From assembly GCA_024399065.1 (NCBI GenBank), contig JAKSIB010000012.1:1-64000 (forward strand): DNA of 64,000 nt. Direction: 5' to 3'. The notes under the pieces are model-generated. The model searched no databases. It worked only from the letters and a program-made list of their open reading frames with translations, and was not told the origin of the DNA. Both the position numbers and the translations under genes were made by a program. Below, piece by piece: positions 1 to 64,000 of this stretch. Positions within the stretch are counted from its first letter, which is position 1. Every line of letters begins with the position of its first letter. The stretch is from Fibrobacter sp. (lineage in GTDB: Bacteria; Fibrobacterota; Fibrobacteria; Fibrobacterales; Fibrobacteraceae).

Positions 1-325
1 GAACCTTTGACGAGTCCCGTTTACAAAATTTTCGTGTTGAGTGTATCCTCGGCGAGTCCCGTTCGAGAAAAGTTCATCTTGAGTGAACCATTGACGAGTC
101 CCGTTTACAAAATTTTCGTGTTGAGTGTATCCTCGGCGAATCCCGTTCGAGAAAAGTTCATCTTGAGTGAACCTTTGACGAGTCCCGTTTACAAAATTTT
201 CGTGTTGAGTGTATCCTCGGCGAGTCCCGTTCGAGAAAAGTTCATCTTGAGTGAACCATTGACGAGTCCCGTTTACAAAATTTTCGTGTTGAGTGTATCC
301 TCGGCGAGTCCCGTTCGTGAAAAGG
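1..325. repeat. 84-bp tandem repeat array (each unit two 42-bp halves)
   Basis: Four head-to-tail copies begin at 1, 85, 169 and 253. The last decays after about 315. Each 84-bp unit is two diverged 42-bp halves that share CGAGTCCCGTT and end in TTGAGT. Copies 1 and 3 start GAACCTTTG and copies 2 and 4 start GAACCATTG, so the order is ABAB, a 168-bp period above the 84-bp one. Copy 2 alone reads GGCGAATCCCG in its second half. The array reaches the left edge, so its full size is unknown. A frame stays open only because 84 is a multiple of 3. No ribosome binding site or protein family supports coding. Confidence 0.9.
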
Positions 326-336
326 TCACTCGCCCC

Positions 337-406
337 CTGCACCCTAGAAACTTACAAGGTAAGTTTCAGGCTGGGGGTTCCAGGGGGGAGATTCCCCCTT
401 GCATCA
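337..406. other. GC-tract hairpin block after the cyclase stop codon
   Basis: Between the repeat array and the stop codon of the leftward cyclase gene lies a perfect 9-bp stem with a 3-nt loop (347-355 pairing with 359-367). A second 6-bp G/C stem with a 3-nt loop follows (384-389 with 393-398). There is no T-run, so this is at best a weak or factor-assisted terminator for the cyclase gene, or an RNA 3' end structure. Confidence 0.5.
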
Positions 407-3400
407 TTATTTCTCAGTTGCGGTGAACACGCCGTCCCACTCTTCGCCGTCGGCAACAGGCGGATGCAGCTTGTAAGCTTCGCAGCGCTTGATGTAGACG
501 TGGCTAGGTGTAGTCTTGCTGCCCGGATCACGGTCGGGATGGTGAGGTTCCAAGTCGAGACATTGAGTGAACAAGTCGATTGCGTTGTCCCAATCCATAG
601 CCAAGTAGCACAGACGAGCCTTTTCCCAAATTTCAACAAGCTTGCGGAGCTGTTCTGCGTTATCGCACTTGCTCTTTTCCAAAAGTTCAAAGGTCTTGAC
701 CGGCTGGCTCTTACCCACCACGCGGACGGTGTCCAGGGAGCGGTAAATGAATCGTCCTTCTTCAAGATTCTTCTGGGTGTCTTCGCTAATTTGGATGTAG
801 GCACCGTACTGCTTGGCTGCACTTTCCAATCGTGCGGCCAAGTTCACGGCGTCACCCATCATGGTGTAGTTCTTACGCATGGTAGAACCCATGTTTCCCG
901 TCACGATGTCACCGGAGTTGATTCCGATTCTCATATGCATGTCGTGAACAACCTTAGGCCACTTGTTACCTTCGCTAGCCCACTTTCTACGGAGTTCCAT
1001 AAGCTTGCGTTGCATGCCAACGGCGGAGTAGCAAGCACTTTGGGCGTGGTTTTCTAGGGGCATGGGCGCGCCGAAGAACGCGATGATTGCGTCGCCTTCG
1101 TATTTGTCCAACGTACCCTTGTTTGTTAGCAAGGTGTCGGTCATGGCGGTAAGGTATTCGTTCAAAAGTTCAACCAGTTTACTCGGGTCGCCAATCTTTT
1201 CGGAGAAGGTGGAGAAGCTTGCAATGTCGGTGAAGTATGCGGTAATGTTGGACTTTTCTCCGCCCAACGTCGGCATAATTTCATTGTTCACCATGGCGTC
1301 GATCAGTTCAGGAGAAATGTACTGTTTGAACGCATTGTTGATGAAGCTTTTTTCCTTATTTTCGAAATAGAACTGGACCACAAGGGCTGTGATGTTCGTT
1401 AGCAAGATGGCGAGAACTTGCTTGGATACGCCGATATAGATGCCTGCTTCGAAGTAGCGGAAGGCAATGAAAGTGTAGACCGCCATTAACACGATGGAAA
1501 TAGAAATAGAGAAGTAGCTCTTTAGGAACAAGCCAAGGATAACGCAAAGGAGAGCCAACAAAATAACAATCAGCTGCTGGTAACGTTCTCCCAAGGTGAC
1601 GATGTATTCGTCTTCAAGAATGTTCTTGATGATGGTTGCGTGAATCAAGACCGCCGGGTAGTTTTCTTCGTGAGGACCCGGCACAAAGTCGAATAGGGCC
1701 GCTGCTGCAGAACCCAAGATGAAAATTTTTCCTTGATAGAAAATGGGATCCACACGGTGCTTGTAAACGTCGTAATAGGAAAGATGCTGGAAGGTTCGCA
1801 AAGCTTCTGCGGTATTGTAGCGGCCTTTATAACGAACCTGGTAACGTCCGTAGCGGTCAATAGGAATGTGTTTTTCCGGACCGAAACGCAATTCTTCGCC
1901 GGGGGCGAGGTTTTGAATTGCCAAATCGTCTGTTGCTTCGATATCGCGGATAACTGCGTCGGAGAGGATGACCTGGGTGGCGTGCCATTTCTTTGTGGGC
2001 TTGTCATAACGTACGTCGAGATCCAAGGACAGAAGCGCAGGCTTTCCTACAGGAATATTCTTGAGGGAATCTTCGAAGAAATGAACTGCCTTGACCACGT
2101 AAGTGGTGATGGTTGCTTCCTCTTCGTCTTCTTCGTCTTCAATAACAAAGCGGTCGCCGGTGAATTCTTCTTCATCGAACTTGATAGAGATTCCGTCACC
2201 CAAGTCCAGGCTAGAGCCCTTTTCCACCTTGTCCAGAACGGCGGGATCCATTTTGCGGATGGCATCGGAAAGTCTTGGAGTAAGGAGTTGTCCTTCGAAG
2301 ATTTCAAAGGTAATGGAACTGTCCTTGCCCTTTGTGGCGATAATCTTGGAAGAAATGTCGATAAAGTCTGATGTTGCCTTTTTCTGGAATTTCTTTTCTT
2401 TCAGCTTGTCGCGGAGGGAGAGGAACATGGGGTAGCTGAAGTACGGGTAGGTTGTGTGGTAACCGCCGGTGCTATCCCTGTAAATGCCGAAAGCCTTGCC
2501 AACGTTGATGTACTTGCCCATCTTGATTTCCACGTTCTCCGGCTTCTGGTGGAAAAGGTGGAGGATGGTCATCAAGGACATGGTGGAGTAGATTCTAGAG
2601 GAATCAATCTTGCCTACTTCTTCAAGAGACGGGTCCAGCGTGGGTTCCAGTTCCGGGTTGGGGAACCGGTACAGCAGGGAGACGCGACGGACGACACCAT
2701 CCTGGTCCGGGTAGGCGTTGACGGAACCTACGAATTGGCCGGCCTGGGCGAGTTCCGGGAACACGTTGTCCAGGAGGTCCTTGGGTTCGATGTTCTTAAG
2801 GCTGTCTACCTGATTGTTGTTGATAACGGACTGGAAACCTACTTCCTGGGCGCGCTTTTCGCTACTGAGGGGGCGCCATTGGGATTCGTGCTTGTAGGAC
2901 TTTGCGTCATCAAACATATCGCAGACGATGACGTTTCCGCTTTCCTTGACGGCTGCGACAAGCATAGAGTCGTAGTTGTAAGTAGACAAAATTTCAGGAT
3001 AGAGGGAGTCCCAGGATTTTTCTGGTTCCACTTCGGTCAAGAGGCTCATGACCTGGCCGGCTTTCTGTTTGCCGAAGTCAGCATTCTTAAAGAGAATATC
3101 GAAGCCAATCGCTGCTGCGCCGCCTTCGCTCAGATGCTTAACCACGTCTGCGTGGATGGAACGGTCCCATTCGTTATAGTTGCCCAATTTTGCAAGGGCG
3201 GGTTCGTCGATATCCACAATCAAGATGCTGGGGTCGTAATTACCCGAGGTCTTGATTTTGTCGTTTCCACCGAAGTCTTCTTCGATACTGGTTGCGGCTT
3301 TAAAGAAAAGGTCGTAGAAAAGATTTTCAAGAGATTCGGCACTGTTTCTCGTGTTGCCGGTAATCTCGTTCTGGGTACTACCGAAAATAAGAATCAATAC

Positions 3401-3469
3401 AACGATGATGGCGGAGATGAAAAAACCGGCTCCGACTTTCTTCGTCTTTTTAGAAAGTTTTACTTGCAT
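407..3469 (-). CDS. CHASE2-domain adenylate/guanylate cyclase
   Basis: Membrane-bound class III nucleotide cyclase, likely making cAMP in response to a signal outside the cytoplasm. A membrane segment (residues about 13-30) is followed by a very long extracytoplasmic CHASE2 region (about 40-620), three membrane segments (about 635-710) and a catalytic domain (about 735-930). Metal-binding Asp residues are seen in FTDIASF and EGDAIIAFFG. The Lys of DKYEGD and the Thr of NYTMMGDAVNLAARLE are the usual ATP-selecting residues. The C-terminus carries a TPR-like helical stretch ending in a WDGV motif often seen after such cyclases. An acidic insert (EDEEDEEE) lies inside the sensor. The gene diverges from ftsK. 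A -10 box TATCTT sits 7 nt before the ATG with no Shine-Dalgarno, suggesting a leaderless mRNA. Confidence 0.9.
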   Translation of the reverse strand: MQVKLSKKTKKVGAGFFISAIIVVLILIFGSTQNEITGNTRNSAESLENLFYDLFFKAATSIEEDFGGNDKIKTSGNYDPSILIVDIDEPALAKLGNYNEWDRSIHADVVKHLSEGGAAAIGFDILFKNADFGKQKAGQVMSLLTEVEPEKSWDSLYPEILSTYNYDSMLVAAVKESGNVIVCDMFDDAKSYKHESQWRPLSSEKRAQEVGFQSVINNNQVDSLKNIEPKDLLDNVFPELAQAGQFVGSVNAYPDQDGVVRRVSLLYRFPNPELEPTLDPSLEEVGKIDSSRIYSTMSLMTILHLFHQKPENVEIKMGKYINVGKAFGIYRDSTGGYHTTYPYFSYPMFLSLRDKLKEKKFQKKATSDFIDISSKIIATKGKDSSITFEIFEGQLLTPRLSDAIRKMDPAVLDKVEKGSSLDLGDGISIKFDEEEFTGDRFVIEDEEDEEEATITTYVVKAVHFFEDSLKNIPVGKPALLSLDLDVRYDKPTKKWHATQVILSDAVIRDIEATDDLAIQNLAPGEELRFGPEKHIPIDRYGRYQVRYKGRYNTAEALRTFQHLSYYDVYKHRVDPIFYQGKIFILGSAAAALFDFVPGPHEENYPAVLIHATIIKNILEDEYIVTLGERYQQLIVILLALLCVILGLFLKSYFSISISIVLMAVYTFIAFRYFEAGIYIGVSKQVLAILLTNITALVVQFYFENKEKSFINNAFKQYISPELIDAMVNNEIMPTLGGEKSNITAYFTDIASFSTFSEKIGDPSKLVELLNEYLTAMTDTLLTNKGTLDKYEGDAIIAFFGAPMPLENHAQSACYSAVGMQRKLMELRRKWASEGNKWPKVVHDMHMRIGINSGDIVTGNMGSTMRKNYTMMGDAVNLAARLESAAKQYGAYIQISEDTQKNLEEGRFIYRSLDTVRVVGKSQPVKTFELLEKSKCDNAEQLRKLVEIWEKARLCYLAMDWDNAIDLFTQCLDLEPHHPDRDPGSKTTPSHVYIKRCEAYKLHPPVADGEEWDGVFTATEK

Positions 3470-3498
3470 GGAATTAAAGATAACAAGTTGCCGGGATT
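3470..3498 (-). promoter_or_regulatory. promoter of the cyclase gene
   Basis: On the minus strand, ATGACA is followed after 16 nt by TATCTT (3477-3482). Only 7 nt separate the -10 box from the ATG at 3469, so transcription should begin at or within one base of the start codon. Confidence 0.55.
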
Positions 3499-3525
3499 TG
3501 TCATTTTGCTGACAAAATATTAGAC

Positions 3526-3531
3526 TATATT
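3526..3531 (+). promoter_or_regulatory. -10 box upstream of ftsK
   Basis: TATATT, the recurrent -10 form in this window, ends only 3 nt before the first ATG of ftsK. The expected start of transcription (about 3538) lies inside the annotated reading frame, which argues for a downstream start codon. The -35 region is not clear. Confidence 0.45.
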
Positions 3532-3534
3532 TAT

Positions 3535-6500
3535 ATGGAAAATTTTGGAGGAGTCTTGGCTACTCAAAAGAAGAAATCGGCAAAAAAGCCTGTTAAGAAG
3601 AAAAATAGCGGTACAGAAAACGAACAGGGCTTTGGACTTGTTTTGGCAGGATGGTTCCTGCTGGCTTTAGGTGTCATCCTCTTGCTTGGTTGTGTAAGCT
3701 CCGTTTATAGCGGAAGTCACGGCAACTGGCTCGGCCCTTATCTTGGAAAGTTGATTCCTAATGCGGTGATGATGCTTTTTGGCAAAGTCTCCGTGCTGTT
3801 CTTTACAAGCTCCCTGGTGCTTTGGGGGTTGTGCCTTGCATTTGATAGCCTGAGAACAAAGATTCTCCGCTATGCCTTGGGCCTTACGCTTCTTTCTCTG
3901 GATTTGTCCTTCCTTTTGGCTCTGAAGGTTTATGGCCTGGGTCAGGTTTCCAAGGATGTGTTGATGTTGAACGGTGGTATTTTGGGCCAATTCTTTACCC
4001 AGAATATTGCCATTCCTATTTTTGGACAGGAATCCTGCATGGCTCCGCTGATTATTTTGGTTGTGTGCTTTATCCTGATTCTCGTTCTTTCTTTTGGACT
4101 TCGTCCCCGCCATTTCCATTTCCTGGTGCAGACTTCCGATTGGCTCAAGAAGGTCTTTGGCAAAAAGCCTGTGCTGGAAGCTGAAGTCGTTGAACTTGAC
4201 AATTCCGATCGAACAGTTCGTGGTGGCCGATCTGAAAAGGACGACCAGTCCATTGCTCAGCCAGCAAAGCTTCGCCGTGGTGTCATGATGGATGATGAAA
4301 CGGTAATGCTGGAACCGGATGCCTTCAAGATTCGTCGCAAGGGTAGGGTGGTTCCCTTTAATGGCCGTAACAACTGGCTCGATAATGAGCTTGATGGTCG
4401 AAACGTTTCTGAAGCGCCTGGTGAAATCCCGTTTGCCGCAGAAAAGACTATGGCACCCACGATGGCTGCTGCGGAACAAACTCTTGCTGCAACAATGGGG
4501 GGGGCTGGTGCCGTGGGCGGTGAAGATCCAGAAATTGCACGCTTGCAGGAATACTTGCGTTTGAATGAACGTAAGATGAATGCCCTTGAAATCATGGAAG
4601 TTCGCGAAAAGATTGCTGCCTTGCGCAGAGCCCGCGATATGATTGACTGGGAAAAGGGCCACAAGGGTCGCTTGCAGGTAAAGGGCGATGTCCGTCGCGA
4701 TAACGTGGAAACTGTGGAAAGCGCTCCTGCAGCGAATAGTCCTGTTGATGAAAGAACTATTGCTGCTGGTGGAAATTCTGCAGACAGGACGATTGCTGCC
4801 CGAGGTGCTGCCGTTACCGCAAGGGTTCGCTCTTTCAATGCCGCCGAATCCACCATGGGTACAGACTCCTTGGATGCATCCGACGAGCCTACCATCGCAT
4901 ACGGCCGTAATGAAACCGCTTCTGCAAGTGAAATTGATCCTGAAAGTTTACTGGGAGGTGACGGTGCCGCAACTGACGATACCTTTACTCCTGTAGTTTA
5001 TGGTGCCGACGACACTTCCGATATGGAACCTGCTTTGGATGCAGAATCTACCATGGGTGGCGATATCGGTACTGTGATTCCTAGAGGAAATTCCGGGGCT
5101 CAGGCTGCAGCTATTCCGCAACCCGATCCTACGGAACATTACGACGAATACAAGGTGCCCGCTATTTCCGACATCTTGTCTGATCACGAAGCCCAGACTG
5201 CGGACTATACCGAAGAAGAACTGAATGCCATCGGCAAGATGCTTGAAGAAAAACTTGAAAACTTCAAGGTGAAGGGCCGTGTCATTGGTTGCGAAACCGG
5301 TCCCATGATTACCCGCTTTGAAGTGGAACCGGGTCCTGGCGTAAAGGTTAGCCGATTCTCCGCTTTGCAGGAAGACTTGGCTCTTCCGTTGAAGGTTTCC
5401 TCTGTGCGAATTCTTGCTCCTATTCCGGGTAAGGCTGCGGTGGGTATCGAAATTCCCAATCGTAAGTTCCAGACGGTGTTCAGCAAGGATGTCTTTGAAA
5501 GCGAAAAGTTCAACCCGTCTCCCGAGAAGATTGTGGTTGCCTTGGGTAAGGACATTACCGGCGAAGCCTTCTCCATGGATTTGGCAAAGGCTCCGCACTT
5601 GCTGATTGCTGGTCAGACTGGCTCTGGTAAGTCTGTCTGTATTAATGCTCTTATGGCAAGTATGCTGTTCAGCAAGACTCCGGATGAACTCCGCATGATT
5701 CTTGTGGACCCGAAGGCAGTGGAACTTAAGATGTACGAAAGCATCCCGCACCTGCTTGCTCCTGTGATTACCAAACCCGAAATTGCAATTCAGGCTCTGC
5801 AGTGGCTGTGCTACGAAATGGACCGTCGTACCGAAGTTCTTGCAACGGCAAAGGTTCGTAACATCGGTGGCTTCAACGCCAAGTATGAAGCTGGCGAATT
5901 GCCTGACGATATTCCGGAAGAAGACAAGGGCCACCGTATGCCCTTCATCGTTGTGATTATCGATGAGATGGCTGACCTTATGATGGTTGCTGGTAAGGAA
6001 ATTGAAAAGTCCGTAGCCCGCTTGGCAGCAAAGGCTCGAGCCGTGGGTATCCACTTGGTGCTTGCAACTCAGCGTCCTTCTGTGAAGGTGATTACGGGTA
6101 TTATCAAGGCCAACTTGCCTACTCGTATCAGCTTTAAGGTAGCATCCCAGATTGACGCCCGTACCGTGATGGATCACGCGGGTGCAGAAAAGCTTTTGGG
6201 CCGTGGCGACATGCTATTCAAGGCTGTGAACGATCCGGATCCGGTTCGTGTTCATGGTGCATTCCTTAGCGATGAAGAAGCGGAACGCTTGGCTGATGCC
6301 TGCTCCAACCAGAACGTCTTTTACCCGCAGGTGGAATCCTTTGATGTGTCTGAAGGCGCCGAAGGTGATGAAGATGGGGAAGGCGGAAAGAACCTTGGCA
6401 AGCTGGATCCTCTTCTGTTCGATGTGGCCTGCTGGGCTATTGAAGTCAGCGGTCTGTCCACTTCTGCTGTGCAGCGTCACTTTAGCGTGGGCTATAGCCG

Positions 6501-6633
6501 TGCCGGCAAGATTGTTGACCAGCTTTATGGCCTTGGAGTTTGTGGCCCCAGCAAGGGTAATTCCAAACCGCGAGCAATGCTTGTGGGCATGGATGAACTG
6601 ATGCAGATGGAACGCTCCGGAACCTTTAGATAG
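3535..6633 (+). CDS. ftsK: DNA translocase FtsK/SpoIIIE
   Basis: Septal DNA pump that clears the chromosome from the division plane and, in the known family, activates XerCD recombination at dif. About four N-terminal membrane segments (residues 33-190) are followed by a long low-complexity linker (about 200-560), the RecA-like motor with Walker A GQTGSGKS (about 692) and Walker B IVVIIDEMADL (about 806), and a C-terminal winged-helix gamma domain that reads oriented DNA motifs. The linker holds about eleven short acidic-x-Thr-hydrophobic motifs (DRTV, DETV, EKTM, ERTI, ESTM, EPTI). Start: I keep the ATG at 3535. An in-frame TTG at 3556 has GGAGG 4 nt upstream and fits the promoter better. 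Confidence 0.95.
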   Translation: MENFGGVLATQKKKSAKKPVKKKNSGTENEQGFGLVLAGWFLLALGVILLLGCVSSVYSGSHGNWLGPYLGKLIPNAVMMLFGKVSVLFFTSSLVLWGLCLAFDSLRTKILRYALGLTLLSLDLSFLLALKVYGLGQVSKDVLMLNGGILGQFFTQNIAIPIFGQESCMAPLIILVVCFILILVLSFGLRPRHFHFLVQTSDWLKKVFGKKPVLEAEVVELDNSDRTVRGGRSEKDDQSIAQPAKLRRGVMMDDETVMLEPDAFKIRRKGRVVPFNGRNNWLDNELDGRNVSEAPGEIPFAAEKTMAPTMAAAEQTLAATMGGAGAVGGEDPEIARLQEYLRLNERKMNALEIMEVREKIAALRRARDMIDWEKGHKGRLQVKGDVRRDNVETVESAPAANSPVDERTIAAGGNSADRTIAARGAAVTARVRSFNAAESTMGTDSLDASDEPTIAYGRNETASASEIDPESLLGGDGAATDDTFTPVVYGADDTSDMEPALDAESTMGGDIGTVIPRGNSGAQAAAIPQPDPTEHYDEYKVPAISDILSDHEAQTADYTEEELNAIGKMLEEKLENFKVKGRVIGCETGPMITRFEVEPGPGVKVSRFSALQEDLALPLKVSSVRILAPIPGKAAVGIEIPNRKFQTVFSKDVFESEKFNPSPEKIVVALGKDITGEAFSMDLAKAPHLLIAGQTGSGKSVCINALMASMLFSKTPDELRMILVDPKAVELKMYESIPHLLAPVITKPEIAIQALQWLCYEMDRRTEVLATAKVRNIGGFNAKYEAGELPDDIPEEDKGHRMPFIVVIIDEMADLMMVAGKEIEKSVARLAAKARAVGIHLVLATQRPSVKVITGIIKANLPTRISFKVASQIDARTVMDHAGAEKLLGRGDMLFKAVNDPDPVRVHGAFLSDEEAERLADACSNQNVFYPQVESFDVSEGAEGDEDGEGGKNLGKLDPLLFDVACWAIEVSGLSTSAVQRHFSVGYSRAGKIVDQLYGLGVCGPSKGNSKPRAMLVGMDELMQMERSGTFR

Positions 6634-6653
6634 ATAGTTACAAAGTGCGATTT

Positions 6654-6734
6654 ATGAATTACGAGAAGACAAATGGCGAGCTTTGCCCGCAAAATAAGAG
6701 GGCGGCGAAGCCGCGAAAAAAATCTCGTAATTCG
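6654..6734. repeat. inverted repeat in the ftsK-ispE gap
   Basis: ATGAATTACGAGA at about 6654 is mirrored by TCTCGTAATTC at about 6723. The right arm forms the start of a heptad array. Between the arms lies a purine- and GC-rich stretch with smaller self-complementary pieces. It may act as the ftsK 3' end, although no T-run terminator is seen. Confidence 0.5.
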
Positions 6735-6801
6735 TAACTCATAATTCATACCTCGGCCACCGAACCTCGAACCTCGAACCTCATACCTCGAACCTCATAA
6801 T
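6725..6801 (+). repeat. heptameric tandem repeat array A (11 units)
   Basis: Eleven consecutive 7-mers fit TC-R-N-A-M-Y: TCGTAAT, TCGTAAC, TCATAAT, TCATACC, two imperfect units, then TCGAACC, TCGAACC, TCATACC, TCGAACC, TCATAAT. The array ends one base before the ispE ATG, where a ribosome binding site would be expected. It belongs to a family of nine such arrays in this window. Confidence 0.9.
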
Positions 6802-6802
6802 T

Positions 6803-7702
6803 ATGCGCGAATATGCTCCTTCGAAAATCAATTTGTTTCTAGATGTAATCCGCAAGCGTGAAGATGGCTACCACGATCTTGGTACCGTTTTCCAGACTGT
6901 GGATGCTGGCGATACTGTTTCTGCTGATCTTCGTAGCGACGGCGAAATTGTTTTAACCTACAACAATCCCCAGGAATATCCGGTACAGTCCGACTTGGTT
7001 TTCAAGTCTGCAGTTGCACTTAAGGCTTATGCTGTTGAACAGGGTGTTGCCGGTGCTGAAAATCTTGGTGCAGATATTTACCTGGAAAAGGTAATGCCCC
7101 TTGGCGCCGGTCTTGGTGGCGGTAGTGCAGATGCCGCAGCAACCCTCCGCCTCTTGAACAAGTTGTGGAACTTGAATTTTGCTGCCGAAGTGCTGGAAGG
7201 TATCGGTGCAAAGCTAGGTGCCGATGTGCCGTTCCTGGTTCGTGGTGGTTCCGCCTTTGCCGAAGGCATTGGTGAAAAGCTGACTTTCATGAAGCCTCTC
7301 CAGCTTGCCGAAGGTGAATACCTGCTGATTTGTACCCCGCTAGACGCTGTTCCTACCAAGGATGCCTATGCCGGAGTTCCCAAATCTGGCCCCGACCGTT
7401 GGGAAGGCTACAAGTCTGAATGGGCTTCTGCCCAGTCCACAGGTCCTAGTGCGGTGAACGAATTCTGGCAGAAGAACCTGTTTAATTCTTTTGAAATCTC
7501 TGTTTACCCGAAGCACCCCTTGGTAGAACAAATGAAAGATGAATTCCTGCGCTTGGGAGCAAAATGTGCCCTGATGTCAGGTTCTGGCGCATCGGTATTT
7601 GGCGTTTTTGCATCAAAAGAGCAGGCTGAAAGCGCTGCAGATGCTATGAAATCCATCTCCCGCTACCAAAAAGTAACCCGCTTTTGGGTGCCGACCCTTT
7701 AA
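6803..7702 (+). CDS. ispE: 4-diphosphocytidyl-2-C-methyl-D-erythritol kinase
   Basis: Phosphorylates CDP-methylerythritol with ATP, the fourth step of the MEP pathway to isoprenoid precursors, in the cytosol. The 299-residue length fits the family. It starts with the IspE signature APSKINLFLDV. The GHMP-kinase ATP loop PLGAGLGGGSADAAA is near residues 96-110, and the C-terminal GHMP motif MSGSGASVFG is near 255. The ATG follows directly on a heptad repeat array, and no Shine-Dalgarno is visible. A tRNA-Gln gene lies 34 nt downstream on the same strand. Confidence 0.95.
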   Translation: MREYAPSKINLFLDVIRKREDGYHDLGTVFQTVDAGDTVSADLRSDGEIVLTYNNPQEYPVQSDLVFKSAVALKAYAVEQGVAGAENLGADIYLEKVMPLGAGLGGGSADAAATLRLLNKLWNLNFAAEVLEGIGAKLGADVPFLVRGGSAFAEGIGEKLTFMKPLQLAEGEYLLICTPLDAVPTKDAYAGVPKSGPDRWEGYKSEWASAQSTGPSAVNEFWQKNLFNSFEISVYPKHPLVEQMKDEFLRLGAKCALMSGSGASVFGVFASKEQAESAADAMKSISRYQKVTRFWVPTL

Positions 7703-7719
7703 AATTTGGCCGTAAATGC

Positions 7720-7725
7720 TATATT
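7720..7725 (+). promoter_or_regulatory. -10 box of tRNA-Gln
   Basis: TATATT lies 11 nt before the mature 5' end of tRNA-Gln. No good -35 hexamer is seen at 17 nt, where the sequence is A/T rich near the ispE stop codon. Confidence 0.5.
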
Positions 7726-7736
7726 TGCGCCACCAT

Positions 7737-7808
7737 TGGGGTATCGTCAAGTGGTAAGACAACGGATTTTGATTCCGTTATTCGTTGGTTCGAGTCCAGC
7801 TACCCCAA
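7737..7808 (+). tRNA. tRNA-Gln (UUG)
   Basis: Cloverleaf with acceptor TGGGGTA pairing TACCCCA (7801-7807) and discriminator A at 7808. The anticodon loop TTTTGAT has anticodon TTG, and the T-arm loop has GGTTCGAGTCC. The 3' CCA is not encoded. It sits in the 5' region of the L25 gene, whose ATG is 39 nt downstream, so both may share a transcript. Confidence 0.95.
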
Positions 7809-7846
7809 TGAATTTTTCTTTAATCATAAACTCAAATGGAGTAATT

Positions 7847-8425
7847 ATGGAACTCACTAAGCTCGCAGCAACCTTGAGAGTACAGGGCAAGAGCGCAGAC
7901 GCTAAGCGTCTCCGCAAGGCCGGCCAGATTCCGGCTGTCTATTATGGTAAGGGTCAGGAAGCAGTGAATGTCAGCGTTAGCGCTGCCGACGTTCGCAAGG
8001 TCCTCGCCCCGGGTAAGCGTTATACGCTTCTCGACCTCGTTATCGATGGCAAGGAAGGCAACGCCGCCGTAATTTACAACTACCAGAAGGACGCCCTCAC
8101 TCAGGAAATCACCCACATCGACTTCCTGAAGATCGACGACTCCACCAAGGTTAAGGTTCGCGTTCCGGTCAAGCTCTCCGGTCTCCCGGTTGGCGTTAAG
8201 ACCCAGGGCGGTACCTATGCTCAGCAGAACCGCTACATCAACCTCGCCGCAGTCCCGACTGCCATTCCGACCGCAATCGAAATGGACATCTCCGACTTCC
8301 CGGCTCCGACCACTTTCTACGCCAAGGACCTCAAGCTCCCCGAAGGTGTGGAACTGGCTTGCACTCCGCGTGTTGTTATCTTCAACATCACCGCTAAGCG
8401 TGGCGCAAAGGCTGAAGAAGCATAA
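7847..8425 (+). CDS. rplY: 50S ribosomal protein bL25, CTC form
   Basis: Binds 5S rRNA in the large ribosomal subunit. At 192 residues it is the longer CTC form: an N-terminal L25 RNA-binding domain (residues 1-90, with AKRLRKAGQIPAVYYGKG) and a C-terminal beta domain (about 95-180, FLKIDDSTKVKVRVPV). I place the start at 7847, where GGAG stands 7 nt before ATG and the product begins MELTKLAATLR. The longer upstream frame would run through the tRNA-Gln gene and is not real. An intrinsic terminator follows. Confidence 0.95.
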   Translation: MELTKLAATLRVQGKSADAKRLRKAGQIPAVYYGKGQEAVNVSVSAADVRKVLAPGKRYTLLDLVIDGKEGNAAVIYNYQKDALTQEITHIDFLKIDDSTKVKVRVPVKLSGLPVGVKTQGGTYAQQNRYINLAAVPTAIPTAIEMDISDFPAPTTFYAKDLKLPEGVELACTPRVVIFNITAKRGAKAEEA

Positions 8426-8451
8426 TTCTTCTGAATCGAAATTCGATTTGA

Positions 8452-8488
8452 AAAAGACTGCATTGCATTTGCGATGCGGTCTTTTTTT
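8452..8488 (+). terminator. terminator after rplY
   Basis: A stem made by AGACTGCAT and ATGCGGTCT is followed by seven T residues. It lies 27 nt after the rplY stop codon. Confidence 0.85.
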
Positions 8489-8571
8489 ATGGGCAACATT
8501 AGCTGCCGTCTCTTTTTATATTTGTAATGTAAAGGAATTAATGGCTTTGCCGCAAGAATAAGCAGGTTTAT

Positions 8572-9123
8572 ATGTACATGATCGTTGGTCTTGGAAATCC
8601 GGGCTCTCAGTATGCAAACACCCACCACAATGCGGGTTTTATGGCTGTGGATAAGCTGGCTTCTTCTGACGACTGGAAGTCTGAGCACAAGGCTCTGACC
8701 CAGAAGGTGAACATTGCCGGTCAGGATGTTTTGTTGGTGAAACCTCAGACCTATATGAACTTGTCTGGTGAAGCCGTGCAGGCCTTGATGACCTGGTACA
8801 AGGTTAAGCCGGAACAGCTCCTTGTTTTCAGCGATGACATTAACTTGGATGTTGGCCGTATCCGTTGCCGAGCCAATGGTAGCCATGGTGGTCAGAACGG
8901 CCTTCGTAACATCATTGAAAAAATCGGAGACAAGTTCCCTCGTTTCCGTTTTGGTGTGGGCAAGTGCCCTCCCAAGTTTGACTTATCCAACTGGGTTCTG
9001 GCAAAGTTCCCGCCGGAAGATCGCCCGGCTTTTGATGAAGCCTTGGCCAAGGTTCCGGCACTTGTGGAATGCTACTTTAAGCTTGGCATTGAAAAGTGCA
9101 TGGAACGCTATAACGGCAAGTAG
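8572..9123 (+). CDS. pth: peptidyl-tRNA hydrolase
   Basis: Releases tRNA from peptidyl-tRNAs that drop off the ribosome. Its 183 residues match the bacterial Pth family. The GLGNPG motif at residues 6-11, the catalytic His in NTHHNAGF, the Asp in FSDDINLDVG and the conserved NGSHGGQNGL are all present. The start is ATG 8572 or the second ATG 8578. It follows rplY, a frequent pairing in bacteria, but a terminator separates them here. The gene faces the DUF456 gene tail to tail. Confidence 0.96.
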   Translation: MYMIVGLGNPGSQYANTHHNAGFMAVDKLASSDDWKSEHKALTQKVNIAGQDVLLVKPQTYMNLSGEAVQALMTWYKVKPEQLLVFSDDINLDVGRIRCRANGSHGGQNGLRNIIEKIGDKFPRFRFGVGKCPPKFDLSNWVLAKFPPEDRPAFDEALAKVPALVECYFKLGIEKCMERYNGK

Positions 9124-9154
9124 CTGCCGCTGCGTTCTGTGCGATAATCTACCG

Positions 9155-9652
9155 TTACTTTATAAGTAATTGATAGACCATCATGAATGCGACGATGGCT
9201 GCGTAAATCAGCTTAAAGCCAGTGCCGCATAAGAATCCAATGAAGGCGCCTGTTGCTGAACGGGCAGAAACCTTCAGGTCCTTGCTCATAATCAGTTCGC
9301 CGATCAGTGCTCCCAGGAAGGGCCAGATGATAACGCCCAGCAAGCCTTGGGGACCGAAGGGAAGGCCGATGAAAGAAACGATGAGGCCGATGTTACAGCC
9401 CCAAACGCCGGCCTTGCTTCCACCGAACTTCTTGGTGCTGATGGAGGGGATGACGTAATCCAGCACGGTAATGATTGCAGCCACAATAGCCATGGCGATC
9501 AAGAGGGTTGCTCCCAATGTGACGGACGGATAAAAACTCAGTAACAGAAGGGCTGCCCAGCTGATGGGTGGGCCAGGAATGCCTGGGGTCACGGAACCAA
9601 CAAAACCGACAATTGCAAGAATAATTGCGATGATAAGAATAACGATGTCCAT
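9155..9652 (-). CDS. DUF456-family membrane protein
   Basis: A 165-residue hydrophobic protein with about five membrane segments and Gly-rich turns (GSVTPGIPGPP near residue 20, FGGSKAGVWGC near 77, GFLCGTG near 145). These are typical of the DUF456 family, whose function is unknown. I place the start at 9652 (MDIVILI). The upstream Met at 9673 would put the -10 box TATATT inside the coding sequence. With the shorter start, the -10 box is 6 nt before ATG, so the mRNA is probably leaderless. It stands alone between pth and guaB. Confidence 0.85.
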   Translation of the reverse strand: MDIVILIIAIILAIVGFVGSVTPGIPGPPISWAALLLLSFYPSVTLGATLLIAMAIVAAIITVLDYVIPSISTKKFGGSKAGVWGCNIGLIVSFIGLPFGPQGLLGVIIWPFLGALIGELIMSKDLKVSARSATGAFIGFLCGTGFKLIYAAIVAFMMVYQLLIK

Positions 9653-9658
9653 GGCTCT

Positions 9659-9664
9659 AATATA
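9659..9664 (-). promoter_or_regulatory. -10 box of the DUF456 gene
   Basis: TATATT on the minus strand ends 6 nt before ATG 9652. No Shine-Dalgarno lies between. Confidence 0.5.
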
Positions 9665-9711
9665 CAAATTCAAAAACCTGTAAAAATACCCTATTTTTTA
9701 CACGTAAGAAA

Positions 9712-9740
9712 ATGACGCGTTATTCACCTTTTGCTATATT
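9712..9740 (+). promoter_or_regulatory. promoter of guaB
   Basis: ATGACG (9712-9717) stands 17 nt before TATATT (9735-9740), about 95 nt upstream of the guaB ATG. This gives guaB a 5' leader of roughly 90 nt, unlike the leaderless genes of the window. Confidence 0.5.
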
Positions 9741-9769
9741 TGCTACGCAAAAAGAACGAGGCGAATGCT

Positions 9770-9795
9770 GCAAAAAATAACTTGTTATTTTTTAT
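9770..9795 (+). promoter_or_regulatory. A/T hairpin in the guaB leader
   Basis: AAAAAATAAC is followed within 2 nt by GTTATTTTTT, a perfect 10-bp stem ending in a T-run, inside the guaB leader. It resembles a weak terminator. It could be an attenuator or simply a spacer structure. No known purine riboswitch core is visible. Confidence 0.35.
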
Positions 9796-9820
9796 TGCTG
9801 AGCCGAGTACCTTTTCTTGA

Positions 9821-11293
<1,473 letters not shown>

Positions 11294-11370
11294 GGTTCGT
11301 TGTACAGGAATTGACCTGTGCGACAAATAGTCATCCTGGAGCCGTGAGGCGATAGGACCCAAGATTTAAA

Positions 11371-11407
11371 ATTCCCGCTGCAGTAATCGCTGCCGCGGGA
11401 TTTTTTT
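11371..11407 (+). terminator. terminator after guaB
   Basis: A GC-rich stem of TCCCGC-GCAG with CTGC-GCGGGA is followed by seven T residues, about 80 nt after the guaB stop codon. Confidence 0.85.
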
Positions 11408-11493
11408 GTTTTCAAAAATTTTCGTTAGAACCGGTGACTAGCCCTGCGAACAAACTATTCTAACAAACTCAAGTCAATTGTAAAAAAATAATT

Positions 11494-11522
11494 CATTTGT
11501 ATTAAAGACAAATGGATATAGA
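11494..11522 (+). promoter_or_regulatory. palindromic operator and -10 box before the GLUG gene
   Basis: CATTTGT (11494-11500) and ACAAATG (11508-11514) form a perfect 7-7-7 inverted repeat. A TATAGA -10 box follows at 11517-11522, so a dimeric repressor bound here would cover the promoter. The regulator is unknown. Confidence 0.4.
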
Positions 11523-11553
11523 TTAGGCGTGGGTTGAACAATAGGGTTAGATT

Positions 11554-14058
11554 ATGTTGTTGAGGAGAGTTCTTTTCTCTGTTCTCTTATTTGTAGTTGC
11601 CGGATTTGCCTCTGGGGGAAAATTGTCGGGCAAAGGCACCGTAGAGAATCCTTGGCAGATTGCCGATTATGAGGATTTGAAAGCGGTGGGCTCTGGTGCG
11701 TACCTTTTTTCTTGCCATTACGTCTTGGTCGCAGATATTGACGCGTCGTCTTCTGCTCAAGAAAATTGTGCCGATGATGGTTGCAGGGGATTTGTTCCTT
11801 GGGCTGTGAATGAAAATTTCACAGGTTCCTTGGACGGACAAAATTATTCCATTAATCATCTATATATTTGGGAACCGTCAAAGGGCTATGTTGGATTTAT
11901 CTCCAATTTAAATGGCTCTGTTTCCAATTTGAAATTTGATGATTTGAAAGTGATGGGTAGCCTGCAATATTCCGATCATGTTGGCGGTGTGGCTGGTCGT
12001 ATTTCAGGAAAGGGACGCATTTCCAATGTTCATGTGACTAATGGTTTTGTACATGGATTCCGTTATGTTGGTGGTGTCGCTGGCCTTGTTTCCTCTACTG
12101 CTGAAGATTCCGTGGATCACTCTCTCGACAATGTTTCATACCAGGGAAAGGTTGTTGGGAAAAGAGATGTTGGCGGTGTTGTTGGATTTTTGAGAGGTAA
12201 CGCAAAGAATGCTGTTTCCAATGTGAATTTGTACGTGAAGATGGACAACGCTGGTGGCATTGTCGGTAGAATGGTTGCTTCTCGCGGAAGTTCCTGTTCT
12301 GTTAATCAAAGCCGTTCAAGAGTTGTATTCCATGCCTTGGATTGGAATATTGATAATGTTGGCGGTATTGCTGGCCATGCGGAAAAGTGTACACTGCGAC
12401 AGGATAATGCCGACGTAGATTTTGCTGTGGTTGATCCTTTGAATCATTATCCCATGAACAGCAACATTGGTGGCCTCATTGGAATCTCTGATAGCAGTGA
12501 AGTTTACTTCTCCTTTGCCCAGGGAAATGTCAATGGTCGTGAAACTGTTGATGGACTTGTTGGAAGCAACTCAGGCGATTTGGCTTACTCTTATTTTATG
12601 GGTAGTGTCAATGGCAAGTCCGTTGTAAACCAACCGGAAGAAATTTTGGGCCAGTCCTTTAACATGCCTCCCGTTGCGGCTCCCACGGCTGCAGAAAAGC
12701 GTCCGGAAAGTCCTGTGGTAAATGTTGTTGCCGGTGGTGACCATGAACTGATTGGACAATGGTTGAACTGGGCTGTCTATAATAAAGACCGTGATTCCAT
12801 TTACTTTCCGTACCGTGCTGGCTATGTGCTTGAATCCGATACAATCTGGGGCCCCTCGAGCTACATGGCTGTTCCCAACAAGATTGAAATTTCTTCCTTT
12901 GAAGACTTGAAAAAGATTGGCCACGATGACGCCTATCCTTTGTCTGCCAGTTACGAATTGACTGCTGATATTGATGGAATGGATTCTGCGTTCGCTCCCA
13001 TTGGCGATAGCCTTGAACCTTTCATGGGAACTTTTAATGGCAATGGTCATACCATCAGCAACTTGAAAATTGATGAACCGAAACAAAGTTTTGTTGGATT
13101 GTTCGGGGTTGTTAATTACGGAACCATTGAGAACTTGAAACTTTATAAGGCAAATGTAAATGGTGCTTCTGCTGTTGGAACCTTGGCTGGTATTGCGAAA
13201 GATTCCAAAATTCATGACGTGATGTCTATCGATGGCTTCGTGTCAGGCGTTGATTCCGTTGGTGGCTTGGCCGGTGTCTTGGGCTGGTCTGGTGAAGATG
13301 ATGGCCTTGTATATCAGATTGCTTCAACTGGAAAAGTTTCTGGCAGAAACAGCGTTGGCGGCATTGCTGGAAATATTACTTTCGTAGACTTGCAAAATGC
13401 CTTTGCTATTAGTGCCGTAAAGGGTGTGAAAAATGTGGGCGGTTTGTTTGGCGTGAACAATGGATATTCCCAGTGGATCAATGTTCAAACATCCTATTTT
13501 GCAGGAACTGTGGAAGCCGACAATGAACGTGGCATCATTGGCTACGAAGACGAATCTAGGGATTCCTTGTGCTACTTTAATAGAGACTTGGTCAAGGACG
13601 AAAATATTTCAGGCCTCTCCACCAATGAAATGGTTTTGAAGTCTTCCTTTGAAGGTTTTGATTTCAGCTTTGTATGGGAAATCCAGGAAGGAGTGTCTTA
13701 TCCTTACTTGAAGGGTATGGATCCTGTGCTGCCTGGTGCCATGGACGAAAAAGTAGATTTGGATATGTCTAGTGTGGCGTCGTCCGAAACTGCAGTCGAT
13801 GAAGTTGTTGAGGATGGCAAGATGACCGCGCTTCGTAATGGTGATGTTGCAATCCTGATGTTTGACATCCCTCGCGACGGCGATGTATCCTTTAGCATTG
13901 TAGATGGAGATGGTCACGACATTCTTCAGAAGGATGTGGGGCGTTTGTCTGCTGGTTCCCACGTGAGCCCCATTGATTTGAATGGCTTGACACAAGAGCG
14001 CTTGATTGCGGTTCTTTCTCTGGACGGCGAGTCCATGAAAAAGACTCTGCTGAAATAA
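11554..14058 (+). CDS. secreted GLUG-repeat protein with T9SS-like sorting tail
   Basis: An 834-residue exported protein. A signal peptide (residues 1-20) precedes two GLUG regions (about 22-360 and 440-700). These contain at least ten glycine turns of the type VGGVAGR, VGGIAGH, VGGLAGV, each marking a beta-helix rung. Such repeats are common in bacterial surface and adhesin-like proteins. The last 80 residues (GDVSFSIVDGDGHDIL and SPIDLNGLTQERLIAVLS, ending KKTLLK) resemble the beta-rich C-terminal sorting domain of type IX secretion cargo, which is an inference. The gene stands alone, with a possible operator upstream. Its ligand is unknown. Confidence 0.8.
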   Translation: MLLRRVLFSVLLFVVAGFASGGKLSGKGTVENPWQIADYEDLKAVGSGAYLFSCHYVLVADIDASSSAQENCADDGCRGFVPWAVNENFTGSLDGQNYSINHLYIWEPSKGYVGFISNLNGSVSNLKFDDLKVMGSLQYSDHVGGVAGRISGKGRISNVHVTNGFVHGFRYVGGVAGLVSSTAEDSVDHSLDNVSYQGKVVGKRDVGGVVGFLRGNAKNAVSNVNLYVKMDNAGGIVGRMVASRGSSCSVNQSRSRVVFHALDWNIDNVGGIAGHAEKCTLRQDNADVDFAVVDPLNHYPMNSNIGGLIGISDSSEVYFSFAQGNVNGRETVDGLVGSNSGDLAYSYFMGSVNGKSVVNQPEEILGQSFNMPPVAAPTAAEKRPESPVVNVVAGGDHELIGQWLNWAVYNKDRDSIYFPYRAGYVLESDTIWGPSSYMAVPNKIEISSFEDLKKIGHDDAYPLSASYELTADIDGMDSAFAPIGDSLEPFMGTFNGNGHTISNLKIDEPKQSFVGLFGVVNYGTIENLKLYKANVNGASAVGTLAGIAKDSKIHDVMSIDGFVSGVDSVGGLAGVLGWSGEDDGLVYQIASTGKVSGRNSVGGIAGNITFVDLQNAFAISAVKGVKNVGGLFGVNNGYSQWINVQTSYFAGTVEADNERGIIGYEDESRDSLCYFNRDLVKDENISGLSTNEMVLKSSFEGFDFSFVWEIQEGVSYPYLKGMDPVLPGAMDEKVDLDMSSVASSETAVDEVVEDGKMTALRNGDVAILMFDIPRDGDVSFSIVDGDGHDILQKDVGRLSAGSHVSPIDLNGLTQERLIAVLSLDGESMKKTLLK

Positions 14059-14077
14059 TTGAATTAGAGGTCGAACC

Positions 14078-14623
14078 CTAGTTGGGATTCTTTCGAAGTT
14101 CACGCATGGCATTGCTGGCCATTTCGTGAACTTCTTTTTGTTGGTCGAACTTGTGGTAGGGAAGGATTTTAACTTCCACATTGTTTGGCTTTTCAAAGTT
14201 TAGAATGTACTGGACGTTTGAAAGAAAAACGATTTTCGAAAAGGTGGTGGGGAGGGTCGCGACAGGTTCGCAATTGGAGTTGCTTGCGAAACCAAATTTT
14301 TCCAGGGCGTGATTCATTGCCTTGAAAATCATCTTGAATTCGGTGGTGTCAAATTCGGCACAGGTGTAGGTGTCGATTGTTGTTGCGCAGGAACCGTCGC
14401 GAGAATCTTCCTTGAAAATTTGTGCAATATAGGCGCCGCCACCGGCCCGTTCCTTGTGGCCGTAATCGCAGCTTCCGCCTACCCAGATGTAGAGAATGTC
14501 CTTTTCGAATTTCACGAACTCAAATGTAGTCAAAGACCAGCAGATATTCGCTGAATGCACGCGCTCCTTATTGATGAAAAGTTTGTCTGTGGAATGACAA
14601 AAGATGTTTTTTTTTGTAAACAA
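14078..14623 (-). CDS. degenerate RNase H-like protein
   Basis: I recognise no named family member, but the order of motifs follows the RNase H fold. There is a first strand ILYIWVGGSCDYG where RNase HI has TDGS, then a Gly-rich turn AGGGAYIAQIF, then the helix DTTEFKMIFKAMNHAL with the conserved Glu (residue 95). The strand IVFLSNVQY stands where RNase HI has TDSQY, and a last helix is KEVHEMASNAM. At least two of the four catalytic acids are lost (GGS for DGS, LSN for TDS), so it is probably not an active nuclease. The start is uncertain: ATG 14623, or GTG 14560 behind AAGGAG. It is convergent with the GLUG gene. It is A/T-rich and probably accessory. Confidence 0.6.
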   Translation of the reverse strand: MFTKKNIFCHSTDKLFINKERVHSANICWSLTTFEFVKFEKDILYIWVGGSCDYGHKERAGGGAYIAQIFKEDSRDGSCATTIDTYTCAEFDTTEFKMIFKAMNHALEKFGFASNSNCEPVATLPTTFSKIVFLSNVQYILNFEKPNNVEVKILPYHKFDQQKEVHEMASNAMRELRKNPN

Positions 14624-14663
14624 AAGTTTTCGAGAAAAAGCAAGAGAGTAGATTCTGTATTTC

Positions 14664-14688
14664 TATATTCCTTTTTAAGGAGGAACAA
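14664..14688 (+). promoter_or_regulatory. -10 box and strong ribosome binding site
   Basis: TATATT near 14664 and AAGGAGG 6 nt before ATG 14689 give the downstream lipoprotein gene a short leader with a canonical Shine-Dalgarno. Confidence 0.5.
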
Positions 14689-15354
14689 ATGAAGATTGTT
14701 GCCAATTTGATGGTGCTTGTTGTTTTGGGTTTTGTTTTGACGGGCTGTGGACCTACTCGAAGAATTATCTACGACGATTCAGAGATTCTGCCGATGGATC
14801 AAACATTGCCCTATTCCATAAACATTGATATTATGGATGATCGCAGCAATGGAGACTCCTTAAGTACGTTGCCCCTCCGCTTAGATCGCGAGGATGTATT
14901 TGATGATACACGTCGCTGCTTGAACGCAGAAAATGAATATGCTGATATTGTTATTGAAAAAATTAATAGTTCGCTTGTGTCTCATTTTAAACGAGCTCGT
15001 TTGTTTGAAGATGTCGGTTTGGATGATGATTATGAATTCTCGCTTAAGGGCAAGTTGAGTACGTTTTTCGGTTACCAGGATTTTTCCTGGGGAACTGCCA
15101 TCGCAGCTAATTTTGGACTTATTGGTGCCTTGTTTAGTTCTGGTAATACCACTCCTGGTGTGATAACCATTGAAATCAAAAATTTAAGAATAGTCGATAA
15201 AGAAAGGAAAGTCGTCAAAAAATATGGGGACTTTAAAAGAGTGTACAGTGAAGAATATCCCATTGATGCTTACTGCTGGTATATATTCTCTCACGTCAAT
15301 GATGCCTTGAAAAAGTTTAACGAAGAATTGACTGAATTTATTTCTTCTAATTAA
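14689..15354 (+). CDS. hypothetical lipoprotein
   Basis: A 221-residue protein with a signal peptide and lipobox LTGC (Cys 20), so it is membrane-anchored outside the cytoplasm. The rest has no motif I can name. There is a long central region with FKRARLFEDVGLDDDYEFSL, which resembles the layout of small outer-membrane assembly lipoproteins. A short hydrophobic stretch (FGLIGALFS, about 143-151) may touch the membrane, and the C-terminal helix ends near NEELTEFISS. It is A/T-rich with codon use unlike the housekeeping genes. It stands alone, tail to tail with the nuclease-like gene. Confidence 0.7.
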   Translation: MKIVANLMVLVVLGFVLTGCGPTRRIIYDDSEILPMDQTLPYSINIDIMDDRSNGDSLSTLPLRLDREDVFDDTRRCLNAENEYADIVIEKINSSLVSHFKRARLFEDVGLDDDYEFSLKGKLSTFFGYQDFSWGTAIAANFGLIGALFSSGNTTPGVITIEIKNLRIVDKERKVVKKYGDFKRVYSEEYPIDAYCWYIFSHVNDALKKFNEELTEFISSN

Positions 15355-15398
15355 AAGCATTCGGTAACTTTTTTTTGCCAGAAATAAACGTTTTTATG

Positions 15399-15428
15399 CA
15401 AACAACTTCCTTATAGAAGAAGTTGTTT
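15399..15428. terminator. bidirectional hairpin between convergent genes
   Basis: AACAACTTC and GAAGTTGTT form a 9-bp stem with short A and T runs at its ends. It overlaps the last codons of the leftward gene and may stop both transcripts. Confidence 0.5.
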
Positions 15429-16238
15429 TGCTAGTTGCTCAACGTACTTACTGTTCAGCGGAATGTCGTTTGTCTCGGTGGTGGCAATGAAATTTACGCC
15501 GGGAATGAATCCTGCACTTGTATATATACGTTCTTTCTCTACCGCGTTGTGGGCGTAGTCAGGTTTGTCCATCATGCCAAAATGTTCCCAGATGAATTCT
15601 TGGCGGGTACGCTTGTTTAGGCAAGTGAAGTCTGGATGAAAAGTGACTGCGTGTTTTGCGGTATTGCGCTTGCTTTTGGTATCCGGACTATCACTGATGT
15701 TGATTTTAAGCGGGGCTTCGTAGCGAAAGGGAATGTTTCGGCGAGTCAACGTATCTGCAATGATGCACTCGGATTTAGATCGCACATGTTCTCCCCGTGA
15801 GGTAATGAGTTGCGTACTGCCTGAAATAGATTTCCCTGCGTAAGGGGTTGCCTGCCATTGTACTGCAAATTCGTCGTCCGTAAAAATCAGCGGGGTAATG
15901 AAATCACGGTGAACCCCAAGTTTTGTATGTAATGCGGAGATTTCCTCGGGATGGAATTTCCTTAAAAAAGCGTTGATTTGCTTCTGCAAATTTTTGAGGA
16001 TTCTCTGGCACTTTTCATTGTAGTCTTTCTGCGCTAAGGACTTAATGAGTTCCACATTTGATTTGGGGATGTATTTCCCGTTTGTGTCCCCTTTTTGGGT
16101 CATGTGGTAAAACTGCGGGCAGCCTTTATTGATGGCTACTCTTAGCGTCCCAGGCTCGGGCTCTACTTTGGGGATGTGCTGCAAAAGTTTGGTAATCTGG
16201 TTGTTGATTGAGTCTAAATTTTCTTTGATGTTGAACAT
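15411..16238 (-). CDS. PD-(D/E)xK endonuclease-like protein
   Basis: A 275-residue protein. The N-terminal half is helical (residues 60-105, many Lys and Gln). The C-terminal half carries a restriction-endonuclease-like core: SKSECIIADTL with Glu 157, a YEAPL strand at 173, HPDF with Asp 203, and IWEHFG with Glu 218. The order Glu, Asp, Glu in helix-strand-strand contexts fits a PD-(D/E)xK or Vsr-like fold, though the usual Lys of ExK is replaced. Small proteins of this layout occur in phage-like and accessory regions. Three palindromes sit directly upstream. It is A/T-rich and lies beside other accessory genes. The target is unknown. Confidence 0.6.
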   Translation of the reverse strand: MFNIKENLDSINNQITKLLQHIPKVEPEPGTLRVAINKGCPQFYHMTQKGDTNGKYIPKSNVELIKSLAQKDYNEKCQRILKNLQKQINAFLRKFHPEEISALHTKLGVHRDFITPLIFTDDEFAVQWQATPYAGKSISGSTQLITSRGEHVRSKSECIIADTLTRRNIPFRYEAPLKINISDSPDTKSKRNTAKHAVTFHPDFTCLNKRTRQEFIWEHFGMMDKPDYAHNAVEKERIYTSAGFIPGVNFIATTETNDIPLNSKYVEQLAKQLLL

Positions 16239-16511
16239 AATGGCGTAAGTGGGTTGTTTTTTTACCTATAAATCAAATGTTTTAATAAAATTTATGGGTA
16301 AAATGGTGGTGTTTCTTGTTTCTGTTTTTCAGGGGCTTGATATAATTACCTATAAACAAACCGTATTAAATCGGCTTATGGGTATAGAATGGAGACTGGT
16401 CGGCTAACTAAATCGTTTTGATGTTAATTTATTTGTGAAATTACCCATATGTCACGTTGTAATGTTAGGTTTATTGGTAATTTCGTGTTTGCTCCGCTCA
16501 ATTCTCTAAGT
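16239..16511. repeat. three related palindromes upstream of the nuclease-like gene
   Basis: Three stem-loops share arms TTACCYATAA and TTATKGGTAA: 16261-16302 (13-bp arms, one G-T pair, 16-nt loop), 16345-16384 (9-bp arms), and 16437-16484 (13-bp arms extended by GAAATTACC, one mismatch). They are spaced 84 and 92 nt apart. Elements 1 and 2 have near-identical half sites (ACCTATAAA and TTATGGGTA). No gene is seen in this stretch. They may be operators, recombination sites or a structured RNA. Confidence 0.7.
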
Positions 16512-16543
16512 AAAAAGGATCCGCCCCCTTAAGGGCGAATCCT
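16512..16543 (-). terminator. terminator of the gatA group
   Basis: On the minus strand, GGATTCGCCC pairs with GGGCGGATCC around a short loop and is followed by TTTTTA. It lies about 110 nt after the gatA stop codon. The 16544-16651 stretch before it holds only a small CTTCGG-type hairpin. Confidence 0.7.
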
Positions 16544-16651
16544 TATCTAATAAATTATGTGTGCAGCGCGATGAACCGAATTACTTGTTGGCCTTCGGCG
16601 TCCGCTGCTGCAGTTCGCCAATACGAGTAAGCTACGCTTCCTCGTGCAGGC

Positions 16652-18070
16652 TCACTTTGCAAGCTTCTCAGTAGCGGCTGCGACGGAGAGGAGGTCTGCT
16701 TCCTGGAAGGGCTTGCCGATCCACTGCAGGCCAACGGGGAGACCGCCAGCCTTACCGCAAGGAACGCTAACGCCGGGGAGGCCGGCCAGGTTCAAGCTAA
16801 CGGTGTAGATGTCGCTCAAGTAAACTGCCATCGGATCGCTTTCGTTCATGCCGCACTTCAGCGGGAGACCCGGCATGGTGGGGCTGGCGATCACGTCGCA
16901 TTCTTCGAAGGCCTTATTGAAGTCGTCGGTAATCAAGCGACGGACCTTCTGGGCCTGGACGTAGTAAGCGTCATAGAAACCTGCGGAAAGCACATAGCTG
17001 CCAAGGAGGATACGGCGCTGGACTTCCTTACCGAAGGCTTCGCTGCGGCTCATGGAGTACAGATCGATCAACTTGCGAGCGTCCTTGCTGCGGTAGCCGT
17101 AACGGACACCGTCGTAGCGGGAGAGGTTGGAGCTAGCTTCTGCAGTTGCAATGATGTAGTAGCTGGAAACAGCGTGACCGATGTTGGGGAGGCTGACTTC
17201 CTTGATGGTTGCGCCTTCAGCTTCAAGCTTCTTCAGCATGGCTTCGATTGCAGCCTTGCATTCCGGATCCAGACCGTCACCGAAGTATTCCTTAGGAACG
17301 CCGATGACCTTGCCCTTCACGCCTGCGTCAAGCTTTGCGGTGAAGTCTTCTGCGGGGCGGGTGCTGGTGGTGTTATCGTGGGCGTCTTCACCGACGATAG
17401 CGTTCAGCAAAAGTGCTGCGTCCTTTACGGTAGTACCGAAGGGACCGATCTGGTCCAAGGAGCTAGCGTAGGCCAGCAAACCGTAACGGGAAACACGACC
17501 GTAGGTGGGCTTCAGACCAACAACGCCAGTGCAGGCGGCGGGCTGACGGATAGATCCACCAGTGTCGGAGCCAAGTGCAATGGCAACGGTGCCGCTGGCA
17601 ACAGCTACAGCAGAACCACCGGAGGAACCGCCCGGAACGCGGGATTCGTCCAGCGGATTCTTCACCGGGCCGAAATAAGAAGTTTCATTGGAAGAACCCA
17701 TGGCGAATTCGTCCATGTTGGTCTTACCGATGACGATGGCGCCTGCAGCTTCCAACTTTTCAACAGCGGTAGCGGTGTAGGGTGCCACAAAGTTTTCAAG
17801 AATCTTGGAAGCGGCAGTGGTGCGGGTTCCTTCAAGGCACATATTGTCCTTGATAGCGACGGGAATACCGTCCAAGGCACCCAGGGTCTTGCCTTCTGCA
17901 CGACGCTTGTCGGATTCAGCAGCCTTAGCCAATGCTCGTTCGTTGAGAACGGAAATGTAGGCGTTCAAGTTCTTAGTAGCTTCGACCTTAGCGAGAGCTT
18001 CTTCCGTGAGCTTCACGGAAGTGGTGGCGCCGCTGGCCAACTGAGCTTGGAGTTCATCAATAGTAAGCAT
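16652..18070 (-). CDS. gatA: Asp/Glu-tRNA amidotransferase subunit A
   Basis: Glutaminase subunit of the GatCAB complex, which converts misacylated Glu-tRNA-Gln (and Asp-tRNA-Asn) to the amidated form. The amidase-signature family triad is visible: Lys in PVAIKDNM (about residue 73), Ser in the GSSGGSAVAVA loop (about 148-158) and the nucleophile Ser in SDTGGSIRQPA (about 168-178). Its 472 residues are normal length. GatB and GatC are not in this window. The start of gatA lies 3 nt after the stop of the DUF4321 gene, so the two are co-transcribed. Confidence 0.93.
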   Translation of the reverse strand: MLTIDELQAQLASGATTSVKLTEEALAKVEATKNLNAYISVLNERALAKAAESDKRRAEGKTLGALDGIPVAIKDNMCLEGTRTTAASKILENFVAPYTATAVEKLEAAGAIVIGKTNMDEFAMGSSNETSYFGPVKNPLDESRVPGGSSGGSAVAVASGTVAIALGSDTGGSIRQPAACTGVVGLKPTYGRVSRYGLLAYASSLDQIGPFGTTVKDAALLLNAIVGEDAHDNTTSTRPAEDFTAKLDAGVKGKVIGVPKEYFGDGLDPECKAAIEAMLKKLEAEGATIKEVSLPNIGHAVSSYYIIATAEASSNLSRYDGVRYGYRSKDARKLIDLYSMSRSEAFGKEVQRRILLGSYVLSAGFYDAYYVQAQKVRRLITDDFNKAFEECDVIASPTMPGLPLKCGMNESDPMAVYLSDIYTVSLNLAGLPGVSVPCGKAGGLPVGLQWIGKPFQEADLLSVAAATEKLAK

Positions 18071-18073
18071 AAA

Positions 18074-18397
18074 TTACCTTCCTCCGGACCATTTCATAAT
18101 GTAGATGCCGACAACCATGCCGATGACGCTGACCACGTTGATCTTGAAGCTGCAGCCGATGGCGAGCTTGATCAGGTACAGGTCAAGTACAAGAGGTTCC
18201 GGCTTGTCGGGGAAACCGACGTTGAAATTAAAAGATGAAACAAAGAAATTGTGGACGATGTTGTTGTATCCACCGGCGTTCATCAATTCGCCGAGCTGGC
18301 CGAACAGAACACCCAGGCATTCACCCAGGACACCGCCGATAACCAGGCCCAGTACAATGAAAAGCACGAGACGTGCAAAAGTATTCTTCGAATTCAT
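18074..18397 (-). CDS. DUF4321-family membrane protein
   Basis: A small (107-residue) integral membrane protein of unknown function. It has an N-terminal membrane segment (ARLVLFIVLGLVIGGVLGE, residues 8-26), a polar middle with aromatic residues, and a C-terminal segment (INVVSVIGMVVGIYIMKW). This layout matches DUF4321 proteins. Its stop codon is 3 nt before the gatA start, so it is the first gene of that pair. Confidence 0.75.
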   Translation of the reverse strand: MNSKNTFARLVLFIVLGLVIGGVLGECLGVLFGQLGELMNAGGYNNIVHNFFVSSFNFNVGFPDKPEPLVLDLYLIKLAIGCSFKINVVSVIGMVVGIYIMKWSGGR

Positions 18398-18480
18398 AGT
18401 TCAAATAATAGAAATTTTTGTTTTTGGTGCCCACGCGGGGGTAGCTTTCGCAGCTCGGTTTTTCCTCAAAAAATCAAAGT

Positions 18481-18543
18481 TCGAACCTCGAGTCTCGTAC
18501 CTCGCACCTCGAGCCTCGTACCTCGAACCTCGCGCCTCAAATG
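18481..18543 (+). repeat. heptameric tandem repeat array B (9 units)
   Basis: Nine 7-mers in register: TCGAACC, TCGAGTC, TCGTACC, TCGCACC, TCGAGCC, TCGTACC, TCGAACC, TCGCGCC, TCAAATG. The last overlaps the stop codon of the leftward ung gene, so the array starts exactly at the gene end. No separate T-run terminator for ung is visible. Confidence 0.92.
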
Positions 18544-19211
18544 CTCCAGTCGATAGGTTCCAGTCCCTTGCTTTGCAGGTAGGCGTTGGCCTTGCTGAAG
18601 TGTTTGCAGCCGAAGAAACCGCGGTAGGCAGAAAGAGGGCTGGGGTGGGGTGCTGTAAGAATCAGGTGACCGCGGCCTTTAGCCACAAGTTCCTGCTTTT
18701 TGATGGCGAAGCTGCCCCAAAGCAGGAACACCAAGTTCTCACGAGTCTGGGAAAGACGCTGAATGATGGTGTCGGTGAACTGCTGCCAACCGAATCCGGC
18801 GTGGCTTGCCGCCATGTGGGCACGAACCGTCAGGGAGGCGTTCAGCAGTAAAATTCCCTGCTGGGCCCAGCTTTCCAAGTTTCCGTGGGGAGGCGGGTCG
18901 ATGCCCAAGTCGTCGCGTAGTTCCTGGAAAATATTGACGAGGGAGGGCGGTGGTTCAATACCTTGCGGCACAGAAAAGCACAAGCCGTGGGCCTGTCCCG
19001 GATTGTGGTAGGGGTCCTGACCGATAATCACAGCCTTCACTTTATCTACAGGGCAGAAATCCAGGGCTGCAAAAATCTTGGATCCCGGAGGGTACACCAC
19101 GTGGCCTGCTGCACGTTCCTGCAGAAGTTTTTCCTTAATTTGTTTAAAATAGGGCTGCTCGAACTGGTCTTCCAGCAGTTTCAACCAAGATTCTTCAAGT
19201 TTCACTGTCAT
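18537..19211 (-). CDS. ung: uracil-DNA glycosylase, family 1
   Basis: Removes uracil from DNA to start base-excision repair. The water-activating motif GQDPYHNPGQAHGLCFSV (about residues 63-80) and the Leu-loop with catalytic His, HPSPLSAYRG (about 188-197), are intact, and 224 residues is standard. The start at 19211 is 2 nt from the stop codon of the CAP-domain lipoprotein gene upstream, so the two are likely one transcript. A heptad repeat array abuts the stop codon. Confidence 0.96.
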   Translation of the reverse strand: MTVKLEESWLKLLEDQFEQPYFKQIKEKLLQERAAGHVVYPPGSKIFAALDFCPVDKVKAVIIGQDPYHNPGQAHGLCFSVPQGIEPPPSLVNIFQELRDDLGIDPPPHGNLESWAQQGILLLNASLTVRAHMAASHAGFGWQQFTDTIIQRLSQTRENLVFLLWGSFAIKKQELVAKGRGHLILTAPHPSPLSAYRGFFGCKHFSKANAYLQSKGLEPIDWSI

Positions 19212-19213
19212 GA

Positions 19214-19738
19214 TTAGTAGAAATTAACGTTGAACCAGGCCTTTGTTCCGTCGGCAGATTTTGCCAGTCCGCAGGCTACCGATTTTGCACTCTTTCGGCT
19301 CATGTTCAGGTAATGGCCGATGTAGGAAAAGTCACTGTCCTTGTTCGGATCGCGCTCGCCGCTTTCAATCAGTTTCTTTTCATCCCACATCATTTCGAGA
19401 TAAGTGTCCACGATGGCGCTGTCGGAACCGACCCAGGAAAGGGAAATGTTGGGACCGGAATTCTGGGCGAATTCTCCGCAGTCCTTAAAGTGGCCATGGG
19501 CCTTGTTGGAAGCCATATCGTTGGCGGACTGCTTGTCGGCGCAGTTCTGCTTGGATTCGTCGGCCAAAGTCAGCGGGGCGATATCTTCGGTAGCTCGATA
19601 TTTGTTGATTACGTCTAGACAGTATTCACGCCATTCGTTAGTGCCGCTGGCGCTAGGACCGCTGGAGGAATCATCACCGCAGGCCACGAGCGCTGCCGCG
19701 GCCATGGACAACATTAATACAGAAAATTTCTTCAACAT
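19214..19738 (-). CDS. CAP-domain (SCP/PR1) lipoprotein
   Basis: A 174-residue exported protein. The lipobox AALVACGDD is followed by a short Ser-rich spacer (SSSGPSASG) and then a CAP domain. The domain shows the early YRATEDIAPLTLADE helix region, the AHGHFKDCGEFAQN motif with the conserved His and Glu, and WFNVNFY near the end. CAP proteins are extracellular and mostly of unknown activity. I start at 19738 (AAGGACGAATTT before ATG, product MLKKFSVLML), since the upstream Met gives a poor signal sequence. It sits between the methyltransferase and ung in a leftward group. Confidence 0.85.
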   Translation of the reverse strand: MLKKFSVLMLSMAAAALVACGDDSSSGPSASGTNEWREYCLDVINKYRATEDIAPLTLADESKQNCADKQSANDMASNKAHGHFKDCGEFAQNSGPNISLSWVGSDSAIVDTYLEMMWDEKKLIESGERDPNKDSDFSYIGHYLNMSRKSAKSVACGLAKSADGTKAWFNVNFY

Positions 19739-19769
19739 AAATTCGTCCTTTGAAAGTTGCGTTCCTGAG

Positions 19770-21128
19770 TTACAAGCGTTCTGCAAGGATGGCGGTCTTT
19801 TCGCCTGCCACTCGAGTGTAGAACAGAATGGCGGATTCCTTTCCCTTGGGTTTTAAACGTTTGATTTCCTCATCTGGGTCCAGCTTGACGCCGCGAAGTT
19901 TCATGGTCAGCTTGCCGACGTTGTGGCGCTTCAGCATATCGCGAACGGCGCTGGTGGCAATTTCGCACTTGTCCAGAACTTTGAAGTTTGCGAAAGCTGG
20001 CGCGGGCAGTTGCGCTGAGCTAGCTACGTAGGCGATGCCTTCGGAAATCAGGTGGGCGTCGGGGGCTGCAGCCAAAGCCACTGTACCGAAAAGGTGGCTA
20101 CGAATCAGAAGCGCGGTAGGTTCCGCCAAGTATTCCGAAACTTCGCTCACGGGCAAATCGCTTTCGCTGGTGGCGTTGCGGAAACTGCGTTCGCAGCCGG
20201 GCAGGTCGTGTTCAGCATCCTTGTTGGAACTGGCCTGAATTTCAGAAAGAGTGCCGTGCCAGATGGCGGGCTCGCCTTCTGCAGTCTTGACCACTTCACC
20301 GTCCTTGTCCACCATGATGGCGCGGACCTTGCCGGGGTTCTTTGCCAATGCGCCGAACAGAACCAGAAGTTCGCGGCAGTCGGAATGGCTGCCCAAATAG
20401 ACCAGTTCTGCATCAGCGGGCATTTCGTCGGTGGGGTAACCGGGAGGCAGCTTTGCCATGCCGCCCTTGTAGTGGCGTGAAATTTCCAGCACTTCTTCAA
20501 AGGTGGGCGTAAGGTTGCGAAGGTCCCGCTGGTTCTCGCCTTCCACCGCGCGACGGGCCGGATCTATTGTGAAATAGTCTGCGGGATGCTCACTTCCGCA
20601 AGCATCGGCCTGTTTTGCAATTTCGCGGACGTCCGCTAGAATGGTGCGGTCTGCACCATCGGTGAGGGCTTCGGAATCCCGCATTACCTGCGCATTGTGA
20701 AGGTACATGGCCTGGCGATCTTCGTCTAGGTCCACTCCGGTTACATTAAAATCCGCCGGAATAAAATAGCTGTCACCGCCCATTCCACAGCATAAGTCGT
20801 GTACAGTACCGGGGGTAACGTCCCACAGGTTCGCCTTGTACCTTCCGATATCCTGGGCGGTACTTTGTTCCAGAGCTAGACGGTCGCAAAGGAGAAATGC
20901 CGCATTTGATTTGCCCGAGGCCATCAAGCTTGCTTCATCCTTGCCAAAAAACTTTTCGCGGAACTTAGGAACCAAAGCCATGTAATCCATAATGGCGGCG
21001 CGGTCTTCGTTGCTGTAGCCCGCCTTGTTTAATGCAGAAGACACCTGCAGCGCATCCATTTTGCGCTTTAAAGCGTTCTGAATGAATTCCTGCACCGGGG
21101 CAGATGTAAGCAAGTCCTTGAAAAGCAT
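19770..21128 (-). CDS. SAM-dependent methyltransferase with THUMP-like domain
   Basis: A 452-residue predicted methyltransferase. An N-terminal helical domain (1-95) is followed by the Rossmann core with SAM motif VHDLCCGMGGDSYF (about 109-122), the acidic motif VTGVDLDEDRQA, and TIDPARR (about 185-191), where RNA methyltransferases place substrate contacts. The C-terminal 80 residues (KCEIATSAVRDMLKRHNVGKL) form the small THUMP-like domain seen in related proteins. The substrate is unknown, though RNA is likely from the family. It is the first gene of the leftward methyltransferase-CAP-ung set. Confidence 0.85.
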   Translation of the reverse strand: MLFKDLLTSAPVQEFIQNALKRKMDALQVSSALNKAGYSNEDRAAIMDYMALVPKFREKFFGKDEASLMASGKSNAAFLLCDRLALEQSTAQDIGRYKANLWDVTPGTVHDLCCGMGGDSYFIPADFNVTGVDLDEDRQAMYLHNAQVMRDSEALTDGADRTILADVREIAKQADACGSEHPADYFTIDPARRAVEGENQRDLRNLTPTFEEVLEISRHYKGGMAKLPPGYPTDEMPADAELVYLGSHSDCRELLVLFGALAKNPGKVRAIMVDKDGEVVKTAEGEPAIWHGTLSEIQASSNKDAEHDLPGCERSFRNATSESDLPVSEVSEYLAEPTALLIRSHLFGTVALAAAPDAHLISEGIAYVASSAQLPAPAFANFKVLDKCEIATSAVRDMLKRHNVGKLTMKLRGVKLDPDEEIKRLKPKGKESAILFYTRVAGEKTAILAERL

Positions 21129-21224
21129 AATTCTTGGAATAAAGATAAGTTATAATTTGAGTTAGGACTGATTTTACCAATGTTTAACACCTTATTTGCC
21201 GTGAAATATGGTATTTTTTAGGGC

Positions 21225-22676
21225 ATGGGAATGATAAAGAATAAAATTGCTTTTGCTATTGGGTGCTTTGGTTTGGTGTTCGCTGCTTGTGGTGATAATT
21301 CCACGGGAGCAAACGAAAATGATAAACAACAGTCCAGTGATTCTCAAGTCATTGGAGATTTGCTGTCCTCCAGCTCTTTGGATTCTGCAGTGGAGGAATC
21401 GAGCTCCTCGGACCTGATTTCAGAAATTTCAAGTTCTTCGTTGTCTGACAGCGTAGCTTTTGACAGTTCCTATGTTGGTGACACGACAAGTGTTTCTAGC
21501 GGCACTGATTTGCTGTTAAGTTCGTCTTCTAAGGAAGCTCCAGAAAGTTCAGCATCGGAGACGACTTCCAGTTCCAGCGAAAAGGTTTATCCCAAGTACG
21601 ATAAGATTCTTGGTGCCGATGTTTCCCAGGCTCAGGAACTTGAAGCCAAGGGTGTAAAATTCTTTGATGTAGATGGAACCGAGAAGGATCTTTTTGTAAT
21701 CCTCCGAGATCACGGTTTCAACTACATTCGTCTAAAGACTTTTGTTGATCCCAAGGCAGAGTTCGGCTATGCTTCGGATGGCTGTAATCAGGGCTTTGGA
21801 GAATTTCCCCAGAACGTAGAAGCTTTTGGTGACAAGGAACATGTGGTCGCCTATGCTAAGCGTGCCAAGGCGTTGGGCTTCAAACTTCTTCTTGATTTCC
21901 ATTATAGTGACAACTGGGCTGATCCCGGCAAGCAGATGATTCCGGCACGTTGGCGCCATGTAAAGACTTCCGATGAAATGGCTGATTCTGTCAAGGCCTA
22001 TACCAAGGATGTCCTGAAGGCTTTGGAAGCTGCAGGTGCCTTGCCGGATATGGTGCAGGTAGGTAACGAAATCACCAATGGTATGCTTAGTATCGTTCCC
22101 AATGGTAAAACAAATTGCTGGGGTGATAACGGAGATCCGGCTGATGGTGCCGTAAATGGCTTGATGAACAATAAAACGAATCCCAATGGTATTGCTAATA
22201 CTGCAAAATACCTGGCTGCAGGTTACGATGCTGTCAAGGAAATTTCGAACAACATAAAGGTTGCGTTCCATATTTCCAGCCCTCAGAAACTTGAAACCGT
22301 GAATTGGTGGATGAAATCTATTATCCAGGATTCCGAGGTTTCTCCGGATATCATGGCTTTCTCTGGCTACAAGGCCTATAACCATGGTGATCCTGATTCC
22401 TGGAAAGCTTTAATGATTGACTTGGGAAAGACCTATACTAATCTTGAATTTATGATTGCCGAATACAACGGTGGCACAGATTGGGAACACTATGCCTACG
22501 ACGGATCACGAGCAAAAACCCACCAAATTATGGATGAAGTTCCTCGTGGCCTCGGAGCCTTTTTCTGGGAACCGGAACGTTCTGGGGAATGGGGCCCCGC
22601 CATGTTTGAGTGGCAAGGCAACAATTTGAAAGCCATTGCCAAGGCTTTCGACGAATATAAGGTCTTGTTCTACTAG
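21225..22676 (+). CDS. GH53 arabinogalactan endo-beta-1,4-galactanase lipoprotein
   Basis: Hydrolyses beta-1,4-galactan side chains of pectin. The lipobox VFAACGD (Cys about 22) is followed by a long Ser-rich linker (30-120) and a GH53 barrel (about 128-480). The acid/base Glu is in VQVGNEITNGML and the nucleophile Glu in FMIAEYNGG. The NYIRLKTFVDP and LLLDFHYSDNWADPGKQ strands are typical. A tethered surface enzyme with a Ser linker is a Fibrobacter style. Start ATG 21225, or 21231. It is monocistronic, with its own terminator. Confidence 0.93.
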   Translation: MGMIKNKIAFAIGCFGLVFAACGDNSTGANENDKQQSSDSQVIGDLLSSSSLDSAVEESSSSDLISEISSSSLSDSVAFDSSYVGDTTSVSSGTDLLLSSSSKEAPESSASETTSSSSEKVYPKYDKILGADVSQAQELEAKGVKFFDVDGTEKDLFVILRDHGFNYIRLKTFVDPKAEFGYASDGCNQGFGEFPQNVEAFGDKEHVVAYAKRAKALGFKLLLDFHYSDNWADPGKQMIPARWRHVKTSDEMADSVKAYTKDVLKALEAAGALPDMVQVGNEITNGMLSIVPNGKTNCWGDNGDPADGAVNGLMNNKTNPNGIANTAKYLAAGYDAVKEISNNIKVAFHISSPQKLETVNWWMKSIIQDSEVSPDIMAFSGYKAYNHGDPDSWKALMIDLGKTYTNLEFMIAEYNGGTDWEHYAYDGSRAKTHQIMDEVPRGLGAFFWEPERSGEWGPAMFEWQGNNLKAIAKAFDEYKVLFY

Positions 22677-22689
22677 TTATTTGGCGCAG

Positions 22690-22716
22690 AGCGGGGGTGG
22701 TTTCCCTCGCTTTTTT
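22690..22716 (+). terminator. terminator after the galactanase gene
   Basis: GCG-GGG and CCC-CGC form a stem followed by six T residues, 14 nt after the stop codon. The T-rich tail overlaps a TATTTT that could serve as -10 box for the next gene. Confidence 0.65.
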
Positions 22717-22730
22717 CTATTTTCAAAACC

Positions 22731-22985
22731 ATGAAGATTGAAGATTGGCGTAATCGTATTGACGAATTGAATGGGGAACTGATAGCTCTCCTGAATAAGC
22801 GTGCAACCTATGCAACCGAAATCGGTAAGCTGAAGAAGGAATTGGGCTTGCCTGTTTTGGACGCATCCCGAGAACAGGCTGTTTTGGACCGTGTGGGTTC
22901 CATGACAAATGGCCCTCTCTCTTCTGATTCCATCAAGAAAATCTTCCAGACGATAATGGAAGAAACCCGCAAGGTGGAGGATTAA
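22731..22985 (+). CDS. chorismate mutase, AroQ class
   Basis: Rearranges chorismate to prephenate for Phe and Tyr synthesis. The 84 residues match the single-domain AroQ fold. The first helix has IDELNGELIALLNKRATYATEIGKLK, with the conserved Arg, Lys and Glu. The second has DASREQAVLDRV, and the third DSIKKIFQTIMEETRK. One base separates its stop codon from the prephenate dehydrogenase gene, so the two consecutive steps are translationally paired. No Shine-Dalgarno is seen. TATTTT stands 7 nt before the ATG. Confidence 0.92.
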   Translation: MKIEDWRNRIDELNGELIALLNKRATYATEIGKLKKELGLPVLDASREQAVLDRVGSMTNGPLSSDSIKKIFQTIMEETRKVED

Positions 22986-22986
22986 A

Positions 22987-24123
22987 ATGCAGCGTATTAC
23001 TTTGGTTGGTTTTGGCCTTTTGGCTAGTTCCATTGCCGCAGCCGTTAAGCAGGCTAAGTTGCCCACGGTGATCCGTGCGGTCAGTTCCGCTTCTACCCTG
23101 GACCGTGCCAAGGAAATGGGTATTGCCGATGAGTTCTTCAGCTACGACGAAACGGAAAAGTGGGCTGAAGGTTCCGACATTATTTTACTTTGCTCTCCCA
23201 TTCTTCATATCCTCAAGACTATTGACGCTCTTTCCCAGGTGAAGATTTCTGCAGACAAGCCGATTCTCGTTAGCGATATCGGCAGTACCAAGGTTGAAAT
23301 CTGCAAGGCTGGTTCCAAGCTTCCGGCTCCCTTCTGCTTTGTGGGAAGTCACCCAATGGCTGGTTCCGAAAAGCGCACCTTGGAATACAACGACCCCTCC
23401 ATTTTTGAAAACGCCTACTGGTTCGTTTGCCCGCCTGAAGGTACTGAAGAATCTGCCTACAAGCCTTTGCTTCAGTTGATTTCCTTCCTGGGTGCAAATG
23501 CCGTGGTTTTCCCGCCGGAACATCACGATATGACTATGGCTTGGGTAAGCCATATGCCCCAGATGCTCAGTTCCACTTTGGCAGCAAGCCTGCCGGAACG
23601 CTTGGTGGACAAGAACTACCAGCATTATGCCGGCCGTGCCTTTAGGGATATGACCCGTATTGCTGCTTCCGGCTGGAACATGTGGCATGATATTGCTGTG
23701 ACGAACCGCAGTGAAACGGTCCGTGCCCTCCGTGAAGTTCGTGAAGGTATCGACGAAACTATTGCCGCCATGGATAGCTTGGTGGTGGTTGCCGACGGTA
23801 AGCCTGCTGCAGATGACAGTTCTGCAAAGTTGGAAAGGGTTTTCAAGGCTGGCAACGATGGCCGTGCAAGCTTGTTTGTACCGGGCCGCAATGCCGCCGC
23901 CGCATTCTCTGAAATTACGGTTCCTCTGAAGGATGTGCCGGGCGCATTGCTCCATGTTCTTCAGCCTCTCGCCGACGCAGGTCTGAACATCCGCGACATC
24001 GAACTGATGAAAGTTCGCGAAAACATTGCCGGAACGCTTCTGCTAGCCTTCAAGACGCCGGAAGAAGCTCGCCGCGCGGTCCAGATTCTTGGCCTTTTGG
24101 ATTACGAAGTTAAGGAACGCTAA
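22987..24123 (+). CDS. tyrA: prephenate dehydrogenase with ACT domain
   Basis: Oxidative decarboxylation of prephenate to 4-hydroxyphenylpyruvate, the Tyr branch. The NAD-binding loop VGFGLLASSIAAAV starts at residue 7. The catalytic-region motifs SDIGSTKVEIC and FVGSHPMAGSEKRTLEY are near 94-135, and the helical dimer domain with HHDMTMAWVSHMPQ near 180. A C-terminal ACT domain (about 305-378, VPLKDVPGALLHVLQPLADAGLNI) implies feedback control by an amino acid. It is directly after the chorismate mutase gene. Confidence 0.93.
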   Translation: MQRITLVGFGLLASSIAAAVKQAKLPTVIRAVSSASTLDRAKEMGIADEFFSYDETEKWAEGSDIILLCSPILHILKTIDALSQVKISADKPILVSDIGSTKVEICKAGSKLPAPFCFVGSHPMAGSEKRTLEYNDPSIFENAYWFVCPPEGTEESAYKPLLQLISFLGANAVVFPPEHHDMTMAWVSHMPQMLSSTLAASLPERLVDKNYQHYAGRAFRDMTRIAASGWNMWHDIAVTNRSETVRALREVREGIDETIAAMDSLVVVADGKPAADDSSAKLERVFKAGNDGRASLFVPGRNAAAAFSEITVPLKDVPGALLHVLQPLADAGLNIRDIELMKVRENIAGTLLLAFKTPEEARRAVQILGLLDYEVKER

Positions 24124-24203
24124 CTGAAAGCCGCGACGAACCGCAACTGACAAACCTGCGAAACAGAGAATAAACTGCGACGAATTTAAAAGGATAAACG
24201 CCG

Positions 24204-25568
24204 ATGGATTTTTTGCTGAACCCGGACCGTGAACGTATGGACTTGGCGCTGGTAATGGCGCTCTTGGTTAATGGCCGTACCGTTCTTGAAGATTTTGCCT
24301 GGGCCGCCGACGCTGAACCCTTTGCCGAGGCTCTTAAGGAATTTGGCCTTGAATACGAAGTTCAGGGGCACCAGTTGGTTCTTACTGGAAAAGGCTTCCA
24401 GTACCAGTTGCCTTCCATGCTCCGAATGGACTTTAACGAATTCCGCAACGTTCTTTTGTGGACCCTTGCTTCCAAGGACTCCGAACAGATTTATACCTTC
24501 GCTGCTGAAGCTGACGAAACCGGTATCGCCCAGGTGGCTGCCGCCAAGGAAACCCTTTTGGCATACTTCAAGGTGAAGCCCGTTTCTGATGAACCGGCCA
24601 AGTTTACCTTTACCTTCGCTGTAGAAGAACCTGCCCTAAAGAAGGATTCCCTAGGCAACGTTGCTTACGTCATGCGCAACCGCGTGTTGCTCCGCAATTT
24701 GATCCGCTACGGTTACAGTTCCTTCGAAGAAAAGTCCACCGTTCATGACCAGCTTACAAAGATGCTCATGTACTTTGGCGTGAATGTGAAGTACGAAGGC
24801 CGCGGCATGGAACAGCTCACGGAACTGGAACGCCGTATGATGATGGCCCGCGGTCAGAAAATTGAACGCACCCAGTTTACTGAACTGGCAGAAACCAAGG
24901 TGATTACCGCCCGTGAATACTTTGTTCCTGGGGATACTACGGAAGCCATGGCTTTGGTGCTTTTGGCAACCATCGGTAATATTCCTAAGAATGCCTCCAT
25001 CTGCATTAAGAACGTGGATTTGAATTCCAGCCGCGCAGGCGCATTGACCTGCCTAAAGCGTATGGGTGCAAACTTTGAAACGGTGAGCCGTCGTGAACGT
25101 TTTGGCGATGTCTATGGTGATATTGAAGCTTTCCCCATGGCTTCTGGCAAGCGTTTGCAGGGCCGCCGTTTCTCTGAAGATGTGATTGCAACGGGCTTCG
25201 AGGAATATACCTTCCTCGCAGTGGCTGCTTGCTTTGCCGAAGGCGAAACCATTCTTCGCTTGCCTAAGGAAACCCGCAAGGCTATGCGCCCGTTGAATGA
25301 AAAATTGGCAGAAAACCTTCGTAAGACTGGTGCCGAAGTAGGTGTCTATGATGACGGCTTGGTGATTCGAGGTCTTGAAACAATCGTGAACGGAAGTGAT
25401 TTCGACGGTGGTGATTCTGCCGCCATGGGCCTTGCTTTAGCAGTCCTTTCCACGGCTCTGCAGAATTCAGAAACTGTGGTCAACAGTGAACTTGTAGAGA
25501 AGACTTATCCTGGCATGCTTGAAAAGTTGGATCAGGCAAATTCCATTGTGGTGGAGAAGGGAGAGTAG
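24204..25568 (+). CDS. divergent EPSP-synthase homologue lacking key active-site residues
   Basis: A two-domain protein of the EPSP-synthase (AroA/MurA) fold, 454 residues. The second-domain signature PGDTTEAMALVLLATIG, and the KET and LRKTGAEV region, align with AroA. But the N-terminal PGSKSxxNR motif reads NPDRERMDLA, so the PEP- and shikimate-binding Lys, Ser and Arg are lost. NAGTAMR reads DFNEFR, and the DHRMAM loop reads GDSAAMG. It may be inactive, regulatory, or an enzyme with another substrate. It lies 80 nt after tyrA, with no clear promoter seen in the gap, and 4 nt before nadK, so it appears to be in the aromatic operon. Confidence 0.75.
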   Translation: MDFLLNPDRERMDLALVMALLVNGRTVLEDFAWAADAEPFAEALKEFGLEYEVQGHQLVLTGKGFQYQLPSMLRMDFNEFRNVLLWTLASKDSEQIYTFAAEADETGIAQVAAAKETLLAYFKVKPVSDEPAKFTFTFAVEEPALKKDSLGNVAYVMRNRVLLRNLIRYGYSSFEEKSTVHDQLTKMLMYFGVNVKYEGRGMEQLTELERRMMMARGQKIERTQFTELAETKVITAREYFVPGDTTEAMALVLLATIGNIPKNASICIKNVDLNSSRAGALTCLKRMGANFETVSRRERFGDVYGDIEAFPMASGKRLQGRRFSEDVIATGFEEYTFLAVAACFAEGETILRLPKETRKAMRPLNEKLAENLRKTGAEVGVYDDGLVIRGLETIVNGSDFDGGDSAAMGLALAVLSTALQNSETVVNSELVEKTYPGMLEKLDQANSIVVEKGE

Positions 25569-25572
25569 TTTT

Positions 25573-26445
25573 ATGACTTTCAAAACTATCGGCATTATTG
25601 GCTGGAAGGACAAGAGTCCGGAACTGGCTTTAGCCTTGGAGACAATTTCCCAGTGGGGTAGTGCTCATCCTCAGGTGAAGTTTGTTGCCATGGAAAACTT
25701 GAAGGAACTGGTGAAGGCTCCTATCAAGATTGTGAAAGAAGCAACCATCAAGAAGGCTGACCTGCTTCTCGCTATTGGTGGTGACGGCACTGTACTTTCT
25801 GCAGCCCATATTTCTCTCGGTCATAACATTCCTATTCTTGGTGTGAATGCGGGCCGCGTGGGCTTCCTTGCGGAAACTCGTGTGAAGGCTCTCTCCCAGA
25901 CTTTGGACGACCTCCTTGCAGGAAATTTCTCCACCCGCGATCGCATGATGATCGACGCCGCAGTCTACCACGGAAAAAAATGCATCGCCAAGCAGACTGT
26001 GCTTAACGAAGTTCACGTCCGCGCCCACGCTCCCGAACGTATGGTGAACGTGAAGGTGGAATACAACGGAACCGACTACACGGAATACTGGGCAGATTCC
26101 CTTCTGGTGTCTACGCCGACGGGTTCTACCGCTTACAACTTGGCTGCCGGCGGCCCCATTATTCATCCCGCAACTTATGCCGTGGTGCTGACTCCCGTGG
26201 CTCCCGGAAGCCTTTCTGTGCGCCCTCTGGTCATGTCCCTTACTGAAAAGACTCTGGTGTTGAGACCTGCAGCTGGAAAGACTTTAGACTTGGTTTTTGA
26301 TGGTCGTTCCTGCGTTGCCCTGGAACCTGAAGATCACGTAGTTCTTACTCAGAGCAAGTCCTTTACCACTTTCCTTCGCATGCGCCATACGGGTTTCGTT
26401 GGTGCGCTTCGCGAAAAACTTGGCTGGACAGGCAAACGCGATTAA
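25573..26445 (+). CDS. nadK: NAD kinase
   Basis: Phosphorylates NAD to NADP. The 290-residue product has the GGDGTVLSAAH motif near residue 73, the NE motif in VLNEVHVRAHAPERM near 155, and the Gly-rich TPTGSTAYNLAAGGPI near 182. I start at 25573 (MTFKTIGIIGW), 4 nt after the stop of the EPSP-synthase-like gene, with GGAG upstream. The longer frame would overlap that gene by 50 nt. NADP supply fits its biosynthetic neighbours. Confidence 0.95.
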   Translation: MTFKTIGIIGWKDKSPELALALETISQWGSAHPQVKFVAMENLKELVKAPIKIVKEATIKKADLLLAIGGDGTVLSAAHISLGHNIPILGVNAGRVGFLAETRVKALSQTLDDLLAGNFSTRDRMMIDAAVYHGKKCIAKQTVLNEVHVRAHAPERMVNVKVEYNGTDYTEYWADSLLVSTPTGSTAYNLAAGGPIIHPATYAVVLTPVAPGSLSVRPLVMSLTEKTLVLRPAAGKTLDLVFDGRSCVALEPEDHVVLTQSKSFTTFLRMRHTGFVGALREKLGWTGKRD

Positions 26446-26492
26446 TTTTAGTCAGCATCGCTGATTTATCGAAATCATTTTTAGCATATTAC

Positions 26493-26498
26493 TATATT
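26493..26498 (+). promoter_or_regulatory. -10 box of the metX-metW gene
   Basis: TATATT ends 7 nt before ATG 26506. The ATG at 26500 would be upstream of the expected transcript start. No Shine-Dalgarno is present. Confidence 0.55.
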
Positions 26499-26505
26499 TA
26501 TGCAT

Positions 26506-28302
26506 ATGAGTGAATCTTTGCATAATGGTAGTCTTTGCCCTGTTGTTTCCCAGACCTTCAATAAGGATTTTGGGGATGAAGGTTTTTTGCTTGAAAATGG
26601 CAAGACTCTTCCTGCTTTGGAAATTTGTTACGAAACTTACGGCAAACTCAATGACGCCAAGGATAACGTTATTTGGGTTTGTTCTCCGTTGACTGCTGAT
26701 GCCCATGTTGCTGGTTACTATTCCACCGAAGACAAGAAACCTGGTTGGTGGGACGCTCTGATCGGTCCGGGTAAGGCTATTGATACTGATAAGTTCTTTG
26801 TTGTCTGTAGCAACATCTTGGGTGGCTGCAAGGGCTCTACTGGTCCTGCAAGCATCAATCCCCGTACCGGCAAGCCCTACGGTGGTTCTTTCCCCACCAT
26901 CACTATCGGTGACATGGTCCATGCCCAGAAGGAACTTTTTGACGGTCTCGGCTGCAAGGGAATGTTCTGCGTCGTAGGCGGTTCCATGGGTGGTTTCCAG
27001 GCCATGAAGTGGGCTATCTACTATCCGGAACTTGTAAAGCGTTGCATCATCATTGCAACATCTCCTCGCTTCAGCAGCCAGGCTCTCGGCTTCGAAGTGG
27101 TGGCTCGTGATATTATCACTCAGGATCCCAACTACAACAATGGCGACTATTACGACCAGCCGGTAAAACCGGATGTGGGTCTTGCTAACGCTCGTAAGTT
27201 GGCTCATATTACCTACCTCAGTGCCGTAGGTATGGAAAAGAAGTTTAAGCGTGCCCAGGATCAGGAAAATCGCAACCATGCGATTACCTACAGCACACCT
27301 TTTGATTTGCAGCTTCCGCTGGAAAGCTACCTCCGCTATCAGGGCGCAAAGTTCGTGGATCGTTTCGATGCTAACAGCTATCTGCATATTGCTCACGCTA
27401 CCGACTGCTTCGACCTTGAAACGGAATATGGTTCCTTGGAAAACGCTTTCAAGGCTATCAAGGCCGAAGTGCTGAACGTGAACCTTTCTACGGACTGGCT
27501 GTTCCCGCCTCATGAATCCCGCCGCATCACCAGTGCTTTGATTGCTGCCGGCAAGCAGGTGACTAGCCTTGAAATGGATACCCAGTTTGGCCATGACGGC
27601 TTCCTCATTGAAGTGGGTGAGTTGGGTAAGGCTGTAGGCCGTTTCCTGGATAGCAAGATTGTTGAATCCAACGGTACCCAGTCTATTCCGGTGTTCCATA
27701 ACGAACAGGACTTTGAACTGCTGGGTTCTATGGTTTCCGACGGCGCCCGCGTCTTGGATTTGGGTTGCGGTAGTGGTGAACTTATCGACTACCTGCACCG
27801 CACCAAGAACGTTAGCGGCACGGGCATTGAAAAGAACCTGAAGGATATTTTAGGTTGTCTTGAAAATGATGTTCCTGTAATCCAGCGCGACTTGGATGAA
27901 CGCGGTATTTCCGACATTCAGAGCGATAGCTACGACTACGCCATCATCAACCGTACCATCCAGGAAATCCGTGACCCGGTGGCTTTGCTCAATGAAATTC
28001 TTCGTGTGGCAAAGCGCGTCATTGTTACGTTCCCCAATTTCGGTCACTGGTCTGCCCGTGGTTCCTTGATGCTTCATGGACGTATGCCTAAGTCCAAGGA
28101 ACTGCCTTACGAATGGTACGATACACCGAACATTCGCTTGCTCACTGTTAAGGACTTCTATACTTTGTGCGAAAAGGAAGGCTTGGTCATTGAAAAGATG
28201 GCTTTCCAGAACGAACAGGCTTTGAGCAAGTTCCTTACCGCAATTGGTCTGAAGAACTTTGGTGCCGAACACGTTGTAGCTGTGGTCAGCAAGAAAGTTT
28301 AG
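26506..28302 (+). CDS. metXW: homoserine O-acetyltransferase fused to MetW
   Basis: A single 598-residue protein. Residues 1-385 are the alpha/beta-hydrolase MetX: NILGGCKGSTGP, nucleophile Ser in VGGSMGGFQAMKW (about 158), Asp in STDWLFPPHES (about 330) and His in FGHDGFLIE (about 365). Residues about 400-598 are MetW, a methyltransferase-fold partner: LDLGCGSGELIDYL, DLDERG, SYDYAIINRTIQEIRDP and FPNFGHW. MetX acetylates homoserine with acetyl-CoA for methionine synthesis, and MetW is usually a separate neighbour. I start at the second ATG because the -10 box is 7 nt before it. Confidence 0.95.
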   Translation: MSESLHNGSLCPVVSQTFNKDFGDEGFLLENGKTLPALEICYETYGKLNDAKDNVIWVCSPLTADAHVAGYYSTEDKKPGWWDALIGPGKAIDTDKFFVVCSNILGGCKGSTGPASINPRTGKPYGGSFPTITIGDMVHAQKELFDGLGCKGMFCVVGGSMGGFQAMKWAIYYPELVKRCIIIATSPRFSSQALGFEVVARDIITQDPNYNNGDYYDQPVKPDVGLANARKLAHITYLSAVGMEKKFKRAQDQENRNHAITYSTPFDLQLPLESYLRYQGAKFVDRFDANSYLHIAHATDCFDLETEYGSLENAFKAIKAEVLNVNLSTDWLFPPHESRRITSALIAAGKQVTSLEMDTQFGHDGFLIEVGELGKAVGRFLDSKIVESNGTQSIPVFHNEQDFELLGSMVSDGARVLDLGCGSGELIDYLHRTKNVSGTGIEKNLKDILGCLENDVPVIQRDLDERGISDIQSDSYDYAIINRTIQEIRDPVALLNEILRVAKRVIVTFPNFGHWSARGSLMLHGRMPKSKELPYEWYDTPNIRLLTVKDFYTLCEKEGLVIEKMAFQNEQALSKFLTAIGLKNFGAEHVVAVVSKKV

Positions 28303-28316
28303 TTGAAGGTTTTATT

Positions 28317-29198
28317 ATGGCTATTTTATCGATGACAGGTTTTGGCAAGAGTGAATCCATGTTCAATGGAATCTCTTGTGTAATTGAAGTTCGCAGCGTC
28401 AATAATCGTTTCTTGGACATTTCCTGCAAACTTCCGAAGAACTTGGCTTACCTGGAAAACAGTTTCAAGAACCAGATTAAGGACAAATTAGTTCGTGGTT
28501 CCGTCATTTTCAGTGTCACACTTGGCGCAGGTACCGCTGGCAACATTCCGGTATCCTACAACGAAGCTGCCATTGAAAAGTTTGTGGAAATCACCAAGTC
28601 CATGCAGACGAAGTTCGGTATTGCTGGCGACATCAAACTGGAAAACATCCTTGCCTTGCCCGAAGTGCTGCAGTTCTCTGATAGCGGCTCCGACAACGAA
28701 GCTCTGGAAAAGCATTTGGCTACAGAATTGGATAAGGCCCTGGATCAGGTTACCGAAATGCGCGCCAAGGAAGGTGCAAATCTTGCTGCCGACCTGACCG
28801 CTCGTGTTAATCATCTGAATGAAGTCCTTGCCAAGGTGGAAGTTCTTGATCCTCAGCGCATTGAAAACTGGAAGGTCAAGTTCCGCGACCGCCTCAAGGT
28901 TCTTCTGGCTGATACAGAAATTGATGAAGTCCGCCTTTTGCAGGAAGCTTGCATCATGGCCGACAAGCTAGATATTCACGAAGAAATTACCCGCTTCAAG
29001 AGTCACAACAAGTTGTTCCTCAACGCTCTCAAGGAAGGTGGTGCCCAGGGTAAGAACCTTGGTTTCATCCTCCAGGAAATGGGCCGCGAAGCCAACACCT
29101 TGGGAACCAAGTGCCAGAGCGCAGAAATTGCAGCCCTCGCCATTGAACTCAAGAACGAAGTTGAGTGTATTCGCGAACAGTCTCTCAACATTGCCTAA
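28317..29198 (+). CDS. yicC: YicC-family endoribonuclease
   Basis: A 293-residue member of the YicC/YloC family of stress-linked endoribonucleases. The N-terminal signature MAILSMTGFGKSE and VEIRSVNNRFLDI-like stretch (VIEVRSVNNRFLDIS) are near residues 1-40. The C-terminal DUF1732 region has DKLDIHEEITRFKSHNKLF and GKNLGFILQEMGREANTLG (about 225-275). It lies 14 nt after metXW with GAAGG before ATG, so it is in the same transcript. A terminator follows. Confidence 0.93.
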   Translation: MAILSMTGFGKSESMFNGISCVIEVRSVNNRFLDISCKLPKNLAYLENSFKNQIKDKLVRGSVIFSVTLGAGTAGNIPVSYNEAAIEKFVEITKSMQTKFGIAGDIKLENILALPEVLQFSDSGSDNEALEKHLATELDKALDQVTEMRAKEGANLAADLTARVNHLNEVLAKVEVLDPQRIENWKVKFRDRLKVLLADTEIDEVRLLQEACIMADKLDIHEEITRFKSHNKLFLNALKEGGAQGKNLGFILQEMGREANTLGTKCQSAEIAALAIELKNEVECIREQSLNIA

Positions 29199-29226
29199 TT
29201 CAAGCAATCCTACATAGCTTATAGTG

Positions 29227-29254
29227 ATTCGCCTCACAGTGTGGGGCGAATTTT
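29227..29254 (+). terminator. terminator after yicC
   Basis: ATTCGCC and GGCGAAT form a stem extended by CAC/GTG and followed by TTTT. It falls inside the longest possible reading frame of the next gene, which is one reason to place that gene's start downstream. Confidence 0.7.
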
Positions 29255-29271
29255 CTATTTTAATCCATACT

Positions 29272-31749
29272 GTGTTAAATCAAAAATCCCATAGTCTTCT
29301 GTGGGCTGTTTTTGCTGTGTTGCTCTCAGCCCTCTTTACTCCTGCCGTATTCGGCCAGGAGATGACTCGCTTTGAGTTGGAAGAACGAGAAGACGTGGTG
29401 GAAGAAGATACTGTCGAAGTGGACTGGATGAATGATACCACGGGTACAGATACCATTGAGTATAGGGCGGTGGACCTGGAATACGATGTGGAAAGCGAAT
29501 CCTTCAATTTGAATAATAGCGCTCAGTTGAAGTACCGCACGGCAACCCTTGATGCAGATACCATTTGGTTTGACCAGCGAAACAGTGTTCTTGCTGCAAG
29601 TGGAGACCCGGTCCTTAAGGAAACGAAGAATCCTTCCTTGTCGGGCATGCGACTCAAGTACAATATGAAATCCCGCATTGGCGAGATTTATTACGCCACA
29701 ACCTATCAGGATAACCAGCAGTTGAATGGTATGGAGGTTCGCCGACTTCCGGACCAGCGAATTCAAATTGCCCGCGGTGACTTTAGTACCTGTAACGATT
29801 CAGCCCATCAGCATTTCTATTTCTATGGCCGCCGTATGGTGGTGAAGCCAAAGGAAACCATTACGGCTCGTCCTGTGGTGCTGAATATTGCAGATGTGCC
29901 GGTGGCGGTTCTTCCCATGGCGGTGGCTCCTCTTAAGAGTGGTCGAAAGTCTGGTCTTTTGACTCCTAAGTTCGGTGGTGACCAGAAGCAGGGTTACTAC
30001 ATGAACAACTTGGGCTTCTATTATGCCGCCAATGATTACTGGGATGCCACCATCAAGGGCGATATTATTGAAGGTGAGGAAGCCCGGTTCGAACGTTCCA
30101 AGTTGACGGGTGAATTGCGCTATCGCAAACGTTATGTTCTTGATGGTAGCATTTCTTATTCTGCTTACTTGGAAGAATTTGATTTTGGAAACAGCGGCTA
30201 TGATATTTCCTTTAGCCACAACCAGAACTTGACTCCCGATGGCAAGCACACCTTGAGCGGTTCCGGTACGTTCGTAAGTAGTCAGAGTATCCGTAAGGAA
30301 AACGCATTGGATGCGGAATCCGTCTTGAACCAGCAGGCAAACGCCCAGTTAACCTATTCCGGTAGGTTTGGCACAAACAAGAGCTTGACGGTGAAGGCTA
30401 GCCAGAACCACAACTTGGTTACGGGTCTTGTGGAACGTCAGATTCCCGATATTCAATACCGTATGAGTGGTCAGCTGTTTGATTTCGAATTGGACGAAGA
30501 TGAAGTAGCCGACGAAGATGGCTCTATAAAAAGTTATCTGGAAAAGTTGAACTATAGTTTTACCAATCGCTTCAACTACTTTACTCGAACTGCTATCGAC
30601 TCGACCATCAATGCCGACACTACTGCGGAATATGTGGGCTATACTGGCAATTTCTCCTTGGACTATTCAGGATCTTTGTTTGATGTAATCAATATTACTC
30701 CGCGCGCTAATTTTACGGGTTATTGGACTGGTACGGGCTGGATCAATCCCTATGATTCCCTGCAGTATCGTAAATATCAAATGAATCTTGATCCTGAAAA
30801 TGGCGGCTACGGTTCTGTTGCCTATAACCATAATTACAGCATTACTGCCGATACGAAACTTTATGGAATCTGGGTTCCTGAAATTGGCCGATTCACAGGT
30901 GTTCGACATGTACTTTCTCCCAGCCTTTCCTATACCTACGCTCCGGAAATCGATACTGTTAAGAATTTTGCGCCCCATCCTTTGCTTGGCCAGTCTTCTT
31001 ACCAGAGCAAGCAGAAAACAATTGGTCTTAACCTAAGCAATGACTTTGATATCAAGTATCTCAAGGTGGTGGGACATGCAGCCGATACATCGAAGGGCGA
31101 TACGTCAAAGGCTGTTGAAGATCAGTATGGTACACGTCGCTTGTTCACCACAAGGCATAGTTTGTCCTACAACTTTGCCGCAGACTCCTTAAGATTTTCC
31201 GACATTAATTCTTCCTTCGGTTTCCAGATTCTTCCGGATTACTTGTTTACCATTAATACCCGCCATAGCTTCTATCATAAGTTTACGGAAGAGCCTAACA
31301 AGCTTCGCGTGCCGGAACTTACATACTATGGCTATGATTTTAGCAAGCGCTTTAGTTGGAGTGGTGAAATCAATGCAGGCCTTCCTTCCCAGATGAGCAA
31401 GTACGAAATGCTGAAGTGGACCTTTAGCCTTGACTATAGCTATAGCTTTGGAAGTTCTCGAGTGGGTAGGGATTTGTTCCAGGACAAGATTACCCATTCC
31501 ACCGGCATTAGCGCAACATTGCAGCCTACCAAGAACTGGGAAATGACCTACAGCACCCGCTATAACTACAACGAAGGAAAATTCGTTACCCACAGCTTTA
31601 CTTTCAATCGTATTCTGCATTGCTGGCAACTTGATTTCAGTTGGACCCCCACGGGCCCCGCTGCAGGTTGGAGCTTCTCCATTTACGTGCGAGACCTGCC
31701 TGATATTAAGTTGAACGCAGGTAGTACGGAAACTGCGACTGTTAATTAA
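29272..31749 (+). CDS. lptD: LPS-assembly protein LptD (OstA-like)
   Basis: Outer-membrane beta-barrel that inserts lipopolysaccharide in the outer leaflet. I start at GTG 29272, which gives a clean signal peptide (about 1-29, SALFTPAVFGQ). An upstream in-frame ATG would sit in a terminator. The OstA-like jellyroll covers about 60-230 (AQLKYRTATLDADTIWFDQ, GDFSTCNDSAHQHFYFYGRRM). The rest (about 235-825) is a barrel rich in alternating aromatic strands. The C-terminus is charged rather than a terminal Phe. It is the only gene of LPS export in the window. Confidence 0.9.
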   Translation: MLNQKSHSLLWAVFAVLLSALFTPAVFGQEMTRFELEEREDVVEEDTVEVDWMNDTTGTDTIEYRAVDLEYDVESESFNLNNSAQLKYRTATLDADTIWFDQRNSVLAASGDPVLKETKNPSLSGMRLKYNMKSRIGEIYYATTYQDNQQLNGMEVRRLPDQRIQIARGDFSTCNDSAHQHFYFYGRRMVVKPKETITARPVVLNIADVPVAVLPMAVAPLKSGRKSGLLTPKFGGDQKQGYYMNNLGFYYAANDYWDATIKGDIIEGEEARFERSKLTGELRYRKRYVLDGSISYSAYLEEFDFGNSGYDISFSHNQNLTPDGKHTLSGSGTFVSSQSIRKENALDAESVLNQQANAQLTYSGRFGTNKSLTVKASQNHNLVTGLVERQIPDIQYRMSGQLFDFELDEDEVADEDGSIKSYLEKLNYSFTNRFNYFTRTAIDSTINADTTAEYVGYTGNFSLDYSGSLFDVINITPRANFTGYWTGTGWINPYDSLQYRKYQMNLDPENGGYGSVAYNHNYSITADTKLYGIWVPEIGRFTGVRHVLSPSLSYTYAPEIDTVKNFAPHPLLGQSSYQSKQKTIGLNLSNDFDIKYLKVVGHAADTSKGDTSKAVEDQYGTRRLFTTRHSLSYNFAADSLRFSDINSSFGFQILPDYLFTINTRHSFYHKFTEEPNKLRVPELTYYGYDFSKRFSWSGEINAGLPSQMSKYEMLKWTFSLDYSYSFGSSRVGRDLFQDKITHSTGISATLQPTKNWEMTYSTRYNYNEGKFVTHSFTFNRILHCWQLDFSWTPTGPAAGWSFSIYVRDLPDIKLNAGSTETATVN

Positions 31750-31775
31750 TTGATTTTTTTTGAGAGTTAATTTGT

Positions 31776-32336
31776 ATGCAAATTATTCTTGCTAGTGGTT
31801 CTCCGAGACGCTCTGAAATTTTGAAGCTGATCGGTGTTGATTTTCGAGTAGTTGTTTCTGGTGAAGAAGAAAAGCCTTCTTCTACGAACCCGTTGGATTT
31901 TCCACGTGAAAATGCTTCCATCAAGGCTCTTTCTGTTTCTAAAACTGTGTCAGGAATTGTCCTTGGCTTTGATACCTTGGTGTTCCTGGATGGAAAACCC
32001 TTGGGTAAGCCGAAAAGTGAATCGGATGCTGTGGAAATGCTAAAAAGCCTGAACGGCCGCGGCCATAAGGTAATTACAGGAGTGGCTGTAGCTCAAGATG
32101 GCAAACTGCTTGCCGCGTCTGAAGAGGAAACAGAGGTTGTTTTCAGAAACAACTCCTTACAAGATATCGAAAATTATGTAAATTCTAAAGACCCGATGGA
32201 TAAGGCTGGCGCATATGGAATCCAAACTGCTGGAGCGCGGCTTATCAAGGAAATTAGGGGGTGCTACTACAACGTGGTCGGGTTGCCTGTGGCAAAGACG
32301 TTGGAGCTGCTTAAAAGTTTGAATGTTGAGGTTTGA
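31776..32336 (+). CDS. maf: Maf-like nucleoside triphosphate pyrophosphatase
   Basis: Hydrolyses nucleoside triphosphates to the monophosphate, cleaning modified or non-canonical nucleotides, and is linked to septum control in some bacteria. 186 residues. The N-terminal signature ILASGSPRRSEILKLIG (4-20) and the GFDTLVFLDGKPLGKPKS loop (about 67-84) with the catalytic Asp are present, as is DKAGAYGIQ (about 140). It follows lptD by 26 nt, and its stop codon is 2 nt before the GTG of the RodZ-like gene. Confidence 0.94.
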   Translation: MQIILASGSPRRSEILKLIGVDFRVVVSGEEEKPSSTNPLDFPRENASIKALSVSKTVSGIVLGFDTLVFLDGKPLGKPKSESDAVEMLKSLNGRGHKVITGVAVAQDGKLLAASEEETEVVFRNNSLQDIENYVNSKDPMDKAGAYGIQTAGARLIKEIRGCYYNVVGLPVAKTLELLKSLNVEV

Positions 32337-32338
32337 TA

Positions 32339-33313
32339 GTGTCTAATCAGGTTGAAGAAAAAAGACCCGATGAACGTTTAGGTGAGTATATCGCACGCGT
32401 CCGCGAAGCCCGCGGCATGTCTATTGAAGAGCTTTCCAGTGTGACGAAACTCACAGTCGCCAATGTCAAGGCCATCGAAGCATCCGATTGGAAGTCTTTC
32501 CCGGTTGCTGCTTATGTTCGTGGTTACTTGAATTCCATTTCTGCTAAGTTGAACTTGGATCAGAAGCAGGTTCTTCAGGCTTATTCTGCAGAAATGGGGT
32601 TGGCCCAGTCTCATGAATTTGATGATGTCTCCAGCCATAGCAAGATTGCTCCGGTGACCGAAGACGAAACCAAGAAGAAGAGCAAGGCTGTTCCTATTGT
32701 TCTTGTAATTCTCGTACTGGCATTCCTAGTCGCTTCTCGATTCTTGGATTTGGAAGCTTTGGCTGAACAGAAGGCTGCTCCGGCTCCTGCCGCAGAACCT
32801 GTTGCTGTTGAAGATTCTACCGAACAGCAGGAAATTCCTGATGGTGCAGAAGTCGTTCCTGCAGATTCCCTGCAGAAGGATTCTGTTGTTGTGGATTCCT
32901 CCGCCAAGAAGGTTGATGGTGTTAGCCAGGCCGTTGTCGACGAAGCTCTTAAAAAATCCGATCTTCCGGCTTCTGCAACAATCTTCATTTCTTCCGACTC
33001 CAAGAAGACTGCAGACTCTGTTGTGGCTCCGGTGACCAACAAGACCAACTTTGTTCTGATTGGTTCTGGTGAAGCTCTTTCCTGGGTTGGCCTCAAGCGT
33101 CGCGAAGATTCCAACTCTTTCCTCAAGGAAGCAAACATCGCAAGAGCTGGCGTAAGAATGGTCTACAATACCATGGATACTTTGTGTGTAACCATCGGTG
33201 AACCCAAGGCCGTTTCCAAGATGCTCCTGAACGGTGTGGAAACTCCGCTTCCCGAAATGAAGTTTGGCCGTGTAACCCGCTTCCGCGTTTACGGTGGCCA
33301 AATCGTTAAATAA
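32339..33313 (+). CDS. RodZ-like HTH membrane protein
   Basis: Probable cytoskeletal adaptor of the RodZ family, which links MreB to the cell-wall machinery. An N-terminal Cro/CI-type HTH_25 domain (about 10-75, LGEYIARVREARGMSIEELS and YVRGYLNSISAKL) is followed by one membrane segment (about 115-135, VPIVLVILVLAFLVASRF), a Pro/Ala/acidic linker and a C-terminal beta domain of DUF4115 type (about 235-324, WVGLKRREDSNSFLKEA). I start at GTG 32339, 7 nt after GAGG. It forms an operon with maf and probably hisB. Confidence 0.85.
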   Translation: MSNQVEEKRPDERLGEYIARVREARGMSIEELSSVTKLTVANVKAIEASDWKSFPVAAYVRGYLNSISAKLNLDQKQVLQAYSAEMGLAQSHEFDDVSSHSKIAPVTEDETKKKSKAVPIVLVILVLAFLVASRFLDLEALAEQKAAPAPAAEPVAVEDSTEQQEIPDGAEVVPADSLQKDSVVVDSSAKKVDGVSQAVVDEALKKSDLPASATIFISSDSKKTADSVVAPVTNKTNFVLIGSGEALSWVGLKRREDSNSFLKEANIARAGVRMVYNTMDTLCVTIGEPKAVSKMLLNGVETPLPEMKFGRVTRFRVYGGQIVK

Positions 33314-33335
33314 TTTGTTCTAAAAAGGCGTACCT

Positions 33336-33920
33336 ATGCGTAGCTCCAAGATTTCTAGAAAGACAAGTGAAACCGATATCGAACTTGCTTTGAACCTGGA
33401 TGATTGCACTCCGGGCAAAATCAGTTCTGGTTCCGGCTTCCTGGATCACATGCTCAACTTGTTTCAGGTACACGGTGGCTTCCACTTGGATCTGACCTGC
33501 AAGGGTGACGTGGAAGTGGACATGCACCACAGCATGGAAGACATCGCCATCGTTCTTGGTCAGGCTCTCGTTGAATGCCTTGGCGACAAGAAGGGTATCG
33601 AACGCTATGGATTCTACTTCGTTCCCATGGATGAAGCATTGAGCCGCGTATGCATCGACTTCAGCAATCGCATCGGTTTTGTTTGGAATGTTAAGCTTCC
33701 TGCTGCAACTGCTGGCGGTATCGAATCTAGCATGTTCGAACATTTCTTCAAGAGCCTTGCTGAAAACGCTCGCATGAACTTGCATGTTGAACTGTTCTAC
33801 GGTAACGACAACCACCATTGCCTTGAAAGCATCTTTAAGGCTTTCGCTCGTTCTGTGGCTATGGCAGTTGCTCCGTCCCGTAATGTGAAGGGCGTGCCCA
33901 GCAGTAAGGGCGTTCTGTAA
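33336..33920 (+). CDS. hisB: imidazoleglycerol-phosphate dehydratase
   Basis: Sixth step of histidine synthesis. A monofunctional 194-residue enzyme without the phosphatase domain found in enteric HisB. Metal-binding repeats are intact: SGFLDHMLNLFQVHGGF, DMHHSMEDIAI, and later NDNHHCLESIFKAFARS. It is the only his gene here, 22 nt after the RodZ-like gene. The stop codon lies in the loop of a 7-bp hairpin (33910-33928), and heptad repeats follow immediately. Confidence 0.95.
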   Translation: MRSSKISRKTSETDIELALNLDDCTPGKISSGSGFLDHMLNLFQVHGGFHLDLTCKGDVEVDMHHSMEDIAIVLGQALVECLGDKKGIERYGFYFVPMDEALSRVCIDFSNRIGFVWNVKLPAATAGGIESSMFEHFFKSLAENARMNLHVELFYGNDNHHCLESIFKAFARSVAMAVAPSRNVKGVPSSKGVL

Positions 33921-33928
33921 GAACGCCA

Positions 33929-33956
33929 ATTATAAATTGCAAATTACGAATTACAA
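33929..33956 (-). repeat. heptameric tandem repeat array C (4 units)
   Basis: AATTATA, AATTGCA, AATTACG, AATTACA: four units of the same family as arrays A and B, read on the opposite strand. It faces array D across a terminator and 90 nt, so the two form an inverted pair. Confidence 0.85.
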
Positions 33957-33959
33957 GAG

Positions 33960-33985
33960 CTCGCCTTCGGCGAGCCTTTTTTTTC
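33960..33985 (+). terminator. terminator after hisB
   Basis: GCTCGCC-TTC-GGCGAGC followed by eight T residues. Confidence 0.9.
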
Positions 33986-34048
33986 CCATATTTCGTACAT
34001 CGTAATTTATAACTGAAAAAGGCCCGCGGAACACACCCCGCGAACCTC

Positions 34049-34069
34049 TCATAATTCATAACTCGTAAT
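34049..34069 (+). repeat. heptameric tandem repeat array D (3 units)
   Basis: TCATAAT, TCATAAC, TCGTAAT. A further TCGTAAT-TTATAAC pair stands at about 34000. It is in inverted orientation to array C. Confidence 0.8.
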
Positions 34070-34094
34070 TGGTTCTTGTTCGAATTCAAAAATC

Positions 34095-34697
34095 CTAGAT
34101 TTTCGGGACGCGAACTTTGTCGCCAGCTTCCAGATGTTCCAAGGCTACGCCTGCGTTCACGGACTGCAGTGCAGAAAGGATGTAGAAACGGGGGAGGTTC
34201 TGTACACCGGCACCGTAGGTTCGCCTTAGCAGCTTGAACAGGTCGTCTCCATCTTTGGCTTCAACGGTCTTGTAAAGGCTGGAATTGCTGGGGTCGGACT
34301 GCAACCTGGAGAGGGCTTCGGAGAACTTGTTTGCGAACTGCTCGGCATTTCCGGCACCGTTGCCGTTGGACTTGTCCGCCAGCATGTTGGATTTCTTGGG
34401 GGCGGAAGCGCTTCCTGAACCGCCCTTGGCGGTCTTTTTCGGATCAGGCTTGCCGGTGACTGAGGACGGCAGTTTGAAGCCGGGGGCGTTAAACCCCTTC
34501 ATGGAGAGGTTGGCGTCCACTTCCTTCTTGGCTACGACGGGTTCGGATGCCAAAATGGAGTCCAAACTGGCTATGTAGGTGCTGTCGGGCCATTCGGTCA
34601 GGGGCATCTTTTGGTTCACAACAATGATCTTTGCTACGGGAGATTCGTCGCCGCAGGCCATGAGCATCAAGGGAATTGCCATTAATAATCGCTTCAT
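34095..34697 (-). CDS. lipoprotein with LysM-like C-terminus
   Basis: A 200-residue exported protein of unknown role. The lipobox LMLMACGDE (Cys 13) is followed by a disordered middle rich in Gly, Ser and Lys (about 85-125). A C-terminal segment (about 145-200) ends GVALEHLEAGDKVRVPKI, which resembles a LysM module: a KDGDDLFKLLRRTYG start and a LEAGDKVRVP end. If so, it may bind peptidoglycan. I start at ATG 34697, since the upstream Met gives no signal peptide. The gene diverges from the L31 gene. Confidence 0.7.
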   Translation of the reverse strand: MKRLLMAIPLMLMACGDESPVAKIIVVNQKMPLTEWPDSTYIASLDSILASEPVVAKKEVDANLSMKGFNAPGFKLPSSVTGKPDPKKTAKGGSGSASAPKKSNMLADKSNGNGAGNAEQFANKFSEALSRLQSDPSNSSLYKTVEAKDGDDLFKLLRRTYGAGVQNLPRFYILSALQSVNAGVALEHLEAGDKVRVPKI

Positions 34698-34721
34698 GTT
34701 CCCAAAAATACTATATTTGGC

Positions 34722-34750
34722 TTGCCAAAATTGCGAAAATCTGCTAAATT
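34722..34750 (+). promoter_or_regulatory. promoter of rpmE2
   Basis: TTGCCA and TAAATT are separated by 17 nt, 39 nt before the ATG of the L31 gene. The leftward lipoprotein gene has its own -10 (TATAGT on the minus strand) 12 nt before its ATG in the same interval. Confidence 0.6.
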
Positions 34751-34788
34751 TAGGCTCTCTTAACAACTACTTCACAGGAAGTTTAAAA

Positions 34789-35088
34789 ATGAAAGATGGT
34801 ATCCACCCTAACTATCAACCGGTCGTGTTCGTCGATGCGAATACGGGTAAAGAATATATCACCCGCTCCACGAAGTCTTCCGCCGAAAAGAAGACTATCG
34901 ATGGTGTAGAATACAGTGTGATCTCCCTCGAAATTACTGCAGACACCCATCCGTTCTGGACAGGTAAGCAGCATCGCGTGGATACCGCTGGTCGTATCGA
35001 TCGCTTCAACAAGCGTTTCGCTGGCAACATCACTGGTGCAAAGCGTAAGACCCGCAAGGCTGAACGCCCGGCTGCTGACGCTGAATAA
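34789..35088 (+). CDS. rpmE2: 50S ribosomal protein bL31, type B
   Basis: Large-subunit protein at the central protuberance. 99 residues. MKDGIHPNYQPVVFVDANTGKEY and THPFWTGKQHRVDTAGRIDRFNKRF are hallmarks of L31. No CxxC zinc motif is present, so it is the zinc-independent type B form, which often replaces the zinc form under zinc shortage. A basic C-terminal tail (KRKTRKAERPA) extends it. It is monocistronic, with a clear promoter and terminator. Confidence 0.95.
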   Translation: MKDGIHPNYQPVVFVDANTGKEYITRSTKSSAEKKTIDGVEYSVISLEITADTHPFWTGKQHRVDTAGRIDRFNKRFAGNITGAKRKTRKAERPAADAE

Positions 35089-35097
35089 TTTATTCGT

Positions 35098-35126
35098 AAA
35101 GGCCTCCCAATTAAGGGAGGCTTTTA
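35098..35126 (+). terminator. terminator after rpmE2
   Basis: GCCTCCC and GGGAGGC around a 6-nt loop, followed by TTTTA. Confidence 0.88.
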
Positions 35127-35145
35127 TCTTTTCTAAAGGATGTAT

Positions 35146-36009
35146 ATGAAAAAGCAACTTACTTTGTGCGCTGCAGCTCTCATCGCCATGGCAATGACTG
35201 GCTGCGAAAAGACCGGCACCATCGAAGGTGTTGTTCTTGATCCGTTTACTGGCAAGGCTATTGAAATGCCCACCGTTTGGATGGACTCTACCATCTACGG
35301 TACCCAGAACCCCAAGTATCCGTACAAGGGTGAACTCCAGCAGGGTAAGTTCAAGTTCGAAAAGGTTCCTGTTGGTCAGTATTTGATCAAGGCCCGTCGT
35401 TCCAAGTATGTTCTCGGTCAGTCCCGCATTGCCACTACCGATGAAAATCCGAACTTGAGCGTGACTTTGTACGAATATAGCGATCAGGTGAAGCCGGGTC
35501 TCTACAAGAGCGGCACCACCGAAGGTCCTGAAAAGATTGAAAACCAGTGGGTCGTTTATTCCACTAGCTGCAATGAATCCGTTGCAGGTTACCGTTTGAC
35601 CATGCCTATCAACACCGACGCCGCTAAGGTTCCGGGCAAGAAGGCTGACAAGAAGAAGAAGAAGGGTGCCAAGGAAGCTGTCAAGGTTTCCAACCTCCCG
35701 GCTCCGTTGGCAATGGGTTCTGCAATCGACGTGTTCTACGTCAATGCTAGCTCTGTTACTTCTCCGCTGGTTGCAACCCTTTACGCTGCAGTTGAAGGCA
35801 AGGTTGCTGATCATGCTGACTGTAAGGGCTTTGGCGCCGACGAAAAGACCGGTCTCTTCGTAGACAAGTCTAAGAGCGCAACTCTCGAAGTCGAATACAA
35901 GGCTGAAAACCTGTTCGAAATCAAGGGTAGCCTCATGTCTGGCAAGCAGATCATGCAGTTGTCTCAGGACGGCAAGACTGTTCAGACCTATTACTTTGAA
36001 GCAAAGTAA
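35146..36009 (+). CDS. lipoprotein with carboxypeptidase-regulatory-like domain
   Basis: A 287-residue lipoprotein. The lipobox AMTGCEK (Cys about 20) is followed by a small beta-sandwich domain (GTIEGVVLDPFTGKAIEMPTVWMDS to VPVGQYLIKARRSKY, about 24-90), similar to the carboxypeptidase regulatory-like fold. A Lys-rich run (KKADKKKKKGAKE, about 165) and a second beta-rich part follow. The function is unknown. The fold usually binds surfaces or sugars. I start at ATG 35146, with AAAGGA 5 nt upstream. The last codons (GCAAAGTAA) are duplicated in the hairpin region that follows. Confidence 0.75.
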   Translation: MKKQLTLCAAALIAMAMTGCEKTGTIEGVVLDPFTGKAIEMPTVWMDSTIYGTQNPKYPYKGELQQGKFKFEKVPVGQYLIKARRSKYVLGQSRIATTDENPNLSVTLYEYSDQVKPGLYKSGTTEGPEKIENQWVVYSTSCNESVAGYRLTMPINTDAAKVPGKKADKKKKKGAKEAVKVSNLPAPLAMGSAIDVFYVNASSVTSPLVATLYAAVEGKVADHADCKGFGADEKTGLFVDKSKSATLEVEYKAENLFEIKGSLMSGKQIMQLSQDGKTVQTYYFEAK

Positions 36010-36236
36010 GGTGAGTGTCGCTGCCATGCTTGCATGGCTATGACCGAGCCGCGCGGAGCTGCAGCGAAGCTGCAAGCAAAGTAACCGAAAACCGAGTGTC
36101 GCGCGAACACTTGTGTTCGCATGACCGACCTTTGGTCACTTAGTGCTTTAGCACTTATGTGATTCATGGCCACCTTTAGGTGGGGCGAGGATTACTGCGT
36201 TAGCAAGTAATAGCTCGTTGAGTTAAAATCTTTAAG
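35998..36236 (+). other. chain of seven stem-loops on a duplicated scaffold
   Basis: No gene is seen. Stems: GCCATG-CTTG-CATGGC (36023-36038), GCAGC-GAA-GCTGC (36061-36073), GCGAACA-CTTG-TGTTCGC (36103-36120), TGACC/GGTCA (36122-36138), AGTGC-TTTA-GCACT (36142-36155), CCACC-TTTA-GGTGG (36170-36183), and TTACT-GC-GTTA-GC-AGTAA with one bulge (36192-36210). The flanks GCAAAGTAA, GAGTGTCGC and ATGACCGA occur twice (about 36001 and 36076) around different stems that keep the CTTG loop. It may be the 3' untranslated region of the lipoprotein mRNA or a separate RNA. Confidence 0.75.
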
Positions 36237-36269
36237 AATCCGGTAACCGATGGTTGCCGGATTTTTTTT
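36237..36269 (+). terminator. terminator closing the hairpin chain
   Basis: AATCCGGTAACC pairs with GGTTGCCGGATT (12 bp, one G-T pair) around a 3-nt loop and is followed by eight T residues. The long distance from the lipoprotein stop (about 230 nt) means the stem-loop chain is transcribed. Confidence 0.9.
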
Positions 36270-36281
36270 GTGTCCTTGTCA

Positions 36282-36309
36282 AAAAAAATCACCTCAAGGG
36301 CGATTTTTT
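36282..36309 (-). terminator. hairpin after the DUF2334 gene
   Basis: An A-run, a short CC/GG-containing stem and a T-run make a symmetric element about 40 nt after the stop codon of the leftward gene. It could terminate both directions. Confidence 0.5.
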
Positions 36310-36349
36310 CATGGTTTTGAATGACAAGATTAGTGAGGCAATGAAAGGT

Positions 36350-37084
36350 CTAGAGGTCGCTATAGTGGATGATTTTACGCGTGCTAAGCCCAATACGAAT
36401 CAGGTCGCGGATTTCCTCGCGCAGGTGGGGGAAGTCGCAAGGATGCAGGGCGACTCGGGGCGTTCCTACCGGCAGTTTCAAGAAAGTTCTTGCCAAGGCC
36501 ATCATTGCCTTTTCGGTCTTCCTGGGTATGCCTGCGAAACTTGCCACAGGCGAAATGATTTTTTTACCGCGGGTGCTTGTCAGGGTGAAACGGCTTTCGT
36601 AGGCCATTTTGGCGCCCTTGACCTGACGGGGGAGGAACTTGTTGCTGTACCAGGTGGGCGGGATGAATGCGGAGGGGCGTATGGCGCTTCCGTCGTTTTC
36701 CTCACTGGCGCAATTCATAAGCTTGTCCCAGGCGCTAATTGCCTGTTGCAAAACTCTGCTGGATTCGTATTCGGAGAGCCCTGCAAATTCGGCTTCACGA
36801 TGGGTAAGGACCATTGCGGCTAGGCCTGTGTAGCTGCGACCCTGACTGAATTCTGCCTTGTGCATGTAGCCGTGGAGGGCGAGCTCAAAGCCTTCGTCCT
36901 TTAACTCGGCCAAAGTCTTGCGGAAACCTTCAATGGCTTCGTCGCTGGCTCCTTCGGTGCCTGGAATGACAAGTACGCTGAAGGGGCAACCTGCCAGATC
37001 TCTGAGTTCACGCAAAATAGGCGTAACGGACTCGAAGTTCCATACGCTAAAATCGTGAAAGCACAGTAGATAGTTGCGGTTCAT
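36350..37084 (-). CDS. DUF2334-family polysaccharide deacetylase-like protein
   Basis: A 244-residue protein of the NodB-homology superfamily, DUF2334 branch. CFHDFSVWNFESVTPILREL stands at the start, where the family has a metal-binding Asp. ELALHGYMHKAEF (about 85-97) has the paired His residues, and RPSAFIPPTWYSN and VALHPCDFPHLR (about 218) match the later motifs. No signal peptide is seen, so it may act in the cytosol. The substrate is unknown. It diverges from uppP. Confidence 0.82.
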   Translation of the reverse strand: MNRNYLLCFHDFSVWNFESVTPILRELRDLAGCPFSVLVIPGTEGASDEAIEGFRKTLAELKDEGFELALHGYMHKAEFSQGRSYTGLAAMVLTHREAEFAGLSEYESSRVLQQAISAWDKLMNCASEENDGSAIRPSAFIPPTWYSNKFLPRQVKGAKMAYESRFTLTSTRGKKIISPVASFAGIPRKTEKAMMALARTFLKLPVGTPRVALHPCDFPHLREEIRDLIRIGLSTRKIIHYSDL

Positions 37085-37128
37085 GGTTTGGAAGATAATT
37101 AATTTTTTCCGTAAGCGGAGAATTTTAT

Positions 37129-37157
37129 TTTGTTTATAATTCCGATTTTGCTATCTT
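37129..37157 (+). promoter_or_regulatory. promoter of uppP
   Basis: TTGTTT is followed after 17 nt by TATCTT (37152-37157), which ends 7 nt before ATG 37165 with no Shine-Dalgarno. This is another candidate leaderless start. Confidence 0.55.
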
Positions 37158-37164
37158 TCACACC

Positions 37165-38016
37165 ATGATCGAATCTATCATTTTGGGCCTCTTGCAGGGC
37201 CTGGCAGAATTTCTCCCCATTTCCAGTTCCGGCCATCTTGTTTTGGGCGAAAAGCTCCTGAACATGAAAGAAGCGGGCATGTTCTTCGACATCATGCTCC
37301 ACGCAGGAACCCTCCTTTCCATTTTCGTCGTGTTCCGCAAGAAGATAGTGGACATGATTGTGGGCTGCATCCATCGTGATCCGGCTCAGCTGAAGGAAGT
37401 TGGCTACATTGTGCTGGCTTCCATTCCCACAGCTATCATCGGTATTGGTTTCAAGAAGCCGCTGGAAAGCCTCTTTGAAAATCCCAAGGCCGTTTGCTGC
37501 GCCATGCTCTTTACCGCCACCTTGCTTTTCGTCTCCCAGTGGGGGAAGACCGGTAGCAAGCATCCCGAATGCGAAGGCGTCAAGATGAACTGGTGGCGCG
37601 CCCTGGTTACTGGCGTTGTGCAGGGCATTGCCTGCATCCCGGGTATCAGCCGTAGCGGTTCTACCATCAGTGGCATGATTTTCCTGGGCGTGAACCGCAA
37701 GTATGCCGGCGAATTCAGCTTCCTCATGAGCATCCCTGCGGTGGGTGGCGCCGCCCTCCTGGATTGCATCAAGTGGATCAAGTGCCAGGACCCCGATACA
37801 GTTGCTCGCTACGCCATTGAAAAGCCTGAAAAGGCCCTGGCCTGTGCCGATGCCTCCGGCTTCACCCCGGAACTTCTGGTGGGTATGGTCGTTGCCTTCA
37901 TCTTTGGCATCATCGCCCTCAAGTGGCTCATGGCTTTCGTGCAGAAGGGCAAGTTCCACTACTTCAGCTACTACCTGTGGGTGGCCGGCATTCTGGGCTT
38001 GATTTTTATTAAGTAG
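37165..38016 (+). CDS. uppP: undecaprenyl-diphosphatase
   Basis: Membrane phosphatase that recycles the undecaprenyl carrier for peptidoglycan and surface glycans, also known for bacitracin resistance. 283 residues with about eight membrane segments. Active-site motifs are LLQGLAEFLPISSSGHL (residues 8-24, Glu and Ser) and ACIPGISRSGSTISGM (about 157-172, catalytic Arg and Ser). A standard full-length protein. The acyltransferase gene follows after 12 nt and may be co-transcribed. Confidence 0.96.
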   Translation: MIESIILGLLQGLAEFLPISSSGHLVLGEKLLNMKEAGMFFDIMLHAGTLLSIFVVFRKKIVDMIVGCIHRDPAQLKEVGYIVLASIPTAIIGIGFKKPLESLFENPKAVCCAMLFTATLLFVSQWGKTGSKHPECEGVKMNWWRALVTGVVQGIACIPGISRSGSTISGMIFLGVNRKYAGEFSFLMSIPAVGGAALLDCIKWIKCQDPDTVARYAIEKPEKALACADASGFTPELLVGMVVAFIFGIIALKWLMAFVQKGKFHYFSYYLWVAGILGLIFIK

Positions 38017-38028
38017 CTTTATCCGCCT

Positions 38029-39054
38029 ATGGAGAAACAGCGATTCCTTAATATGGATTTAATGAGGTATGTGCTGTCTACGGCAGTCATCGTAACTCAT
38101 TTCAACATTTTGACGAACGCTGATATCCTGTTTCCCATTGGTTCCGGAACTGCGGTTGGTGTTTTCTTCGGCTTAAGTGGCTTTCTTGTTTATGGAAGCT
38201 ACTTGAAGTATCCGAATTTCAAGAGCTATCTCAAGTCCAGGGCTAAGCGAATCCTGCCGCCTTACTTGTTTATCGTACTTTTGTGTGCCTTTGGCTTGGC
38301 CGCAATTTCGAAATGCTCAATGGGGGAGTATTTCTTCAGCGTAGAGTTCTGGAAGTATCTTCTTTCTAACGCCTGCTTTCTTAATTTCGTTCAACCTTCC
38401 TTGCCCGGAGTATTCGAGGATGGTGTGGTCAATGCGGTTAACGGATCCTTGTGGACTCTAAAAGTAGAATGGGCTTTGTACCTGAGCATTCCCGTGTTCT
38501 TTTGGGGTGTCAAAAAATACAAGTGGAACGTTCCTATCGCCGTTATAGTCATCAGCGTTTTTTCGTTTCTGTACTCTTTGGTGATGACGAAAATTTCTGA
38601 TGCTCTTGGAAATCCGTTATATTACAAGTTGTCATATCAGTTTGTTGGACAATTGGCTTATTTTTATACAGGAGTTCTGGTATACCATTTCCGCGAACGT
38701 TTGATCAATTGCAAATGGTGGAATTCCTTGGCTCTTGTTGCTTCGCTCTGCGTCTTTCTAGAAATTAATCCCCTGGGTATTGATTTTACGTACGTCAGTT
38801 TTCTTTGCCAAATGCTCTGGGTCTTTGGTGCGTTGCTATTTTGCTTAAGCCGGCCCGTAAGCCAGCATACATCGAAACTGGGGAATGTTTCCTATGAAAT
38901 GTACCTGTTCCATTTTCCGGTAATTCAGCTGTTGGTGTATTTTGGCTTGGACAAATCTTTGCCTGCGTATGCAGCCTTTCTGGTTGCACTGTTGCTGATA
39001 GTTGCCTTGTCTGTTCTTTTCCATAAGGCTAACAAATTAATTCTTGCGGGTTAG
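38029..39054 (+). CDS. acyltransferase family 3 membrane protein
   Basis: A 341-residue integral membrane acyltransferase of the OafA/WecH type, which adds acetyl or related groups to surface glycans or lipids. It begins with the family signature LNMDLMRYVLSTAVIVTHF, with the conserved His. FFGLSGFLVYGSYLK (about 45-60) and SRAKRILPPYLFIVLL (about 67-83) follow, with about ten membrane segments. No periplasmic SGNH domain is attached. The start 12 nt after uppP suggests one operon for envelope glycans. Confidence 0.85.
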   Translation: MEKQRFLNMDLMRYVLSTAVIVTHFNILTNADILFPIGSGTAVGVFFGLSGFLVYGSYLKYPNFKSYLKSRAKRILPPYLFIVLLCAFGLAAISKCSMGEYFFSVEFWKYLLSNACFLNFVQPSLPGVFEDGVVNAVNGSLWTLKVEWALYLSIPVFFWGVKKYKWNVPIAVIVISVFSFLYSLVMTKISDALGNPLYYKLSYQFVGQLAYFYTGVLVYHFRERLINCKWWNSLALVASLCVFLEINPLGIDFTYVSFLCQMLWVFGALLFCLSRPVSQHTSKLGNVSYEMYLFHFPVIQLLVYFGLDKSLPAYAAFLVALLLIVALSVLFHKANKLILAG

Positions 39055-39204
39055 CTTCGTAGAAGCTATACCCTAATTCGCGTAGGTCGGATAATTAATT
39101 GGAACCATTGTTCCCAAACGACTTGTTTTTCTAGTTCACTGTTCCACTGTGGACTATAATTTTTTGGGTATGAACGAAAGATTTCTTTTTTTGAAATTAT
39201 GTTA

Positions 39205-39253
39205 TCTGTATCGCCATGTGGCGGTGTATTGCTGCAGCAACCGGAGGGATACG
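39205..39253 (+). promoter_or_regulatory. structured leader before the phosphoesterase gene
   Basis: CGCC-ATGT-GGCG (39212-39223) and TTGC-TGCA-GCAA (39229-39240), the latter enclosed by CGGT/ACCG, sit directly before GGAGGG and ATG 39254. The second stem borders the Shine-Dalgarno. The rest of the 39055-39204 gap holds only A/T-rich sequence. Confidence 0.35.
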
Positions 39254-40690
39254 ATGTCTGCCTTGAATATAGTTAAACAATTTGCGCTTGGTGCGGTTGT
39301 TGTGGTTGCTGCGGGACTTTCTGCCTGTGGTGATGATTCCGGAACGGATGCTGTTGTTGGTGTTAGAACTCTTCCTGCAGGAGCGAGATTGCAGGGATGT
39401 TCTACTGAAAACTTTGGGGAGATGGTCTATGTGGAAGATTCCTCTTCCGTTTTCTTTTGTGCCAATGGTAAGTGGCAACCTATGAACGGCTCAGATACGG
39501 TAACGGTTTCCTCGACAGACACGGTTGTTGTATCGAAACTAGACACTTTACTTGTAAGTAATGTAGATTCGGTTCTGGTTACAAAATCTGATACAATGTA
39601 TGTTACAAACGTTGATACGTTGTATGTTAGCAATACTGATACTCTATACTTGGAAAAAACGGAAGTTACCGGCTCCGGAATTTTAGACTTTAATCCTGAG
39701 TCGGAAATTATTCCTATTATGGAAAACCTTGTACATCAAAAGAGAGGCGATGGGTATAAGTTGCAGGCTCAGCAGGTTGTCCTTCTCCATTTTACGGATA
39801 TTCATGGGGATGGAGAAAATCTTGCCCGCATAAAAGAGTTCAAGGATGCTTATTCCGAATATATTGATGTAGGAGTCCATACTGGAGACAATGTCTACGA
39901 AAACTGGGATGATTCTTTTGATTACTGGTTCAAGGCCGATGCTGGTGAATTTCTGAATACTTTGGGAAATCACGATGCCTATTATAAATGGGGTACAAGC
40001 GAACATGGAATGGTTCCCCAGAATGAGGCTTATGTTAGAATTTTTGCTCCATTCATTACGTCTTGGGGCGTCGTACAACCGGATGATGCCGCGGCAAAAT
40101 CCCTCATGTATTATTATAAGGATGTTGTAAAAGGCAGTGGTACAGAACTTACGAAAGTAAGACTGATTATTTTGGATGAATACCACTGGGATGAAAGCCA
40201 GTCCAGTTGGCTGGTTGCAACTCTAGAGGATGCCCGAGTTAATGATTTTGCGGTGGTGATTTGCCGCCATGAAGGCTTTGATGCTGTACCGTTAAAAAAC
40301 AATCCCTTCTCGTCTCTGGAACATATGGGTTCTTCCGAAAAGCTGGCTGATGCTCAGGCTGCGGTAGATGAGTTTATGAAGAAAGGTGGTGAATTTGTAG
40401 TGTGGCTTGGTGGACATGGTCATCAGGACGCTGTGGGACGCTTGCAGGATTATCCGAAGCAAATTGTATTCCTGGGAGATTTGTCCAGTATGAATTGGAC
40501 TGGCTGGAATGATTCTTGGAGGGAAGTTGGCACAGAATCTCAGGATTGCTTTACGCTAATAGGTATAGATCGATTCGAAAAGGTAATTCGCTTCGTGCGA
40601 ATTGGTGCAGATAGGGATAGATACGGAAGAGTAAAAGATGCTATGAGCATCAATTACGCTACAGCAGAAGCTATTTATCCTGCAGAATAA
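39254..40690 (+). CDS. calcineurin-like metallophosphoesterase lipoprotein
   Basis: A 478-residue lipoprotein. The lipobox AAGLSACGDD (Cys 20) is followed by a Cys-bounded module (GCSTENFGEMVYVEDSS to FFCANGKW, about 39-76) and seven 8-residue repeats of the form DTxxVSxx (about 81-136). A metallophosphoesterase domain follows (about 170-470): FTDIHGDGENL, GDNVYENW, GNHDAYY and GGHGHQDA carry the metal ligands. It is probably a surface phosphatase or nuclease on a repeat stalk; the substrate is unknown. I start at ATG 39254, with GGAGGG 5 nt before it. Confidence 0.88.
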   Translation: MSALNIVKQFALGAVVVVAAGLSACGDDSGTDAVVGVRTLPAGARLQGCSTENFGEMVYVEDSSSVFFCANGKWQPMNGSDTVTVSSTDTVVVSKLDTLLVSNVDSVLVTKSDTMYVTNVDTLYVSNTDTLYLEKTEVTGSGILDFNPESEIIPIMENLVHQKRGDGYKLQAQQVVLLHFTDIHGDGENLARIKEFKDAYSEYIDVGVHTGDNVYENWDDSFDYWFKADAGEFLNTLGNHDAYYKWGTSEHGMVPQNEAYVRIFAPFITSWGVVQPDDAAAKSLMYYYKDVVKGSGTELTKVRLIILDEYHWDESQSSWLVATLEDARVNDFAVVICRHEGFDAVPLKNNPFSSLEHMGSSEKLADAQAAVDEFMKKGGEFVVWLGGHGHQDAVGRLQDYPKQIVFLGDLSSMNWTGWNDSWREVGTESQDCFTLIGIDRFEKVIRFVRIGADRDRYGRVKDAMSINYATAEAIYPAE

Positions 40691-40698
40691 GTAAACTT

Positions 40699-40722
40699 GC
40701 CGCTGCAATGCAGCGGCTTTTT
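40699..40722. terminator. terminator between convergent genes
   Basis: GCCGCTGC-AAT-GCAGCGGC followed by TTTTTC serves the rightward phosphoesterase gene and overlaps the end of the leftward gene. Confidence 0.88.
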
Positions 40723-40724
40723 CT

Positions 40725-42557
40725 TTAGCGGTTAAATTCGCGGAACTTTTCGAAATAATTGTTCCTGATAAGAGCTCCGGATATTCTGTATCCGGTTTCT
40801 TCGTCTAAACCAGTAGCTCCTTCAGAAAGAATGTCCTTGCCGACTCCCTTCCAGTAGTAGGAACTGTCTCCAATTAAACCAAGTATTGTTGGGAAAAGGT
40901 CGGATTGGAAGAAGATGTCGTTCTTTTCAATTTTAGCCGGGATAGATGGAGAGTGAACAATTAACGGAACGTAGTTCTTTTTGTCCTTTAAGGATATGTT
41001 TGCCTTGTTGGCGTAATCAACAAATTCCTCAATCATCTGTTCCTTGAATACGATATGGTCACCGACGATAACCAACGTGGTGTTTTTCCACTTGGGGTCG
41101 GTTTCGATTTTGGAAATTAGCTTTCCAAGGGCCAAGTCTGTATGGTTGATGCAGGTGAGGTAATTCTGCAGTGTTTTGGGCATGCCGCTAGAGAGCTTCG
41201 GAGCTTCTGTGTTTTCGTTGCATTTAAACGGACTATGAGAAGCGATAGTAATGCCTAACAGGAAAAATGGATCATTTGCGCTGTCGCCAACGGCAATAAG
41301 GGAATCTACCATTTGTTCGTCATTCCCCTCAAATTCATGCAGCTGCTGGATGCCGTAATTGGGGTTGATTTCAACCTGGTTCCAGGAACCGGGGGCGGGA
41401 TTGATAGTGGCAGAGGTACTGAAAAGATGTGCGTAGTTAGGATAACTGTTCTTTCCGTATAATCGGCATGCGGCACCGGTGTTAAGAGGAAGAATACCGG
41501 TCAGGGCGATCATTTGACCATCACCGGAATTGCCCTGCTTTGTTTGGCTTGTGACGCGTGGCGCAAACAAAGTATTATCCTTTTCTATGAGTTTCTTCAG
41601 ATTTGGGGCGATGCCTTCTGCACCTTCGTAGTCTTCAAAGATCCAACCTTCCAAAGATTCAAATAGAATCACGACCAAATTGGTTTGGGGAACCGGGGCT
41701 GTATTTTCTTTTTTAATCAAGCTTTCCAGAAGTTCCTTGTCGGAAGGAGAAATAGGAACTTCATACTTGATTTCCTTCAGCTTGCTTTCAAAATGTACTT
41801 TGCTGATGAAATAAGATACGTCGGCGAAGAAATAGTCTGCGATGGAGTATTTGCTTATATAGCTCTTTTCCCAATCCATAAAGGTGCCGTGGGTAAAATA
41901 TGTCCTGGCGGCTCTATATGCGTCGTATTGGGAATCAAATATGACTCGTACAGCTTCGGCGGTGTCGCCTTTAATGATGTTTTGTCTAATGGACGTCTTG
42001 TGGTTGCTGTAGTTAATCGCTGATCTTGAAACGAATGCCAGCAATACGATGATGATAAAGCAACCAAAGCTTCTCTGTCGTTCTTTTTTGTTTAATCTAA
42101 AGACAAAAATGGCGTAGATGACAGATATGAAGACGGGGAAAAATTCCTTCCATGAAAGGTAAATGAGGATACTGTCCCAAAATCCGTTCATGTTGTCAGC
42201 CATCTGCAATGCGTCGGCGTTAATCAGGAATCCGCTGGCGCGGTAGTAGACGACGTTCGCACCCATCCAATAATCCAAAGCAAGGGACAACAGAATTGTC
42301 CACCATCCTTTCTTTGAAAGGAAGATGAAAGCGGCTATGAATGCGGCGCAGGTTGCCTTTGCAATGATTCTGTTGGCAGCGCGGCTGGGGGAGGCGTATT
42401 CTTCAAAGGAAAATAGCGTTCCTTGGAACCAGAACAATTTAAACAAAACAATTGTTGCGAAAACGACGAATAAGGGAAAATTCGGATTTTCCTTTATCGA
42501 CTTGGCTGCGTCAAAAAGTCTTTTTTGCAGAGTATTGAGCAATTTCTTGATTTGCAT
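40725..42557 (-). CDS. LTA-synthase/sulfatase-family membrane protein
   Basis: A 610-residue protein. Five N-terminal membrane segments (about 1-170) precede an alkaline-phosphatase-superfamily domain (about 245-600). NLVVILFESLEGW has the metal-binding Glu. TKQGNSGDGQMIALTG holds the probable nucleophile (Ser where LtaS has Thr), and TLVIVGDHIVF the Asp-His metal pair. Relatives transfer phosphoglycerol or phosphoethanolamine to envelope glycans or lipids. As Fibrobacter-like cells are Gram-negative in layout, true lipoteichoic acid is unlikely. It is monocistronic; a TATATT -10 box lies about 45 nt upstream. Confidence 0.85.
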   Translation of the reverse strand: MQIKKLLNTLQKRLFDAAKSIKENPNFPLFVVFATIVLFKLFWFQGTLFSFEEYASPSRAANRIIAKATCAAFIAAFIFLSKKGWWTILLSLALDYWMGANVVYYRASGFLINADALQMADNMNGFWDSILIYLSWKEFFPVFISVIYAIFVFRLNKKERQRSFGCFIIIVLLAFVSRSAINYSNHKTSIRQNIIKGDTAEAVRVIFDSQYDAYRAARTYFTHGTFMDWEKSYISKYSIADYFFADVSYFISKVHFESKLKEIKYEVPISPSDKELLESLIKKENTAPVPQTNLVVILFESLEGWIFEDYEGAEGIAPNLKKLIEKDNTLFAPRVTSQTKQGNSGDGQMIALTGILPLNTGAACRLYGKNSYPNYAHLFSTSATINPAPGSWNQVEINPNYGIQQLHEFEGNDEQMVDSLIAVGDSANDPFFLLGITIASHSPFKCNENTEAPKLSSGMPKTLQNYLTCINHTDLALGKLISKIETDPKWKNTTLVIVGDHIVFKEQMIEEFVDYANKANISLKDKKNYVPLIVHSPSIPAKIEKNDIFFQSDLFPTILGLIGDSSYYWKGVGKDILSEGATGLDEETGYRISGALIRNNYFEKFREFNR

Positions 42558-42737
42558 AAGCCTATTTCAACTCTCTTCCCCAATGTAGCAGGGAAATATA
42601 GCTTTTAGTTTAAATGACTCCTCTTAGTTGGCACGGTTCTTGCAATTATATCTGCGAAAACAAAAGAAAAGTGGCTTTTTGTTTCATTTTGAAACTTGCG
42701 GGCCCGTGCAATGTTTAAAAATAAAATGAAGGTTTAA

Positions 42738-42772
42738 GAACCTCGAGCCTCGCTCCTGGAACCTCGAACCTA
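42738..42772 (+). repeat. heptameric tandem repeat array E (5 units)
   Basis: GAACCTC, GAGCCTC, GCTCCTG, GAACCTC, GAACCTA. It ends immediately before AGGAGA, the ribosome binding site of htpG. Confidence 0.88.
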
Positions 42773-42785
42773 ATAGGAGATAAAA

Positions 42786-44669
42786 ATGGCAACTGAAAAA
42801 ATGGAGTTCCAAACTGAAGTTCGCGACATGCTGAACTTGATGATCAACTCTCTTTATAGCAACAAGGAAATCTTCCTACGCGAACTGGTTTCCAACGCTG
42901 CTGACGCACTGGACAAGCGTCGTTTCCTTTCCCTCTCTGATTCCAATCTTTTGCCCAACGGCACCCAGCTTCGTATCGATATCGAAGTGAACAAGGACCA
43001 GAAGAAGTTGATGATTACCGATAACGGTATCGGTATGAACAAGGAAGACTTGATCAACTGCCTGGGTACCATCGCCCGTTCCGGCACCAAGAATTTTATC
43101 AAGAACCTGAAGGACGCCGACAAGGCAAGCGTCGATCTCATCGGTCAGTTCGGTGTGGGTTTCTACTCCATCTTCATGGTGGCAAAGAAGGTTGAAGTCC
43201 TGACCCTCAAGGCTGGTGAATCCCAGGGCTACCTCTGGACCTCCGAAGGTACCGGCGAATTTGAAATTTCTGAATGCCCCCGCAACGAAGTGGGTACCAA
43301 GATTACCTTGTACCTGAAGGACGACGAAGATGCCGAAGACTTCACCAGCGAATGGAAAATCAAGGACATCGTCAAGAAGTACAGCGGTTTCGTAAACTAC
43401 GGCATTTACTTCCACCCGGAACAGACTACCAACGACAAGGGCGAAATCGAAGTCAAGGAAGAAGAAAAACTGAACGACAAGACCGCTCTCTGGCGCCAGT
43501 CCGAAAAGGATGTGAAGGAAGAAGAATACAAGGAATTCTATAACGTCATTTGCCACGACGGTGGCGAACCCGCTTGCTGGAGCCACAGCCACGCTGAAGG
43601 CTCTTTGGAATTCTGGAACCTAGTGTACATTCCGTCCAAGGCTCCTTACAACATTTGGCAGAACGATGCCTTGCATGGCCTCAAACTCTATGTGAAGAAG
43701 ACCTTCATCATGGACGATTGCAAGGACCTGCTTCCGCCTTGGCTCCGCTTCGTCCGCGGCGTGGTGGAATCCGAAGACTTGCCCCTGAACGTGAGCCGCG
43801 AAATTCTGCAGTCCAACAAGATCGTGACCAACATCCGTAAGCATGTCATCAAGAAGACTCTGGAAGCCTTGCAGAACATGTCCAAGGACGAAGAAAAGTA
43901 TACAGCCTGGTGGAAGGAACTTGGCATGGTTCTTAAGGAAGGCTTCTACATGAACTGGGAACATCTTGATGAACTGAAGAAGCTGATCCGCTTCGAAAGC
44001 ACCAAGACTGAAGAAGGCAAGTTGGTAAGCCTGGAACAGTATGTGGAACGCATGCCGGAAGGCCAGAAGGAAATCTACTACCTCATTGGCGACAAGAATG
44101 CCGTGAAGTCCAACCCCATGCTGGAGGCTTTCAAGGCCAAGGGCTACGAAGTGCTTCTCATGAGCGATGGCATCGACGAATTCATGATGTCTTCTCTCAC
44201 CGAATTCGGCGACAAGAAGTTCCACGACATCTCCCGCGGTGATGTGGACTTCGAAAAGACTGAAGACGAAAAGAAGGCTGAAGAAGAAAACAAGGGCATC
44301 TTCAAGGGCCTTTGCGAAGACTTGCAGAAGGTTTTGGACGAAGACATCAAGGAAGTCCGCGTGTCTAGCCGCCTGAAGGATAGCCCCTGCTGCCTCGTGA
44401 CTAGCGACGACGCCATGAGCGCCCAGATGGAACGTATGATGAAGGCCATGGGTCAGGCCAATGTGCCTAAGTCCAAGCGCATCCTGGAAATCAACCCCAC
44501 GCACCCCATCTGCGCCATGCTGAAGGCTAAGGCTGAAGCCAAGGAAGATCTGGGTGACTGGCCCAAGGCTCTCTACGGCCAGGCTCTCCTTGCCGAAGGT
44601 TCTCCGCTTCCCAACCCGGCAGAATACGTTGCAGCCATTACCAAGCTGCTGACCGCCGCTGCAAAGTAA
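42786..44669 (+). CDS. htpG: molecular chaperone HtpG (Hsp90)
   Basis: ATP-dependent cytosolic chaperone. 627 residues. The N-terminal GHKL ATPase has YSNKEIFLRELVSNAADALDK (about 22-42, catalytic Glu and Asn), ITDNGIGMNKEDL (about 78) and IGQFGVGFYSIFMVA (about 120). The middle domain has the catalytic Arg loop in NVSREILQ (about 337-344), and a C-terminal dimer domain follows. AGGAGATAAAA precedes the ATG, directly after a heptad array. It is strongly codon-biased. A long gap upstream (42558-42737) separates it from the divergent LTA-synthase-like gene. Confidence 0.97.
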   Translation: MATEKMEFQTEVRDMLNLMINSLYSNKEIFLRELVSNAADALDKRRFLSLSDSNLLPNGTQLRIDIEVNKDQKKLMITDNGIGMNKEDLINCLGTIARSGTKNFIKNLKDADKASVDLIGQFGVGFYSIFMVAKKVEVLTLKAGESQGYLWTSEGTGEFEISECPRNEVGTKITLYLKDDEDAEDFTSEWKIKDIVKKYSGFVNYGIYFHPEQTTNDKGEIEVKEEEKLNDKTALWRQSEKDVKEEEYKEFYNVICHDGGEPACWSHSHAEGSLEFWNLVYIPSKAPYNIWQNDALHGLKLYVKKTFIMDDCKDLLPPWLRFVRGVVESEDLPLNVSREILQSNKIVTNIRKHVIKKTLEALQNMSKDEEKYTAWWKELGMVLKEGFYMNWEHLDELKKLIRFESTKTEEGKLVSLEQYVERMPEGQKEIYYLIGDKNAVKSNPMLEAFKAKGYEVLLMSDGIDEFMMSSLTEFGDKKFHDISRGDVDFEKTEDEKKAEEENKGIFKGLCEDLQKVLDEDIKEVRVSSRLKDSPCCLVTSDDAMSAQMERMMKAMGQANVPKSKRILEINPTHPICAMLKAKAEAKEDLGDWPKALYGQALLAEGSPLPNPAEYVAAITKLLTAAAK

Positions 44670-44701
44670 GGTTATGTGGCGCGAATCGCGTCGCTCCTAC
44701 G

Positions 44702-44734
44702 AAAAAATCCTGCGATGAACTCGCAGGATTTTTT
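44702..44734 (+). terminator. terminator after htpG
   Basis: AAAAAATCCTGCGA and TCGCAGGATTTTTT form a 14-bp symmetric stem with a 5-nt loop. It can work in both directions, also for the leftward M23 gene. Confidence 0.9.
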
Positions 44735-44784
44735 GTTTTTTAAAGACAACGTAGGGTGCTTACATCGGCGCTGCTTTGGGGGCC

Positions 44785-46773
44785 TTACATCTCCGGAATG
44801 GTTACGTCGTAAGAGACTTTGTGGCCGGCTTCGTCGACGATTTGCACGGTAATGTCTTCTCCGGCATCTGGAAGCTTTTCGCCTTCGATAGCGATTTCAC
44901 GAGGTTCAGAATCGTATTCAGCGGCAAGCCACTTGTTCTTGTACTTCACGGTGATTGCGTTGCCGTCAGCTACGCCATCGTACTTGAACATCAGAGGAAT
45001 CTTCAAGGCCGGCTGTCTTACGCCGCCGATCATGATGGCGTCCCAGTAGGGGAAGCCGAGGGTTGGCGGTTCCTGGTTGTCGATGCTTGCGATGTCGCGA
45101 AGTTCGTTTGCGCTGGCGCAGCGGTTCTTGCCCTTGGTCTGCTTGCTAAAGATGAACCAGTTGCGGCTGGTTTCGCCAAGCCAGTAAAGCGGAGCCGGAT
45201 TGGACTTATTTTCCACGCAGACGTTCCAGTTCTTCAACTGCAAACCCTTGGGATGGAATTCCAGATAGTCGAGGCTGTCGGTGCGGGTCTTGGTTACTGC
45301 AAGAACGCGGATTGCGGTATCCTTGCTGGCGGCGATTCCAGAGAACTTCTGGGTGATGTCGATGTCGCCCATGGAAACCTTCCAGTTCACATTGCTCTGG
45401 TATTTTCCGAAGCCCAATACAGCAATATTTTCATCTACGGCCTTGCCGTCACCTGTAGAAGATGCATCGGCGGTGTAGTGGATGTCTGTCATTTCAGGAT
45501 AGGTTTCAAGAATCTTTGCGATGAGCATCGGCTTGTGGTCCTTGTAGACGCTGCAAAGATTTTCGGAAAGAACTTCGTCCTTCTTCATGGCGGTAAAGGT
45601 CATTCCGGATTCGCAACGGAACAAGTCCAGCATGGGGCGGCTCAAGTAAGTAAATACAGGAGCGGTCTGGACCTTGGTCATCTGAAGGTCAACATTGCCT
45701 TTGCACTTGGGGTGGAAACTGAACTTCTTGGAAGTTACGTTACCGGCGAAGTCCTCGATTTCCAAAGTGTAGGTGGAAAGCGGGGCGATCTTAGTATTGA
45801 TCACGTGCCAATCGCCGGCGGTGTCCGCTTCTTCTGCCCAAAGCAGCTGGTCGCGGATATTGAGCATCTTGCTGAAACGCAGGGTGTCCAAGGTTTCGTC
45901 GTAAATCTTTTCGTCGTAACGCCACATGGAAATGCGACGGACCGACATGGGGTTATCCTTGGGTTCGCGGCTGTAATCCACGATCTTTACAGCCATGTTC
46001 AGCTTAAATTCGTTCTTGACGGGGGTGACGACGCAGCCCTTGTTGATGGCTTCTGCGGAAGTGAAGGCCAGTTCGTTGTCCTGCCAGACGGCGGCGCCGA
46101 AAACTTGGGGGGCGATGGAATCAGAAACCACGGTATTCATCAGGCGGGGATTGATGACGCGGTCGTTGTCCAGACGGACTTCCAGATGCAAATGGGGGTT
46201 GCCGATGCCCGAGCTGCCGGAGTATGTGAGCACGTCGCCTTTCTTATAGGCTTTGCCCGGCTTCAAGGTGACATCGTTTTTCTTTGTAGCGTATTGCTGA
46301 CGTATGACAGCGTCATCCAATTCACCGAAACTGCTCTGATGGGCGAATACCCAAGTCTTTCCGCTCTTGCCTTGGAAGAACATCACCTTTCCGTAGCCGA
46401 AGGGGGAGACTCGAATTTCCTTGACCACGCCGTTTTCAGGTGCGTAAATTGGCCAACCTTCTTCCATTTGGGTGGAGTAATCCAAACCGGCGTGGTAACG
46501 GGTACCGCGGTTTTCGCCAAAGGATGATGTCAAGTAGGCGTCTCTGCCAAATGGAGAGTATTTTTCTTCTTCAGCAACAGGGACTTTTGTTTCGGGGGCG
46601 TTGCTGCCGAAATTGGTTTCATCGATGACGGCACCTTTCTGTGCATTGATGCAGTCTTCGTAGGCGAATGCGTCCATGGTTTCTTCGTTACATTCTTCGG
46701 CGAATGCTGCGGCGGAGAACGAAATGACGCTTCCTAAAATAATCTTAGAAAAGGAGTTCCAAACCTTGGTCAT
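44785..46773 (-). CDS. M23-family peptidase with signal peptide
   Basis: A 662-residue exported LytM-type protein. A signal peptide (1-25, FSAAAFAEE) precedes the M23 domain (about 80-215): YHAGLDYS with metal-binding His and Asp, the VFAHQSS strand, and PHLHLEVR with the second metal-binding His pair. So it could be an active peptidoglycan endopeptidase. A large C-terminal region (about 220-662) of beta-rich repeats has Cys pairs but no motif I can name. It may position the enzyme. It is monocistronic, with -10 TATCTT and AGAGGA upstream. Confidence 0.88.
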   Translation of the reverse strand: MTKVWNSFSKIILGSVISFSAAAFAEECNEETMDAFAYEDCINAQKGAVIDETNFGSNAPETKVPVAEEEKYSPFGRDAYLTSSFGENRGTRYHAGLDYSTQMEEGWPIYAPENGVVKEIRVSPFGYGKVMFFQGKSGKTWVFAHQSSFGELDDAVIRQQYATKKNDVTLKPGKAYKKGDVLTYSGSSGIGNPHLHLEVRLDNDRVINPRLMNTVVSDSIAPQVFGAAVWQDNELAFTSAEAINKGCVVTPVKNEFKLNMAVKIVDYSREPKDNPMSVRRISMWRYDEKIYDETLDTLRFSKMLNIRDQLLWAEEADTAGDWHVINTKIAPLSTYTLEIEDFAGNVTSKKFSFHPKCKGNVDLQMTKVQTAPVFTYLSRPMLDLFRCESGMTFTAMKKDEVLSENLCSVYKDHKPMLIAKILETYPEMTDIHYTADASSTGDGKAVDENIAVLGFGKYQSNVNWKVSMGDIDITQKFSGIAASKDTAIRVLAVTKTRTDSLDYLEFHPKGLQLKNWNVCVENKSNPAPLYWLGETSRNWFIFSKQTKGKNRCASANELRDIASIDNQEPPTLGFPYWDAIMIGGVRQPALKIPLMFKYDGVADGNAITVKYKNKWLAAEYDSEPREIAIEGEKLPDAGEDITVQIVDEAGHKVSYDVTIPEM

Positions 46774-46907
46774 AATGATCCTCTTGATTCCGTCGCAAAA
46801 GATACAAAATTCTTACTTTGGAGTTAAGGGGCAACAGACAAACTAGCGTTGTAAGAACTACAAAATTTCTGCTGGGTGTGGAGGCTTGCGATTGACGTGT
46901 TTTGGAA

Positions 46908-46942
46908 AACAAAAAAGACCCGCTTTGAAGCGAGTCTTTTTT
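46908..46942. terminator. terminator of tRNA-Ala
   Basis: AAAAAAGAC-CGCTT and AAGCG-GTCTTTTTT form a symmetric stem directly downstream of the leftward tRNA-Ala. Confidence 0.88.
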
Positions 46943-46944
46943 AG

Positions 46945-47017
46945 TGGAGCTAAGGAGATTCGAACTCCTGACCCCCACGCTGCCAGCGTGGTGCTCTACC
47001 AACTGAGCTATAACCCC
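46945..47017 (-). tRNA. tRNA-Ala (GGC)
   Basis: Read on the minus strand: acceptor GGGGTTA pairs TAGCTCC with two wobble pairs. The D-arm is TAGCTCAGTTGGTAGAGCA, the anticodon stem CCACG encloses CTGGCAG with anticodon GGC, and the T-arm is AGGAGTTCGAATCTCCT. Discriminator A at 46945, with CCA not encoded. Confidence 0.96.
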
Positions 47018-47097
47018 GAGGGTGACTCAAATATTGAAATTTATTAGTAATCTGTCAAGGGGGGAGGGTGGAAAAATCTGAAGATTTTTCCACAGTT

Positions 47098-47146
47098 ATG
47101 AATTATGAAGTATGAATTATGGAATGAGAACTATGAATTGCGAGCT
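47098..47146 (-). repeat. heptameric tandem repeat array F (7 units)
   Basis: ATGAATT, ATGAAGT, ATGAATT, ATGGAAT, GAGAACT, ATGAATT, GCGAGCT: seven units in 7-bp register, the reverse-strand form of the TCATAAT type. A hairpin GGAAAAATC/GATTTTTCC (47070-47091) precedes it. The 47018-47253 gap holds no gene. Confidence 0.85.
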
Positions 47147-47191
47147 TGTCGCATCGTTTGGAACGGAACATTTTGAGTTGCGTTGGCTCAA

Positions 47192-47226
47192 AACAAAAAA
47201 AAACGCAGGTTTTACCCTGCGCTTTT
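47192..47226 (-). terminator. terminator of the cyclophilin gene
   Basis: On the minus strand, CGCAGG-GTAAAA-CCTGCG followed by nine T residues, about 30 nt after the stop codon. Confidence 0.88.
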
Positions 47227-47253
47227 ATCGTTAATTTGTTGCTTTTTAACGAA

Positions 47254-47799
47254 TTAGACGGTTTCGATGGTCACGGATTCGATGGTGACGTCTTCGAACG
47301 GTGCATCGCGACGGTCGGTCTTGACACCTGCGATTTCGTCGAGAACTTCGAAACCTTCATAGAGCTGGCCAAAAACAGAGTAGCCTTCGTTCTTGCCGCC
47401 GTTTGCCGGATGGTCCAAGAAATGGACGTCGTCGCCATGGACAATGTAGAACTGGGAACCGATGGAGTGGGGCATCATGGTCTTTGCCCAGGCAAGAGCA
47501 CCGCGCATGTGGGTGAGGCAAGGATCGTACTTGTCGTCGATGGTGGTGCCCGGGCCGCCAGCTGCGTGGCCACCGGTACCGTTGCGGTTGGTAAAGTCGC
47601 CGCCCTGGATCATGAAACCAGAGATAATGCGGTGGAAGGGGGCGCCGTCGTACTTGCCCTGCTTTGCAAGTTCAATGAAGTTGGTTGCGCATTCGCCAAC
47701 GCGTTCCGGGAAGAGGCGGAGCTTCATAACGCCGAAGTTTGTCTTCATGATGGCGACAGTTTCGCCTGCCTGGGGCTTATCCAGCTGATTAAATGCCAT
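47254..47799 (-). CDS. cyclophilin-type peptidyl-prolyl isomerase
   Basis: Cis-trans isomerase of Xaa-Pro bonds. The 181-residue cytosolic cyclophilin has FHRIISGFMIQGGDF (about 77-91, catalytic Arg and the Phe-Met-Gln pocket) and the HSIGSQFYIVHGD strand (about 118-130). The short loop form is usual in bacteria. No signal peptide is present. AGGAGA precedes ATG by 6 nt. A heptad array (G) lies just upstream of its ribosome binding site. Confidence 0.94.
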   Translation of the reverse strand: MAFNQLDKPQAGETVAIMKTNFGVMKLRLFPERVGECATNFIELAKQGKYDGAPFHRIISGFMIQGGDFTNRNGTGGHAAGGPGTTIDDKYDPCLTHMRGALAWAKTMMPHSIGSQFYIVHGDDVHFLDHPANGGKNEGYSVFGQLYEGFEVLDEIAGVKTDRRDAPFEDVTIESVTIETV

Positions 47800-47822
47800 G
47801 GAATTATCTCCTGTGATGTTTC

Positions 47823-47857
47823 AGGCTCCAGGCTCCAGGCACGAGAGGCGAGGAACT
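47823..47857 (-). repeat. heptameric tandem repeat array G (5 units)
   Basis: CAGGCTC, CAGGCTC, CAGGCAC, GAGAGGC, GAGGAAC. It is 10 nt upstream of the cyclophilin ribosome binding site, so it lies in that gene's leader or promoter. Confidence 0.8.
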
Positions 47858-47868
47858 GGACCTTGAGT

Positions 47869-47897
47869 TGATTGTTTCTAGAACGCAATATATATAA
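47869..47897 (+). promoter_or_regulatory. promoter of the pyr operon
   Basis: TTGATT and TATATA with a 17-nt spacer. It gives pyrR a leader of roughly 230 nt (47904-48136). Confidence 0.55.
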
Positions 47898-48040
47898 AAA
47901 AGAAACTTTGTAGTCTGTTGTAATGAAAAAAACGAGAAATCCTTTTATAACTCTATGATATTCAATGAGTTAGATTCGATGAAGTGGTTGATGGGCGCTT
48001 TTCCCTTATTTTTGCCGTGCATCGAAGAACTCTTGAACCT

Positions 48041-48080
48041 GCCTAAAATCGGTCTTTTCTTGCATTTTAGGCCGTTTTCC
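48041..48080 (+). promoter_or_regulatory. candidate attenuator in the pyr leader
   Basis: GCCTAAAAT (48041-48049) and ATTTTAGGC (48064-48072) form a perfect 9-bp stem followed by CGTTTTCC. TTCGATG and CATCGAA earlier in the leader can also pair. In other bacteria PyrR binds the leader RNA and favours termination. I do not see the Bacillus-type PyrR binding loop, so control here is an inference. Confidence 0.4.
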
Positions 48081-48136
48081 AATATTCAAATAATCTAAAT
48101 TCGGGAGTTAGAAAACCGAAAAAAGTCAGATTGAAT

Positions 48137-48694
48137 ATGAAAGATAACTGCAAAAAAATCCGTGAGCTTCTAAGTGCTCAGGCCATGGAATTCGCCTTGG
48201 ACGAAATGGCCGCTAAGATTGCAAAAATTCACCCCACAGCCGATGACGTGGTAATCCTTGGTATGGCTAGCCGCGGCATTCCTCTGGCAAAAAAGTTGAA
48301 GGAACGTCTGGAAGCCAAGTTCGGCAAGTCCATTTCCTTCGGCAGCCTGGATGCCACATTCTACCGCGATGACTTCCACTACCGTAAGCACGTTTCTACC
48401 GAAATGCGCATTACTGAAATGCCCGCTTCCGTAGAAGGCAAGACCGTGATCCTGGTGGACGATGTTCTTTATACCGGCCGCTCCGTGCTGGCCGCCATGC
48501 GCGCAGTTCTGGATCTTGGTCGTCCGGCTGCTATCCGCCTTTGCGTTCTTGTTGACCGCGGTCATCGTGAACTGCCCATTGCACCCGACTGCGTCGGTCT
48601 CTCTGTGGAAACCGCCCAGGACCAGGAAGTCCGTGTGCAAATCGAACCTATTGATCAAGAAAATTCTGTATATCTCGTAGAAGTGGAGGCTTAA
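48137..48694 (+). CDS. pyrR: PyrR bifunctional pyr regulator / uracil phosphoribosyltransferase
   Basis: RNA-binding attenuator protein of pyrimidine operons, with uracil phosphoribosyltransferase activity in the family. 185 residues. The PRPP loop VILVDDVLYTGRSVLAAM (about 113-130) and FGSLDATFYRDDF (about 74-86) are typical, and LVDRGHRELPI follows. I start at ATG 48137, not the TTG 6 nt upstream. One base separates it from pyrB. The long leader with a terminator-like stem fits control by attenuation. Confidence 0.93.
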   Translation: MKDNCKKIRELLSAQAMEFALDEMAAKIAKIHPTADDVVILGMASRGIPLAKKLKERLEAKFGKSISFGSLDATFYRDDFHYRKHVSTEMRITEMPASVEGKTVILVDDVLYTGRSVLAAMRAVLDLGRPAAIRLCVLVDRGHRELPIAPDCVGLSVETAQDQEVRVQIEPIDQENSVYLVEVEA

Positions 48695-48695
48695 A

Positions 48696-49649
48696 GTGAG
48701 CGCTTTGCAAATCAAGCATTTGTTCGGGCTCCAGGGCGTGTCCAAGCAGGACATCCGCACTATTCTCGACAACGCAAAACAGTTCCGTGAAATTTTGGAA
48801 CGTCCCGTAAAGAAGGTTCCGAGCCTTCGCGGTCTCACTGTGGTGAACTTGTTCTTTGAAAACAGCACCCGCACCCGCACCAGTTTTGAACTGGCTGAAA
48901 AGCGCCTCTCTGCTGACACCGTGAACTTCACTACCGCAAGCTCCAGTGTGAAGAAGGGCGAAACTCTGGTGGACACTCTCCGCAACATTGAGTCCATGAA
49001 GATTGATATCGTGGTGGTCCGCCACAAGGGAACTGGCGTTCCTAAGTTCCTTGCCGAACACAGCAACGCCATCGTGGTGAACGCAGGCGACGGTGCTCAT
49101 GAACATCCGACCCAGGGTCTTCTGGACATGCTCACCATCGAAGAAAAACTTGGCACTCTGGAAGGCAAGAAGGTGGCAATCATCGGTGACATCCGCCACA
49201 GCCGCGTGGCTCGCTCCAACATCTGGGGCATGACCACCATGGGCGCTCATGTCACTCTCTGCGGTCCGTCCACTCTGGTTCCCCGCAATACCGAACTGCT
49301 GCAGTATCCTGAACTGGCTGGCTCCGTCAGCTGGGAAACCGATGTGAAGAAGGCTGTCGCCGACGCTGACGCCGTCATCGCTCTTCGTTTGCAGAACGAA
49401 CGTATGGACGATGCGCTTTTGCCTAGCACTCGCGAATACCGCAACTTCTTCGGTATCACCGACGAAGTTCTCGCTTGCTGCAAGGACAAGGTAATCATCA
49501 TGCACCCGGGTCCCATCAACCGCGGCGTGGAACTTGATTCCGACATCGCCGACGGCGAACATTCTGTAATCCTTGACCAGGTGACCAACGGCGTGGCTGT
49601 ACGTATGGCTGTGCTTTACCTTTTGGCTGGAGGTCGTGCAAATGACTAA
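48696..49649 (+). CDS. pyrB: aspartate carbamoyltransferase, catalytic chain
   Basis: Condenses carbamoyl phosphate and aspartate, the committed step of pyrimidine synthesis. 317 residues. The phosphate-binding FFENSTRTRTSFELAEKRL (about 50-68), HPTQGLLDMLTI (about 132-143) and HPGPINRGVE (about 268-277) are intact. GTG start at 48696, GTG preceded by GGAGG. No pyrI regulatory chain is present. It overlaps the following dihydroorotase-like gene by 8 nt, the arrangement known for complexes of catalytic chain with inactive dihydroorotase. Confidence 0.96.
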   Translation: MSALQIKHLFGLQGVSKQDIRTILDNAKQFREILERPVKKVPSLRGLTVVNLFFENSTRTRTSFELAEKRLSADTVNFTTASSSVKKGETLVDTLRNIESMKIDIVVVRHKGTGVPKFLAEHSNAIVVNAGDGAHEHPTQGLLDMLTIEEKLGTLEGKKVAIIGDIRHSRVARSNIWGMTTMGAHVTLCGPSTLVPRNTELLQYPELAGSVSWETDVKKAVADADAVIALRLQNERMDDALLPSTREYRNFFGITDEVLACCKDKVIIMHPGPINRGVELDSDIADGEHSVILDQVTNGVAVRMAVLYLLAGGRAND

Positions 49650-50937
49650 GGCATGCGAAAAGAAAATTGAAAATGTTGTTTTGAAGAACGTCCGCGTTTG
49701 GGACGGTGCAAAGTTTGTCCAGAAGGACGCTATTGCAATTGCTAACGGTTATGAAGTTGAACCGGACTACTTCACCAAGAATCCTGCCGAACTGGATGGG
49801 GAAGTTGACTGCGCTGGCGCCATGGTGATGCCTGCGCTATTCGCCCTTGGTGTTGATTTCCGTGAACCGCTTCGCGACGATATCTACACAGCAAAGGATG
49901 GTATCAAGGCTATGCGTAAGGGTGGCTTCTACGGCGCTCTCTACGAAAGTTCTGCAAATCCGGTGGACGACAGCGAAAAGCTTGCCGCTCTTGAAAATCG
50001 CTTGGCTGGCCAGAACATGAAGTTCGCCGTACTTGGCGCCTACAGCGTTGAATTCGGTAGCGACCGCTTGGCTGAAATGCTTGAACTCGCAGAAGGCAAC
50101 GAAGACCTGGACGTGAAGGGTGTTGCTGGCTTCGGTGATGGCAATGCAAGTATTCCGCACAACCGCTTCATCCGCCTTGCCATGGAATACGGCAAGATGA
50201 CCGGCAAGCGTTTCTTCTTCCAGCCCATGGACAAGACACTCCGCAAGAGCGGTTGCGTTCACGAAGGTGCCTACTCCGACATGATGGGTATGAAGGGTAT
50301 TCCACGTATTGCAGAAACAATTGCGGCATACACCGTTCTTGAAAACGCTCGCTTCCTGCAGGTGCCGGTTCACTTCAAGCAGGTGACCTGCGGTGAAACT
50401 CTGGACTTGATCCGCGACGCCCGCAAGAAGGGCATCGACGTCACTTGCGACGTGGACATGTACCACTTGCTGTTTGACGACTCCGTCCTTACCTCAACGG
50501 ATTCCGCATTCCATCTGCTTCCGCCCCTCCGTGCCGCGGCAGACCGTGAAGCCTTGTTGAAGGGCCTTGAAGACGGAACCATCAACGCTATTAGCGTGAA
50601 CCATACTCCGGTGCTCCGTCAGGACAAACAAGTTAATTTCGAAGATTCCGTACCAGGTGCAGTTTCCCTGGAAGTTGCTTTGCCTGCTCTTTGGAAGTTG
50701 CTCAGCGAACGCTTCGGCGAAGCCAAGACAATTGAACTTCTCTCTACCGCACCGGCAAAGATTGCTGGTGTGACAGCAGATGAAAAGCTCATGAACATTG
50801 TTGTTCTTGCCGACAAACCTCACACTGTTGCTGAATCTGACTTTGCAGGTCATGTCTGCAACTCTCCGCTGGTGGGTACAGAACTTTCTACGACAATCGT
50901 TGGCTCCTACATCGGTGGTGTCTGGACTAACGCATAG
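49642..50937 (+). CDS. pyrC': dihydroorotase-like protein lacking metal ligands (PyrC')
   Basis: A 431-residue amidohydrolase-fold protein that aligns with dihydroorotase throughout: MPALFALGVDFREPLRDDIYTA, GGFYGALYESSANP, AISVNHTPVLRQDKQVNFED, GAVSLEVALPAL. The metal-binding DxHxH motif reads LGVDF, and DHAPH reads NHTPV, so it cannot hold the usual zinc pair. In Pseudomonas-type ATCases a similar inactive homologue is needed to assemble PyrB, which is the likely role here. I start at ATG 49642, with GGAGG 9 nt upstream inside pyrB. A true pyrC should lie elsewhere. Confidence 0.88.
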   Translation: MTKACEKKIENVVLKNVRVWDGAKFVQKDAIAIANGYEVEPDYFTKNPAELDGEVDCAGAMVMPALFALGVDFREPLRDDIYTAKDGIKAMRKGGFYGALYESSANPVDDSEKLAALENRLAGQNMKFAVLGAYSVEFGSDRLAEMLELAEGNEDLDVKGVAGFGDGNASIPHNRFIRLAMEYGKMTGKRFFFQPMDKTLRKSGCVHEGAYSDMMGMKGIPRIAETIAAYTVLENARFLQVPVHFKQVTCGETLDLIRDARKKGIDVTCDVDMYHLLFDDSVLTSTDSAFHLLPPLRAAADREALLKGLEDGTINAISVNHTPVLRQDKQVNFEDSVPGAVSLEVALPALWKLLSERFGEAKTIELLSTAPAKIAGVTADEKLMNIVVLADKPHTVAESDFAGHVCNSPLVGTELSTTIVGSYIGGVWTNA

Positions 50938-50950
50938 CTAGAGGTTGTCG

Positions 50951-51958
50951 TTGATCGTTGTTGAACCGTTACAATTAGTCTGGATCGCGTTCATCATCTT
51001 CTTGTTCTTGCTGTTGTTGATTTTGTTGGAAATCCATCGAATCAACTACCGTCGCGACAACGAGGAGATGTTTGGCTCGGAAGCCTTTGACGAAAAGGTC
51101 AAGGACTTTGCGTTTACTGCCAAGGAAAAACGAACTCTGGAGAAGATGGTCCGTACGTCGTCCTTTGAAAACAAGGATGCGGTCATCAATTCTTCTGGTT
51201 TGTTCGAACAGGCCGTAACAAATTTTTATGACTATCGTAACGTTTTCACGATTCGTGACGAAACCGTTGATGCCGTTGAGAGCATCCGCGAAAAGATGGG
51301 ATTCACTGCGGCGAATCCTTTGACGCAGGTTTGCTCTACGCGTCAGTTCTGCGTGGGAGACCGCATAGACTTGTTCCTTGACGACGGGAAGGTTTTTAAG
51401 CATTCGGAAATTATCCATCGCTCCGAGAAGGAATGGTTCATTGCCTACGATGAAAGCTATGGACCTGCGTTGTCGTTTGTTGGCAAGACTGTTCTTGTCC
51501 GTTGGACGCGTCCTGACGACGCTGTGTATTCCGCACGTTTGCAAGTTCGATCCTGTTTGCCGGGGCAATTGATTCTTCCTCATACGGCAATTCTTGATAA
51601 GAAACAGTTGCGTCGTTGGGTTCGTGAACTTGTTTCGTTCCCGGTGGTGGCTACATTCCCGGATGGATCGTCCTGCAGTGGCTCTTTGCTGGACCTTTCC
51701 GCAGGCGGTATTATGATCGGTTTGCCTGTGGAATGCCATTCCGGCCAGCATCTCCATATCGAATTTGAGTTGCCGAGTTTCGGTGAAGAGAACGTGGAAA
51801 TTGAAATTCTGCGTAATCTTGGCCATAAAAACAGTAATTACCCCGATTACTTCTGTCTGACCGCCTCCTTCACTGGTGAGTTCGGTTGGACTCAGGAAAG
51901 GGTGCTTCAGTACATTTTTGAGGTGAATAAGAACAAAAAACAGGGGGTTAAGGCGTAG
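50951..51958 (+). CDS. PilZ-domain membrane protein
   Basis: A 335-residue protein with one N-terminal membrane segment (LQLVWIAFIIFLFLLLLIL, about 6-25). A cytoplasmic region resembling a YcgR-N-like beta domain (about 115-205) is followed by a PilZ domain (about 210-320): RRWVRE, then DLSAGGIMI, the two conserved motifs that bind cyclic di-GMP. I start at TTG 50951, 6 nt after GAGG. It lies 13 nt after pyrC' but ahead of the pilMNOPQ promoter, so it may report c-di-GMP to the pilus. Confidence 0.82.
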   Translation: MIVVEPLQLVWIAFIIFLFLLLLILLEIHRINYRRDNEEMFGSEAFDEKVKDFAFTAKEKRTLEKMVRTSSFENKDAVINSSGLFEQAVTNFYDYRNVFTIRDETVDAVESIREKMGFTAANPLTQVCSTRQFCVGDRIDLFLDDGKVFKHSEIIHRSEKEWFIAYDESYGPALSFVGKTVLVRWTRPDDAVYSARLQVRSCLPGQLILPHTAILDKKQLRRWVRELVSFPVVATFPDGSSCSGSLLDLSAGGIMIGLPVECHSGQHLHIEFELPSFGEENVEIEILRNLGHKNSNYPDYFCLTASFTGEFGWTQERVLQYIFEVNKNKKQGVKA

Positions 51959-52006
51959 AAAATGGTCATAACTTGTTCATTTTCAACGACTTAGCGGAAA
52001 ATTCGC

Positions 52007-52035
52007 TTGACATTCGTCGTTTATAAAGGTAGAAT
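52007..52035 (+). promoter_or_regulatory. promoter of the pilMNOPQ operon
   Basis: TTGACA (52007-52012), a 17-nt spacer and TAGAAT (52030-52035): the best sigma-70-like promoter in the window, 33 nt before the pilM start. Confidence 0.8.
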
Positions 52036-52068
52036 TTACATTGTATTGTTTCCTCTTGGAGTTTTATT

Positions 52069-53214
52069 TTGGCTTTAGGATTAATTGCGAAAATTCGTGG
52101 TGTGCGCGAAACGGTCGGTATTGATGTTGGTCATTACAGCATCAAGTACGTCAAGGTTTTGCATAACGCCAACGGGGATCGTATCGTTGTGGATGCGGAC
52201 TTAGAGCGCGTTCCTGATGGAGCCATCGTCAACGGTGAAATTCAGGTGCGTGATAGTGAAGCCTCGACCGAGGGTGATGGTCCGCGCGAAAAAGATGGCA
52301 GCGATCTGCTGGGCGAAGCTCTCGCTAAGTTGTTGCTGCGTCATCCTTTGGATGAATCCAGCGACGTTGTCGTCTCTGTAAATTGCGGTGCTGGTGCCGG
52401 TGGTATCCTCGTGGATAAGCTCTCTGTGAAGGTGCCTAAGAACGGTAACGAAGCGGCTATTATTCTTCAGACCGCCCAGTCCCGTCCGCCCTTTGATGAC
52501 CAGGATAACGTCATCGACTATGAAGTTTATTCTCGCGAAGGCGACGAACTTAAGGTGAACGTCGTCGCCGCAAAGAACGCCTTGCTCGACTCCTGGGCCA
52601 AGTTCTTTACTCGTCGCGATGTTCGCATTTCTGCCATGGATGTGGATATTTTTGGTCTTCTCAATGCTTATGTAGCAACGGCAGACTCCAAGGAACTCGA
52701 AAATACAACAGCCGTTTTCAACATTGGCGAAAAGAAGATGAGTGTGGCTTTCTTGCAGGATGGCAAGTTCCATTCCATGCGTGCCATGACTGGTGGTTCG
52801 CTGGATATGGTGGTCAACAAGACCTGCATGAATCTTGGCATTGATGCCGAAAAATGTCACGAAATTTTTGACAAGGGTGACATGTCCATCGTTGATGGAT
52901 TCTCTGAAGCAGAAGTGGAAGCCGCTCTTAAGATTGCATACGAAGACTTGATGGCACAGATCGATTTCGGTATCCGCTACTTCTCGTCTTCCGAAGATTC
53001 CAAAACCCTCAACAAGATCCTGCTGGGAGGCGGTGGCGCCGCAATTCCTGGCCTTAAGGAATACATTGCTGAACGTACTGGTGTTGAAACGGATACAGTT
53101 AATCCGTTCCGCCTTGCAGAATGCGATGCCAAGGTCTTTGGTGAAGGCGGTATCTCCGTTGCTCTGTCCAACATTTACGCCCCGGCTTTGGGCCTGGCTA
53201 TGAGGAAATTCTAA
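52069..53214 (+). CDS. pilM: type IV pilus assembly protein PilM
   Basis: Actin-like ATPase on the cytoplasmic side of the pilus machine, which binds the PilN tail. 381 residues. The phosphate-1 loop VGIDVGHYSIKYVKV stands near residues 17-31, FNIGEKKMSVAFLQDG near 224 and LLGGGGAAIPGLKEYI near 320. TTG start, with GGAG 7 nt upstream. An acidic loop (about 60-85) is longer than usual. Its last base overlaps the ATG of pilN, so translation is coupled. Confidence 0.93.
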   Translation: MALGLIAKIRGVRETVGIDVGHYSIKYVKVLHNANGDRIVVDADLERVPDGAIVNGEIQVRDSEASTEGDGPREKDGSDLLGEALAKLLLRHPLDESSDVVVSVNCGAGAGGILVDKLSVKVPKNGNEAAIILQTAQSRPPFDDQDNVIDYEVYSREGDELKVNVVAAKNALLDSWAKFFTRRDVRISAMDVDIFGLLNAYVATADSKELENTTAVFNIGEKKMSVAFLQDGKFHSMRAMTGGSLDMVVNKTCMNLGIDAEKCHEIFDKGDMSIVDGFSEAEVEAALKIAYEDLMAQIDFGIRYFSSSEDSKTLNKILLGGGGAAIPGLKEYIAERTGVETDTVNPFRLAECDAKVFGEGGISVALSNIYAPALGLAMRKF

Positions 53215-53825
53215 TGGCAGCGAAGAAAAAAGAATCTCCTAGGAATGCTCTAGCCATTTCCATCAACCTCATGCCGGTGGAATTCCGAAAGAAGCAGAAA
53301 GACTTCTCTTGGGCCACCGACCGTCGCACTATTTGGCCTACCGTTGCTCTTATCGTAGCTGCAGTTTGCATTTACATGCTGAGCACCTTTATGACTGAAA
53401 CGACCAGTGCATTGAACGAAGAATTGACTCGCGTCAAGGCCGAGGTTGAACGTGAACGTCCCCTTCTTTCCAAGATCAGCGATCTTGAACAGAAACAGGG
53501 TATCGTGAATACAAAAATTAATGCACTGAAGTCCATTCAGGTGAGCAAGAAGCGTTGGGTTGTTTTGTTCGAAAACATCTCTTCCGTGTTGCCGCCGAAC
53601 ATGTGGTTGACTAGCATCAACCAGATGGGTGAATATGACCTGGAAATGAAGGGCACTACTTTTGACTTCTCGGAAGTTGCCGAATACATGGTCAAGCTGG
53701 AAAAACAGCCTAGTGTACAGAACGTGTCTTTGGTGACAATCTCTACCATAAAAGTGGATGGAGAAGAAGCCTATAGCTTTACCATCAAGGTTGTCCTGAA
53801 TAAGGATATCGGACAGGAGGGCTAA
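53214..53825 (+). CDS. pilN: type IV pilus assembly protein PilN
   Basis: Inner-membrane alignment protein. 203 residues. A short cytoplasmic tail contains the PilM-binding sequence ISINLMPVEFRKK (about 15-27). One membrane segment (about 41-61) is followed by a coiled coil (about 65-105) and a ferredoxin-like periplasmic domain (about 110-200). The INLMP motif is the family hallmark. It overlaps pilM by one base, and a single base separates it from pilO. Confidence 0.92.
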   Translation: MAAKKKESPRNALAISINLMPVEFRKKQKDFSWATDRRTIWPTVALIVAAVCIYMLSTFMTETTSALNEELTRVKAEVERERPLLSKISDLEQKQGIVNTKINALKSIQVSKKRWVVLFENISSVLPPNMWLTSINQMGEYDLEMKGTTFDFSEVAEYMVKLEKQPSVQNVSLVTISTIKVDGEEAYSFTIKVVLNKDIGQEG

Positions 53826-53826
53826 T

Positions 53827-54429
53827 ATGGGTAATATTGACTTTAAAGACAAAAAGAACATATACGCCATTGCAATCATCCTCCTGATTCTGGGTGCGGC
53901 ATACTACGTGTACGACTACATGTGGAATCCGTTTGTGATGGAACGTGAACGCCTGGAAAATGAACTCCAGTCCGCCCAGGGTGAACTTGACAAGATCAAT
54001 GCCAAGAAGCATCGTGTTGCTGAATTGGAATTGCAGCTTGTCCAGGCCGAGAAGGATTTCGAAAAACTGAAGGAAATGTTCCCGGAAGAAGAAAAGGTTC
54101 CTCTGCGCCTGCAGGACCTCTATTCAGTGCTTCGCAGCTCCGGTGTCCAGATTCAGAAGTTTAATCCTGAAGGTCGCGGTGTTGCTCGTGAACACTACAT
54201 TGAAAACCGTTACTCCATTGCTGTGAATTCCGGTTATCATATGTTGGGTTATCTGTTTGCTGAAATTGCAAACTTCAATTATCCCACGGCAATCACGAAT
54301 CTTAGACTTTCTCGCTATTCTGGCATTGCTGCTGAAATCCAGAAGGCTGAAACTCACGGTTGGACTCCGATTACCATGTCTGTGTCCTTCAATCTGACCA
54401 CCTATACATCCAAGAAGGTGGGCCAATGA
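53827..54429 (+). CDS. pilO: type IV pilus assembly protein PilO
   Basis: Partner of PilN in the inner-membrane alignment complex. 200 residues. One membrane segment (about 12-35, IYAIAIILLILGAAYYVYDYM), a coiled coil (about 40-85) and a periplasmic ferredoxin-like domain (about 90-200) match PilO. Its last bases overlap the ATG of pilP (ATGATGA arrangement). Confidence 0.92.
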   Translation: MGNIDFKDKKNIYAIAIILLILGAAYYVYDYMWNPFVMERERLENELQSAQGELDKINAKKHRVAELELQLVQAEKDFEKLKEMFPEEEKVPLRLQDLYSVLRSSGVQIQKFNPEGRGVAREHYIENRYSIAVNSGYHMLGYLFAEIANFNYPTAITNLRLSRYSGIAAEIQKAETHGWTPITMSVSFNLTTYTSKKVGQ

Positions 54430-56276
54430 TGAAATGTAAGTTCCTTATTTTGTTCATGTTGGCAGCTGTCGCATCCTATGCGGCACAGATCAACGATGTC
54501 CGCTTTGTCTGCGACAAGGGCTGCCGTTTGGTGTTCTCCTTTGCATCTGACAAGGACTTGCCGACATTCTTCCAGAAGTATGATGCTGCTACAAAGAAGT
54601 TCACTGTGGGCTTCTCTGAAACCAGCTTTGCTCTTGGCGAAGGCTCTTTCAATGTGGATGGCAAGTCCAAGTTCGTGAAGAGCATGAAGGTCTTTAAGGA
54701 AACCTTCCGCGGAACAAACTTCCTGAAGATTGAAATGGAAGTTGGTGAAGCCGTTTCTTCTGACAAGAACGAAATTTCTTTGGATAAGGCTAACTTCCTT
54801 GTGAAATTCAAGGGCAAGGGCGGCAAGGATTGGACTTTGTCCAAGATGTACGCAAGCCGCAAGAAAGCTGCCGAAGCAGAAGCTGCAAAGCAGACCGTTC
54901 TTGACAAGAAGGCTGCAGCCAAGGCCGCCAAGGAAGAAAAGCTTCGTCTTGCTGCAGAAAAGAAAGCTGCAGAAAAGGCTGCCAAGGAAGAAAAGCTCCG
55001 CTTAGCTGCAGAAAAGAAGGCTGCAGAAAAGGCTGCTCTTGAAGAAAAGAAGCGCCTTGCTGCAGAAAAGAAGGCTGCTGAAAAGCAGGCTCTCCTTGAC
55101 AAGAAGGCTGCAGAAAAGGCTGCCAAGGAAGAAGAAAAACGTATCGCTGAAGAACAGAAACAGTTGGAAAAGGCCATCAAGGAAGGTGGTGCTATTTCTG
55201 CCCTTCTCCCGAACTTGAAGGAAATGACCGTCTTGATTGGTTCCGGCATGGAACAGTTCCGACTGGTTGCTACTTCTCCCATCGAAATCAAGAACGTTAC
55301 TGGTCCGGATAAGGCTTCCATCATTACTGTTGGTATGTCTGGTCCGCAGAAGTCTCCGGTCTTTAAGATTGGTGCAGGCTCCATGATCAAGTATGTGACC
55401 TGGGGTGCTAATGGTCTTAAGATTCAGCTCCAGACTGGTGTGAATCCCGTGATGATGGTTCAGGAAGGTGCTTTGATTCTTCAGATTCAAGAAAACAAGG
55501 TCAAGAAGGATGGCTTTGTTTTCTGGTCTGCTCAGCCCACTGGTATTTATATCAGAGACTGGATGAAGGCTGTTGAAGAAAAGCCGAGCTTTGATGTGTT
55601 TGTGAAGAAATTTGAAAAGGACAGCAAGAAGATTGTTTCTGGTTCTCAGACTTTCCACCTGCGTCCGGTTGTTCGTGAACTGATTGTGGTTTCCGATGAA
55701 ATTGAATTCTATGCAGCACCTAACGAAAACGCTCAGGTCTTGCATCGTCTTGTATTCGGTGACCGCCTTGTCAGCATTGACTTGAATGGTCTTTATCGTA
55801 AGGTCCAGTTTGGCAATCGCGTTGGTTACGTTAACAAGCGCTCTGTTAGTTTCCGTGATGAACTTTCCTCTGTTCAGGCAGAACGTTTGAAGCAGGTGGA
55901 TAAGGAACGTGGGGAAGAACTGAATGCTATTGAAGGCCCCACAAGCAAGCTTGAAGATCTTTATGAAGATCGTGTTACCTATAGCTCTTTCGGTCGCCGT
56001 GATCCGTTTGTTGAAATTAAGGGTCTTGTCGAAGAAGGCATTAACATTGACCAGGTTGAACTTGTCGGTATTATTTGGGAATCTGAAGTTCCCATGGCAA
56101 TTTTGGTTGAAACCAAGAATCCGTCTGTTTCCTACACTGTTAAGGAAGGCGATAAGATTCTCAACGGAAAGGTCTTGAAAATTACACAAACTGACGTGCT
56201 CTTCCTTATCCAGGAATTTGGTGTGAGCCGTCGCTACTCCATGGGTCTCCCTGATAAATTTGGAGGTCAAAAGTGA
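54426..56276 (+). CDS. pilP: PilP-type pilus protein with AMIN-like, EAK-repeat and SH3 regions
   Basis: PilP normally is a small lipoprotein that links PilNO to the secretin. This protein has 616 residues. A signal peptide (1-19) is followed by an AMIN-like beta domain (about 20-135) and an Ala-Glu-Lys helical region of 18-residue repeats (about 145-260). A second beta domain (about 270-390), an SH3-like domain (about 405-470, VVSDEIEFYAAPNENAQVL) and the PilP domain (about 510-616, FGRRDPFVEIKGL and VELVGIIW) complete it. No lipobox is seen. AMIN modules are normally at the secretin's N-terminus. Here the secretin lacks them, so they seem to have moved to PilP. Confidence 0.85.
   Translation: MMKCKFLILFMLAAVASYAAQINDVRFVCDKGCRLVFSFASDKDLPTFFQKYDAATKKFTVGFSETSFALGEGSFNVDGKSKFVKSMKVFKETFRGTNFLKIEMEVGEAVSSDKNEISLDKANFLVKFKGKGGKDWTLSKMYASRKKAAEAEAAKQTVLDKKAAAKAAKEEKLRLAAEKKAAEKAAKEEKLRLAAEKKAAEKAALEEKKRLAAEKKAAEKQALLDKKAAEKAAKEEEKRIAEEQKQLEKAIKEGGAISALLPNLKEMTVLIGSGMEQFRLVATSPIEIKNVTGPDKASIITVGMSGPQKSPVFKIGAGSMIKYVTWGANGLKIQLQTGVNPVMMVQEGALILQIQENKVKKDGFVFWSAQPTGIYIRDWMKAVEEKPSFDVFVKKFEKDSKKIVSGSQTFHLRPVVRELIVVSDEIEFYAAPNENAQVLHRLVFGDRLVSIDLNGLYRKVQFGNRVGYVNKRSVSFRDELSSVQAERLKQVDKERGEELNAIEGPTSKLEDLYEDRVTYSSFGRRDPFVEIKGLVEEGINIDQVELVGIIWESEVPMAILVETKNPSVSYTVKEGDKILNGKVLKITQTDVLFLIQEFGVSRRYSMGLPDKFGGQK
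54890..55160 (+). repeat. 54-bp coding repeats in pilP
   Basis: About four copies of an 18-residue unit (AKEEKLRLAAEKKAAEKA and variants) are encoded in tandem, with high nucleotide identity between the first two. They form a TolA-like extended charged helix. Confidence 0.85.
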
Positions 56277-57880
56277 AAAAGTTGACGAAAATTTTAACAG
56301 TTCTTCTTTTGGTCGCTGGCATCGCTACGACTTGGGCCGCTCCTGCCTCAGGTACCGTTGCTCCGAACAAAAAGTTGTATGACTTTAACTTCGTGAATAT
56401 GGATTACGAAGCGGTCTTCAGATCTATTTCTGTGATTGCCGGCGTTGACATTCTTATGGCTCCCGATGTCAAGGGTAAAACCAGCCTCCGCGTCACCAAG
56501 AAGACCTGGCAGGAAACTTTGGACATTCTCTGTAGCTTGAATGACCTGACTTGGGTGATCCAGGATAAGTACATCACCATCCAGCGCCAAGCCACCTACC
56601 AGGCAAAGCAGAAGAAGATTGCCGACGAAGAAGCTCAGGCTGAACAGAATGCTCCGCTGGTTCGTAAGAACTTCCAGGTGCATCATGCAAAGGCTGACGA
56701 ACTCGTGAAGGTTCTCGAAAGCATGAAGTCTCCCCGTGGTAAGATCACCACCGTTGAACGCACCAATTCCATTATCGTTTACGATACCGATGCTAAGATT
56801 GAGCAGATGGAAAATGCCATGACTGAATTGGATATCGAAACCTTGCAGATCATGATTACCGCAAAGCTCGTTGTGGTGAACAGCGAACGCGCTCGTGAAC
56901 TTGGTGTTGACTGGGCTATGAATGCTGGCAATGTTGCTCTTACTCCGGGTACCGCTGTTGCAGGAACTGGTTCCGCTGCAGGAAATACTCGTACCAGCGC
57001 TGCAATCCAGTCTTTCCCCCATGGTGGCGCTTCTCCTTCCGTTGCAGGCGCAACGACTGCTATTACCGCAAGCCTCTTGGACAACAACCTTCAGATTGCT
57101 ATCAGCAACTTGATGGGTGACGCTTCTACTGAAGTTCTCGCTAGCCCCCAGGTTTCTACTCTCGACAATACTCAGGCAGAAGTCTTCATGGGTGACCAGG
57201 TCTCCATCCGTGTGATTGACGATAGTGGTGAATCTTCCAACCAGATGGTTGAAACTGGTATCAAGCTGACTGTTACTCCTCATGTTTCTGGCGACAACCG
57301 CATCTTGCTTGACTTGAATCCGCAGAACAACTCCTACGACTATGACTCCAAGGGTCAGATCGTTATCAGTAAGCAGGAAGCAAAGACCAAGGTCGTTGTG
57401 GCTGATGGTGAAACTATCGTGATCGGTGGTCTTACCCGTAACGAAACCCAGGAATCTGAAAGCGGTATTCCGTTCTTGAAGGACATTCCGCTTATCGGTA
57501 ACCTCTTCAAGTACACTCGTAAGTCTGTTGTGAAGAAGGACCTGGTTATCTTCGTTACTCCGCGTATCATTCGCAACTACGTTGGCAACGTTGACATTTC
57601 CGAAGCTCCTATCCGCATCGCTAAGGATGAAAAGGAAGAAGGCAAGTCCGCTCCTGAAGCCAAGAAGGTTGAAGAAGCTCCTGCTCAGGAAACTGTCGAA
57701 CAGGAACAGCCTGCAGCACAGCCTGTTGAAGAACCGGCTCCTGCTCAGGAAGAAGTGGTTGAAGAACCCGTTGCTGAAGAACCGGCTCCTGCTGCAGAGC
57801 CTGTGGCAGAAGAACCTGCTCCTGAAGCACCGGCTGCTCCGGCTGCGGAAGAAGAAGATGACGACGACGGATGGGACTGA
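56273..57880 (+). CDS. pilQ: type IV pilus secretin PilQ
   Basis: Outer-membrane ring through which the pilus passes. 535 residues with GTG start overlapping the pilP stop. Signal peptide (1-22), N0/STN domain (about 36-105, FNFVNMDYEAVFRSISVIAGVDI), N1 domain (about 128-190), secretin domain (about 195-445: VLASPQVSTLDNTQAEVFMG and GIPFLKDIPLIGNLFKYTR). An acidic Pro/Ala/Glu-rich tail (about 455-535, ending DDDDGWD) follows. Such a tail is unusual, since secretins mostly end soon after the barrel. AMIN domains are absent. Heptad array H and a terminator follow. Confidence 0.94.
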   Translation: MKKLTKILTVLLLVAGIATTWAAPASGTVAPNKKLYDFNFVNMDYEAVFRSISVIAGVDILMAPDVKGKTSLRVTKKTWQETLDILCSLNDLTWVIQDKYITIQRQATYQAKQKKIADEEAQAEQNAPLVRKNFQVHHAKADELVKVLESMKSPRGKITTVERTNSIIVYDTDAKIEQMENAMTELDIETLQIMITAKLVVVNSERARELGVDWAMNAGNVALTPGTAVAGTGSAAGNTRTSAAIQSFPHGGASPSVAGATTAITASLLDNNLQIAISNLMGDASTEVLASPQVSTLDNTQAEVFMGDQVSIRVIDDSGESSNQMVETGIKLTVTPHVSGDNRILLDLNPQNNSYDYDSKGQIVISKQEAKTKVVVADGETIVIGGLTRNETQESESGIPFLKDIPLIGNLFKYTRKSVVKKDLVIFVTPRIIRNYVGNVDISEAPIRIAKDEKEEGKSAPEAKKVEEAPAQETVEQEQPAAQPVEEPAPAQEEVVEEPVAEEPAPAAEPVAEEPAPEAPAAPAAEEEDDDDGWD

Positions 57881-57884
57881 TAGA

Positions 57885-57919
57885 TTAGAGGCACGAGGCT
57901 CGAGGTTCGAGGCTCGAAG
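57885..57919 (-). repeat. heptameric tandem repeat array H (5 units)
   Basis: TTAGAGG, CACGAGG, CTCGAGG, TTCGAGG, CTCGAAG: the reverse-strand form of TCGAACC-type units. It starts 4 nt after the pilQ stop codon and ends before the operon terminator. Confidence 0.88.
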
Positions 57920-57935
57920 GTGCTAAATCAAGTAT

Positions 57936-57963
57936 AAAGGCTCCGCGATGCGGGGCCTTTTTT
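57936..57963 (+). terminator. terminator of the pil operon
   Basis: GGCTCCG and CGGGGCC around a short loop, followed by six T residues. Confidence 0.85.
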
Positions 57964-57967
57964 ATAC

Positions 57968-58000
57968 AAGAAAACCGCCGGATGAATTGGCGGTGTTTTT
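57968..58000 (-). terminator. terminator of the greA-holA pair
   Basis: On the minus strand, ACCGCC and GGCGGT around a 9-nt loop, followed by TTTTC. About 60 nt after the holA stop codon. Confidence 0.7.
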
Positions 58001-58060
58001 CTTATTCCGTTTGATGAATGCCGGAATGGCTGCGGGTGCGCTGACGTTTTCGGGAGTGGG

Positions 58061-59026
58061 TTAGCGGACCACGAGGGCGGCGAGAGCCAGTTCCTGACTG
58101 ACGGTAGTCCAGCTGGAACTCTTGAATTCGTAGTTCAGTTCTGCCAAGCGATTGATGACGCGGCAGAGGAGCGGCTTGCCCCAACGGCGGCAGCATTCGG
58201 CGGCGTTGCCTTGCTTGCAGAAAATGTAGGCGTTCTTGCCCAATTCCTGGGCTGCGTCTTCCTGGGATTTACCCTTGGCGGTAAGGGACATGAAGTTCAG
58301 CAAATCGACGGCATGGCTGTAGAGAGCATTTGCGACTCTGATGGCGTCACCACCACCGTAGAGAATTTCGTGAAGTTTCTTGGTGTAGCCAGCTGGGTCG
58401 CGCATCCCGAAGAAATTAAGGATTTCGTAGGGAGGAATTTCGCGCTGGGGAACCACAAGCATCTTGACCAGGTCCAATGTAATCTTGGCACAGTCGGGCT
58501 TGTACAGCAGAACCTTTTCGATTTCTTCGCTGACGAGGCGGGTGTTTGTGCCTAAGGCGTCGGCCAGATATAGGCTTGCGTTGGGATCGATGGCCTTATG
58601 GAAATGGGTCGGCACCATGGCTGAGATCCATTCCTGCATTTTGTATTGCTTGGGTTCCTCGTATTTTTCGACTTTGCCAACCTTAGCGAGAATCTTGTAC
58701 AATTCGGAGTTGGCGCGAAGTTCTTCGAAGTCCAGCAACAGCTTGCAGTCGGGGGCGTCCTTGAGCCAGCGGGCGAGAGCCTTGGATTCCTCGGCTTTCA
58801 TGGCATCGGCCTTGCGGACTACCACCGCCTGTTCTGGAGCGAACATGGAGACCGCTCCACAGCTTTCCATGATGAGCCCTGCCACGGAAGGAATATTGGT
58901 ATCAGATGCATACACGATCTGCTTGGAAAGCGGGTCGTCTTTGCGGTCACCAAGAGCGTCAAGCAGGAACTTGTCGATCAGCTTGTCCTTGGTGAACTGG
59001 TCCTTGCCGATGAGGGCTAAAATCAT
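58061..59026 (-). CDS. holA: DNA polymerase III subunit delta
   Basis: Clamp-loader subunit that opens the beta sliding clamp. The 321-residue protein has the layout of the family: an N-terminal ATPase-like domain without a working P-loop (MILALIGKDQFTKDKLIDKFL), a middle region with VVRKADAMKAEESKALARWL, and the C-terminal collar helices (RVANALYSHAVDLLNFMSLTAKG). It lies 9 nt after greA on the same strand. Confidence 0.88.
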   Translation of the reverse strand: MILALIGKDQFTKDKLIDKFLLDALGDRKDDPLSKQIVYASDTNIPSVAGLIMESCGAVSMFAPEQAVVVRKADAMKAEESKALARWLKDAPDCKLLLDFEELRANSELYKILAKVGKVEKYEEPKQYKMQEWISAMVPTHFHKAIDPNASLYLADALGTNTRLVSEEIEKVLLYKPDCAKITLDLVKMLVVPQREIPPYEILNFFGMRDPAGYTKKLHEILYGGGDAIRVANALYSHAVDLLNFMSLTAKGKSQEDAAQELGKNAYIFCKQGNAAECCRRWGKPLLCRVINRLAELNYEFKSSSWTTVSQELALAALVVR

Positions 59027-59035
59027 AGCTGTAGC

Positions 59036-59500
59036 TTACTTGAAGTCGACGATTTCGAACTTGTTCTTGCCCTTGGGGGTAACAACTTCGACGATTTCGC
59101 CCTTCTTTTTGCCCATGAAAGCAGAACCCATGGGGCTCTTGAAGCTGATCTTGCCATTCATAGGATCAACACCTTCGGGGCTAACCAACTGGTAAGTCAC
59201 TTCGCGCTTGGTGGCCAAGTTCTTGGCAATGACGGTAGCGCCAAAGCGGACGGTGTCGGAATTTGCATCAAATTCAACGATGATTGCATTGGAAATCTGG
59301 TCTTCCAGCTTGGGAATTTCCAGATCGATATGAGCCAGCATTTCCTTGGCGGCATGATATTCTGCGTTTTCGCTCAGGTCGCCTTGCTTGCGGGCTTCTT
59401 CCATTTCGTCAACAACGCGGGGACGTTCAATCTTCTTGAGGAAATTGTAACGTTCAACCAGCTTGTCGTAAGTTTCTTTAGTACAGGGTGTTTTTGCCAT
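59036..59500 (-). CDS. greA: transcription elongation factor GreA
   Basis: Rescues backtracked RNA polymerase by stimulating transcript cleavage. The 154-residue protein has the N-terminal coiled coil (about 1-75) with the tip acidic residues in GDLSENAEYHAAKE (about 43-56) and the C-terminal FKBP-like domain with SFKSPMGSAFMGKKKGEIVEV (about 117-137). TAATTT lies 6 nt before the ATG and AAGG also precedes it, so a short or leaderless mRNA is possible. It is co-directional with holA. Confidence 0.95.
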   Translation of the reverse strand: MAKTPCTKETYDKLVERYNFLKKIERPRVVDEMEEARKQGDLSENAEYHAAKEMLAHIDLEIPKLEDQISNAIIVEFDANSDTVRFGATVIAKNLATKREVTYQLVSPEGVDPMNGKISFKSPMGSAFMGKKKGEIVEVVTPKGKNKFEIVDFK

Positions 59501-59568
59501 AGCCTTAAATTAGAATTTTTTTAGGGGAGTAAACCAGGTAAAGGCTAGCGAGGAGGCTTTTTTTGTTG

Positions 59569-59574
59569 TATATT
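59569..59574 (+). promoter_or_regulatory. -10 box of argJ
   Basis: TATATT about 30 nt before the argJ ATG. AGGAGA provides a ribosome binding site, so this gene has an ordinary short leader. Confidence 0.5.
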
Positions 59575-59603
59575 TAGCGTGTAAAAAATCAATAGGAGAT
59601 ACT

Positions 59604-60821
59604 ATGTATACTGTGTTGGAAAAAGGCGGCGTCTGCTCTCCCAAGGGCTTTACCGCAGCCGGTATTTGTGCCGGCATCAAGGCCAGCGGCAATGCTGATA
59701 TGGCTCTTCTGAAGAGTGAAAAGGCTGCACGCTGCTTCGCTGTTTTCACAACCAATAAGGTTAAGGCTGCCCCGGTCCTTTACGACAAAGCAGCCTTGGA
59801 ACACGCTCACTTTGCTTCTGCTGTTATCGTGAACAGCGGTAACGCAAATGCATGCACTGGCGAACAGGGTTACAAGGATGCCGAACGCATGGCTGCTCTT
59901 ACCGAAGAAGCTCTCGGCCTTACTCCGAAGAGCGCTCTCGTTTGCAGCACCGGCGTTATTGGTCACCTGATGCCCATGGACAAGATCGAAGCTGGTATTC
60001 CTCGCTTGGTGGAAAAGCTTCGCGCTGATGCTTCCGAAGAATTCGGCCGCGCAATTCTTACTACTGACTTGGCTTTGAAGAGCCACGCTGTTGAAATCCA
60101 GACCGAAAAGGGTGTGGTCACCATCGGTGGCGCCTGCAAGGGTAGTGGCATGATCCACCCCAACATGGCTACCATGCTGGCTTTCATTACCACTGACCTT
60201 GGTTTGCCTATCGACTTCTTTGCTGAATTCCGTGCAAACATCGCAGACTCCTTCAACGCTATTACCGTTGATGGCGACACCAGCACCAACGATACTTGCA
60301 TCCTCCTTGCCAACGGCATGAGCGGCATCAAGTACGAAGATCTTACCTTGTCTGAACAGGGCGAATTCCGCGCAGCTCTCACCATGATTATGCAGAGCCT
60401 CGCTAAGGATATCGTTCGCGACGGTGAAGGTGCTACTAAGCTTATCGAACTCCGCATTGAAAAGGCTGAATCCCACGAAGAAGCTTTGAAGATGGCTCGT
60501 TTCATCGGTACCAGTAACTTGGCCAAGTGCGCCATGTTCGGCGAAGACCCCAACTGGGGCCGTATCCTGAGCTCTGCTGGTTCCAGCGGCTGCAACATGG
60601 TTGCTGAACATACCGACCTTTACTTCGGCGATGTCCAGGTTCTTGAAGGCGGCCGTCCGGTGCAGCTTTCCAAGGAACAGATGGATGCTCTTCATGCGGT
60701 TGTTCGTCAGCGTGAATACAAGGTTACCTTGGTGCTGAACATCGGTCATGCTAGCGCTAGCGCATTCACTTGCGACTTGAGCTACGACTATGTGAAGATC
60801 AACGCTGAGTACACAACGTAA
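59604..60821 (+). CDS. argJ: bifunctional ornithine acetyltransferase / N-acetylglutamate synthase
   Basis: Transfers the acetyl group from N-acetylornithine to glutamate, the cyclic arginine route. 405 residues. The self-cleavage site with the Thr nucleophile is in HPNMATMLAFITTD (about 184-197). NSGNANACTG (about 80-89) and the oxyanion region CSTGVIGHLMP (about 115-125) are intact, as is the C-terminal SYDYVKINAEYTT. Single gene with its own promoter and terminator. No other arg genes are here. Confidence 0.96.
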   Translation: MYTVLEKGGVCSPKGFTAAGICAGIKASGNADMALLKSEKAARCFAVFTTNKVKAAPVLYDKAALEHAHFASAVIVNSGNANACTGEQGYKDAERMAALTEEALGLTPKSALVCSTGVIGHLMPMDKIEAGIPRLVEKLRADASEEFGRAILTTDLALKSHAVEIQTEKGVVTIGGACKGSGMIHPNMATMLAFITTDLGLPIDFFAEFRANIADSFNAITVDGDTSTNDTCILLANGMSGIKYEDLTLSEQGEFRAALTMIMQSLAKDIVRDGEGATKLIELRIEKAESHEEALKMARFIGTSNLAKCAMFGEDPNWGRILSSAGSSGCNMVAEHTDLYFGDVQVLEGGRPVQLSKEQMDALHAVVRQREYKVTLVLNIGHASASAFTCDLSYDYVKINAEYTT

Positions 60822-60840
60822 TTTTTGCCGTTCGTCTGTA

Positions 60841-60872
60841 AAAAAAGCCTCGGGTAAAACCGAGGCTTTTTC
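60841..60872. terminator. bidirectional terminator between argJ and rmuC
   Basis: AAAAAAGCCTCGG and CCGAGGCTTTTT around a 6-nt loop. It can serve both convergent genes. Confidence 0.92.
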
Positions 60873-60873
60873 G

Positions 60874-62106
60874 TTATTCTTGAGGATCGCTTTTTAGCAA
60901 GGCTTCGTCTATGTCAAGAAGCCCAGGAACGAGATGCTTGTCGCTTTGTTTTGCGCCGAGTTGAACCAATTTACCACAGGTGGTGATGATGCTTTGGCCA
61001 CGAGGGCTAAGTTTCTTTTCTCCGTCTTCATAGGCGCTTTGTGCCTTGTTCAGTGCTGCCCCAATAGCTTGATATTTTTCCATAAACAGGCCTACACGTT
61101 CAATCATTTCATTTGCCAGTTCAAAGACTTGTTCGTGGTTCTGCGCTTGGGCGATTTGGGTCCAGGTAAGATCAATCATGCGAAGCGCTGCGTACAAGGT
61201 CTGTTCATCTACAATGTACACGTGCTTTGCCATGGCGTCGCGCCATAGGGACGGTGCTTCGTTCAATGCGGTCCATAGGGCTGCTGAATGGGGTACGAAC
61301 ATGATAACATAATCCATCTTGACCTTGGGTGCCATGATGTAGGAGGAATAATCCTTTCGGGAAAGCTCGTCTACATGTTTCTTGAGGCTGGTAACGTGGG
61401 CAGCCAGGGCTGCTGCACGCTGTTCCTCTGTTTCTGCATTGACGAAGTCCATAAAGGCTGTCATGGAAACCTTGGAGTCGATGATGACTTCGCGCCTGTT
61501 GTCCAAATGGAGGATGAAATCGGGACGGAGGCTATGGCCTTTTTCGTTTTTGATAAGGTTGCCTTGTGAATCTCGCAGGGTTTCCTGGGAATCGTAGTGG
61601 GCTCCTTGTCCATCAAGAAGATCCTTGAGAACGGTTTCGCCCCAGTCGCCCTGAATTTTGGAGCTATGCTTAAACACACGGCTTAGTTCTTCGGCGCTGG
61701 CTTTTGCATTTTCGCTCATTTTGATGGCGTTTTCAATTTGGGTTTTCAAAGCCCCGCTTAATTCAGAGTGCTCTTTGGTGGAAACCTTCATGGCTTCTTC
61801 CATCTTTTTGATGGTTTCCTTCAGAGGGCTTACGATTTGCTCCATATTCTGGCCATTGGTCTTTGCAAATTCCTGTTGGCGTTGCTTAAGCATTTCATCT
61901 GTGGCAATTTTCAATTGCTCCTGAACCTTGGCGATGGTTTCGTCAAAGCGAAGTTGCTGTTCCTTCAGGGCAAAATCTCTCAATTCCTTGGACGACTGTA
62001 GTTGCGCCTGCAAAAGGGCTTGCTTATTGCGAGAGGCTAGAATGCCGATGATGACGCCAAGAATTGCGCCGAGGATTATGCCGATGATGATGGGTAAAAT
62101 TTCCAT
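60874..62106 (-). CDS. rmuC: DNA recombination protein RmuC
   Basis: Protein of the RmuC family, which limits inversions at short repeats and has a restriction-nuclease-like core. 410 residues. One N-terminal membrane segment (IIIGIILGAILGVIIGILA), a coiled coil (about 28-135), then the RmuC domain (about 140-370) with GDWGETVLKDLL, PDFILHLDNRREVIIDSKVSM and YIMAPKVKMDYVIMFVP. The Asp and Lys of PDF and IDSK fit a nuclease centre. I start at ATG 62106, with GGAG 8 nt upstream. The Met 48 nt earlier adds a polar tail. Confidence 0.92.
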   Translation of the reverse strand: MEILPIIIGIILGAILGVIIGILASRNKQALLQAQLQSSKELRDFALKEQQLRFDETIAKVQEQLKIATDEMLKQRQQEFAKTNGQNMEQIVSPLKETIKKMEEAMKVSTKEHSELSGALKTQIENAIKMSENAKASAEELSRVFKHSSKIQGDWGETVLKDLLDGQGAHYDSQETLRDSQGNLIKNEKGHSLRPDFILHLDNRREVIIDSKVSMTAFMDFVNAETEEQRAAALAAHVTSLKKHVDELSRKDYSSYIMAPKVKMDYVIMFVPHSAALWTALNEAPSLWRDAMAKHVYIVDEQTLYAALRMIDLTWTQIAQAQNHEQVFELANEMIERVGLFMEKYQAIGAALNKAQSAYEDGEKKLSPRGQSIITTCGKLVQLGAKQSDKHLVPGLLDIDEALLKSDPQE

Positions 62107-62162
62107 GAACGATTCTCCATTTACACTTGTAAATCTATTATCGTAAAATGGCACTGGAATGA

Positions 62163-62204
62163 CAAAAAGAAAACTCCCGGAAAAATTCCGAGAGCTTAAG
62201 TTTT
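62163..62204 (-). terminator. terminator of the FISUMP lipoprotein gene
   Basis: CTC-CGGAA and TTCCG-GAG form a stem with short A and T runs, read on the minus strand about 90 nt after the stop codon. Confidence 0.5.
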
Positions 62205-62243
62205 TATCAAAGACTACTAGGTTTCCGACTTAGGAATTAAAAA

Positions 62244-62285
62244 TCGGAATTCGTAACCTGCAATTTGTAATTCGCAATTCGTAAT
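62244..62285 (+). repeat. heptameric tandem repeat array I (6 units)
   Basis: TCGGAAT, TCGTAAC, CTGCAAT, TTGTAAT, TCGCAAT, TCGTAAT. It lies 7 nt downstream of the stop codon of the leftward lipoprotein gene, between that gene and its terminator. Confidence 0.85.
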
Positions 62286-62291
62286 TAGAAT

Positions 62292-63224
62292 CTAGTCCTT
62301 GATGCAGCGGAGACTTGCTGCGTGTTCGGGCTTGAACTTCTCGAACTTGGCAATGTCCTTGTCGTGGAAGAAGGTGAGGACTTCTCCGTTGCTAACCCAG
62401 AAATAAGCCTTTTGACCCGCGCCTTCAAACTTACGGTCCTTGAGGGCTACATCACTCTTGGCGAAATGACCGCCACCGGCCTTTGCGCCAAAGCCCAGTT
62501 CATCCTTGCCGTTGCCGTAGTTTGCGGTTCCCTTCAGCGGGTCCCAACCATAGCCAGCCTTGAGGGCAATACCTGCTTTAGTTTCTACGCTAGCGTAGGT
62601 CAGCAAGACTTGCCACTCATCCTTGGATGGCATATGGAATCCTTCAAGACAAGCCTTCTGTGCGTTTTCGAAATCGTATAGGCGTCCCCAGTGGTTGCAC
62701 TGTGCGCAGAGAGAACCGCTAGCGGTAGCGTAGTTCATGTTTTCCGCAGTCCAGAGCTGGGTGCCGATGCGAATCCATTCGTAGGAAATGCCATCGCGAG
62801 GATCCTTGTAGCTGCCGCTTGTGGCCGGGTTGCCATCTTCGCCGTAGTATTCGCCGAATTCAATTTGCTTGTTCTGCTTGTAGTTTGCCTTGGAGGCCAT
62901 CTTGCCGTTCTTATGGTAACGGGTTACAAGACCTTCGATGTAGCCGTCTTCGTAGTTGTACTCAGCCTGCAAGGTGCCGTCTTCGTAGTATTCCTTGGAA
63001 ACTCCCTGGCGACGGTCGTTTACGTAAGAGGCTTCACGCTTGACATTGCCGTTTTCGTAGAATTCCTTTTCAGGACCTTGTTTCTTGTTGTCTACGTAAG
63101 TTGCTTGGGAACGGATCTTTCCGCTGGGGTAGGTTTCCGTACGGATGTCGTCTCCACAAGCAGACAAGGTGGATAGTGCAAAAATGCAACCGACAATGGG
63201 CAACATCTTGGTGAACTTGTTCAT
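62292..63224 (-). CDS. FISUMP-domain lipoprotein with MORN-like repeats
   Basis: A 310-residue lipoprotein. The lipobox TLSACGDD (Cys 23) is followed by five repeats of about 21 residues (GKIRSQATYVDNKKQGPEK, GNVKREASYVNDRRQG, GTLQAEYNYEDGYIEG and so on) of the YwqK/MORN type (about 30-145). A FISUMP domain (about 150-310) follows: WIRIGTQLWTAENMNYA, CNHWGRLYDFENAQKAC, GFHMPSKDEWQVLL and HAASLRCIKD. The latter is a hallmark of Fibrobacter surface proteins; its function is not known. GGGAG precedes the ATG. It starts 18 nt after the GH8 gene, so the two are likely one operon. Confidence 0.9.
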   Translation of the reverse strand: MNKFTKMLPIVGCIFALSTLSACGDDIRTETYPSGKIRSQATYVDNKKQGPEKEFYENGNVKREASYVNDRRQGVSKEYYEDGTLQAEYNYEDGYIEGLVTRYHKNGKMASKANYKQNKQIEFGEYYGEDGNPATSGSYKDPRDGISYEWIRIGTQLWTAENMNYATASGSLCAQCNHWGRLYDFENAQKACLEGFHMPSKDEWQVLLTYASVETKAGIALKAGYGWDPLKGTANYGNGKDELGFGAKAGGGHFAKSDVALKDRKFEGAGQKAYFWVSNGEVLTFFHDKDIAKFEKFKPEHAASLRCIKD

Positions 63225-63242
63225 TCTTAACTCCCGTTTTTT

Positions 63243-64000
63243 TTAGAAAGAAATTTTGCCTGCGGTAGCAAGCAAACCGATCATGTATAACATGCCGTCG
63301 TAGTATCGCCAAATTCTGCAAGGCACGGAAAGCGCCGCAAGATCTTTGACAAAGGGTTTGAGAAGGGCGTCGTCTGCGCTCAAAACCTGGGTGGCTGCTG
63401 CGTTCATTGCAATAACACCCGGGGTTGCGGCTCTTCCCTGGCGGGGGAATGCGCCGCCGTCTACAGAGTAGTCTGCAAGGTAGGGTCGATTGCTTTCGCA
63501 GAAGAAAAGGATTCTTTCGCAAATGTCCTTTTCGCACTTGTGGCCGCGGAACAAGGCGTAGTCCAGGCCAAGGTTCATGGCAACTCGCCATGCGTCACCA
63601 CTGAAGCAGTTGCTTTCGGGGTACCAGGGGGTTGCGCGCGGAGTGCCGTCAAATTCTGAGTATTCGGAGCAAAGACCTGTTTCGAAGTGGGCTGCTTTCT
63701 GGATGTACTCAATACTCTTGTCTGCAATGGATAGCCATGTGTCGTCGCCGGTGGCTTCTGCAAACGCGCGGTAGAAGGCGATGGTGTGGTAACTGGGGTC
63801 GGTAAAGTCGTTGCCGGTGACCGGGGAAAAACGAACCATGAGGCGTTTCGGGTCGATAATGGGTCGGACTTCTCCGTTGTCGGGTTTGTTCCGCATCCAG
63901 TTGATCAGTTCTACGGCCTCCTGCTTGAGTTCCGGACGCCCAAATTTTTCGGCGGCAATAAGCAAGGCCATGGCAAAATATTCTTCGCCATCGGGGGCTG
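63243..64000 (-). CDS. glycoside hydrolase family 8 enzyme (partial, 5' end outside window)
   Basis: The C-terminal two-thirds or so of a GH8 enzyme, whose family includes endoglucanases, xylanases and exo-oligoxylanases. Reading from the right edge, the frame begins with PDGEEYFAMALLIA, which carries the conserved catalytic Glu of GH8. DPSYHTIAFYRAFAEATGD, FSGDAWRVAMNLGLDYALF and YYDGMLYMIGLLATAG at the end follow the alpha6/alpha6 barrel. The Met at 63971 is internal and not the start. Xylan is the likely substrate, judging from similarity to exo-oligoxylanases, but cellulose or chitosan is possible. It is co-directional with the FISUMP lipoprotein downstream. Confidence 0.88.
   Translation of the reverse strand, partial: APDGEEYFAMALLIAAEKFGRPELKQEAVELINWMRNKPDNGEVRPIIDPKRLMVRFSPVTGNDFTDPSYHTIAFYRAFAEATGDDTWLSIADKSIEYIQKAAHFETGLCSEYSEFDGTPRATPWYPESNCFSGDAWRVAMNLGLDYALFRGHKCEKDICERILFFCESNRPYLADYSVDGGAFPRQGRAATPGVIAMNAAATQVLSADDALLKPFVKDLAALSVPCRIWRYYDGMLYMIGLLATAGKISF

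Follow-up and report, generated by a model that had tools for sequence, protein, structure and literature searches.

Does the chain of hairpins that follows a lipoprotein gene in a Fibrobacter genome represent a structured RNA, or did it arise in some other way? The window (the whole 64,000-nucleotide stretch of contig JAKSIB010000012.1 that was analysed) contains the locus, and the original prediction read it as eight consecutive stem-loops on a duplicated scaffold, within which stems had been exchanged under selection for structure. In our assessment, the chain was probably built by a short mobile DNA element not catalogued before, of which it contains two clear insertions and probably also the remnants of a third.

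Layout of the hairpin chain

The features of the locus are collected in Table 1. A frame of the form GAGTGTCGC–stem-loop–ATGACCGA does indeed occur twice (36013–36047 and 36094–36128), with 0 matches in 100 dinucleotide shuffles, and the inner stems differ (GCCATG/CATGGC versus GCGAACA/TGTTCGC) around the same CTTG loop. Further stems follow, namely, GCAGC-GAA-GCTGC, AGTGC-TTTA-GCACT, CCACC-TTTA-GGTGG and TTACTGC-GTTA-GCAAGTAA, and then a terminator (AATCCGGTAACC-GAT-GGTTGCCGGATT-T8). The frame needs small corrections: its second copy closes with ATGACCGAC, not GAG, and the spacing from GTAA to GAG is unequal, being 3 nt in one frame and 9 nt in the other. The minimum free energy (MFE) of 35980–36290 is −116 kcal/mol, against −87.5 ± 5.0 kcal/mol in shuffled sequences (z = −5.7, beating all 100); all of the stems are present, although the MFE fold pairs some segments otherwise than as eight separate hairpins. 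With the stop codon in front of it and the gene's terminator behind, the block is probably transcribed, as had been proposed; that terminator is part of the gene and is also found where the block is missing.

Table 1. Features of the lipoprotein locus and a further copy in the window (P1, outer helix; P2, variable hairpin; P3, second hairpin; CM, covariance model)
Feature	Position	Strand	Comment
Lipoprotein gene (289 aa)	35140..36009	+	Insertion target: its final codons and stop, AAGCAAAGTAA
Target AAGCAAAGTAA, copy 1	35999..36009	+	Single in empty orthologue (L130)
Whole inserted block, relative to empty orthologue of G025 (L130)	36010..36210	+	
Element 1 core, GAGTGTCGC–stem-loop–ATGACCGAG	36013..36048	+	CM 49.6 bits
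Element 1 P2, TGCCATG-CTTG-CATGGCT	36022..36039	+	
Element 1 P3, GCAGC-GAA-GCTGC	36061..36073	+	GNA-loop hairpins at equivalent position in other copies
Target AAGCAAAGTAA, copy 2	36074..36084	+	Target-site duplication of element 1
Element 2 P1 5′ arm, AAGTAACC	36079..36086	+	Inside target copy
Element 2 core, GAGTGTCGC–stem-loop–ATGACCGAC	36094..36129	+	CM 35.8 bits
Element 2 P2, GCGAACA-CTTG-TGTTCGC	36103..36120	+	
Element 2 P1 3′ arm, GGTCACTT	36134..36141	+	
Element 2 P3, AGTGC-TTTA-GCACT	36142..36155	+	
CCACC-TTTA-GGTGG, then TTACTGC-GTTA-GCAAGTAA, last target copy AAGTAA at end	36168..36210	+	Sequence reading, no CM score
Native intrinsic terminator of lipoprotein gene	36234..36269	+	Outside element; also in empty L130
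Further diverged copy, upstream of guaB-like gene	9749..9815	+	CM 50.3 bits, E 5.5e-14

Orthologous loci with and without insertions

The lipoprotein gene has orthologues in 74 of 80 genus genomes. That of G025, which encodes a protein 96% identical, has the stop codon, TAG and the terminator, with no block: its sequence runs GGCAAAG TAA TAGTTCACTGAG..., against GCAAAG TAA (block) TAGCTCGTTGAG... in our genome. Both elements are present in G024; G057 is without element 1 and has a single target copy at the position of 36074–36084; and in G040 only element 2 is found. The 11-mer of the stop-codon region, AAGCAAAGTAA, occurs once at the empty site, whereas sites with element 1 repeat it. Thus, the GCAAAGTAA of the scaffold is repeated because the stop-codon region was copied as a target duplication, and what had been interpreted as a local duplication within an RNA is instead the repeated insertion of a mobile element. 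The segment at 36168–36210 is probably, from a reading of its sequence, a decayed third insertion. Given that G025 is empty, though closest by protein, and the more distant G024 is filled, there has been loss or exchange as well as gain at this locus.

At a second locus, G045 is empty and reads ..GCGCGCAAATTTAGTAATTTT.. (GCGCGCAAATTTAGTAATTTTACG), whereas in G014 an element is bracketed by two copies of CGCAAATTTAGTAA. A third locus, with empty sites in G031 and G130, has AGTAGACAGT as the duplicated target. G004 and G047 carry additional elements, flanked by AAAA, as nested insertions. The element therefore inserts as a unit and duplicates its target, by about 10–14 bp at well-resolved sites and by 4–14 nt overall. 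Of 135 copies, 28 are flanked by exact repeats of 8 nt or longer, compared with 5.6 expected from permuted pairs, an imperfect control in that subfamilies are shared; at many copies, the repeats are missing or decayed. These gaps, the variable length of the duplication and ends that are not conserved in the manner of ordinary MITEs all count against a mobile element, as does the loss or exchange seen at the lipoprotein locus.

Insertions often land immediately behind a stop codon on the sense side: of 106 copies, 23 are no more than 25 nt past one, against 2 in the mirror position (these counts use home-made gene calls with codon-usage scoring, as longest-ORF calls were misled by antisense ORFs). 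Such an orientation, together with the position upstream of the gene's terminator and the fold z of −5.7, would also suit a structured RNA selected for its fold, be it a protein-binding or stabilizing RNA in the 3′ UTR or a small RNA derived from it; the existence of empty orthologues of the same gene speaks against this. With a mobile element, any effect on the lipoprotein mRNA would be a by-product of its position between stop codon and terminator.

At some insertion sites, the target reappears in inverted form as the 3′ arm of the outer helix. The clearest cases are the G014/G045 locus and the copy in Magasanikbacteria; the inversion is plain at the D locus (an exact match of 8 nt) and in element 2 of the lipoprotein locus, the 5′ arm of which reads AAGTAATC in orthologues, with the opposite arm changed to match. 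As a general rule, the inverted copy was rejected: it reaches at least 5 nt in 5 of 27 clearly duplicated copies, against 2.1 expected and a permutation maximum of 7.

Two associations were seen in passing. One subfamily lies directly beside parS-like TTTCACGTGAAA / TTCCACGTGAAA sites, with the target AAACA in common (L008, L062:4876, L077 and L032). Additionally, a larger dispersed repeat of ~150 nt (GCGTCGGCCAAGGTATTNTCTTCGCA ... CTCCGAGCTGGGGCCCCGCCCGCATGA), with many copies per genome, includes one hairpin element (L215–L229; G004 and G014).

Copy number and spread of the family

Loci with the same flanks and different stems, on which the original prediction depended, are common: compensating stems recur at many sites. 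With a relaxed pattern, ten genuine hairpin copies are found in the genome of origin, besides chance matches lacking hairpins, and a strict pattern has matches in 56 of 61 genus genomes, with 0 for the reversed-pattern control. Within the phylum, the strict pattern is limited to family f1 (genera g1, g5, g6, g7 and g11), the single match outside f1 being without a hairpin. A CM built from 54 sequences was used to score 150 candidates per genome, such that its counts are lower bounds: at least 59 copies in the genome of origin, at least 111 in G004, at least 24–58 in other genus genomes and at least 3–27 in four sister genera, with no copies found by this search in g3, g4, g8, g9 or the outer groups. 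The second site in the window, at 9749–9815, is just upstream of the guaB-like gene and may fall in its 5′ leader.

Most of the named host records are Fibrobacter MAGs of rumen or gut origin. Among the matches listed, an exact core with a good hairpin occurs outside the phylum in Candidatus Magasanikbacteria, Candidatus Peregrinibacteria, Treponema, a termite-gut spirochaete and an Oscillospiraceae MAG; the spread of the element is wider than these matches. There are 67 copies in the termite-gut spirochaete MAG and 6 in that of Peregrinibacteria, and the outer helix has a style of its own in each. Contamination of MAGs may account for single copies, and probably does so for the Clostridiales record, but it could hardly explain 67 spirochaete copies with a distinct flank consensus. 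In the Peregrinibacteria MAG, copies L465, L469, L457 and L462 share a distinct GGGTTCG..CC motif adjoining the element upstream, which is possibly a second hairpin peculiar to these copies.

Pattern searches of viral contigs gave 24 matches, none of them a convincing element, and nothing close to the family was found in Rfam at either gathering or relaxed thresholds. The core strings retrieved only chance primer matches among the literature matches listed, and no description of the family was found in the literature searched, in which subscription journals are thinly covered.

Structure, covariation and stem exchange

The folded strand is a long interrupted hairpin, in which a short helix by tandem G-A mismatches and a 4-bp helix with a bulged T are followed by a conserved GC/AT step, a variable stem-loop of 7–12 bp and, usually, a second hairpin. 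The core is preceded by GTAA, GCAA, TAGG, AAAA and others, and the outer arms vary between subfamilies. Standard pairs fill 94.3% of pair cells in the alignment of 54 sequences, as opposed to 72.1% after shuffling; both partners have changed in 13 of 18 pairs, and the covariation score is 0.58, against 0.09–0.12 in slid structures; the 17 invariant columns arise partly from the search pattern and should not be over-read. The core helix likewise covaries among CM hits (TC/GA 94, CT/AG 4, AT/AT 3, CC/GG 3 and CA/TG 3), which is supportive rather than independent evidence, as hits may depart from the search pattern but the CM itself favours pairs.

Strong compensatory change of this kind is what a structured RNA would show. 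An RNA selected for pairing should, however, favour G-U, and in P2 the wobble and the mispair are about equal (G-T 16, A-C 12), which favours a process at the level of DNA. The first pair of the outer helix points in the opposite direction to P2, with nine T-G and no C-A, as is also expected if the strand folds as RNA. Moreover, the copies lie in unrelated contexts, within ORFs and in pieces of pseudogenes, and there is no Rfam family. Taken together, these observations make a structured RNA quite unlikely, and leave the proposal of a small RNA gene at this locus unsupported.

Whole stems differ between copies yet remain paired. At one orthologous site (L062:2261 in G014 versus L097:1909 in G006), the two copies match in the outer helix and second hairpin but differ in the inner helix, the core pairs and the entire variable stem, each still being paired; the stem has likewise been replaced in place between L187:682 and L203, in this case across genera. 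P3 of element 2 also varies, from AGTGC-TTTA-GCACT here to GCGCTC-GAA-GAGCGC in G024 and G057, and GCACTC-GTA-GAGTGC in G040. The stems thus change as blocks, either through exchange with other copies or through copying of one arm onto the other. In a separate repeat of G014 (L230 and L231), the outer helix is swapped (AGTGCT/AGCACT versus AGAACT/AGTTCT) around the same core.

Arm-to-arm copying by template switching could in principle generate the palindromes unaided, with stems drifting as pairs in the absence of any recognition; the near-perfect stems, the lack of wobble bias and the quick stem changes at orthologous sites would all fit. As a sole explanation, we consider it unlikely: the unpaired core is conserved across phyla, the insertions are dispersed and duplicate their targets, and the mismatches of P2 are mostly A-G, retained at positions 2 (47 of 116) and 6 (21 of 116). 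Template switching may nevertheless act alongside mobility.

A putative recombinase acting on a folded strand

The unit is likely to be a small non-autonomous mobile element of about 60–80 nt. As the mismatches are conserved and the stems are free, a trans-acting recombinase may recognize the folded strand through its conserved unpaired and mismatched bases; such recognition would leave the stem sequence free and the stems exchangeable as blocks. That the stems vary freely while the core stays the same in Fibrobacterota, a spirochaete and Patescibacteria suggests that shape, not sequence, is recognized, and the core could serve as bait for finding a new recombinase. More tentatively, and with rather less than even confidence, the family may exemplify a cross-phylum class of mobile DNA defined by the folded strand, with a fixed mismatch core, a putative recombinase and free stem cassettes, inserting by a hitherto undescribed copy-by-foldback process that would leave, at some sites, an inverted target copy between two direct ones.

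Retroposition, whether SINE-like or as a group II derivative, was rejected, as the reverse transcriptase domain RVT_1 was not detected in any of the six genus genomes tested. A REP-type element, moved by a RAYT or IS200-like Y1 transposase acting on single-stranded hairpins, would be consistent with the imperfect hairpin and its fixed mismatches, the small size, the dispersed copies and the GTAA/GCAA step before the foot in many of them, and some genomes do have Y1 genes. Y1_Tnp was, however, not detected in G014, G026 and G056, genus genomes with at least 24–58 copies, and Y1 transposition is not expected to give the target duplications that are seen. Furthermore, the ends of the Y1 genes examined carry no element, save for an insertion at one stop codon; we regard mobilization by Y1 enzymes as very unlikely. 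The gene concerned in that case (L162; G152:C22) is IS200-like, and the element inserted there has the duplication TTTCTGTAAAA. As for an autonomous partner, ORF translations in clusters L062 and L197 revealed only host genes and thrS pieces.

Relation to known elements

The closest known kinds are REP sequences, Rickettsia palindromic elements (RPE) and mitochondrial double-hairpin elements. RPE are non-autonomous and some of their copies lie in open reading frames, as do L064 and L105 here. The recognition proposed above would resemble that of integron attC sites, in which a folded single strand is recognized via fixed extrahelical bases and the stem sequence is free; unlike attC, the Fibrobacter element has no R-box GTTRRRY and apparently no cassette array. 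Mobile palindromes are usually defined by a conserved stem; in this family, by contrast, the stems vary most freely, and it is the mismatched core that stays constant. The family would account for a large share of the compensatory-looking intergenic hairpins of Fibrobacter, which might otherwise pass for structured RNAs.

REP/REPIN sequences are short palindromes tagged with GTAG or CGTC, many per genome and moved in trans (PMC3733652, PMC3116915). They share with the Fibrobacter element their size, number and frequent location downstream of genes, with some inside genes; the latter differs in having neither GTAG nor CGTC as a constant tag at the hairpin foot, in swapping whole stems, which do not define the family, in duplicating its target and in having no linked RAYT. 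Mitochondrial double-hairpin elements, or repetitive hairpin-forming elements, are likewise non-coding mobile units of one or two hairpins, whose tandem insertions give hairpin chains, but for those of Allomyces target duplication was reported to be lacking (PMC2800124); the Fibrobacter element is chromosomal, has a long conserved mismatch core and duplicates its target. Bacterial MITEs (PMC2229807) are also non-autonomous with target duplications, although here there are no conserved terminal inverted repeats, and neither an autonomous partner nor a transposase was found.

Copies within coding sequences

One orthologous pair of copies (L064 and L105) is in-frame within a long ORF. Several others lie in pieces of thrS, where they shift the frame. 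Splicing, translational bypassing and an intron were considered for these and rejected: each genome has an intact thrS in addition to the frame-shifted pieces, and hence no removal mechanism is needed. Alongside the one intact thrS per genome, many genomes have several 3′ fragments of the gene nearby or elsewhere (G000:C4:45993-68546, L249 and L250; also G140, G139, G144, G056, G009, G026 and G025). The intact thrS genes themselves vary in their C-terminal part, as if the gene had repeatedly undergone replacement or rebuilding.
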